This document shows, one piece after another, positions 1 through 35,676 of a stretch of 35,676 nucleotides of DNA. The position numbers were made by a program, and so were the translations under genes. Source of the DNA: Nitrosotalea sp. (GTDB lineage Archaea > Thermoproteota > Nitrososphaeria > Nitrososphaerales > Nitrosopumilaceae). The stretch spans positions 1 to 35,676 of the forward strand of contig JARCRW010000085.1 in the NCBI GenBank assembly GCA_029850515.1, read 5' to 3'. The notes under the pieces were generated by a model that searched no databases, was not told where the DNA came from, and saw only the letters and a list, made by a program, of their open reading frames with translations. Numbering within the stretch: the stretch's first letter is position 1; every line of letters starts with the position of its first letter.

Positions 1-117
1 AATTAGAGGTACTATTAGACTGGATTCTCATTATATGCCAGGACCGCTTTTACAGATGAAATCTATCCCAAACCCTGTATGACTCAAACTATTTTTTTTA
101 GATATTTCTTTGAAACA

Positions 118-1122
118 CTATAGCCCTATGCTGTTGATGGCATTTCCTGAATTTGCATCAATTATCAGGATTATCTTCTTGCCTTTATGGTCATATTGTG
201 CAAACCATATTGGCACATGTAACAGTTCTCCACTTGAAACATCTTCCTGAGTCTCCATCTGTCTTATCATGTGATACTTGGAATGGACCTTCTGTGATTG
301 TATTTGGTCTACAATGACTTTTGCCTGGTTCTTTGCAGTATCCTCATTGATGTCACCATTTAAGATCTTGACTGACTTGGGAATATTTTTTGGATCAAAA
401 TCGACTCTGCTGTCTAGTGTAAACTCGTATCCATGTGGTTGGTATGCTGTCAATGATTTTACCGAAACTACGGGACAGTTGTAATTTTCATCTACTGTAT
501 GTGACTTTGTAGCGTTGCCACCACCACCCATCATTCCACCTCCGCCCATCATGGTACCAAACAACATTCCGTCCATCATTCCTCCGCCGAAACCCCCTCC
601 TCCACCTTGTCTGGAATCCCCGCTCATTGCTCCTCCCATGAGTCCTGCCATTGCAACAGTTGCTGCAATGCTTCCAACTTGGACAGCAATGTCTGTTGCA
701 ATAAGATTTGTCTTTGCCGATACTGGAATAATCCAATATGGTACCATGGAAAGTTCAAGATCGTCTAGTTTTGAGTTCTCTTGGAGATGTCGATGCAATA
801 GACCCTTGTCCATCATTTGGTGTAATCTTGCAGTGATCTGGTCCTGGTCGGATATTGTAATCGGAAGCATTGTGTGCTTTGCAATGTTCTTCCATCCCTT
901 GGTTTCAAGACTTATGCTGCTTCCACAGTACTCGCATGTTACTACCATCTCTCCAAACTTGGGTGTGATTGAAGCATTACAATTTGGGCATTTTATTTCC
1001 TTTACTTCGGTACTTGCATCTGGAGGATTGGCAGGTGTTGCAGTTGCTGTCTGTTTTGTGCCACACTTGACACAAAAAACCGCGTTATCTGGAAGTTGTA
1101 TGCCACATTTTTCGCAAAACAT
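118..1122 (-). CDS. Double zinc-ribbon, glycine-rich protein (YdjG-like)
   Basis: Unknown function; probably membrane- or complex-associated. Residues 3-21 form a short zinc ribbon (CEKC...CVKC) and residues about 44-67 a second one (CPNC...CEYC), as in YdjG/TFIIB-type ribbons. The middle (about 150-205) is a Gly/Met-rich, partly hydrophobic stretch with GGGGFGGGMM-type runs, which could be a membrane-active or flexible linker. The two flanking regions each carry a VP(Y/I)W strand motif, suggesting a repeated beta domain; the last one (VPIWFAQYDHKGKK..) resembles PepSY-like C-termini. It is the last gene of an operon, 10 nt behind the SPFH gene. Its pairing with an SPFH/zinc-ribbon protein suggests a shared complex. 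The function is inferred from context only. Confidence 0.88.
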   Translation of the reverse strand: MFCEKCGIQLPDNAVFCVKCGTKQTATATPANPPDASTEVKEIKCPNCNASITPKFGEMVVTCEYCGSSISLETKGWKNIAKHTMLPITISDQDQITARLHQMMDKGLLHRHLQENSKLDDLELSMVPYWIIPVSAKTNLIATDIAVQVGSIAATVAMAGLMGGAMSGDSRQGGGGGFGGGMMDGMLFGTMMGGGGMMGGGGNATKSHTVDENYNCPVVSVKSLTAYQPHGYEFTLDSRVDFDPKNIPKSVKILNGDINEDTAKNQAKVIVDQIQSQKVHSKYHMIRQMETQEDVSSGELLHVPIWFAQYDHKGKKIILIIDANSGNAINSIGL

Positions 1123-1132
1123 TTTCTTTTAC

Positions 1133-2209
1133 CTATCCTGTTTTCATCTCATTTCCACAATGAGAGCAGAACTTGGAATCTGTTGCAACTATGGTATTGC
1201 ATTTTGGGCATGTGATTCCTTGAGGTTTTTGTGCTGTTTGCTGTTGGACAGCTCCGCAGTTTGGACAAAAATTATTTGATACTGGCATCATCATGGCACA
1301 CTTTTGACACTGTTTCATTGGAGGCTGGTACATTCCTTGGCCCATCTGGCCTGCCATTGCATAACCGATACCAGATCCTGCTCCGAATCCAACTCCAAGG
1401 CCTGCCATCGAGCCTGCTCCGCCTGAAGGATTTTTTGCTGCCTCCGTCATGGCCTGACCTGCTTGGTACTGCATGTAATTTACGCCAAGTACTGACATTT
1501 CTGATCTTGTATTGATTGCTTTTTGTACCTCTTCTGGAAGGCTGATTGTTAATCCTGATATCTTGTTTATCTCTAATCCATATTGTCCAAAGCTTGAAGG
1601 CGCGTTGGCTAGTACAACCTGTTCAATGTTTTGCAAGTTTGATGCCAAGTCGGTAACCTTCATTCCGCTCTCCTTCATCTTTCCAATTGCATTGAACGAC
1701 AAGAGGACCATCTGCTCTTTTAGTCGTGATTCTATTGCATCTGATGTCTGCATTGCAAATGTTCCCACAAACTGATTCACAAAGTTCTCTGGAGAAGAAA
1801 TCTTCCATCTGAATTCCCCAAATATTCTTAAATTTACCATGCCAAGAACAGGGTCAACAAACTGATACGGTCCCTGTGAGCCAAACTTGCCATCGATGTA
1901 CCTATTTTGTAAATAGTATACTTCAGCAGCTTGCACAACCCCTGTGAAAAACTTCAAGAGTCCACCTACTATTGGCGCATTAAAGTCTGTCAGTGCATAT
2001 CTGTTTGGTTTGTCAAAATATGTTAAAACTTTACCATCTCTGAAAAATACCGCGATCTCGTCTTCTCTGACTACTATGTTATCGTTAAGTCTTATCAATC
2101 GTGGAACCTTCCACATGATATTGCCCTCCTTGTATTGTGATTCCCATTCTATGGTGGTTGAACCAACTACGCTTCCACCCGAATCTTGATCTTTTTTACG
2201 TCCAAACAT
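1133..2209 (-). CDS. SPFH-domain protein with C-terminal zinc ribbons (YdjI-like)
   Basis: A 358-residue protein of the SPFH/'virion core protein' (YdjI) type. Residues about 25-240 form the SPFH body, including IVVREDEIAVFFRDGK and ISSPENFVNQFVG, followed by the helical SPFH stem. A Gly/Ala/Met-rich linker (about 255-295) leads to two zinc ribbons: CQKC...CPNC and CPKC...CSHC. SPFH proteins oligomerise on membranes as scaffolds. In Bacillus, YdjI acts with PspA and the zinc-ribbon protein YdjG in membrane stress. Here it sits between a coiled-coil gene (32 nt upstream) and a double zinc-ribbon gene (10 nt downstream), so a similar complex is plausible. There is no N-terminal membrane segment. 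The family call is confident; the role is inferred. Confidence 0.92.
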   Translation of the reverse strand: MFGRKKDQDSGGSVVGSTTIEWESQYKEGNIMWKVPRLIRLNDNIVVREDEIAVFFRDGKVLTYFDKPNRYALTDFNAPIVGGLLKFFTGVVQAAEVYYLQNRYIDGKFGSQGPYQFVDPVLGMVNLRIFGEFRWKISSPENFVNQFVGTFAMQTSDAIESRLKEQMVLLSFNAIGKMKESGMKVTDLASNLQNIEQVVLANAPSSFGQYGLEINKISGLTISLPEEVQKAINTRSEMSVLGVNYMQYQAGQAMTEAAKNPSGGAGSMAGLGVGFGAGSGIGYAMAGQMGQGMYQPPMKQCQKCAMMMPVSNNFCPNCGAVQQQTAQKPQGITCPKCNTIVATDSKFCSHCGNEMKTG

Positions 2210-2241
2210 TTACAGCCAATCTCCAATCTTTGCCATTTTTA

Positions 2242-2799
2242 TCACTTTGTAACTAATATGTTTTCAACTGATTCTAATCTCTGCCTCCAAGAATTATCCA
2301 GAGCATCGAGCATGGAATTGATATTAAATGTGATATCTTGTACTGATTTACCTGAATTATATTCTGATATGGAATTTGAGCATGTTGAAAAAATCTGCTC
2401 TGCGGTGTTTACAAAATTAAAATCATATTCATATAACTTGTTAAGAACTCCATCATCAATTCTTATGTTTGGAGATATTCCCGCAGATCCTTGCTGGGAA
2501 TGCTGTATGGTGCCAGATATCCTCTGTATCTGAGATATGGTATCTCCAACTAGGGTAAGGTTGCCAAAATCACCCTTTGCCGTTATGGCTTTTCGCAGAT
2601 CCTCCATCTTTGACTTGGACTCGTTTATGTTATCTGATACCTGTTTGCGTAACAACTGGTCTGCCGCTCTCAAGTCTTCAAGGCTGCGATATTCCTTTAG
2701 CCCTGGTATCTTTAATTGCAGTTTTTTCCACGTACCCCTGTTTTCAACTATTTTTTCTCTGAGGTCTGGATTATTTTCTGCCATGTGTCTATGATCCAT
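2242..2799 (-). CDS. Coiled-coil protein, first gene of SPFH operon
   Basis: A 185-residue, mostly alpha-helical charged protein that I do not recognise. Residues about 25-75 and 135-180 look coiled-coil forming, with a Gly/Ser break near 100-110. There is no signal peptide or membrane segment. It is the promoter-proximal gene of the operon with the SPFH and zinc-ribbon genes. That is the position a PspA-type coiled-coil effector takes in the Bacillus pspA-ydjGHI cluster, but there is no clear PspA motif. An alternative start is the Met at 2784 (MAENNPD..). It is divergent from the secreted protease at 2927, so 2800-2926 holds both promoters. Confidence 0.82.
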   Translation of the reverse strand: MDHRHMAENNPDLREKIVENRGTWKKLQLKIPGLKEYRSLEDLRAADQLLRKQVSDNINESKSKMEDLRKAITAKGDFGNLTLVGDTISQIQRISGTIQHSQQGSAGISPNIRIDDGVLNKLYEYDFNFVNTAEQIFSTCSNSISEYNSGKSVQDITFNINSMLDALDNSWRQRLESVENILVTK

Positions 2800-2892
2800 G
2801 TTGCAAACTTAAAGATTCCGAGAACAATGTTACTTGATCAAGCCTGTTCTGGCATGGACAGTGTACCGACAATATTGCATGACAATTAAAGT

Positions 2893-2900
2893 CATATAAT
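2893..2900 (+). promoter_or_regulatory. TATA box of the secreted HExxH/DUF192 gene
   Basis: CATATAAT is centred about 30 nt upstream of the ATG at 2927, with no Shine-Dalgarno. This spacing fits a leaderless archaeal transcript and recurs before most genes in the window. Confidence 0.55.
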
Positions 2901-2926
2901 ACAAAGATACATCTCAATCTCACCAA

Positions 2927-4870
2927 ATGAAAAAAACCGTCCTGTCTATTGCCTTGTCATTTCTTTTGATCATATCTACGATACCATCATTTGCACAAAC
3001 AAACTCTACAGTTCAAGATTTTAAAACATTACAGCAACAAAGAAGCCAAGATAGCTCAAATCTGTCATATGCAGTATTTTACATAACAGAAAATGACAAA
3101 TGTTCTGATTCTGAATACAAGAGCTTGAAATTTTATCAAGTAGTTACAGACGAATATCTTTCATTGTATGGCATATCGCATGATCTACAAGGCTCGCTCT
3201 GCATACCGCTGAAAAATTACAAGTCATATTTTTCTGGGCTGTCTACATTTACACTTCCCGTGGTAATATCTGATAATACGGTTGGTCAACAGCTAGTTCA
3301 GCAGGGATTTTATGGAATGTATGAAATAACTGGCACTGGCATGCAGGCAATCTATGTTTGTTCTTGTGACACCCAGATTGAGAGCTGGGCAGGAGCATGG
3401 ATCTTGTCTCATGAATTATCACACTTTTCACTACGATATATTGGAGAGCCTGATGCAATTGCAGTTTCATGGGTCCATTATATCCAGGCATTAGAAAATG
3501 ACTGTCAGCAGGGTAATTTTGCCAAAGTTTGTCCACAATACTCTGCATCAGTAACATCTCCATCTGGAAACCAAATTCCGGTAATGGTAGTATATGGGCA
3601 GGGGCCATCAACCAACCTTCCACAAAATGCCCCGCAGAGTGAGGTGGTGACTCTGCCTGAAAACTCTATTGTTCAAACTCCAAACCCGGCATGTCAAACA
3701 AACCAGATATGCGCATTACCTGGAGATTATCTCAAATACCAGATCACAACATCTGATCTAAATCAAACCATACGATTTGATTTTGAAAATCCTACTGACA
3801 ACAAGAATATCACAATCAAGACAAGTGCAGTACAAAATGGTTTGCCTGTATCTGAATATGATACACTCGATCTGTCAAAAGCATTGTTTACAAGACCGAG
3901 TGGCAATGCATCCAATTTCATGTACATGCTCCCAACTCCTCTGAGACTAAACAGTGCATATCATCAAGAAGCCGTACAATTTAACAACTATACAAGAGAT
4001 GTCCTGTCTGCGCAAAACAACAATCAGACAAATTCTATTCTAGTTCAGATTGACAAAGATACTGGGATATTGATACAGCTTGCAATTTCGCATGTTGTAA
4101 ATGTAAATGGAGCGGTCTCTGTTAGCCAACAATCATACAAACTGATTGACACAAACAAAATTACCTATTCCAACTATGCAACTGGCCAAGTTTTCATTCC
4201 CTCTTGGATAAAAGATGATGCCAAGTTTTGGTCTGACGGTTCGATAACTGATGCTCAATTTATTCAAGAAATGCAATATCTAATTGACAATAAAATAGTG
4301 ACTATTCCACAAACTACTCCATTTGATAATTTGTCCTCTAATATTCCTTCATGGGTTAAAGATGATGCAAAGTACTGGTCATCAGGTTCTGTATCTGATA
4401 ATGAATTTGCAGGAGCAATCCAGTATCTTGCCTCAAATGGTGTGATATCTATATCTAGTTCTCGAAATGGCACTAACTCAAATTTGACTGATCTGCCAAA
4501 AGGTCAGGTCAAGATAGGCAATGTATTGCTTGACGTTGAAATTGCGGACACTCTACAGCGACAGAACAAAGGACTCCAATATCACACTCCGTTATCATAT
4601 AGTCAAGGCATGCTTTTTCCATTTGCACAGCCACAGGTTATATCGATATGGATGAAGGACATGCAATTTCCTATTGATATTATATGGTTTGACAGTTCAG
4701 GAAATGTCTTGCATATAGAAAAAAATGCTCCACCATGTATTTCGGATCCTTGTACTATATATGGTCAAAACTTGACACATGCACAGTATGTCTTGGAGGT
4801 GGCTTCTGGTTTTGCAGACAAGTTTGGGATCACTCAAAACTCACACATGCAGCTACTGACACCAGTCTGA
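2927..4870 (+). CDS. Secreted HExxH metallopeptidase-like / repeat / DUF192 protein
   Basis: A 647-residue exported multidomain protein. Residues 1-23 are a signal peptide (basic MKK, hydrophobic core, cut near SFAQ). The N-terminal domain carries H162-E-L-S-H166, the zinc peptidase HExxH motif, with E174 or D176 as possible third ligand. Six or more cysteines in this half suggest disulfides. Residues about 420-510 contain two copies of a thaumarchaeal repeat (IPSW(I/V)KDDAK(F/Y)W(S)..G(S)(I/V)(S/T)D..F..(A/E)(I/M)QYL). Residues about 525-640 are a DUF192 domain, including GMLFPF and IWMKDMQFPIDIIW. The three-part combination is unusual. The substrate is unknown; an extracellular or cell-surface role is inferred. 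Confidence 0.9.
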   Translation: MKKTVLSIALSFLLIISTIPSFAQTNSTVQDFKTLQQQRSQDSSNLSYAVFYITENDKCSDSEYKSLKFYQVVTDEYLSLYGISHDLQGSLCIPLKNYKSYFSGLSTFTLPVVISDNTVGQQLVQQGFYGMYEITGTGMQAIYVCSCDTQIESWAGAWILSHELSHFSLRYIGEPDAIAVSWVHYIQALENDCQQGNFAKVCPQYSASVTSPSGNQIPVMVVYGQGPSTNLPQNAPQSEVVTLPENSIVQTPNPACQTNQICALPGDYLKYQITTSDLNQTIRFDFENPTDNKNITIKTSAVQNGLPVSEYDTLDLSKALFTRPSGNASNFMYMLPTPLRLNSAYHQEAVQFNNYTRDVLSAQNNNQTNSILVQIDKDTGILIQLAISHVVNVNGAVSVSQQSYKLIDTNKITYSNYATGQVFIPSWIKDDAKFWSDGSITDAQFIQEMQYLIDNKIVTIPQTTPFDNLSSNIPSWVKDDAKYWSSGSVSDNEFAGAIQYLASNGVISISSSRNGTNSNLTDLPKGQVKIGNVLLDVEIADTLQRQNKGLQYHTPLSYSQGMLFPFAQPQVISIWMKDMQFPIDIIWFDSSGNVLHIEKNAPPCISDPCTIYGQNLTHAQYVLEVASGFADKFGITQNSHMQLLTPV

Positions 4871-4911
4871 TGTCATAAGACTATTAAATTCCGTCAAAGC
4901 GATTGTTTGTG

Positions 4912-5214
4912 ATGCCAAATAAAATAATGATAAATCTTGACAAGGCAATGTATAACGAAGGAGAATATGTCAAGATAAAATTAGATTATGAAACGCTTTC
5001 TCCAAAGCAAGCAATGCATCTGGTTATCTTTGATCCATCTGAAAAAGAAGTGTTCAGTGAAGACCAATATATGAATTCACAAAAGGGATCATATTCTAAC
5101 GTTCTACGATTTGATACAAAACAATGGCGAACTGCAGGACGATACAAGGTTGCTGCCTGGGATCAGGAAGGAACAAGAAAAGAAGTATTTTTTCAATTCA
5201 AAACAAAAGCCTAG
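4912..5214 (+). CDS. Small Ig-like beta-sandwich protein
   Basis: About 100 residues from the ATG at 4912; in-frame TTG (4903) and GTG (4909) starts are less likely. The sequence alternates beta strands: YNEGEYVKIKLDYE, MHLVIFDPSEKEVFSED, AGRYKVAAWDQEG. This resembles the MG2/Ig-like domains used in archaeal surface and sensor proteins. There is no signal peptide, so it may be cytoplasmic or exported by other means. It lies 41 nt after the DUF192 protein on the same strand. Its stop overlaps the stop of the convergent protease gene within a CTAG at 5211-5214. The function is unknown. Confidence 0.75.
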   Translation: MPNKIMINLDKAMYNEGEYVKIKLDYETLSPKQAMHLVIFDPSEKEVFSEDQYMNSQKGSYSNVLRFDTKQWRTAGRYKVAAWDQEGTRKEVFFQFKTKA

Positions 5215-6182
5215 GCAGACTTTTGTGGCCCGCATGCTACGTCACTTAGATCTTTACCATCGTATAGGTCCTTTATTGCATTCACATCACAATCTGAGAT
5301 AAATGGAAAATTTGTCTGGATTACATAATGCATCAAATCTTCCTCATCAGTAGAATGTCCTAATCCAAGTGCATGGCCAAATTCATGTCTGACTACGGCA
5401 CCAAGTCGTTCAGGTGAAAGGTTGTTTACATCGTAAATTGTTATTGATGATTTTAGTGTCTCCTGCCCGTCTGTGATATTTCTAGTGTATCCTGAAAACC
5501 CATCCGGATCTTCAAGACTTGTGAGAACTATTGTAATGTCTCCTTCTTCGGTTGGAGATTCAATTATGTTGAACTTGGTTGGTATGTGAAATACTGTATT
5601 TTCATTTTGCATGTCTTGAAGTGCACCTTGCCATCCTTTGTAATATACTGAAACAGTACCAACTGGTCCCCTATCAAGCAAAGAATTGTCTATTTTCACG
5701 GATTCTTCTGAGAGTATTGCATCTTTGATGGCAGCTATTTTTTCTTTTGAAACCTTGTCTGCATTTACTATGTTGATGTTAAGAGCTTGATTGTTTATGA
5801 GATGCCAAGGTTTCCATGTGTCAACTGTATTACTTTTTAGGTTTTGCACTAGGTATTGTGTTTTGAGAGGCGTGTTGTTAGAATTGTAAAATGACTGTAA
5901 ATCGCTTGGCACGTATGAAATAAAGATGAAGACCGCAAGTCCGAGCGCAACTACTATTGTTACATTTCGTAAAATCTTATTTTTACGTGGTTCACTCAGC
6001 AAGCCGGCTAAAACTTTCTTGTCTTCGCGAAGCTCCTCGATTATCTTTTTTTTCTCTGAAATATCATGCTCAAGATTTGACGTGTCTGTTTCCAAGTTAT
6101 CGACACGTTTCTTGAGTTCTAAATTCATCTCTTTGAGAAGTGTCTTTTGAGATGCAAGATCTTCGAATAACTCTTGTTTCAT
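5211..6182 (-). CDS. Membrane-anchored metzincin (matrixin-like) with cytoplasmic coiled coil
   Basis: A 323-residue zinc endopeptidase. Residues 1-62 are a charged heptad-like coiled coil, 66-72 a basic patch and about 73-91 a transmembrane helix. The extracytoplasmic catalytic domain has H266-E-F-G-H270-A-L-G-L-G-H276, the complete HExxHxxGxxH metzincin motif, and a likely Met-turn at M284 (EDLMHY). Topology is N-in, C-out. Its ATG follows the response-regulator stop with no spacer (TAAATG), so the two are translated together. This suggests that phosphorylation-dependent signalling controls the protease through its cytoplasmic coiled coil; that link is inference. The target is unknown. Confidence 0.92.
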   Translation of the reverse strand: MKQELFEDLASQKTLLKEMNLELKKRVDNLETDTSNLEHDISEKKKIIEELREDKKVLAGLLSEPRKNKILRNVTIVVALGLAVFIFISYVPSDLQSFYNSNNTPLKTQYLVQNLKSNTVDTWKPWHLINNQALNINIVNADKVSKEKIAAIKDAILSEESVKIDNSLLDRGPVGTVSVYYKGWQGALQDMQNENTVFHIPTKFNIIESPTEEGDITIVLTSLEDPDGFSGYTRNITDGQETLKSSITIYDVNNLSPERLGAVVRHEFGHALGLGHSTDEEDLMHYVIQTNFPFISDCDVNAIKDLYDGKDLSDVACGPQKSA

Positions 6183-6602
6183 TTATGAAACCACTCTGAT
6201 AGTGTATAGTTTATCCAGCGCATGCATTATCTCGTTAATGTCATAAGGCTTGTGAATTATGGCAGATGCCCTAAGATCGAGTAATTTCTCATGAGTATCA
6301 TTTGTCAAGTCTGCTGTTACCATTATGACAAGGGCATCTGGATGGATCTCTCTAATTTTCTCTAATGCATATAATCCATCACACATATCCATCATGACAT
6401 CTAGAAATATGGCATCTGGTCTGAGATTCTTGTAAATTTCAACTGCCTCTAACCCATCATACCCCCTTCCAATCACTTTGATACCTTTTATCTGCAAAAA
6501 ATCAGATAGTACTGATACTGTATCCCTGTCATCATCAATTACTATGGCCGTGATGGGATTGTTCCTACCGTCGGAATGAGATTGAGAAAAAACTTTCACC
6601 AT
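6183..6602 (-). CDS. Single-domain response regulator (CheY-like receiver)
   Basis: A 139-residue receiver domain with nothing after it. The acidic pocket is D23-D24-D25, the phosphoacceptor D68 (IFLDVMM), the switch residue T96 (VIMVTA) and the conserved lysine K118 (HKPYD). No DNA-binding output domain is present, so it must act by protein contact. It is directly upstream of, and abuts, the membrane metzincin gene. No histidine kinase is adjacent on this strand; kinases at 8011, 13998 and 29713 are candidates. A TATA-like stretch (about 6619-6628) and an 18-bp palindrome lie just upstream. Confidence 0.95.
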   Translation of the reverse strand: MVKVFSQSHSDGRNNPITAIVIDDDRDTVSVLSDFLQIKGIKVIGRGYDGLEAVEIYKNLRPDAIFLDVMMDMCDGLYALEKIREIHPDALVIMVTADLTNDTHEKLLDLRASAIIHKPYDINEIMHALDKLYTIRVVS

Positions 6603-6640
6603 TTATGTGTAATATTGAATATATATTAGATGAATTTTGT

Positions 6641-6658
6641 TTAGTTTGATCAAACTAA
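6641..6658. promoter_or_regulatory. 18-bp perfect palindrome, candidate operator
   Basis: TTAGTTTGATCAAACTAA is a perfect inverted repeat. It sits about 40-55 nt upstream of the response-regulator ATG (6602), just outside the TATA-like sequence at 6619-6628. A dimeric regulator bound here would be placed to activate or repress the receiver/metzincin operon. It is 125 nt from the divergent J-domain gene and could serve that too. Confidence 0.5.
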
Positions 6659-6783
6659 TTTTCTGCCCTCCTTGAAAAAATATGTGAAACGCTCTACCCA
6701 TTATCTTGATTGAAAACTGATATCTTTTACAATTATGATAAGAAAATGCGATCAATCTTTATTAAAATGGCTAGCGCAATGTT

Positions 6784-7296
6784 TTGTTGTTGAATATTGA
6801 GCAATGCTATGAACTGCTTGGGTTACAACAAGGCGCATCTATACCTGAGATAAAAAACGCATACCGTAGAATGGTCCTAGAACATCATCCTGACAAAAAT
6901 ACGCCAACCAGAGATGATGTGAAATTCAAGTTGGTAACAGAAGCGTATCAGACAATACGTACCAAAAATATGGATATTGACAATTCTACATGTCACAAGT
7001 CAGGAAACAAATACAATTCCTACCGGGAACTGCTAACATGGACTTTTTACATGCATTTGCCTCATGACATAGTTATTTATGGCCAAAAAATACCACATAT
7101 AAAAACAGTTTATCATTATTTTCTACAGTACAAGCCAGTCATTCTCACATGTGGTAAACTAGCACGGAAGTACGCCAGTATTATCACACCTAGATTTATT
7201 GCCTCATCATGTGCCAAAATCAAGTCCATTGTTTTGCATGTTATACGTGAAGGTGTGGTGGTGGACCTGCTAAAATATTTGGGTCTGCATTCGTAG
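6784..7296 (+). CDS. J-domain (DnaJ-like) protein
   Basis: The N-terminal about 60 residues are a J domain (CYELLGLQQGASIPEIKNAYRR) with the Hsp70-stimulating HPD tripeptide in HHPDKN. There is no G/F region or zinc domain; residues about 75-170 are an unrecognised, basic, Tyr/His-rich extension. It probably recruits DnaK/Hsp70 to a specific client. The only in-frame starts are three consecutive TTG codons (6784, 6787, 6790). The A/T-rich TTTATTAAAA near 6758-6767 fits a leaderless TTG start. The ATGs at 6767 and 6779 are out of frame. Confidence 0.85.
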   Translation: MLLNIEQCYELLGLQQGASIPEIKNAYRRMVLEHHPDKNTPTRDDVKFKLVTEAYQTIRTKNMDIDNSTCHKSGNKYNSYRELLTWTFYMHLPHDIVIYGQKIPHIKTVYHYFLQYKPVILTCGKLARKYASIITPRFIASSCAKIKSIVLHVIREGVVVDLLKYLGLHS

Positions 7297-7375
7297 GATG
7301 TATGACTAGTTCTATCTGATTGCTCTCGATTGGATAGAGGTATTTTTAAATAGAAAAGGTACGCATAAGATCTCA

Positions 7376-7900
7376 ATGCGATCTGGTATCAAGAGCGTAA
7401 TACTTGCAATATCTATCATAACTATGCTAATGGCATTTGTCTTGGGACCGGTGGCTCCAGCATTGGCCCAAACAACTCCTGCAACAGCTAACTTGGTCAA
7501 GCGAGACTTTTCTTCTACTGATAATCAACACCTTACTGCAAGTTCTGGCAATGACGTGGTTTGCGGAGATCATCTATGTGCACCTGGTGAATGGACCCAG
7601 TTACAAGACAATCTAAATCTAGCCCAGATTTCACATTCTGCAATAAATTCTACAAAAACAATGCCGTTGTCATCAAACGCTACCATGCAAATATCTACCA
7701 ACTCCACAATACCTGTTTCGACAAACGCTACTTCACAAATTCCGTCTCCTTATCCAGTACAACCGACTCCAGTGCCAATTCCAATGCCTCCATCAACACC
7801 ATCTTATGTCTGCACTGCAGTAAAGATAGCTCTTGGAAATTCAACAGTATCATCTAGTGTTGCTGCAAAAGTAATGTCAGACCTTGGTTGCATTAGCTAA
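7376..7900 (+). CDS. Secreted Ser/Thr/Pro-rich protein
   Basis: A 174-residue exported protein of unknown function. Residues 1-31 form a signal peptide (basic start, hydrophobic core, APALAQ cleavage site). A short domain with a Cys pair (VVCGDHLCAPGEW) follows, then a long Ser/Thr/Asn- and Pro-rich linker rich in N-glycosylation sequons, and a small C-terminal domain with two cysteines (YVCTAVKIALG...DLGCIS). The CGDxxCxPGEW segment recurs in thaumarchaeal surface proteins as far as I recall. The TATA-like TATTTTTAAA at 7341-7350 supports the ATG at 7376 as a leaderless start. Confidence 0.8.
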   Translation: MRSGIKSVILAISIITMLMAFVLGPVAPALAQTTPATANLVKRDFSSTDNQHLTASSGNDVVCGDHLCAPGEWTQLQDNLNLAQISHSAINSTKTMPLSSNATMQISTNSTIPVSTNATSQIPSPYPVQPTPVPIPMPPSTPSYVCTAVKIALGNSTVSSSVAAKVMSDLGCIS

Positions 7901-8010
7901 GACGTTGAATAGTTGACATGCATCTAATATTTGTAATATGCTCTTACTATGACTAGCTTGTTTTTCTAGAACACACAACAAGTATTCTGGTATATTTTTT
8001 TATATGATGT

Positions 8011-10083
8011 ATGTCCGGTACCACAAGTAAATCGGGAATGAGATCAAAAAAAGATTCTACACCTGGGTCTAATGACGAGAAAAAAAGACTCCAAAATACC
8101 CAGTCATGGTATGCTGTAAAAAACTCTTCAATACTACCTCATATGTATGGCCTCTTGGAACAAAATTACCAAGATCTGTATGAAAAAACTCCATGTATGT
8201 TACGTTCTACGACAGTTGATGGAATTATTTTTACATGTAATGAATTTTATGCAAAAAAACTTGGATACCAAAAAAATGAAGTTATTGGAAGCTCCATCTT
8301 TGATCACACTGCAGAAAAAAGTATTCAAAAACTACTGGATGGGATTGAACATTGGAAAACCTCTGAAAACATATCTGACGTAGAAATTTGGCTAAAAAGA
8401 AAAGACGGTTCTACATTTCCAATTCTACTACATGGAACCAATTTATTTGACAAAAATAAAAAATTGATTGGAAAGACATCTGTTTTGGTTGACATGACTG
8501 AAATATACAAAGCACGGGAAATGCTAGACTCTAATCAAGGACAAATAAAAACACAACTTGTTGAACTTGAAAAATCAAATGTCCTTCTTATGAAGACCGA
8601 GAGAAAATACCGGGATATGTATGAAAATTCACCGGATCTTCTGCACACAATGGATCTGGAAGGAATGATTCTTGACTGCAACAACTCTTATTGCATATAC
8701 CTAGGTTATACAAAAAAAGAAGTGATAGGGAAACACATCTTTGATTTTGTAGCAATTCAAAGTATTGCTGAATGCGAGAATTCCTTTCAAGTATGGAAGA
8801 GTACTGGTAGTGTATCCAATACCAAAACTTGGTTCAAAAGAAAAGATAACTCTGAATTTCTTGGATTAACTAATACTATCAACCGATATGACATTAACGG
8901 GGAATTGATTGGAAGTGATACCACCATGAGGGACATAACTGATTTGTATGAAATAAAAAAAACCGTTGAAGACAATGAGAGAAAACTCAAACAGCAAAAT
9001 GAAGCACTCAAAATTGCATATGATCATCTGTTGGAGACTGAACAAAAATATAGAACTCTGTATGAAAAATCTCCTGATCTCTTACGTACTATTGATCTGG
9101 CCGGGAATATCATTGATTGTAATGATGCTTACTGCACCAGTCTTGGTTATTCGCGAGAGGAAATTGTGGGAAAGCCAATGTTTGTGCATGTTGCAGAAAG
9201 AAGTGTACGTGACCTCAAGGATGCTATGTTGGAATGGGATCAAACTGGTTCAATCAAGAATAGGGAGATTTGGCTTGAGAGAAAAACAGGAGGTATTTTT
9301 CCTACGTTACTTCTTTCAACAAATCTTTATGACATCAATGGTAATTTGATTGGGCAAATTGGAGCATTAAGGGATATGACTGTAATGCATGATGCTCAAA
9401 AAGAAATTGAAGAACACAAAACGAAAAGACTGTCTGCTATAGGGGAACTCTCTGCTCGTATAGCACATGATCTTAGAAATCCCCTGTCTGTGGTGCATAA
9501 TACTCTTGAAATAATTAGAATCCAAAATCCCGATTTTGAGAAAAGTAACCAGCCAAAATTTGACAGAATTGAGCGTGCCATAAAAAGAATGACTCATCAG
9601 ATCGATGAAGTGATGGAATACGTTGTACCAAATCCGTTGAAACTTCAACAACACGTTTCTTTACTTGGCGTGGTAAATTCTTCTGTCTCAAATGTTGTAA
9701 CAAAAAATACAGAAATTCATGTACCACAAAATGATATCCATATTGAATGCGATCCTGAAAAACTAGAAATTGTGTTTACAAACCTGTTGCTAAATGCGAC
9801 TCAAGCGATGAATAACCAAGGCAGTATATACCTTCGAATAAAAGACTGTCAAATCGACAATGTAAACAAAAGTTTTGTAACCATTGAAATCGAAGATACT
9901 GGTCCTGGCATTCCAAAGAACCTGTTGAATAAAATATTTGATCCCTTATTTACAACAAGACAGATAGGCACGGGGTTGGGCCTAGTGAGTTGTAAAAACA
10001 TCATTGAAAAACATGGCGGCCATATTGACATCAAAACCGAAATTGGTAAGGGTACTACGTTTATCATAAATATTCCAAAATGA
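8011..10083 (+). CDS. Triple-PAS sensor histidine kinase
   Basis: A 690-residue cytoplasmic kinase with no membrane segment. Three tandem PAS domains lie at about 50-170, 195-315 and 345-460. Each begins with a (L/M)YE(K/N)(T/S)P motif and has an LGY...E(V/I)(I/V)G core, so they look like internal duplications. The HisKA dimerisation domain has phosphoacceptor H486 (AHDLRNP). The HATPase_c domain shows an N-box (NLLLNATQ), G1 (DTGPGIP), F-box (FDPLFTT) and G2 (GTGLGL). It autophosphorylates on a signal sensed by PAS, probably a small ligand or redox state, and passes phosphate to a receiver. The partner is not encoded next to it; the lone receiver at 6183-6602 is a candidate. Confidence 0.95.
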   Translation: MSGTTSKSGMRSKKDSTPGSNDEKKRLQNTQSWYAVKNSSILPHMYGLLEQNYQDLYEKTPCMLRSTTVDGIIFTCNEFYAKKLGYQKNEVIGSSIFDHTAEKSIQKLLDGIEHWKTSENISDVEIWLKRKDGSTFPILLHGTNLFDKNKKLIGKTSVLVDMTEIYKAREMLDSNQGQIKTQLVELEKSNVLLMKTERKYRDMYENSPDLLHTMDLEGMILDCNNSYCIYLGYTKKEVIGKHIFDFVAIQSIAECENSFQVWKSTGSVSNTKTWFKRKDNSEFLGLTNTINRYDINGELIGSDTTMRDITDLYEIKKTVEDNERKLKQQNEALKIAYDHLLETEQKYRTLYEKSPDLLRTIDLAGNIIDCNDAYCTSLGYSREEIVGKPMFVHVAERSVRDLKDAMLEWDQTGSIKNREIWLERKTGGIFPTLLLSTNLYDINGNLIGQIGALRDMTVMHDAQKEIEEHKTKRLSAIGELSARIAHDLRNPLSVVHNTLEIIRIQNPDFEKSNQPKFDRIERAIKRMTHQIDEVMEYVVPNPLKLQQHVSLLGVVNSSVSNVVTKNTEIHVPQNDIHIECDPEKLEIVFTNLLLNATQAMNNQGSIYLRIKDCQIDNVNKSFVTIEIEDTGPGIPKNLLNKIFDPLFTTRQIGTGLGLVSCKNIIEKHGGHIDIKTEIGKGTTFIINIPK

Positions 10084-10142
10084 TTATCTAGTCATCAATT
10101 AATATCTGAAATGCATGTCGTAGATTAAATGATAATCTGCCC

Positions 10143-10292
10143 ATGATGTATAAAAACTGGATGCCTGATGTTGTATGTAGGCATATGATGTTTGATTTTT
10201 GGGTTGTTTGTATTCTGGTATTGATGATCGCGCCTCATGCACTCGGTAGTGCAAATTCTAGCGTATCTATGTTGGTGGGTGAGGCTGGGTAA
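10143..10292 (+). CDS. Possible short secreted peptide
   Basis: In-frame ATGs occur at 10143, 10146, 10161, 10185 and 10188, all ending at TAA 10290-10292. The version from 10185 is 35 residues: a hydrophobic segment (FWVVCILVLMIA), a signal-peptidase-like site (PHALGSAN) and a very short tail. TATAAAA at about 10149-10155 is placed correctly for a leaderless start at 10185. It may be a real small exported peptide or the 5' remnant of a decayed secreted protein. Confidence 0.3.
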   Translation: MMYKNWMPDVVCRHMMFDFWVVCILVLMIAPHALGSANSSVSMLVGEAG

Positions 10293-10351
10293 TTACATGT
10301 GGTATGCAATAATTCTTACAATATTGTATTGACAGCACTATGGTTTGAGAC

Positions 10352-10915
10352 TCAATCCCCTTCTGGGAATTGGTAGAATGTAGGCATGTTCTGTGGCACA
10401 TCTCCGTATACAAGTACAATTTCATCATGCGCATTCATTTTTGTGTTGTTCAAGTTTGTACTTATCAAGTTTCCATTTACAAAAATTTCTGGACCGTTAG
10501 TTGCTGTGGGATATCCACTACGAGTTGACTTCCAAACATCAACAAATTGTCCTATTGTAAAGTCTCTTTCTTTGGGTGATTCTATGTGTATTATTCCATC
10601 AGGCGTGTGAGTATGTAACCAATACAGGCACGTATTTTCTAATCCTATTTGTGCAGGGATTGGTGTGTGCTGACCATTGACAAAAATGTCCATATGCGCA
10701 TGAATGTGGAATGTTGTATATTCCTGGGTTTCGCAGGGTATGCCGTCAATTGACGCAAAGTTGGTATCAACTGTATTATCTGATCTGTATGTAACATAAG
10801 CTACTCCTACTATTATGGCAGCAATGATTCCTAGCGCAATGAATTTGTTTCTACCAGAAGATGGTTTTGTCTTGATTTCCTTTGGATGATCCTTGTCTTT
10901 TTTTATCTTGGTCAT
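10352..10915 (-). CDS. Membrane-anchored histidine-rich protein, putative metal binding
   Basis: A 187-residue protein: a basic N-terminus (1-23), one transmembrane anchor (about 25-43), then an extracytoplasmic domain. That domain has two His clusters: FHIHAHMDIFVNG and WLHTHTPDGIIHIESP, plus two cysteines. The alternating HxHxH pattern on beta strands suggests copper, zinc or similar metal binding. I know it as a conserved archaeal protein but not by a function. The A/T-rich TATTAATATA near 10941-10950 fits a leaderless promoter for the ATG at 10915. Confidence 0.85.
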   Translation of the reverse strand: MTKIKKDKDHPKEIKTKPSSGRNKFIALGIIAAIIVGVAYVTYRSDNTVDTNFASIDGIPCETQEYTTFHIHAHMDIFVNGQHTPIPAQIGLENTCLYWLHTHTPDGIIHIESPKERDFTIGQFVDVWKSTRSGYPTATNGPEIFVNGNLISTNLNNTKMNAHDEIVLVYGDVPQNMPTFYQFPEGD

Positions 10916-10993
10916 GCTGTATTAGCACACATTTTCAAATCAAGTATTAATATATTTCAACATGATAACTGATTGATGAAATTTCGGTAAATG

Positions 10994-11170
10994 TCATACT
11001 TGAATCATTCTGTCACTTTTGCTGCAAAAATGCATTATGGAAAATCCTATTATTGCAGACAATGTTGTCATTGTAAACCCTATGGTGGGAAATGAAATCA
11101 TTAATGGCATAAACGATGTTCTTCTATCTATCATTCTTGCAGCAAAGCTCAAAAACAACGATCTGAACAT
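10994..11170 (-). CDS. 58-residue membrane microprotein, translationally coupled
   Basis: The ATG (11170-11168) overlaps the TGA of the upstream 76-residue gene as TGATG, a classical coupling arrangement. The 58-residue product is hydrophobic, with a first segment near residues 20-33 (FMPLMISFPTIGF) and a second near 33-47 (TMTTLSAIIGFSIM), and basic residues in between and at the ends. It ends at TGA 10994-10996. The function is unknown. The coupling makes it more credible than its length alone. Confidence 0.5.
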   Translation of the reverse strand: MFRSLFLSFAARMIDRRTSFMPLMISFPTIGFTMTTLSAIIGFSIMHFCSKSDRMIQV

Positions 11171-11400
11171 CACTTGATCATTCCCTTTAGCTGTTCAGGA
11201 GTGGCATTCATTATCTCATCTTTGGTGTATAGTTTGTTTAATTTCTTGTTTATCAAGACAATGCTCATGCCCCTTGGAATCTCTCTTCTTGAACTTAAGA
11301 ACCTGAGGTACTGCTCCTTTTCGTCATTTGTGCAAAATACGGTCTCATAATTGCTTGAAACCCACACTTCCTCAAATGCCTCTTCGTTCATGAGTATCAT
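11170..11400 (-). CDS. Small acidic/basic protein of unknown function
   Basis: A 76-residue soluble protein starting at ATG 11400 (or Met4, MNEEAFEE). It has charged helices and a C-terminal YTKDEIMNATPEQLKGMIK resembling an SAP/HeH-like or DNA-binding helix, but no firm family match. A TATA-like CCTTATAG (rc of 11422-11429) lies about 25 nt upstream, supporting the start. It is followed by the TGATG-coupled membrane microprotein. Confidence 0.6.
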   Translation of the reverse strand: MILMNEEAFEEVWVSSNYETVFCTNDEKEQYLRFLSSRREIPRGMSIVLINKKLNKLYTKDEIMNATPEQLKGMIK

Positions 11401-11576
11401 GCAATGACTACGCTTGAGAATCTATAAGGAATTGCGACACATTGTTCAGTAACAAAGTTACTTTCAATATATGTACTGGCAACACATCCAGTCAAGTGTG
11501 GTAAAACGACATTCTATTGAATTTATCTTTTAGTAAGGAATCCTACGTTTCTTTTTTAATCCTAATTTGGTATATT

Positions 11577-11666
11577 ATGTACAGGCAAACGGGAAGATCT
11601 CTTGTGAGGAAAAAGAGCCCAGATCCATCCCCATATCATGTGAACCTGTTTGCCCTAGAAGTATAA
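11577..11666 (+). CDS. Possible 29-residue basic peptide
   Basis: ATG 11577 to TAA 11664-11666 encodes a 29-residue peptide rich in Arg/Lys and Pro (GRSLVRKKSPDPSPYHV). An A/T-rich box (TTTTTTAAT, about 11552-11560) lies about 20 nt upstream. This is the only plausible coding content of the 11401-11702 interval; the rest shows nothing clear. Confidence 0.28.
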   Translation: MYRQTGRSLVRKKSPDPSPYHVNLFALEV

Positions 11667-11702
11667 TCATATCTTATATTTGATACGTGATTCTTTTGTG
11701 TA

Positions 11703-12080
11703 ATGTCTGATATTGATGATTTGACAAAAGCAAAGATAGTTGCACTGATTCTAGATAAAAAGACAGAACAAGCACTAGACTGGCTAAGCAAGTTGTACAA
11801 GATTGATGTTCCACAAATCGTGGTAGGAACAATAAAGAAGAAACGAAGAACAGTCTATGCAGTGTATGTAGTACGAGAAAAAAAGATCTATGCATCAAAC
11901 TCTGAGATATTCTACAATCCGTTTGTTGTTTTGCACGAGTATTACCACCACATTCGTTCCAAGCTTGGAACCCACAGAGGATCAGAAAAACATGCAAACA
12001 TGTATGCACAACAATTCATTGATGCGTACATGCATGCGGTGGAAAAATTAAATCAAAGCACATCTGCAAAATTAAAATAG
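11703..12080 (+). CDS. Small HExxH putative metallopeptidase
   Basis: A 125-residue cytoplasmic protein with HEYYHHI at about residues 79-85, matching HExxH. It contains VYAVYVVREKKIYASN beta strands before the motif and helical segments after it, the usual minimal zincin layout. The third ligand may be E98 or H99 (GSEKHANMY). A TATA-like CTTATATT (about 11673-11680) fits a leaderless start at 11703. Small HExxH proteins of this kind are common in thaumarchaea. Activity and substrate are unknown. Confidence 0.8.
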   Translation: MSDIDDLTKAKIVALILDKKTEQALDWLSKLYKIDVPQIVVGTIKKKRRTVYAVYVVREKKIYASNSEIFYNPFVVLHEYYHHIRSKLGTHRGSEKHANMYAQQFIDAYMHAVEKLNQSTSAKLK

Positions 12081-12130
12081 AATTTTCTCCAAAGTCTTAT
12101 CTGATAGTTTTTCTTAAAACCAGCAAGCGC

Positions 12131-12688
12131 ATGATACTTTCACAAATGACAATATTGGTAATGTTTACTGTATTGTCATGTTGTGCTGTTTTAACTGCAA
12201 ATGTATATGCATCTGGGGGAGGAAAATATTATCCGATTGTCATATCACGTGGTGATTTTTCTAGCTCACAGGTCAACATTCTGATTCACGCACCTGACTT
12301 TAATTCAAATTCATATGCCATTGATACTATTGGAGTAGATGGAAGTAGTGTTACAATATCAACAAGAGAATCTAGCATCCCATACAAGCTAGTAGAAACG
12401 GGTCCTGATACTGGAGATTTCGCAGGTTATGTTATCCTGTCCTCTAAGACATCTGTCTGTTCCCCCATATGTGGACCTACTGATGGGTTTTTGGCAGCAG
12501 GGGGTGATGATGCTGTTACTGTCTCGTTCACATATGCTGATGGACATACAATTTCAGTTACATCGAATGATCAAGTACCAAGTCAAGCAGGTCATGGTAC
12601 AATACCTGAATTTCCTTATGCTGAATTTGTATTACTTGTCAGTATGATTCCCCTGATAATGATCTCCAAAATGAACTTTATATTGTAA
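12131..12688 (+). CDS. Secreted surface protein with PEF-type C-terminal sorting signal
   Basis: A 185-residue exported protein. It has an N-terminal signal peptide (to about residue 28, NVYASG) and a beta domain with YKLVETGPDTGDFAGYVIL and DDAVTVSFTYADGHTIS. The C-terminal tail is IPEFPYAEF followed by a hydrophobic stretch and a basic residue, a variant of the PEFG-CTERM archaeosortase signal. The ETGP(D/N)TG(D/I)F block is shared with the surface protein at the window end. The Met at 12146 (MTILVMF) may be the true leaderless start, since the A/T-rich box at about 12109-12118 is better spaced for it. Confidence 0.85.
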   Translation: MILSQMTILVMFTVLSCCAVLTANVYASGGGKYYPIVISRGDFSSSQVNILIHAPDFNSNSYAIDTIGVDGSSVTISTRESSIPYKLVETGPDTGDFAGYVILSSKTSVCSPICGPTDGFLAAGGDDAVTVSFTYADGHTISVTSNDQVPSQAGHGTIPEFPYAEFVLLVSMIPLIMISKMNFIL

Positions 12689-12706
12689 AAAAATACACGA
12701 GAAAAT

Positions 12707-12946
12707 ATGGAATCAGCAAAAAATACAAAAAACGCTCAATGCAAAAGATGTCTAAATAAATTCAAGGAAAAAGAGATCTTTACTATTCAACAATTTCAAT
12801 ATAGGAAATTACCTACCTATGAATGGACGAGGGAATTTTTTAATTTGCTTGAAATAGGTGAGTGGGATTCTTTCTGTGAAAATTGCATGTTGTATTGTGG
12901 AAAAATATCACATGCAGTATGGCTACGATATTGTACTATGAAATGA
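12707..12946 (+). CDS. Small two-CxxC zinc-finger protein
   Basis: A 79-residue protein with CKRC (residues 12-15) and CENC (57-60) as zinc ligands, separated by a 41-residue insert rich in aromatic and charged residues. A TATA-like CTTTATATTG (12676-12685) is about 27 nt upstream of the ATG, supporting a leaderless gene. It is otherwise unrecognised; a nucleic-acid or protein contact role is possible. Confidence 0.6.
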   Translation: MESAKNTKNAQCKRCLNKFKEKEIFTIQQFQYRKLPTYEWTREFFNLLEIGEWDSFCENCMLYCGKISHAVWLRYCTMK

Positions 12947-12948
12947 TT

Positions 12949-13530
12949 CTACCTCAAATATCTGTCCAAAAAGGAAAGTGTCTCATTCCATGCATCGCCT
13001 GTTTCTTTTGGCGAGTATCTTACACCTGATGGATCTGCAAATGCATGATCTAGTCCTAGATGAATATAGATCTCATTTCTTACTCAGCTGTTATCAAGGT
13101 CAGACTTGAATTCTCTTACCTTGTATGCAGGAATTGACTGGTCCTTGTCACTGAAAAATCATAACAGCGACCATTTGATTGTGGATATCTTGGTAATGTT
13201 TGTGACTGACCATGATAAATTATAGTTGCATTAATCTTGTTGCCGCTTAGAGCATAGTTCAATGATTGGCTTTCTCCAAAACATCATTCCTATGTGGCAA
13301 TCTTTGTTACGTTATAGTTTTGTCTTAGATTTACAGCTGAATTTATGTTAGATATGCTTTTTGTTCATCAAAAGAAAGCAAGAGTTGTCTTGCACCATCT
13401 GGTGTTGTGGCAACCTGTCCCGCATGAAAGTCAACTGCTAGAACTGTATATTTGTAAGAGGCAATGTATTACAACATGTTTCGCAACTAGGGCCGAATTT
13501 TCTATGACCTGAATGTACCTTCATATACCA
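12949..13530 (-). pseudogene. Decayed dienelactone hydrolase
   Basis: Reading the minus strand in pieces gives an alpha/beta-hydrolase of the dienelactone hydrolase family. The pieces are YTVLAVDFHAGQVATTPDGA, then NYNVTKIAT..CFGESQSLNY (nucleophile Cys region), then FFSDKDQSIPAYKVREF (catalytic Asp), then LGLDHAFADPSGVRY (catalytic His) and a C-terminus ending at TAG 12949-12951. Lesions: TAG (13290-13292) and TGA (13284-13286) beside the nucleophile codon, a frameshift near 13155-13165, TGA at 13084-13086, another frameshift near 13345, and a lost N-terminal third. It is clearly non-functional. Confidence 0.85.
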
Positions 13531-13588
13531 CAAATATCATTTTGACCAATTGACTATTCTTATATGCAATCAAGTGTATATGTTATTC

Positions 13589-13975
13589 ATGTCTCAATCT
13601 CCACAATATCTTGATAGAGTTCTTGAAAACATCATGCACACTGACAAGCAGATTAGATATGCAACAATCTTTGACAATGATGGAAATGAACTAAGTACTA
13701 AAATACGTGATGGAGTGGAGCCATTTCTAAATGATGTGGATACAAAAGAGACTCTACGCTATGCAGCCAATGCTTGGAAGATACGAAGGACTTTTGCGCC
13801 GAAAATTGGAAAAGGCAAGTATGTCTTGGCAGTCTATGATAATCTAAGACGGCTAACGATGCCTCTTGGAGATAAATATCTTATAATGGTGACATGGGGA
13901 ATCGATGGCGGCTCGTCTCAAATAATAGAACACTTGGAAAACATGTTTTCAGGCGATCCAACTAAAGATTGGTAA
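13589..13975 (+). CDS. Small Roadblock-like protein (thaumarchaeal family)
   Basis: From ATG 13589 (MSQSPQYLDRV) this is a 128-residue alpha/beta protein. The TATA-like CTTATATGC at 13559-13567 is about 27 nt upstream, so I prefer this start over the upstream 13550. It aligns with the proteins at 15699-16055 and 32906-33283 over RYATIFDNDGNEL, the (R)..G.EP(F/L)L loop, YDNLRRLTMPLG and a final beta strand. This pattern suggests a Roadblock/LC7-like fold. It probably acts as a regulatory or dimerisation module. It is convergent with the DUF4242 histidine kinase. Confidence 0.75.
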   Translation: MSQSPQYLDRVLENIMHTDKQIRYATIFDNDGNELSTKIRDGVEPFLNDVDTKETLRYAANAWKIRRTFAPKIGKGKYVLAVYDNLRRLTMPLGDKYLIMVTWGIDGGSSQIIEHLENMFSGDPTKDW

Positions 13976-13997
13976 TACCCTAAAAGCAATTGCAGCC

Positions 13998-14957
13998 TCA
14001 TTTTTTATCTACAGAAAGTAATTTTTCAATATGTTTTGGCAATGTGATGGTAAAAGTAGTGGGATTGTTTGAGGCATGTATTGTTCCATGGTGCTGTTCA
14101 ATTATGTTTTTGGAGCTCGGCAAGCCAAGGCCAGTTCCATGTTGTTTTGTGGTAAATAGCGGCTCAAATATCTTGGTCAGCAGTTCATCTGGAATTGGAG
14201 GACCTGAATTTTGAATCTTGATCTGAATTTTATCATTTGTTTTCTCAATAAACTTGATCACAATTTCACCACTATGTTTTTCATCAATAGATTGAATTGC
14301 ATTCATTATCAAATTGTAAAAGACGGATTCTAGTTTTGGGCCATCTAACTTTAACGTGATGTCGTTTTGAGGAAATGCTATTTTGATATTTTGGGGAATT
14401 TTAATTGGTACAATAGAATGAGTGATAGTATTTATCAGAGAATGGTCTTCTAAATGTAAAGATTGGGTTCTTGCGAAATTTAGTATGTCATTTATCATCA
14501 TGCTCATGCTAAAAATGGCACGATCTATCTTTGAGAGATGATCTAAAACTCCTGGACTGAATTGATCTTTGTACTTGATGCTTAACAAGTCTACCGAGTT
14601 TTTTATAACTGCCATTGGGTTTCTGAGGTCATGACTAATGTTTGAGCTCATTTGGCCCAAGGTCACAAGTTTTTCGATCTTTGTAGTTTTTTCTGTCTTG
14701 ACCTGATCTACCTCTGTGATAAAATCACACTTGAAACCTGCTGCCTCATGGTGTTTCCAGATGGATTCTTCATCTGGGGCATCTAGTACGCAGTAAATTC
14801 TGTCTTCTTTTTTATTAAAAAATAATTCTAGGTGGGTGACTCCAAATTTATCTGGAGGTGAATCCACTAGTTTTTCTAATTCTTCATGAGTCAATCCTTT
14901 TGAACTATGACCGTCAATAAATATGGGCATTCGATTATGAGATCGAAAATGTTTCAT
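13998..14957 (-). CDS. DUF4242 (metal-binding-like) sensor histidine kinase
   Basis: A 319-residue soluble kinase. Residues about 10-86 match DUF4242, the family of the nickel-binding SCO4226: MPIFIDGHSSKGLTHEEL, ..CVLDAPDEESIWKHHEAAG..., ending in a TEVD strand. It is joined to HisKA with phosphoacceptor H109 (SHDLRNP) and HATPase_c: N-box (YNLIMNAIQ), degenerate G1 (NSGPPIP), F-box (FEPLFTT) and G2 (GTGLGL). The fusion suggests metal or ligand sensing by the DUF4242 head. Leaderless ATG 14957 is supported by an A/T-rich box near 14978-14986. Signal and partner receiver are unknown. Confidence 0.9.
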   Translation of the reverse strand: MKHFRSHNRMPIFIDGHSSKGLTHEELEKLVDSPPDKFGVTHLELFFNKKEDRIYCVLDAPDEESIWKHHEAAGFKCDFITEVDQVKTEKTTKIEKLVTLGQMSSNISHDLRNPMAVIKNSVDLLSIKYKDQFSPGVLDHLSKIDRAIFSMSMMINDILNFARTQSLHLEDHSLINTITHSIVPIKIPQNIKIAFPQNDITLKLDGPKLESVFYNLIMNAIQSIDEKHSGEIVIKFIEKTNDKIQIKIQNSGPPIPDELLTKIFEPLFTTKQHGTGLGLPSSKNIIEQHHGTIHASNNPTTFTITLPKHIEKLLSVDKK

Positions 14958-15307
14958 AAAAACTTTTCACAAAATATGTAAAATTATGGAATTATTCAAA
15001 CGGCTATATATGTCATAAATAAAATTTTACATGATCGTTCTACTGATTATTTGACATTTGAATTATTACGGCATGTCACTGAATTTTTACTTGACCTTTT
15101 CCTAGAAATTTAGAGACTATGATGTATTGATAAGATAGTTTTTTCATATTGTGCAAGGAATAATCTTTGATTGTCATGTTCTGTTATTATCTGGATTTTT
15201 CATATGACATGTAATTTGAATATGCGATTGTTAATGACACATGCTTTCTGTAACGCGCATGTGATTATATCTTGTTCTTAAAATAGAACCAAGTGATGTA
15301 ATCCTGT
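14958..15307. other. Intergenic region with divergent promoters
   Basis: About 350 nt with no convincing gene or RNA. It holds A/T-rich promoter-like stretches near 14978 (for the kinase) and TTCTTAAAATAG near 15278-15289 (for the TPR gene at 15308). Nothing else structured was seen. Confidence 0.5.
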
Positions 15308-15709
15308 ATGGGGGATACCGATCATAATTCCTGGTATAATATAGGAAATGAAAATGCAAAGAACGATGATAACGAAGATGCACTAGTCGCTTATGACAAG
15401 GCCCTTGAGATAGACCCAAATCATGTGAGCGCTTGGAATAACAAAGGAATTATCCTATCTAGACTGAAGAGATTTGAAGAATCGATAATCTGTTATGACA
15501 AGGCAATTGAGATAAATTCAGAGTATGCAAATGCATGGTATAACAAAGCAAACGCATTACGAAATTTTGCCCAGTCATTAATTGACAAGGCAAATGACGA
15601 TCGTACAAATGCCCCAAAACTGGTAAATAGATCGATTGGATTGTTTGACTTTGCTGACAAGTGTTATGACAAGGGAGATATTCTCTCGGGAAAAAAACAT
15701 GAATCTTGA
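15308..15709 (+). CDS. Tetratricopeptide-repeat protein
   Basis: A 133-residue protein made of TPR units. Residues about 8-40 (NSWYNIGNENA..EDALVAYDKALEIDPN) and 42-75 (VSAWNNKGIILSRLKRFEESIICYDKAIEINSE) are canonical, and a degenerate third unit follows. It has no signal peptide. Its 3' end overlaps by 11 nt the next gene (start 15699), so the two are co-translated. The same TPR-then-Roadblock-like order occurs at 34020-32906. It is likely a scaffold for the neighbouring small protein. Confidence 0.9.
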   Translation: MGDTDHNSWYNIGNENAKNDDNEDALVAYDKALEIDPNHVSAWNNKGIILSRLKRFEESIICYDKAIEINSEYANAWYNKANALRNFAQSLIDKANDDRTNAPKLVNRSIGLFDFADKCYDKGDILSGKKHES

Positions 15710-16055
15710 AAAAATCTGCAATGAAATAATGCAATCTGATGCAGATATCACGCTGGTCGCAGTATCTTATAGGACAGAGTCGTATTTTAAAGAACGCCCG
15801 GGAGTCAAAAGTCTTCAAACAAAAGAGGATATGGAAAAATCATTAGCTGATGCATCATTGCGATGGGTAACTAGGAGATCTCAAAGGACACTCGGTGAAC
15901 CTCTTTATGCTATGGCAAAGTATGAGAAAGCAAAACGCATTACTACACCACTTGGCAGGTATGGTATAATCTTATGTGTTCTATTGCCAAATTCTGATGC
16001 TGAAAAGATTGCCACAAAATTGATCAAACTTGTAAAGAAATATCCTGACTCTTAA
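15699..16055 (+). CDS. Small Roadblock-like protein paired with TPR gene
   Basis: A 118-residue protein from ATG 15699 (MNLEKICNEIMQSD), overlapping the TPR gene by 11 nt. It aligns with the 13589 protein: helix, beta strand with R-T/N-D, a K-x-R-P/G-V loop, SLRWVTRRSQRTLG, YEKAKRITTPLGRYGIIL. It is alpha/beta with a C-terminal helix. Role unknown; likely a regulatory dimer acting with the TPR protein. An in-frame upstream ATG at 15636 is inside the TPR gene and less likely. Confidence 0.8.
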   Translation: MNLEKICNEIMQSDADITLVAVSYRTESYFKERPGVKSLQTKEDMEKSLADASLRWVTRRSQRTLGEPLYAMAKYEKAKRITTPLGRYGIILCVLLPNSDAEKIATKLIKLVKKYPDS

Positions 16056-16109
16056 AACATGTATGTAAACAATTCAAAGTTGTTCCAATGATTAAATTGC
16101 TGTAAAAAA

Positions 16110-16508
16110 TCATCCTCCAAAACCAGAGTTTCCAACAAAACTAATGCTTGCCGGAGTTCGATATTCCTTGGTTATGTTGATCCCTTGATCTGTTGTTACT
16201 TGCACTTCGTTGAGTACACTTCCATCTGGAGGAGAGAGTGACACCTTTTCTCCTGGATTCAATATTGGAATGACATCTGGTTTTGTAGCTCCTCCGTATT
16301 CTACAACAATGTTGGTCAGAGCATTTGTGCCGGTGTTTCTTATGGCTACATGTGTTTCAGTACCCATATCATCTTTTATTATTATTGGATCAACTGACAT
16401 GCTGTATTTTTCAGAGGTGGGAATAACTGGTAAGAGAATGATTAGAAAAAACACTGTGATTAAAACGAAAGATCCCCCTATTGCTACTGAAAGGATGGAT
16501 TTTTTCAA
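16110..16508 (-). CDS. Membrane-anchored beta-domain protein (CARDB-like)
   Basis: A 132-residue protein with an N-terminal transmembrane segment (about 7-28, no clear cleavage site), then an extracytoplasmic domain: MSVDPIIIKDDMGTETHVAIRNTGTNALTNIVVEY. This resembles CARDB/Ig-like domains with the conserved N-T-G strand. It ends with a Gly-rich tail. An A/T-rich box (about 16528-16537) fits a leaderless start. Probable cell-surface structural or adhesion role; specifics unknown. Confidence 0.8.
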   Translation of the reverse strand: MKKSILSVAIGGSFVLITVFFLIILLPVIPTSEKYSMSVDPIIIKDDMGTETHVAIRNTGTNALTNIVVEYGGATKPDVIPILNPGEKVSLSPPDGSVLNEVQVTTDQGINITKEYRTPASISFVGNSGFGG

Positions 16509-16661
16509 CCGATAATAGAATGGCCTTCTAAATATTTCAATTCTACTATTGACGGATTTGTCAAAATGATACTTGTTTAAACGATTCTAATTCTGTCATA
16601 GTAGTTACAGGGAATTTTTTTCGAATAATCTATAATGCCTGTATGTTGAATCATTTATTGC

Positions 16662-16925
16662 ATGTCTGTAGATATATCACTGCCAAATTCTGTAGAATGT
16701 AAAGTCATTTTACCTAATGCCTGTTGGGTTGAGGTACAAAATGATCAAAAGGATGCTATTCTCTTGGTTTCAGTACCATGTGAGGATGTTTCATCTATTA
16801 CACTAATAGAGATGAGCGGAAAACGCAGTGAGATGTGTTTCTTGACTGGCTCTGTTGTAAAAATTGAGAATAACAAAATATACTATGATGAGAATAGACT
16901 AGAAGATTGTGATGCCGAAGAATGA
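16662..16925 (+). CDS. Small acidic protein of unknown function
   Basis: An 87-residue protein, acidic at the C-terminus, with several beta-strand segments (VECKVILPNACWVEV, DAILLVSVPCEDV, RSEMCFLTGSVVKI) and five Cys. A TATA-like TATAATG at 16631-16637 is about 28 nt upstream of the ATG. There is no family match. It is convergent with the glycosyltransferase gene. Confidence 0.6.
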   Translation: MSVDISLPNSVECKVILPNACWVEVQNDQKDAILLVSVPCEDVSSITLIEMSGKRSEMCFLTGSVVKIENNKIYYDENRLEDCDAEE

Positions 16926-16936
16926 TCTGATTCTAC

Positions 16937-18481
16937 TTATGCTGTTATTCTTGTCTTATTTTTAAATTGAATTACTATCAGATATGCGAAAAATGCTATG
17001 AATGTTATGTTGATAAACAGCGTGGCTGGATTCACAAGAGACTCTTGAAATGTTCCATATGGTAATGGGTTTGCCCAGAATGTTCCGGGAGAAAAATAGA
17101 TCTTTTGCCAGTATGACATTGAAGTAGCAGCATGAGCAAGTAAAGCACAAGCTACAAATGAAATTTGTATTTTTTTACTTGAAACATGTTTTACAAAATT
17201 CCAAAATCCATACGACGAAATGACTATGATTGAGATCAAAAATGGCAACATGTATCTCTCAAGTGAGAGGTCTCTGGCAATCATGAGCGTAGTGATGAAT
17301 GTGCTGACAAACCAAATTAAGACAAGTATTTCTGGGATGCAGTCTTTTGATCTTCGCACCTTTTGAATTACATATGTCATACCAACAAAGAAAAAGATGG
17401 TAAGTGGTATGCTGGAATAAGTGGGCGGACTATTCCATCCTAAATTGAATGTGGAATTTGGAAATGCACCTGGTATGGTATTTTCTGTGGGGCTTGGAAA
17501 TAAGGTATAGTAAAAGAGCAAGAGCATTCTAGTAGGTTGCAATCCTTGTATGGTGGGATATGCAATGAACCACACATCACGGTTATAGTTGTCCATGTCT
17601 GATTTTATAGTTTTGATTTGAAGAACGGGATTTTTATAAAATCCTGGCTCTGTTAGCAGAAAAGCAAATGTTGCAATACAGAAAAATGCCACAAGTGTCA
17701 CACTAATTTTAAAGATCTGTTTCTTGTCGATCGGTGATCCTAATTGTCTTTGCAACATACCATTCAGTAAAATAATTCCAGTAAATAGTACAGAAAATTC
17801 GATAGCCAGTAGCTTTGAGGTGAGTGCGCATCCAAATACCACTCCGCTTAAAACAAGATATTTTACTTTGAGGCGACCTGTTTTAAAAGAATAAAGCAAA
17901 AGCAATAGGGAAAACATGCTGAAGAAAACGTAATGAACCTCCGTCATTATGGTTCTACTGTACCATATCCAAAGGTTGTAAAACATGAAAACTAGTGAAA
18001 AAATTACCCCTACATTTCTATTGAAGAGAACCTTTCCAATCAGAAACGCAACAACTACTGTGAGTGCTCCAAAGATTGGTGACAACGCGCGTCCTGCAGT
18101 CATCTGCTCAACAGTTGGAGAATTATGAAAATTGTAGCAAGTAAACCAGTAACAAGACCAATCATAATAATCTCCAGTATCTTGATGCTCAAGACTTAGA
18201 GGTACTCCAATCAAAATCATGCGCAATGGGCTGTATGTGATACCATGTGCAGGTATGTGGTATAATGAATTACAGTTGTCGATTGATATGAGACACGTGT
18301 TGGCAAGATCCCCCTTGGTTATCAAGTGGATGTAGTTTCCTGCCCATCCAAGATAGTTTATCTCATCTCCATGATGCGGTTGCCCCTCCAAACTATATGC
18401 GTAAATCAAAATAGCGGCCAAGAATAATGCGAGAGGTATTGTGTAACTTGATCTTGTACTGATAGAATGCATTAAATTCAC
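16937..18481 (-). CDS. Multi-pass glycosyltransferase, family 39 / PMT-like (GT-C)
   Basis: A 514-residue integral membrane protein with about 9-11 transmembrane segments. The first external loop carries the GT-C acidic motif (HHGDEINYLGW), followed by a Cys-rich loop and an alternating hydrophobic/loop body. It resembles archaeal and bacterial dolichyl-phosphate-mannose mannosyltransferase family members, which transfer sugars from polyprenyl-phosphate carriers to proteins or lipids. The GTG at 18481 or the ATG at 18472 may be the start. Its substrate here is unknown; the sequon-rich secreted proteins nearby are compatible. Confidence 0.88.
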   Translation of the reverse strand: MNLMHSISTRSSYTIPLALFLAAILIYAYSLEGQPHHGDEINYLGWAGNYIHLITKGDLANTCLISIDNCNSLYHIPAHGITYSPLRMILIGVPLSLEHQDTGDYYDWSCYWFTCYNFHNSPTVEQMTAGRALSPIFGALTVVVAFLIGKVLFNRNVGVIFSLVFMFYNLWIWYSRTIMTEVHYVFFSMFSLLLLLYSFKTGRLKVKYLVLSGVVFGCALTSKLLAIEFSVLFTGIILLNGMLQRQLGSPIDKKQIFKISVTLVAFFCIATFAFLLTEPGFYKNPVLQIKTIKSDMDNYNRDVWFIAYPTIQGLQPTRMLLLFYYTLFPSPTENTIPGAFPNSTFNLGWNSPPTYSSIPLTIFFFVGMTYVIQKVRRSKDCIPEILVLIWFVSTFITTLMIARDLSLERYMLPFLISIIVISSYGFWNFVKHVSSKKIQISFVACALLAHAATSMSYWQKIYFSPGTFWANPLPYGTFQESLVNPATLFINITFIAFFAYLIVIQFKNKTRITA

Positions 18482-18597
18482 TTGTACTGCACCATGGCTT
18501 TTTCTTGTTTTTTGTAATTGATTGATATCTCTATCTGTTGAATATAGTCTTTGGCTAGAAAGATTATAAAATCAACATTGTATCCACAAAACATTTC

Positions 18598-19611
18598 ATG
18601 GAATCAAACCAAAAAACTTGGCAATTGGCACCTGATCTAAAAATATCTAGAATACTAAACGGGATGTGGCAAGTGGCAGGAGGTCATGGTGATATTGACC
18701 CAGAATCTGCAATATCTGCAATGTTGCTATGTCATGATTCTGGTTTCACTACCTGGGACATGGCAGACATTTATGGTCCTGCAGAGCAATATTTCGGAGA
18801 TTTTAGAAAGAAACTGGAAAAACAACGAGGCAAAGATGCGATAGAAAAAATTCAAGCGCTTACAAAATTTGTACCGACTCCCGGTCCTATGACCAGCTCA
18901 ATAGTTAGACATTCCGTAGAAAAATCAATCCGTAGGATGAATGTTGAATCCATAGATGTACTCCAGTTTCACTGGTGGGATTATACTGATGCCAGATACA
19001 TTGACGCATTGCATAATCTCTCAAAGCTTTGTGATGAAGGAAAGATACGACATGTTGGATTGACAAATTTCAATACTGATACAATGGCATTAATATTGGA
19101 ACAAGGGTTCAAACTTGTATCTAATCAAGTACAATATTCTATCATTGATCAACGACCACAAATAAAAATGGCCCCATTTTGTCAGAAAAACGGAATAGAC
19201 CTTCTCACATATGGGACTCTCTGTGGAGGGTTTCTGTCTGACAAATATCTTGGAAAATCTGAACCGACAAGATCAGGTCTGAATACATATAGTTTACAAA
19301 AATACAAAAACATGATTGATCAATGGGGAGGTTGGAATTTGTTTCAAGAACTCCTGCACACATTAAATGAAATTGCAATAAAACATGATTCCAGTATTGC
19401 AAATGTTGCTACTAGATACATATTGGACAAGCCTGCTGTGGCTGGGGTAATAATTGGTACAAGACTTGGAATCTCTGACAATAGATCTGACAACTTGAAG
19501 GTGTTTTCATTACAATTAGACAAAGAAGATGACCATAAAATAAAATCAGTCACATCAAGATCAAAAGATCTTTTTATGGTAATAGGTGACTGTGGTGACG
19601 AATATAGGTAA
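18598..19611 (+). CDS. Aldo/keto reductase
   Basis: A 337-residue NADPH-dependent oxidoreductase of the AKR superfamily. The catalytic tetrad is visible as D54 and Y59 (WDMADIYG), K90 (ALTKFVP) and H125 (LQFHWWDY). The C-terminal cofactor-binding region contains AGVIIGTRLG. Compared with usual aldo/keto reductases (about 310-330 residues) it is full length. It reduces aldehydes or ketones; the substrate cannot be read from sequence. A TATA-like ATTATAAAAT near 18561-18570 fits the ATG at 18598. The zinc alcohol dehydrogenase 44 nt downstream suggests a carbonyl/alcohol redox pair. Confidence 0.95.
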   Translation: MESNQKTWQLAPDLKISRILNGMWQVAGGHGDIDPESAISAMLLCHDSGFTTWDMADIYGPAEQYFGDFRKKLEKQRGKDAIEKIQALTKFVPTPGPMTSSIVRHSVEKSIRRMNVESIDVLQFHWWDYTDARYIDALHNLSKLCDEGKIRHVGLTNFNTDTMALILEQGFKLVSNQVQYSIIDQRPQIKMAPFCQKNGIDLLTYGTLCGGFLSDKYLGKSEPTRSGLNTYSLQKYKNMIDQWGGWNLFQELLHTLNEIAIKHDSSIANVATRYILDKPAVAGVIIGTRLGISDNRSDNLKVFSLQLDKEDDHKIKSVTSRSKDLFMVIGDCGDEYR

Positions 19612-19655
19612 CAAATACCCTTTTCTTAATATTGGCAATGTATTTCACATGACTT

Positions 19656-20726
19656 GTGAAAGCTCTAGTCTATGAAAAATACGCTCCCGATGATGATTAT
19701 AAAAAAATACTCAAAGTAATGGATGTGCCTGAACCTAAACCAAAACCCAACGAAGTAGTCTTCAAAGTAATAGTTACAGGATTAAACCATGATGATATCT
19801 GGGGAATGCGTGGAAAACCAATACAAATACCAATGCCTCATATTTCAGGAACTGATGCAGCAGGTCAAGTTGTTGCAGTGGGTGAGGATGTTTCCACAAT
19901 CAAAGTCGGAGACAGAGTTGTCTCACATGGCAATCTTTCCTGTAGGATATGTGTCGCATGCACTGAAGGCCGTGAGTATGATTGTAGGTATAGGAAAATT
20001 TGGGGTTTTCAAACAGGTCCTTTATGGGGTGCATACTGTGAATACGCACACCTACCTGAGGTAAATGTTGTAAAAATTCCTGAAAATGTGTCATATGAAG
20101 ACGCTGCAGCTGCGTCTATGACCATGACAACGTCTTGGCACATGCTTGTGGGAAGGGCAAAAATCCAGCCTGGTCAAACAGTACTCATAATGGGAGGAGG
20201 TTCTGGTATGGGCACGTTTGGAATTCAAATTGCCAAACTCCATGGTTGTGATGTGATTGCAACTGCAAGTCCGAACAAATTAGAAGAATGTTTAAAACTT
20301 GGTGCAGATTTTGCAGTAGATCACAGGAAAGAAGACTGGAACAAGCAGGTCTTTACAATATCAAAAGACTTGGCAAAACAAAAACAATCAAGCCCTGGAA
20401 TTGATGTAATTTTTGAGCATATTGGAGGTTCGCACTGGAACAAGGAACTTGCCTTGCTAAAATATGGTGCTACTCTTGTTACAACTGGTGCTACAACTGG
20501 CTATGATGTAATCTCTGATTTGAGACATATATTTTTCAAAGGGACCAATATCTTGGGCTCAACCCAAGGAACACGTTCTGAGCTTGAATCTGGAATTTTT
20601 TGGATGTCTAAAGGAAAGATGAAATCTATAGTTGACTCGATCTATACGTTTGAAAATGCAGTTGAAGCTCACACAAAAATGTTACAGGGAAATCTGTTTG
20701 GAAAAATATTGATGAAACCTGCATGA
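19656..20726 (+). CDS. Zinc-containing alcohol dehydrogenase / quinone reductase family (MDR)
   Basis: A 356-residue medium-chain dehydrogenase/reductase. C96, C99, C102 and C110 form the exact structural-zinc motif C-x2-C-x2-C-x7-C. The Rossmann fold GGGSGMGTFGIQIAK binds NAD(P)H. The usual catalytic-zinc Cys is replaced by His in GLNHDDIWG, so the catalytic site may differ. It starts at GTG 19656, supported by a TATA-like TTCTTAATAT (19623-19632) about 28 nt upstream. It is 44 nt behind the aldo/keto reductase. Substrate unknown. Confidence 0.93.
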   Translation: MKALVYEKYAPDDDYKKILKVMDVPEPKPKPNEVVFKVIVTGLNHDDIWGMRGKPIQIPMPHISGTDAAGQVVAVGEDVSTIKVGDRVVSHGNLSCRICVACTEGREYDCRYRKIWGFQTGPLWGAYCEYAHLPEVNVVKIPENVSYEDAAAASMTMTTSWHMLVGRAKIQPGQTVLIMGGGSGMGTFGIQIAKLHGCDVIATASPNKLEECLKLGADFAVDHRKEDWNKQVFTISKDLAKQKQSSPGIDVIFEHIGGSHWNKELALLKYGATLVTTGATTGYDVISDLRHIFFKGTNILGSTQGTRSELESGIFWMSKGKMKSIVDSIYTFENAVEAHTKMLQGNLFGKILMKPA

Positions 20727-20781
20727 GTTGTAAAATTCAACACTATATGTTTTTAGACTATGACGTTATACGTTAAGGTAG

Positions 20782-21339
20782 TTGACATCAAAACTGCTTG
20801 GTATCTGCATGGTGCTCCTGATCCTTAATGTGGCTTTGTTGCCGTTAATGCATGTAGGATATGCACAAACTACAAATTTTTCCATCAAGGGCGCAGTAGC
20901 CGGAAGTAGTAACTTTCGAGGTGTTATAATGTGGACAATAATTGATGGAAACAAGGGTACAATAATCATCCAATCTCCTGCTGGCAGAGGACTGGTTCAT
21001 ACTTTGATATCTCCAAGTATTACATGCGGTTCCTCCATCCCTATCTGTCTCTCCTCTACTGTTATTGATACTACTGATACAGACATATTCAAAGTAGGAG
21101 ACACCGCCAGATTTTCAATTGACCTAAATGCAAAACAAGAAACAGTCTCAATACTTACTGGTGTCTTGGCTGGATTTGATGTCACTGTTAATCTTTCTAA
21201 AGTGTGGAATGCGACCTCTATCTCTACAGGGGTAAACACAACAACACCTTCCAATGCAACTGCAATGGTAAACTCTACAGCGCCGAGACATTTTACTCTG
21301 TCATTGAATGAATCCATAGGTATTAGCGGAAAAGGCTAG
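20782..21339 (+). CDS. Secreted protein of unknown function
   Basis: A 185-residue protein. The signal peptide (residues 1-29, hydrophobic core, VGYAQT) precedes a beta-rich domain with paired Cys (ITCGSSIPICLS) and an Asn/Thr/Ser-rich C-terminal region with many NxT/S sequons. It probably forms part of the envelope. The start is TTG at 20782, with the A/T-rich GTTTTTAGA about 20748-20757 at leaderless spacing. No PEF tail is visible. Confidence 0.75.
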   Translation: MTSKLLGICMVLLILNVALLPLMHVGYAQTTNFSIKGAVAGSSNFRGVIMWTIIDGNKGTIIIQSPAGRGLVHTLISPSITCGSSIPICLSSTVIDTTDTDIFKVGDTARFSIDLNAKQETVSILTGVLAGFDVTVNLSKVWNATSISTGVNTTTPSNATAMVNSTAPRHFTLSLNESIGISGKG

Positions 21340-21407
21340 TTACCTGGAATCTCCAATCTAAAAAATTTCTTGACAACTACTTTAACACAAATTAATTCGT
21401 GGTATCT

Positions 21408-21572
21408 TTAAGAACGATGTCTCTTGACCTTTTGACTTTTACCCAAAAGTAACATTAGAAATGTACTGTTGTCAAGTTCTGGGTCTTCCTGTTTTGCTTT
21501 TTTTACTGCTTTGGTAAATTGGTGAAAGGTATCGACTTTCACTGTGATCGTCTTGTATTCTTTTCTTGGCAT
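21408..21572 (-). CDS. Small ribbon-helix-helix-like DNA-binding protein
   Basis: From ATG 21572 it is 54 residues: KTITVKVDTFHQFTKAVKK (beta strand then helix) and PELDNSTFLMLLLGKS (second helix). This is the layout of a ribbon-helix-helix (MetJ/Arc-type) regulator. A longer in-frame reading to 21650 lacks support. An A/T-rich GATTTATCAA-like box (rc of about 21595-21604) lies about 26 nt upstream, favouring 21572. Likely a small transcription factor. Confidence 0.65.
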   Translation of the reverse strand: MPRKEYKTITVKVDTFHQFTKAVKKAKQEDPELDNSTFLMLLLGKSQKVKRHRS

Positions 21573-21650
21573 AGTTAGACTCGTCCGGTACCATTGATAA
21601 ATCATACGTAGAGTTTTTTCACGAAATTGCTTAAATACTGTCCAAAACAC

Positions 21651-22053
21651 GAAAAAATATTTGTAATATTACCTTAAACAGAAACTATGCGTGTGCATCC
21701 ATCGAGTTGTACTGTTGACCTATTTGTGTCAAAAATAACCTAAAAGATAGAAGAGGAAGATTGTTTGAAGTTATTGACTATTCGAGGTGGGACAACGCTG
21801 AAACCTTATTTCTTATCCTTGATTAATTATGATGTAAATGCATTTTGAATCAACTATCTTTTCAACAGTGTTTGTATTAGATGTGGTACTGGTAAAACAT
21901 TCGATTCTATGTTGCTGAGATTGTGATATTTTCACGCCAAGGCTCCTGAACTTACAATGCGAGCGGAAAAGCCATAACCCTTTAGGGTCGAGTATGTCAG
22001 ATGTCCTAACCTTTTAGTCAAATCTGTAAACAGCCACCTTTATTTTTAATGGG
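21651..22053. other. Intergenic, possibly with transposon remnant
   Basis: About 400 nt with no intact gene. Near 21918-22010 a broken reading frame (HAKAPELTMRAEKP) and a small hairpin ACCCTTTAGGGT (21977-21988) loosely resemble the 3' end of IS200/IS605 tnpB elements. This is weak. The promoter for the gene at 22054 lies at the right edge (TATTTTTAAT, 22041-22050). Confidence 0.3.
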
Positions 22054-22791
22054 TTGGGTTCTAAAATCACGGACAAATATTGTACATATGATGGTAGCAA
22101 GGTGGATGAAACTCTAAGTAACCTGTGTAAATTATGTGGATATGTCTATTGTAGAGAACATCTATTGCCACAGAGACATCGATGCGCAATGCTACAAAAT
22201 GTGGAATATGTTAAAACTGATTCATTTTCAAGTATGGATCAATCCCCGCCGCCTAATGAATTCAAAAAAACTTTAGACAAACCAGTTACGCAGATAGCGA
22301 CTAATGTGGAAAAAATAAGTATGCCGGTGACCCGTGCTGCGGAAGATGTTCCTTATTGGCTATCTGATTGCTTAAAAGATGCACAGAATATGATAATAGA
22401 ACATCACCATGAAAAACCGGATGACCTGAATTTTGGAGACTGTGCAACATTCCTTGCAGGTAAAACTTTTGGTGTGAAAATACAAAACAATGGTAATGCT
22501 TCTGGCGATATCAATCTGATTAGAGATCTACCGAGCCAACCATCTTACAAAATATGTATCCATGATATGCTCGATTATGATACTAGAGACAACAGGCGAA
22601 TGGTAACAATTATTCTCATCCATCAACTACTACATGCTATTCATCCTTCTAGAATACATGATTCCACAAATGAACAAAATGGAATCAATAGACTAGAACA
22701 TGAAATTGCAAATAAAGCGAGTTATCATGATGGATTGCTAAACTTGGAAAGCCTGTATCAGAGTGGCAAGATTAATCGTTGCCACGTTTAG
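22054..22791 (+). CDS. AN1 zinc-finger / HQxxH pseudo-metallopeptidase-like protein
   Basis: A 245-residue protein. The N-terminus has an AN1-type finger: C10-x2-D13 (usual second Cys replaced), then C25-x2-C28-x4-C33-x2-H36-x5-H42-x-C44. After a linker, a zincin-like domain carries H190-Q-L-L-H194-A-I-H197. In related proteins the motif is HELLHAIH, so the catalytic Glu is changed to Gln (GAA to CAA). It is predicted to bind zinc but lack hydrolysis. The TTG at 22054 is the assumed start. Convergent with the zinc-ribbon gene at 22799. Confidence 0.78.
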   Translation: MGSKITDKYCTYDGSKVDETLSNLCKLCGYVYCREHLLPQRHRCAMLQNVEYVKTDSFSSMDQSPPPNEFKKTLDKPVTQIATNVEKISMPVTRAAEDVPYWLSDCLKDAQNMIIEHHHEKPDDLNFGDCATFLAGKTFGVKIQNNGNASGDINLIRDLPSQPSYKICIHDMLDYDTRDNRRMVTIILIHQLLHAIHPSRIHDSTNEQNGINRLEHEIANKASYHDGLLNLESLYQSGKINRCHV

Positions 22792-22798
22792 GCGGTTC

Positions 22799-23098
22799 TT
22801 AATATTTTTTTCTAAGTTCTTTTAACTGATCATATTCTTCCTGTGTCTTGTTAGATTTTATTCCCGGCTTGTTTCTTGGTCTTGATCTTACCATGCAATT
22901 ACAGCAATTGCAATACAAGTCTATCGTATCTTCTGTTGCAGGTCTATCTTCTCTGTCATGACATGCCTCTCTTGACATAAAGACTCCACAAATCTGGCAT
23001 CTGACTTGGCCTGACAAATAACGACTAGAGCCATCTCTTGGTTTTCTAACCTTGTGTTCTTTACACTGCCCTTTACAAATGCCTTTGTCTTTGTTCAT
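22799..23098 (-). CDS. Small Cys-rich zinc-ribbon protein
   Basis: A 99-residue basic protein with several Cys pairs: CKGQC (8-12), CQIC (34-37) and CNCCNC (63-68). It is Lys/Arg-rich, compatible with nucleic-acid binding. I recall similar Cys-rich proteins from thaumarchaea without known function. It is convergent with the AN1/HQxxH gene, with 7 nt between stops. Confidence 0.75.
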   Translation of the reverse strand: MNKDKGICKGQCKEHKVRKPRDGSSRYLSGQVRCQICGVFMSREACHDREDRPATEDTIDLYCNCCNCMVRSRPRNKPGIKSNKTQEEYDQLKELRKKY

Positions 23099-23147
23099 GA
23101 TTTACTCTGTTATGGAAGAATAAACTCCTGCTTTAATTTGATTCTGT

Positions 23148-23258
23148 TTATTCTATTGTGATACCACAATCTGAACAGATTAGTGTAGATTCTGACAGGT
23201 GAATGGTTTCACAGTTTGTACATGTGATCATATGGCACAATGTGGATTTAGATTCCAT
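23148..23258 (-). CDS. 36-residue zinc-ribbon microprotein
   Basis: ATG 23258 (or the internal ATG at 23231) to TAA 23148-23150 encodes a 36-residue peptide with C13-x2-C16-x11-C28-x2-C31, a minimal zinc ribbon. An in-frame stop lies directly before the ATG. A TATA-like box (about 23271-23277) is upstream. Its Cys spacing and position after another zinc-ribbon gene make it credible despite length. Confidence 0.55.
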   Translation of the reverse strand: MESKSTLCHMITCTNCETIHLSESTLICSDCGITIE

Positions 23259-23303
23259 ACCTCAAATGTCTAAAAAGTTGCATCAACTGTTAAAACTATT
23301 TTT

Positions 23304-23380
23304 GGATAATATTCTGGATAATATTCTGGATAATATTCTGGATAATATTCTGGATAATATTCTGGATAATATTCTGGATA
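23304..23380. repeat. 12-bp tandem repeat, 6 copies plus part
   Basis: The unit GGATAATATTCT repeats exactly six times (23304-23375), followed by GGATA. Each unit contains the palindrome AATATT. A related palindrome GGATAATATCC occurs near 23470-23480. Because 12 is a multiple of 3 it makes an open frame, but that is not evidence of coding. Confidence 0.95.
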
Positions 23381-23390
23381 TACGCAGATA

Positions 23391-23652
23391 CGTTTAGTCT
23401 ATGGGTTTCTTGTTTTGGAGTTCTTGATGTTGATTAGTTCCAGTGTCCGTATGAAAACTATGTTATATTAGGATAATATCCTGTTTAATGAACAACCTAG
23501 GCACGATTTTTCTCAATGTACCTACACAAATATTTTCTACAGGTTTGTTCATCTCAAAGAAGCTACTGGTTTATTGATGCATTAACAATAAATTCTATAT
23601 GTATAATACGCATTCTTTTTATCTTTTTATTGGATATGTGGAGTAGCCTGGA
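23391..23652. other. Intergenic region upstream of NDH-2
   Basis: Nothing coding seen. It holds the GGATAATATCC palindrome near 23470 and an A/T-rich box (CTTTTTATTGG, about 23622-23632) at leaderless spacing before the ATG at 23653. Confidence 0.5.
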
Positions 23653-25035
23653 ATGATACGAAAATTCAACACGAATAATACTGCAAAAACCAAGATATTG
23701 ATACTGGGAGGAGGATTTGCTGGAAGCAATGTATTGTACGAAATGCAAAAACAATCAAAAAGAAATGATGTTGAAATTACTTTGGTAAGTCAGGATAATT
23801 TTTTCCTTTTTACACCCATGTTGCCAGAAGTCTCATCTGGGATGCTTCATGCAAGCGATATAACTACACCGATTCGTTCTTTTTGTAAAACTGCAAACTT
23901 TTGTCACGCAAAGATTCTCTCAATTGATATGGAAAACAAACATGTTTCCATAATTAGAATATTTGATCAAAAAGAAACTGTGTTAGAATATGACTATCTT
24001 GTACTTGCTCTTGGTAGCAAAGATAATTTCTTTGGAAACATTAACATTGAAGAATTTGCATTTACCATAAAAACACTGGAAGATGCAATAGCAATTAGAA
24101 ATCACATTATCAGCGTACTGGAATGTGCAGATCAGGAAAGAGATCAAATCCTTCAAGAGCAGCTTTTGAGATTTGTTGTAGTCGGAGGGGGATTTGCAGG
24201 AGTTGAAATTGCTACGGAAATACATCACTTTTTGCAAGATGCAACAAAAAACTATTACAAAAATATTGACTCGACAAAAATTCGTACTATTATTGTATCA
24301 GCAAGAGAAGGAATTTTACCTGAGGTTGGAGAAGAACTTGGTAAATTTGCACTTGAGCATGTTAGAAAATCAGGGATCGAAGTAATCACAAATACAAAAG
24401 CAGTTGATGCTGGAGAGGATCATGTGCTTTTGAGTGACAATACAATAATTCCCTGTGCTACCTTGATCTGGGCAGGAGGAGTTACAGTAGACCCGTTGAT
24501 ATCTACACTCAAGTGTGAACATGGTCAATCTGGTCGCTTGGTCGTTGATCAGTATATGAGACTAAAAGATTATCCTAGTATTTTTGCGCTAGGAGATTGT
24601 GCAAATCTGGTTGACAGTAAAACTAATACCGTGTATCCTACCACTGCACAAATTGCCATAAGACAAGCCAAGCTAGTCTCAGAAAATTTGATTGCAGATA
24701 TTACGGGCGCAATAAATTCGATGAAACCATTTCTATATCATAACAAAGGGGTAATGGCTACAATAGGCAAGAGAACTGGAGTTGCACTTCTTAATGGTAG
24801 AAAAATATATGGATTTACCGCATGGCTCTTGTGGAGATCATTTTATTGGACACACTTGCCAACACGTGAAAAGAAGATCAAAGTTGGATTTGACTGGTTT
24901 CTTAGCTTGATCTTTCGTGCTGATATAATGACAGTAGGGTTCATCAAGAAAAAGACTTTGAGTAGATTGGAAACTCCCATCTATTCTGCAATAGAACGTA
25001 GTATTGATCAATCCCAAAATACGTCGTACCTATGA
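23653..25035 (+). CDS. Type II NADH dehydrogenase (NDH-2)
   Basis: A 460-residue flavoprotein that oxidises NADH and reduces membrane quinone without proton pumping. It has the FAD-binding GGGFAG near residues 19-24, the second NAD-binding VVVGGGFAGVEIATEI, and the FAD-contacting IFALGDCAN. The C-terminal RSFYWTHLP...WFLSLIF region is amphipathic, as used by NDH-2 for membrane attachment. It is full length for the family. Alternatives are related FAD-dependent oxidoreductases such as sulfide:quinone reductase, but conserved Cys for that are not evident. Its neighbours are flavodoxin-fold reductases, so this is a redox region. Confidence 0.92.
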   Translation: MIRKFNTNNTAKTKILILGGGFAGSNVLYEMQKQSKRNDVEITLVSQDNFFLFTPMLPEVSSGMLHASDITTPIRSFCKTANFCHAKILSIDMENKHVSIIRIFDQKETVLEYDYLVLALGSKDNFFGNINIEEFAFTIKTLEDAIAIRNHIISVLECADQERDQILQEQLLRFVVVGGGFAGVEIATEIHHFLQDATKNYYKNIDSTKIRTIIVSAREGILPEVGEELGKFALEHVRKSGIEVITNTKAVDAGEDHVLLSDNTIIPCATLIWAGGVTVDPLISTLKCEHGQSGRLVVDQYMRLKDYPSIFALGDCANLVDSKTNTVYPTTAQIAIRQAKLVSENLIADITGAINSMKPFLYHNKGVMATIGKRTGVALLNGRKIYGFTAWLLWRSFYWTHLPTREKKIKVGFDWFLSLIFRADIMTVGFIKKKTLSRLETPIYSAIERSIDQSQNTSYL

Positions 25036-25085
25036 GTGTCTTTTTGAAGTGATTATATTGTGCAGGTTTTATTTTGTAACAGAAC

Positions 25086-25700
25086 ATGAAGACACTGCTT
25101 GTGAAATATACGCCACGGGAAGAAAGATCTAGTAGCAAAAAATTGTTGGATGCTTTTAAAAATGAAATAAAAAACTCGGAAATTGAGATCCTTGATCTTT
25201 GCATTGATGTTCCAGACTTGTTCGACTCTGAAAGCATAAATGCGTACATTCACAGAAACTATCTAAAGGGAGAACTTTCTCAAGGACAAAAGAAATCTCT
25301 GGAGAAAATGGATCGCATAACTCACCAAGTGCAATCTGCAGATGTTGTTGTAATTGCCTTTCCAATGCACAATTTCTCAATGCCTGCCTCAGTAAAGGCA
25401 TGGTTTGATTCCATCATGTTAAAGGGCCAAACATGGGATGCTGCCAATGGAAAATATTTCGGTCTCATGGGTGGTAAAAAAACACTGATAATTGTCTCAT
25501 CTGGCGGGTTTTATACAAGTGATCCAATGATACACTGGGAACATGCCATGTCTCTTGCCAAAATAGAGTTCCAATTCATGGGGTTCTCAGATGTTCGTGG
25601 AATATTAAACGAGGGCATGAATGCAGGAGGCGAAACCACGTCTGATAATATTAAAAAATCACTTGATGCGGTCAAAAAAATAACAATGGAATGGTATTGA
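25086..25700 (+). CDS. FMN-dependent NADH-azoreductase-like flavodoxin-fold protein
   Basis: A 204-residue protein of the flavodoxin_2/AzoR family. It shows a phosphate-binding N-terminal loop (KYTPREERSSSKKLL), the FMN-contact PMHNFSMPASVKAWFDSI (characteristic), and the SSGGFY/EHAMSLAKIEF core. It probably reduces quinones or azo compounds with NAD(P)H. It is 50 nt downstream of NDH-2 on the same strand, possibly co-transcribed. Substrate unknown. Confidence 0.93.
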   Translation: MKTLLVKYTPREERSSSKKLLDAFKNEIKNSEIEILDLCIDVPDLFDSESINAYIHRNYLKGELSQGQKKSLEKMDRITHQVQSADVVVIAFPMHNFSMPASVKAWFDSIMLKGQTWDAANGKYFGLMGGKKTLIIVSSGGFYTSDPMIHWEHAMSLAKIEFQFMGFSDVRGILNEGMNAGGETTSDNIKKSLDAVKKITMEWY

Positions 25701-25767
25701 ATCTAAACCAGTACATATTTGCCATGTTTATGTAAACAATATTTGTACAAAATAAAGCGTAGATGTT

Positions 25768-25965
25768 TTATCCATACCAAGGAAAGTTTTCCTTATCTGC
25801 TTTTTTTGGAAGTTCCTCTATTATTGCCTGTACCACTTCGGTGTGATTGTATGTTATGTGCCGTAAAAATTTCTTAGAGTTATCATCTGTAGGCATACTT
25901 TCATTTATTTCTCTGATGATGTCCTTGCATTCTCTACATGGATTGAATTCTATGTAAAATTTCAA
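25768..25965 (-). CDS. Small CxxC protein, possibly 5'-truncated
   Basis: 65 residues from TTG 25965, with a CREC pair at residues 10-13 and helical C-terminus. The frame stays open upstream for about 25 more codons (FTIPSQIIGDTSSINGEYVY) with no ATG before a stop, and the TATA-like TATATAAT abuts the TTG. This suggests a 5'-truncated remnant or an unusual start. Unrecognised. Confidence 0.45.
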   Translation of the reverse strand: MKFYIEFNPCRECKDIIREINESMPTDDNSKKFLRHITYNHTEVVQAIIEELPKKADKENFPWYG

Positions 25966-26094
25966 ATTATATACATACTCTCCATTGATACTTGAAGTAT
26001 CTCCTATTATTTGACTTGGGATTGTGAAACTTGGTCACACCCTGTATGGTCCTAGTCGTCTAAAACGAGATTATTTATCCCAGAAAAATGAGGG

Positions 26095-26682
26095 ATGTAT
26101 ATGGTATTTAGAGTGCTAGGCATCGGATCTAGTCTACGTGACAGTGCTTCCAGTACCACTGGATTATCTGTTACACTAGATCTTGCAAGAAAATATGGTG
26201 CAGAAACACGATTGTTAGATCTTAAGCAAAACAAATTACCACTATATGATCCAGGTGAAAGCCAGTCAAATCCTGAAATAAAAAAAACAAAAGATGATGT
26301 AGTGTGGGCAGACGCCTTGATTCTTTCCACCCCTGACTATCATGGCTCAATGTCTGGGGCAATGAAGAATTTTCTCGATTATTTTTGGGCAGAATTTGCA
26401 GGGAAAACCTTTGGGTACATATGCGCATCGCATGAAAAAGGTTTGACTGCAATGGATCAAATGAGAACAGCAGTACGACAATGCTATGGCTGGAGTATGC
26501 CATATGGGGTGTCTATAAGCGACAGTGAAGATTTTACAGGCGGAAAAATAAATCCCAAGCTAGAATCACGATTGGATATGTTGGCAAGAGATCTGGTTGT
26601 CTATGGTAGTCTTTTGCGACAGCAGTTTATACGAGACTTGGATGACACTGCCAACACCTTTGCATCTAGATATAGAAAATGA
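26095..26682 (+). CDS. NADPH-dependent FMN reductase family protein
   Basis: A 195-residue flavodoxin-fold reductase. It has the phosphate loop GIGSSLRDSASS, the FMN-binding STPDYHGSMSGAMKNFLDYF (hallmark), and a C-terminal alpha/beta. It reduces FMN or quinones with NAD(P)H. The Met at 26101 (MVFRVLGIG) is as likely as 26095; the box TTATTTATCC (26071-26080) is about 27 nt upstream. A few hundred nt after the AzoR-like protein. Substrate unknown. Confidence 0.93.
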   Translation: MYMVFRVLGIGSSLRDSASSTTGLSVTLDLARKYGAETRLLDLKQNKLPLYDPGESQSNPEIKKTKDDVVWADALILSTPDYHGSMSGAMKNFLDYFWAEFAGKTFGYICASHEKGLTAMDQMRTAVRQCYGWSMPYGVSISDSEDFTGGKINPKLESRLDMLARDLVVYGSLLRQQFIRDLDDTANTFASRYRK

Positions 26683-26711
26683 TTTTAAATAATTTCTTGC
26701 CTATGCATTTG

Positions 26712-27139
26712 TCATTTTACAATTAAGACAGGACACTTGGAATGCTGAGACACTCCACTCGCAACACTTTCAAGAAGTAATTTTTTAAAACCTCCCAACT
26801 CACGTTAACCCGTTACTATCAAGTCGACATTATGAGATTTTGCGTATGAAACCAATGAATCTGTAATTGATCGTACTTTTAATATCTCAATTTTGTACCG
26901 CATCTTTAATTTTTTTAATTGGGATTCTAGGACCAATGCTGATTTCGCGGCGTCTTCTTTTAGCAGCCTTGCGGTCTCAATGTATGCTGTGCCAAAATAT
27001 AGATCTGTTGGGACCTGTATTGAGATACATGTTATGATACTGATACTTGAACTGTACTTTCTGCAAGATCTATTGCATATTCAAACGCATGGGCGGCAGA
27101 CTCTGATTTATCATATGGGGCCATGATATGGTTTATCAT
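26712..27139 (-). pseudogene. Decayed universal stress protein (UspA family)
   Basis: Reading from ATG 27139 gives IMAPYDKSESAAHAFEYAI, then after a frameshift near 27036-27060 the frame TCISIQVPTDLYFGTAYIET... and finally VDLIVTG-stop-RELGGFKKLLLESVASGVSQ, the UspA ATP-binding signature (GxxxG), ending at TGA 26712-26714. An in-frame TAA (26805-26807) interrupts the signature. The total length (about 142 codons) matches the family, so it is a recently inactivated gene. Confidence 0.85.
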
Positions 27140-27275
27140 GTGCCTACTTGGCTATCATTTGATTTAAATAATTTTTTCAGATTTCTGTCACTTTTGTTTG
27201 GTCTGATTGCAAGTATGATTGGTTGTTTACCTTATTCCTTAAGATTTATTAGAAATATCAAAATAGAGTATTTCT

Positions 27276-27581
27276 ATGTTATTTGGAGTCTTTGCAATAC
27301 ATAGTCCTGATTTATGTCCAATGAATAATAAAAACAGCAAAAAAATATTCATGGGAATACAAGGGAAAATGAAGGCAACACAAAAAAAATTCAATGTTAA
27401 AAAAGTACTGGGTTTTTACATGTCTGTTCTTGAGCATGAATGGATAATAATCCTAGATGCAGAAAACGCACATGATATAGAACAAATGTGCATAGAAGTA
27501 GGGATCTCAACTACAAGTACCGTGAAGATTGTTCCTATAAGTGACATGCAAAAGGTAATGGATACTCTAAAATCTAGTTAA
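27276..27581 (+). CDS. Small alpha/beta (ferredoxin-like) protein
   Basis: A 101-residue protein. Strand/helix order (LFGVFAIHS, GKMKATQKKFNV, VLGFYMSVLEHEWIIILDAENAHDIEQM, TVKIVPISDM) suggests a dimeric ferredoxin-like barrel fold such as DUF3303; inferred only. The box GATTTATTAG (27243-27252) is about 28 nt upstream. Convergent with the malic enzyme gene; 27582-27752 contains a frame with CYKC and FCEG but no start. Confidence 0.65.
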   Translation: MLFGVFAIHSPDLCPMNNKNSKKIFMGIQGKMKATQKKFNVKKVLGFYMSVLEHEWIIILDAENAHDIEQMCIEVGISTTSTVKIVPISDMQKVMDTLKSS

Positions 27582-27752
27582 TTTTTGTAAAAATAATGTT
27601 TTTTCTCTGAACTCCTTCGCAAAACATTCTTGTCTCAAAGAGAATAGTTTTCTTGCACTTGTAACAATCATAGTTTTGTGATGTGAAAACTAATCTGGAA
27701 CTGTTGTATGTGATAAAAAATGCTGATCGACGAGGATACTGGTTAATACATG

Positions 27753-28931
27753 TTATTTTTTATAAAACTTTTTTAATGCTCTGGATATGTTTTGTTGAAG
27801 TCTCAGGTCTCCCACATTTGATATGATATTGTCATAGCGTAATTGTCTTTTTGGCATTGTATCTGAAATTGCTACGGCTACGGCATAAAGTATTTTTGTC
27901 TCTATTTTGGATATGCCATGGTCCAAGATTGCTCTCATGATGTATGGAAAAACTAGAGCATTGTTTACTCTGTTATGAAATTGATAGCTGCCCGTGGCAA
28001 CAATTCTTGCACCTGCTTTTTTTGCAATGGCTGGATCAATTTCTGGCTCTGGATTGGTGAGCGCAAAAACTATTGCATCTTTTTTCATTTTTTTGATTGT
28101 ATCTTCTGTAATCAAATTACTTATTCCTGAGACTCCTATGAAGACATCTGCATTTTTTATAACGTCTTCAAGAGATCCTTTCTCTCTTTTTGGGTTGGTA
28201 TGTACAGCAATCTCATTTTTGTATTTGTTCATGTTTTTTCTTCTGCCTTTGTATATTGCACCTGTTGAATCTGACACAATCAGATTTTTACATCCTGCAA
28301 ATCTGAGTATCTCTGTTATGCCTACTCCAGCAGAGCCTGCCCCAGCTACAATTATCTTGACTGACTCTAGTTGTTTTTTGACAAGTTTGAGTGCATTCAA
28401 AAGAGCTGCAAGCGCTACAACAGAAGTACCATGTCTGTCATCATGAAATACTGGAATTGGTATTTTTTTTTGTAATTCTTGCGAAATATCAAGAACCTTT
28501 GGTGATTCAATATCTTCCAAATTTATTGCGCCAAATGATGGTTCTATTGCAATGATTGTTTCAATTATCTTTTTTTTATCTATTGTACCCAAGCAGATTG
28601 GAAATGCGGTGATTCCTGCATATTGTTTATACAATATAGCTTTTCCTTCCATCACTGGCATTGCAGCATATGGACCTATGTTTCCAAGGCCTAGAATTCT
28701 TGTTCCGTCAGTCACGATTGCGACATTATTTCTCTTTGATGTGAGAACAAATTTTTTTTCTGGATGATCAAACACTTCTTTTGATACGGCCGCAACACCT
28801 GGTGTGTATATCATCTGAATTTCCTTAATGCTAAGACGGCGTGATTTTTGTCCTAGCAATATGGTGCCCTTTAGTTTCTCATGATACCTGATGGATTTTT
28901 TGGCAATATCGCGTGATGGAGACACTATCAT
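27753..28931 (-). CDS. NAD(P)-dependent malic enzyme (oxaloacetate-decarboxylating malate dehydrogenase)
   Basis: A 392-residue enzyme converting malate to pyruvate and CO2. N-terminal YTPGVAAVS contains the catalytic Tyr, MEGKAILYKQYAG the catalytic Lys, FHDDRHGTSVV the metal-binding acids, GAGSAGVGI the Rossmann loop, and FALTNPEPEI the conserved C-terminal motif. Length fits the short archaeal/bacterial form (about 390). It links the TCA or carbon-fixation pool to pyruvate and yields NAD(P)H. TATA-like TTTAAATAG (about 28949-28957) precedes the ATG. Confidence 0.95.
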   Translation of the reverse strand: MIVSPSRDIAKKSIRYHEKLKGTILLGQKSRRLSIKEIQMIYTPGVAAVSKEVFDHPEKKFVLTSKRNNVAIVTDGTRILGLGNIGPYAAMPVMEGKAILYKQYAGITAFPICLGTIDKKKIIETIIAIEPSFGAINLEDIESPKVLDISQELQKKIPIPVFHDDRHGTSVVALAALLNALKLVKKQLESVKIIVAGAGSAGVGITEILRFAGCKNLIVSDSTGAIYKGRRKNMNKYKNEIAVHTNPKREKGSLEDVIKNADVFIGVSGISNLITEDTIKKMKKDAIVFALTNPEPEIDPAIAKKAGARIVATGSYQFHNRVNNALVFPYIMRAILDHGISKIETKILYAVAVAISDTMPKRQLRYDNIISNVGDLRLQQNISRALKKFYKK

Positions 28932-29047
28932 TAATGATATTGTCTCCCTATTTAAAATTCAAAATTAGTTTATCGGTTAAAAGTAAAATGTGGAACAAAT
29001 TAAAAGTCTAGAAAAAGGATAAGACCTTTTTTACAGGTCAACTTGTT

Positions 29048-29107
29048 TTATTTCTTCTTTGCTTTTGCTTTTGATTTTGCTTTTGGTTTTGCTTTGGCTT
29101 TTGCCAT
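29048..29107 (-). CDS. 19-residue Lys/Ala-rich peptide
   Basis: MAKAKAKPKAKSKAKAKKK, ATG 29107 to TAA 29048-29050. It resembles the H1-like basic tails used for DNA compaction. A strong TATA box (TTATACTTAAT, rc of 29131-29141) lies 29 nt upstream, exactly at leaderless spacing. A frame this uniform (A/K/P/S only) is unlikely by chance beside such a promoter. Role in chromatin inferred. Confidence 0.6.
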   Translation of the reverse strand: MAKAKAKPKAKSKAKAKKK

Positions 29108-29130
29108 AGATATTTGCTTTCGGTATCGGT

Positions 29131-29141
29131 ATTAAGTATAA
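29131..29141 (-). promoter_or_regulatory. TATA box of the Lys/Ala peptide gene
   Basis: TTATACTTAAT on the minus strand is centred 29 nt before the ATG at 29107; consistent with archaeal TBP-dependent leaderless transcription. Confidence 0.55.
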
Positions 29142-29233
29142 TGAAATGACGCAATGATCGAAAAAGAGTCAAAATTTTGACATCAAAAGCAGATTTCGAG
29201 CATTTTTATTGAGTGATATCTAAACCACGTTTA

Positions 29234-29242
29234 GAAGGAGGT
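29234..29242 (+). promoter_or_regulatory. Strong Shine-Dalgarno of TRAM/RGG gene
   Basis: AAGGAGGTG sits 7 nt before ATG 29249 and fixes the start there (not at 29213). It stands out because most genes here are leaderless and lack one. Confidence 0.85.
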
Positions 29243-29248
29243 GCGACG

Positions 29249-29551
29249 ATGAGTTACAACGATAGAGGCGGTTCATACGGTGGACGATCAGGTGGCGGAT
29301 ACGGCGGCGGCGGTCGAAGATTTGGCGGCGGTGGCGGTAGAAGTTTTGATAACAGTCCAAAACCAGTAGAAACCGGAAAGGAATACGACGTTTCCATTAC
29401 TGAAATCAGTAGAAAAGGCGACGGTATTGCAAGAGTAGAAGGCTTTGTAATATTTGTTAAAGACGGCAAAGCTGGCCAGAATGCTAAGGTAAGAATTACC
29501 CAAGTAGGCCAGAGATTTGCTTCTGCTGAACTAGTAGAAGGTTCTCAATAA
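29249..29551 (+). CDS. TRAM-domain RNA-binding protein with RGG-rich N-terminus
   Basis: 100 residues from ATG 29249. Residues about 5-32 are Gly/Arg-rich (RGGSYGGRSGG, YGGGGRR), a low-complexity RNA-binding/phase-separation tail. Residues about 40-95 are a TRAM domain (EYDVSITEISRKGDGIAR..GFVIFV, GQNAKVRITQVGQRFA). Archaeal single TRAM proteins act as cold-inducible RNA chaperones. A perfect SD (29234-29242) indicates efficient translation, as expected for an abundant protein. A longer frame to 29213 is excluded by the SD. Confidence 0.93.
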   Translation: MSYNDRGGSYGGRSGGGYGGGGRRFGGGGGRSFDNSPKPVETGKEYDVSITEISRKGDGIARVEGFVIFVKDGKAGQNAKVRITQVGQRFASAELVEGSQ

Positions 29552-29618
29552 AATAAGGCAATTCAGATAAACATCTGATTCCTATATTTTTCTCAATTTT
29601 TATCTAATATTGTCATTT

Positions 29619-29771
29619 ATGGCATCTATTGATGGTATTATCCGTGTCTTGTTTGTTCATAATGTCCTGGCTGTTTCTTATATGATAATTTTTACATTAT
29701 TTTTTATCTGGATTGGAAAACAAACCCTTGACTACAAACATAGTCTCAAATCAACAAGAACGAATATCTAA
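29619..29771 (+). CDS. 50-residue single-TM microprotein upstream of histidine kinase
   Basis: ATG 29619 to TAA 29769-29771. It has one transmembrane segment (VLFVHNVLAVSYMIIFTLFFIWI, about residues 10-32) and a basic C-terminal tail. Its stop lies 1 nt before an in-frame ATG (29773) of the sensor kinase, suggesting coupling. A TATA-like TATATTTTTC (about 29583-29592) lies upstream. It could supply a membrane tether to the kinase; this is inferred. It overlaps the longer TTG-start reading of the kinase in another frame. Confidence 0.45.
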   Translation: MASIDGIIRVLFVHNVLAVSYMIIFTLFFIWIGKQTLDYKHSLKSTRTNI

Positions 29772-30480
29772 AATGTGTTCCTTAGACATGTCTGTAGCGA
29801 ATCACGATATGAAGACTCATCTTTCTCCAATCAAGATGTGCGTAGAAATGTTAGAGTCTCATGTATCTGGTCCGTTAAATGAAAAGCAGGAGAGGATGAT
29901 TGGAACTATACACAGGTGTGTGGATAAACTAGAGTCATTGATTAAAGATATTTCCGATGTGTCCAAACTGGAACTGCAGTCTCTAGAATTGTCAAAAACA
30001 GAGTTGAATGTGCAAAGTCTCATGGATGAATGTGCAGATCTATTACAACCTTTGATTGTGGGAAAACAGATTGAACTAAAAATAGTGGGAGTAAATGGAC
30101 TAATTTACGCAGATAAAAGCAGAATTGAGCAGGTCATTGTAAACCTGGTAAAAAACTCCGTAGATTTTGTTCCTAAAATTGATGGCAAAATCACAATAGT
30201 GGTTGAAAAAGATGGATCTTCTAATTTGCTGTTTTCTGTTAGAGATAATGGCGAAGGGATAAAATCTGAAGATCTAGGAAAAATATTTACCAAGTTTTAC
30301 AGGGGTGCCTCCAAGCCGTCTCGAATGTATGGAGGTTCAGGACTTGGGCTGGCAATTTGTAAGGGTATTGTAGAAGCACATGGGGGAAAAATATGGGTTG
30401 AATCTGGACTACAAAATGGTTCTCTGTTCAAGTTCACTATCCCCGCATGGGTACCGCAATCACAACATGTTTGCCCGTGA
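29713..30480 (+). CDS. Soluble sensor histidine kinase without obvious sensor domain
   Basis: 255 residues (TTG 29713) or 235 (ATG 29773). HisKA phosphoacceptor H31 (NHDMKTHLSP; a change from the usual HE/HD-LRTPL) and HATPase_c with N-box (VIVNLVKNSVDF), G1 (DNGEGIK), F-box (FTKFYRG) and G2 (GGSGLGL). The missing sensor region implies input through a partner; the 50-residue TM peptide just upstream is a candidate. Receiver partner not adjacent. Kinase identity secure; start uncertain. Confidence 0.9.
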   Translation: MENKPLTTNIVSNQQERISKMCSLDMSVANHDMKTHLSPIKMCVEMLESHVSGPLNEKQERMIGTIHRCVDKLESLIKDISDVSKLELQSLELSKTELNVQSLMDECADLLQPLIVGKQIELKIVGVNGLIYADKSRIEQVIVNLVKNSVDFVPKIDGKITIVVEKDGSSNLLFSVRDNGEGIKSEDLGKIFTKFYRGASKPSRMYGGSGLGLAICKGIVEAHGGKIWVESGLQNGSLFKFTIPAWVPQSQHVCP

Positions 30481-30482
30481 TA

Positions 30483-30857
30483 TCATCTAGTTTTAGAAAT
30501 GGCATCTCTTATTTCACCTGATTTCTCAAAGATTGTCTTTCCTATTTCATCAACTTCTGCACCCGTTGGCTTTTTTCCGGAATGGACAACAAAATAATAT
30601 GTTTCAAACTTACCTATGATGGAACCGTGCGTATATCCGTAGACATACTCTGATTCGTTTGCTATCTGAAAAACTTCTTGAAATTGCGGAATACGAATAT
30701 TTTTAACAAGCCCTGGAATCTTGGATATTTCTTCTTCTATCATTGTATCCAGAATTTTTTTATCTTTTTTCTCTAATACCATATTTGAAAGACGATTGGG
30801 TTCAATAAAAGTCTGATACCGTAATTTTTTTTCAACTTGGCCTATCTCTTTTTTCAT
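30483..30857 (-). CDS. Thaumarchaeal paralogous family protein (small alpha/beta), copy A
   Basis: 124 residues. A C-terminal module (SEYVYGYTHGSIIGKFETYYFVVH, GEIRDAISKTR) aligns with the upstream neighbour (SDFIYGYLVGQMEGYIAGLIVGRHGKIPD...EEIRQIM), so they are tandem duplicates. No known function. The gene overlaps its upstream neighbour by 26 nt, indicating one operon with the HD hydrolase. Confidence 0.75.
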   Translation of the reverse strand: MKKEIGQVEKKLRYQTFIEPNRLSNMVLEKKDKKILDTMIEEEISKIPGLVKNIRIPQFQEVFQIANESEYVYGYTHGSIIGKFETYYFVVHSGKKPTGAEVDEIGKTIFEKSGEIRDAISKTR

Positions 30858-31236
30858 GTATTGTCATTATTTGTCTGATCTCTTCTGCTCTTTCCTCTAC
30901 CATCTTTCTAATCTCTTTACTCTCTTCCGAATCCGGTATCTTACCATGTCTTCCAACTATAAGACCTGCAATGTATCCCTCCATTTGACCAACCAGATAA
31001 CCGTATATGAAATCTGAACCGCTTTTGAATTTCCAAATCTTTTGCAAACGAGATTCACCTTTTTTCAATAGGGTCACATTGGGACACCAATTCTTGATGG
31101 CACTTTCTATCTCTTTTCTAATGTATGCACCTAGTACCATTGGATATCTTTCATAACTCAACTCTAAAAGGTTTATTGAGCTAATTTCAAGTTGTATTGT
31201 TGCACAGTCACTGAAAAACAATGGGTCGCAATCCAT
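30832..31236 (-). CDS. Thaumarchaeal paralogous family protein, copy B
   Basis: 134 residues; shares the YGY..G...G....V..G..P motif and EIR helix with copy A. The N-terminal extension is alignable to copy A, so I keep the start at 31236, which overlaps the HD gene by 29 nt. A shorter start at 31140 is possible. Function unknown. Middle gene of an overlapping three-gene operon. Confidence 0.7.
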   Translation of the reverse strand: MDCDPLFFSDCATIQLEISSINLLELSYERYPMVLGAYIRKEIESAIKNWCPNVTLLKKGESRLQKIWKFKSGSDFIYGYLVGQMEGYIAGLIVGRHGKIPDSEESKEIRKMVEERAEEIRQIMTIHEKRDRPS

Positions 31237-31759
31237 ATGATGTGACTATGTCATTAATTCCATTTACTAGTCCCACAATCTCTGGAGTTTGGGCCTTGTT
31301 TTTGATTAGCTCTGTTTTAATTATATTCAGATAGTATAGTTTCTTTTTCATCTCCTTTGTTTTTCTTGTCTTTGAAAATGATGAATTTTTTAAATCTCTG
31401 AGATTTGCAGATATACTGCATAATTTTATTATCTTTGCCTCAAGAGGTGATTCTTTTAGTTGTTTTACATATTGTTCCTCTTGAATTGATCTTGGAAGGC
31501 TTTGATCCTTTGATATTGATAAGACTAGGACTGCCACTCTTGAACCAAACCTCTTATCTAATTCATCAAAACTTGTCTTGCCATTGTCAATTATATCGTG
31601 GAGCCAAGCAGCTGATAGTACATCATCATCTGTTATTCCGAGACTCTTGAGTCTTGCAACTACTGCCTCCAAGTATTCTTGATGTGTAACGCCATCATTT
31701 TTTATCATGCCTAGATGTCGTTCTTTTACAAAATTTTCTGCTGATTGCTTCTGGGGCAT
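31208..31759 (-). CDS. HD-domain hydrolase (RelA/SpoT-like)
   Basis: A 183-residue protein with the HD motif at H54-D55 (AAWLHDIIDNG) followed by the FDELDKRFG helix, as in (p)ppGpp hydrolase (Mesh1/SpoT) HD domains. The distal Asp that normally completes metal binding (KLADxxxN) is S115 here (KLCSISANL), so activity may be altered. No synthetase domain. It heads an operon with two overlapping paralogous genes. Substrate unknown; a small-alarmone or nucleotide hydrolase role is inferred. Confidence 0.88.
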   Translation of the reverse strand: MPQKQSAENFVKERHLGMIKNDGVTHQEYLEAVVARLKSLGITDDDVLSAAWLHDIIDNGKTSFDELDKRFGSRVAVLVLSISKDQSLPRSIQEEQYVKQLKESPLEAKIIKLCSISANLRDLKNSSFSKTRKTKEMKKKLYYLNIIKTELIKNKAQTPEIVGLVNGINDIVTSYGLRPIVFQ

Positions 31760-31848
31760 GATTTGGATTCTTTCTGAAAATCAACTTAATCTTTCTGATC
31801 TAACAATATGGGACTAGATCAAAAAAATTTTTTTAAGCGTTTTTCAGC

Positions 31849-31992
31849 CTAAAATCTGCGTGCTGGACGATGTTTTGGTAAACATTCTTTGCAATATACT
31901 GGTCTACCTTCTGCTGGTTTGAAGGGAACCTGTGTTTCTTTTTTACAGTCTGCGCATGTGGCAGGAAACATTTGTCTGTCTTCGGTTGACAT
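31849..31992 (-). CDS. 47-residue CxxC-x17-CxxC zinc-ribbon protein
   Basis: Start ATG 31992, stop TAG 31849-31851. Ligands C13, C16, C34, C37; the motif (CADCKKETQVPFKPAEGRP) matches the CxxC-x17-CxxC zinc-ribbon family widespread in archaea. A longer ORF in another frame (31833-32093) masks it, but this frame has the family signature. Likely nucleic-acid or RNA-polymerase associated. Confidence 0.85.
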   Translation of the reverse strand: MSTEDRQMFPATCADCKKETQVPFKPAEGRPVYCKECLPKHRPARRF

Positions 31993-32128
31993 GATTTTCG
32001 TTGATAAATGCTACATAATAACTGTTCACTCCAAATTTTTAGACCTTTATCACGTGTTTGCCTATCAGAAGTCTGCTGAGGAGACAATTTCATGAGTATT
32101 CTGATACTATGTTTGTCTAGGTACCTGG

Positions 32129-32851
32129 CTATTGGTGATCGATTGTTCCTATGATGCCTTTTACTCTAAAAATGAAAATAACTGAAAACATTCCAATTAT
32201 GAGTATTGTAAGAGCTATGGGAAATTCTGGAACAGGGTTAGTTTGACTTGCTAAAAATGTATTTGCCGAATCTTCGAACAACTGTGAGTTTTTGTCGATG
32301 TTGTCTGGGTTGCTTGTTAGATCTAATGTGTACTGATTTCCATTATCTAAAAAATAAATTATATTTTCACTCAATGATGTAGAATTATCTACGGAATAAT
32401 GCGTGGCAGAGCTAACTGTAACACGTACTCCGTCTGTGAATCTGTCCACTACTCCGTTGTATACTATTGTCTTGGAATCTGTATCTTGGTGTGTCATCTC
32501 TTGGGCTATTGTGGCAAGAATATCATTATCCGAATGACTGTTTAAGGCATCTATTACATTTGATGCTATATACCTGTGATAAATTCCGAATGTGGCCAAC
32601 TGGGTTTTGTCATTATTTGAAAATGTTACTATTGATTGATTTGATATATTTGGTGGTAAATTATTCAGGGCTTCCCAGTTGAGAGGTGGTTGAATGGAAA
32701 TACCATAGTTGGAATTTTTGTAGGTGTTTGAATCTGCAAATCTGAGGGCATCTGCAAATATGGAAACATTGTGATTTGTTGCATATGCCATACTTGTAGA
32801 AAATAGAGTCAGCGCAATAGCTACTGTGATTATTGGCATTGTTTTATTCAT
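32129..32851 (-). CDS. Secreted PsbP-like protein with PEF-type C-terminal sorting signal
   Basis: 240 residues: signal peptide 1-25 (TSMAYATN), a PsbP-like beta domain (YKNSNYGISIQPPLNWEAL, IVTFSNN), sequons throughout, and a C-terminal VPEFPIAL + hydrophobic helix + basic tail (PEFG-CTERM-like). Probably anchored or processed by an archaeosortase. Box about 32871-32880 supports the start. Function unknown. Confidence 0.85.
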   Translation of the reverse strand: MNKTMPIITVAIALTLFSTSMAYATNHNVSIFADALRFADSNTYKNSNYGISIQPPLNWEALNNLPPNISNQSIVTFSNNDKTQLATFGIYHRYIASNVIDALNSHSDNDILATIAQEMTHQDTDSKTIVYNGVVDRFTDGVRVTVSSATHYSVDNSTSLSENIIYFLDNGNQYTLDLTSNPDNIDKNSQLFEDSANTFLASQTNPVPEFPIALTILIIGMFSVIFIFRVKGIIGTIDHQ

Positions 32852-32905
32852 GATTTTTCTTAATTGTACTGTTATTTATTGTTCCAGATTTTCCTATATT
32901 GGTTC

Positions 32906-33283
32906 TTATGAAAAGTGTTTTACTATGGGTAAGCAACTATCTATTATTCTGAGTACTTCGGAACGAATCACTTTTTTATCAATTGAAACCCAGACAGTAT
33001 TTTTACCTACCGCAAAAGAGATGGTTTGCACTTTCTCTCTTTCCTCCCACATGAATTGTACATCGCCAAGCTGCCTGTTAAATTGTGATGCCATACGGGT
33101 CTTGATTGCAAGATGTGAAAACTGATCAGTCGTATTTTTTATGTTAAGCAGTGGTTCATGTCCGAATCTTCTCTCATATGCCACAATCTTTCCCTTGCTA
33201 TCTATTACGCCTGCAAATCTAACATACTGGCTAATTGCTCGTATTGCTTTTACTATTCCATGGGCATCTTTTTTATTCAACAT
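32906..33283 (-). CDS. Small Roadblock-like protein paired with TPR gene (second copy)
   Basis: 125 residues; aligns with 13589 and 15699 proteins (RFAGVIDSKGKIV; RFGHEPLLN; TVWVSIDKK). Follows the TPR gene on the same strand with a 113-nt gap, repeating the order seen at 15308-16055. TATA-like GTTATATAG (33303-33311) about 24 nt upstream. Likely a regulatory partner of the TPR protein; function unknown. Confidence 0.78.
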   Translation of the reverse strand: MLNKKDAHGIVKAIRAISQYVRFAGVIDSKGKIVAYERRFGHEPLLNIKNTTDQFSHLAIKTRMASQFNRQLGDVQFMWEEREKVQTISFAVGKNTVWVSIDKKVIRSEVLRIIDSCLPIVKHFS

Positions 33284-33396
33284 CCCATGTTCTAATTTTT
33301 TGCTATATAACCATTGTTTACTTGTTCTTGATGATGAATTGAGTTTTAACGGTATTTACTACAAATTTGATATCCATCTTACTGATAACATGAGGA

Positions 33397-34020
33397 TCAT
33401 TGGGAAAAATTTTGCCTCATGCTCTTTTCAGCTTGTTGTCTTAATTGCATTGCAAAAAAATTATCTGGCTCATAATCTAACACCGTATCAAAATATGCAA
33501 TAGCCTCATCATATTTGCCAAGGTGGGAAAGAGACAAGCCTTTGTTTATTATGATGTTTACTTCCCTTGGCTTGGTTTCAAGAATCTTGTCAAAGCAATC
33601 TATTGCTTCTCTATACCTACCTATGTTGTCAAGTGAATACCCCTTCAATGACAGCGCCCCGGGATCATCGGGTGTCAACCTTAAAGCCTGATCAAAACAC
33701 CATAGTGCATCTTCATGTTTGTTTATGTTTGGATTTGAAAGACACAGTCCTTTGTTGATGAATGCACCAAAGTTATTTGGATCTATCTTCAAAGACTTGT
33801 CGTAATATTCAATTGCGTTATCAAATCTTAGTAGCATTTGGAATGATATTGCTTTATCATATAATAATTCGGCATTATTTGGGGATGTTTCTAAAGCCTT
33901 GTCTAGATGTAAAATTGCCTCTTCCTGATTTCCTTCTTTTTGTAACCTGAGCGCTTTTTTATGCAATGATTCCACAGAATCGTTTTTTGATGTAGTGTCA
34001 ACTCTACCCAATGATATCAT
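33397..34020 (-). CDS. Tetratricopeptide-repeat protein
   Basis: From ATG 34020 (MISLGRVD) it is 207 residues with about five TPR units (EEAILHLDKALETSPN, DNAIEYYDKSLKIDPN, EDALWCFDQALRLTPD, REAIDCFDKILETKPR, DEAIAYFDTVLDYEPD). Protein-protein scaffold. The upstream start at 34071 is less likely as it would run into the divergent gene. Partner likely the 32906 protein. Confidence 0.88.
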   Translation of the reverse strand: MISLGRVDTTSKNDSVESLHKKALRLQKEGNQEEAILHLDKALETSPNNAELLYDKAISFQMLLRFDNAIEYYDKSLKIDPNNFGAFINKGLCLSNPNINKHEDALWCFDQALRLTPDDPGALSLKGYSLDNIGRYREAIDCFDKILETKPREVNIIINKGLSLSHLGKYDEAIAYFDTVLDYEPDNFFAMQLRQQAEKSMRQNFSQ

Positions 34021-34055
34021 TACGTGATCCTTACTGATAAGGATTAGAATTGTGC

Positions 34056-34071
34056 ATGTACACTTGTACAT
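34056..34071. promoter_or_regulatory. Inverted repeat in divergent promoter
   Basis: ATGTACA-CT-TGTACAT: 7-bp perfect arms, 2-nt spacer. It lies between the divergent TPR gene (start 34020) and the membrane gene (start 34056), covering the latter's start codon, so a dimeric regulator could control both. Confidence 0.4.
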
Positions 34072-34421
34072 TGAATATTGTTGCTAAAATTGATAATGAC
34101 CCTGACAATTATAATGATCTTCTACCAAGTTACACTGTCTTGGATTCAAGTCGCAAGAAAACAATTAACATATTTGCAATTGTTCTTGTATTATTAATTG
34201 CAGTACCTGAGATTGTCGGTCATACTTTATTTGACAAGGCTCACCCTGAAAACTCGTCTGTTGTTGCAGCACTTGCTCTCGCGAACAAGTTCGAAGCAAA
34301 TAAACATTCTTCCGGCCCATCTTGCAATCTTGTAATTCAAAATGACACTTCTGGTGCAGGAATTGTACGAGCGGCTGGTCTGCAAGGACAATATGGAAAC
34401 TTTACCTGTACTGGCCCTTGA
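34056..34421 (+). CDS. Single-TM protein of unknown function
   Basis: About 121 residues from ATG 34056 (in-frame TTGs at 34050 and 34071 are alternatives). A charged N-terminus, one hydrophobic segment (about 40-60, IFAIVLVLLIAVPEIVGHTLF) and a polar C-terminal tail with a Cys pair (SCNLVIQ...NFTCTG). Not recognised. The start lies only 36 nt from the divergent TPR gene start. Confidence 0.65.
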   Translation: MYTCTLNIVAKIDNDPDNYNDLLPSYTVLDSSRKKTINIFAIVLVLLIAVPEIVGHTLFDKAHPENSSVVAALALANKFEANKHSSGPSCNLVIQNDTSGAGIVRAAGLQGQYGNFTCTGP

Positions 34422-34455
34422 TATCTGTCTGATGATCCAAGTTTCCGGGTTGAAT

Positions 34456-34938
34456 CTACTTGATGATCTTACACTTGGATGTAATGTCTTTTATTGATAC
34501 ATAATACATATAACACAAGATTGCAATCGATACTAGTCTTAACGGCATCTCGTAATTTGTAAGAAATGCAGTAGCAGTTCCTCCAATGGTTCCAAAAATG
34601 GATACTGCGGAAAATCCAAGTGATCCACAACTGCATGCACCTGCACTTGCACCTATAATGGAGCCAAAGAAACCCATCCCTGATCTTTTCAAACCCTTGT
34701 TTGATGTGCGCATGCGGTAGATGCTCAAACTTGCGACAATTCCAGATAGCAGTGCAATTGCAACAATTAGAAGAAAGTCCACAATTGAATTTGCTGGTAC
34801 GTAGAACACCCAGATTGGGGAGAAGAAGATGAATTCTGAAACGATAGAAAGAGAGACAAACAGTACTACAAATATCACACTTGACACGTAAAGATACCTT
34901 TTATTGGAATAGACAATTTTGAATGCCTCTTTGTGCAT
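34456..34938 (-). CDS. Four-TM membrane protein with intramembrane CxC
   Basis: 160 residues; about four transmembrane segments, with a small-residue, Cys-containing segment (GASAGACSCGSLGFSAV) that suggests metal or redox binding inside the membrane. The basic N-terminus is cytoplasmic. A/T-rich TTAAATAAT (about 34961-34970) is at leaderless spacing. A conserved archaeal membrane protein as far as I recall; function unknown. Confidence 0.8.
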   Translation of the reverse strand: MHKEAFKIVYSNKRYLYVSSVIFVVLFVSLSIVSEFIFFSPIWVFYVPANSIVDFLLIVAIALLSGIVASLSIYRMRTSNKGLKRSGMGFFGSIIGASAGACSCGSLGFSAVSIFGTIGGTATAFLTNYEMPLRLVSIAILCYMYYVSIKDITSKCKIIK

Positions 34939-35019
34939 TATGCTATGTTATGCTCTCGGGAATTATTTAATCATATTTTTCGAAATATCTGGTTTGATAA
35001 TCTGTGAAAATATGAAATG

Positions 35020-35676
35020 TTATCCTACCTGAATTTGTAGCGGCAGTGATGGGGATAGTGCATTTGGACTTGATATACTCTGCCACACAAAAATTTGAGC
35101 AGTATAAGTCCCAGCAGTGATTGGTAGCCATGATTGGCCAAGATTGAGGGTTTGTCCTGGAGCCATTGAACCTGTTATCCAAGATAATGAAACTGTGATT
35201 CCATTGCTGTCTTGTATTTGTACAAGATATGCAAATGGCTGATCTTTATTTTGCTGATTTGTAACATCCGACACAACTTGTATCTGTTGGTTTACATTGA
35301 TTTTACTCAATATTCTTCCGGTCGAGTCTAAAATTCTTGCATTGCTCAAAACTGCCTGCTCCAGAGGAGCAAGAACCGTACCAGCTGTTGTTGTTGCAGT
35401 AAGACGCAATTGGTCCGATGGTGAATGTGGCAGTGGAAGAGTCCTGTCTGTATATTCTGCAGTTATGGTGTCCCCTGATGACACATGTAATCTACTTCCT
35501 GATGAGCTCAAATCGGTGGTAAGATATACAGTTCCCTGAAAGATCCCCGTGTTTGGACCTGTTTCAGTCATTGTTAACTTGATGCCACCTGAATCTGAAT
35601 CTGACCAAACACTTGTATCAAATTTGTCGATTGCATCTGGGTTGAGATTCATGTCAGGATCTGTTATCTGTACTAT
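35020..35676 (-). CDS. Surface protein, N-terminus beyond window (partial)
   Basis: At least 218 codons; the 5' end lies beyond 35676 (the frame is open through IVQITDPDMNLNPDAID). It contains an ETGPNTGIFQGTVYL Ig-like repeat typical of thaumarchaeal S-layer/adhesion proteins, shared with the 12131 protein, then an Ig-like fold (VTNQQNKDQPFAYLVQIQD, SLSWITGSMAPGQTLNLGQS). Ends with a short beta strand. Extracellular; function unknown. Confidence 0.85.
   Translation of the reverse strand: MVQITDPDMNLNPDAIDKFDTSVWSDSDSGGIKLTMTETGPNTGIFQGTVYLTTDLSSSGSRLHVSSGDTITAEYTDRTLPLPHSPSDQLRLTATTTAGTVLAPLEQAVLSNARILDSTGRILSKINVNQQIQVVSDVTNQQNKDQPFAYLVQIQDSNGITVSLSWITGSMAPGQTLNLGQSWLPITAGTYTAQIFVWQSISSPNALSPSLPLQIQVG

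Follow-up and report, generated by a model that had tools for sequence, protein, structure and literature searches.

The gene pair at 15308-16055 of the window (the whole 35,676-nt stretch of a Nitrosotalea sp. contig analyzed here) encodes a TPR protein (TPR1) followed by a small protein of predicted Roadblock fold (DUF1). The pair looks like a real operon, and it is kept together in one clade of ammonia-oxidizing archaea, not across the wider group. Our preferred interpretation, at a probability of about 0.5, is a clade-specific operon that couples a TPR adaptor to a Roadblock dimer and provides a GTPase-independent scaffold or signaling adaptor. The source genome of the window (G000) is 1.70 Mb in size and 99.6% complete.

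Structure and conservation of the TPR1-DUF1 pair

TPR1 (15308-15709, plus strand) is 133 aa long and comprises two TPR repeats plus an additional C-terminal helical region. It matched Pfam TPR_1 in two stretches and exceeded the curated cut-off (E=3.2e-22, 77.8 bits), in agreement with its designation as a TPR gene in an earlier sequence-only reading of this DNA. DUF1 (118 aa) extends on the same strand from an ATG at 15699 to its stop at 16055, and the end of TPR1 and the start of DUF1 share 11 nt (15699-15709); the positions and overlap given by that reading were confirmed. Nei-Gojobori comparisons with seven relatives gave dN/dS values of 0.04-0.12 for TPR1 and 0.05-0.22 for DUF1, indicating that both open reading frames are real genes under purifying selection.

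By general archaeal promoter spacing, an element at -36 to -22 would put transcription initiation on the TPR1 ATG or immediately beside it. Such a TATA-type, promoter-like element (TTGTTCTTAAAATAG) is located at 15272-15286 on the plus strand, 22-36 nt before this ATG. Alignment of 16 upstream regions showed invariant or near-invariant positions from -36 to -22 of the TPR1 start and little else in common, and no TATA-like match was seen within 60 nt upstream of DUF1 in any of the 16. This arrangement suggests that the two genes are co-transcribed, with one promoter just before TPR1 driving a bicistronic mRNA that has no leader or almost none. Because DUF1 starts inside the end of TPR1, both proteins would be produced jointly, probably through translational coupling.

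DUF1 is present in 17 Nitrosotalea genomes including that of the window (61-100% identity), and TPR1 is directly upstream in the same direction in 16 of them. One MAG from another genus (G060) also carries the pair, for a total of 17 genomes, and the TPR1 orthologues upstream of DUF1 are 75-98% identical. Among the 17 tabulated junctions, the overlap measures 11 nt in ten cases (the window's among them), 4 nt in four, and 1 nt in two; the junction in Nitrosotalea sp. FS is not measurable because of N in the assembly. DUF1 is partly repeated across the N in this assembly (L036 / L051), which could reflect either tandem duplication or faulty assembly. The exception to the gene order is G013, the most diverged of the 17 Nitrosotalea genomes, where DUF1 is about 3 kb from TPR1 on the opposite strand; the family gene found about 120 bp downstream of TPR1 in G013 belongs to another subfamily.

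Genes upstream of the pair vary (a histidine kinase, DUF3, and others) while the pair stays joined. The window has a third family member, DUF3, upstream of TPR1 (13550-13975, plus strand; PF20364 match at E=3.7e-5, short of the curated cut-off), and a histidine kinase gene between the two (13998-14957, minus strand). DUF3 adjoins the pair with no intervening histidine kinase in three genomes (L032, L036, and L055). The N-terminus of the kinase matches an SCO4226-like nickel-responsive domain (PF14026, 45 bits, above cut-off), and it is possibly a metal-sensing kinase. Downstream synteny is also conserved, so part of the TPR1-DUF1 linkage may reflect plain inheritance among close species.

Fold and family of the small proteins

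AlphaFold models of DUF1 and of DUF2, a second small protein encoded in the window, had pLDDT values of 93 and 94, and both have the order a-b-b-a-b-b-b-a. When the models were compared to PDB by Foldseek, the best 50 matches for each were Roadblock/LC7 structures or complexes containing them, including Asgard Roadblocks, MglB, a Streptomyces Roadblock, Ragulator, and p14/MP1. The best match for DUF2 was MglB (1j3w, 1.7e-7), and Ragulator and p14/MP1 were also found for it. Over the best 50, query TM-score was 0.53-0.75 and probability was 1.00, with sequence identity of 4-17%. The "Roadblock-like" label attached earlier to these proteins therefore holds for both at the level of predicted structure.

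Sequence profiles gave a fainter signal. Robl_LC7 (PF03259) had no match in the G000 genome even at E 10, and at 1e-4 it was absent from 13 Nitrosopumilaceae genomes but present in 11 other Thermoproteota. A single hhalign comparison against 12 Robl_LC7 sequences from other Thermoproteota gave a weak match (probability 68%, E 4.8e-5, 76 columns). On their models, DUF1 and DUF2 are Roadblock-fold proteins with a five-stranded sheet and are not PF03259 members; they are probably remote homologues of Roadblock/LC7.

Pfam gave no match for DUF1 itself, but two G000 paralogues resemble it: C62 (30% identity, E=8.5e-8) and DUF3 (29% identity, E=1.6e-5). Both match PF20364 (DUF6659) weakly and below cut-off, and DUF1 is tied to DUF6659 through its similarity to them. 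DUF2 (19.3 bits, E=0.0013) and DUF3 (24.3 bits) fall short of the PF20364 cut-off of 27, and three other G000 paralogues exceed it. Searches with a family profile, which includes DUF1 by construction, found the DUF6659-related family in all 61 sampled Nitrosopumilaceae genomes at 2-27 copies each; from PDB sequences the same profile retrieved only unrelated weak matches. Our literature search found no paper naming DUF6659. That these archaea carry Roadblock-like domains is an older idea, as NitrOD3 was reported earlier (PMC5847659); we found nothing beyond that paper on Nitrosotalea and Roadblock.

The second pair and the reach of the association

TPR2 (33397-34071, minus strand) has four to five TPR repeats and a possible ATG at 34071 or 34020. 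Pfam matched it in four stretches that exceeded curated cut-offs (TPR_2 3e-30, 102 bits; TPR_1 5e-30). Its gene partner, DUF2 (32906-33283, minus strand), is the 125-aa predicted Roadblock-fold protein described above. TPR2 and DUF2 are separated by 113 bp and do not overlap, unlike TPR1 and DUF1. The TPR-then-family-member order thus does recur on the other strand (34071-32906), as had been noticed from the sequence. With about 10 TPR genes and 15 family genes in G000, random placement would yield two or more co-directional TPR-then-family neighbors with P about 0.0004-0.0008, and the two pairs exceed chance.

TPR2 is directly upstream of DUF2 in 18 genomes, so that neither this pair nor the first (17 genomes) is confined to the source genome. 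In deeper-branching Nitrosotalea, either no TPR2 is found within 1.5 kb of DUF2, or a gene on the opposite strand intervenes and TPR2 is about 900 bp distant. Four deep Nitrosotalea loci (L120, L121, L125, and L128) have DUF2 convergent to and nearly touching another DUF6659 paralogue, placing two Roadblock-type genes tail to tail. Elsewhere in the window (30483-31236, minus strand) there are two adjoining small open reading frames with overlapping ends, which look like tandem paralogues and have no clear Pfam family; a close relative of the first is convergent to TPR1 in many deep Nitrosotalea. The source genome also has a J-domain and TPR gene convergent with another family paralogue (L010, G000:C24:42280-43220).

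DUF1 and DUF2 gave no BLAST alignment with each other, and the tree placed them in separate well-supported clades belonging to different subfamilies, by which we reject duplication of a single module as the origin of the two pairs. On the tree, at least four changes are required to account for the TPR-paired members. The TPR-then-Roadblock neighborhood arose more than once in Nitrosotalea, as TPR1-DUF1, as TPR2-DUF2, and as TPR1 with another subfamily in G013. The proposal of a conserved two-protein module stands as clade-level conservation of each pair, but the two are not copies of one module.

Both partners of the first pair are also found apart. TPR1 is present in 14 further Nitrosotalea genomes (54-63% identity) that lack a close DUF1 orthologue, and in the 13 deeper-branching genomes examined among these no family gene is adjacent to it. 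DUF1-like proteins in other genera (40-48% identity) had no TPR neighbor in 17 loci. TPR1 and DUF1-like proteins each persist alone, indicating that neither needs the other nearby. Three of 103 other family loci had a TPR neighbor, where two to three are estimated by chance, and these three (L129, L131, and L180, all in genus g6) represent one orthologous event; TPR genes show no sign of enrichment outside Nitrosotalea. A pairing general to Nitrososphaeria was thus not upheld, and TPR association as a property of the whole family is rejected on the 103 loci and the 17 DUF1-like loci. In genus g6, one or two DUF6659-type genes are directly followed by a gene for a 69-75-aa TPR protein, a separate association with the gene order reversed. 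Fused TPR-Roadblock genes were not found.

These distributions bear on the strongest alternative, in which TPR1 and DUF1 share only a transcript, are joined through common descent and regulation, and encode proteins that make no contact. Occurrence of each partner alone, the background rate of TPR neighbors outside Nitrosotalea, and the fact that DUF1 and DUF2 are not sister proteins are all consistent with it. It does not readily account for an overlapping, order-conserved junction in 17 genomes despite replaced upstream genes, or for the presence of two distinct TPR-then-Roadblock pairs in a single genome (P about 0.0007). We consider a shared transcript without contact a serious alternative, though the less probable one.

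Possible roles and comparison with known systems

Roadblock proteins are dimers that act as platforms, often for small GTPases (PMC10933270; PMC4316618). Asgard Roadblocks form homodimers, and one has been proposed as a protein-protein scaffold (PMC10933270). DUF1 could accordingly be a GAP, GEF, or small-GTPase platform of MglB/Ragulator type with TPR1 as its docking factor, for which the presence of MglB and Ragulator among the best fold matches and the binding of MglA by the TPR protein Bd2492 in Bdellovibrio (PMC3983030) can be cited. However, a search of the 99.6% complete genome with the Roc model for Ras/MglA-type GTPases returned nothing over cut-off; the best three matches below it read as IF5B, a nucleotide-kinase-like protein, and an HflX-like GTPase. 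No small-GTPase gene was evident beside either TPR-family pair. The lack of a detected MglA/Ras-type GTPase makes an MglB-like GAP role unlikely unless the GTPase is very divergent, and we regard GTPase regulation as improbable. Least probable of all is that DUF1 is a two-component signaling accessory like NitrOD3, the Roadblock-related domain that Nitrososphaera carries in fusion with REC (PMC5847659), or like conservon CvnB beside a histidine kinase: a histidine kinase gene does lie near TPR1 here and in several relatives, but it is on the opposite strand and is missing between DUF3 and TPR1 in L032, L036, and L055, and REC or histidine kinase genes occur within 1.5-2 kb of 10 of 103 other family loci, close to the chance estimate, on which a general family link to two-component genes is rejected.

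For the operon of a TPR adaptor and a Roadblock dimer, the steps we propose are as follows. The Roadblock fold of DUF1 would make it a dimer, as characterized relatives form homo- or heterodimers that are used as binding platforms. TPR1 would be a small helical adaptor that is carried by this dimer or recruits it. Contact between the two proteins is suggested by gene order only, and the scaffold role is likewise inferred. More tentatively, ammonia-oxidizing archaea may have greatly expanded their set of Roadblock-fold proteins, to as many as 27 per genome; these would serve as stand-alone dimer scaffolds free of Ras-type GTPases and would repeatedly have recruited TPR operon partners in Nitrosotalea; we view this wider scenario as doubtful.

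The Roadblock-fold reading would give the uncharacterized, many-copy DUF6659-related family of Nitrosopumilaceae a likely dimeric state, and it offers a testable TPR partner in the Nitrosotalea clade. It also leads one to ask what Roadblock proteins would be doing in cells where no Ras-like GTPase is detectable.

Several known systems resemble parts of this arrangement. In Streptomyces conservons (CvnA-D), a Roadblock gene and a histidine kinase gene share a small conserved operon (PMC4316618), whereas here no GTPase was found and the nearby kinase gene is outside the operon. The MglA-Bd2492 system of Bdellovibrio has a TPR protein in a pathway that includes a Roadblock protein in relatives (PMC3983030); there the TPR protein binds the GTPase and MglB has been lost, while here there is no detected GTPase to bind. 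NitrOD3 is similar by description, as it is thaumarchaeal, about 120 aa long, and reported as Roadblock/LC7-related by HHpred (PMC5847659), but its three members are listed as NitrOD3-REC fusions in Nitrososphaera response regulators. Similarity to DUF6659 (PF20364) includes comparable length and matches from many paralogues, with DUF1 linked through DUF3 and C62; on the other hand, DUF1 itself lacks a match, and DUF2 and DUF3 are below the curated cut-off. Compared to Roadblock/LC7 proteins (MglB, Ragulator LAMTOR2/3, and Asgard RB proteins), DUF1 and DUF2 differ in their 4-17% identity, in the lack of a PF03259 match in the genome, and in having no cognate small GTPase found, but they share the predicted a-b-b-a-b-b-b-a order with a C-terminal helix. 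TPR and Roadblock proteins are themselves known kinds; what is new is the fold assignment for relatives of DUF6659 and the clade-specific operon.
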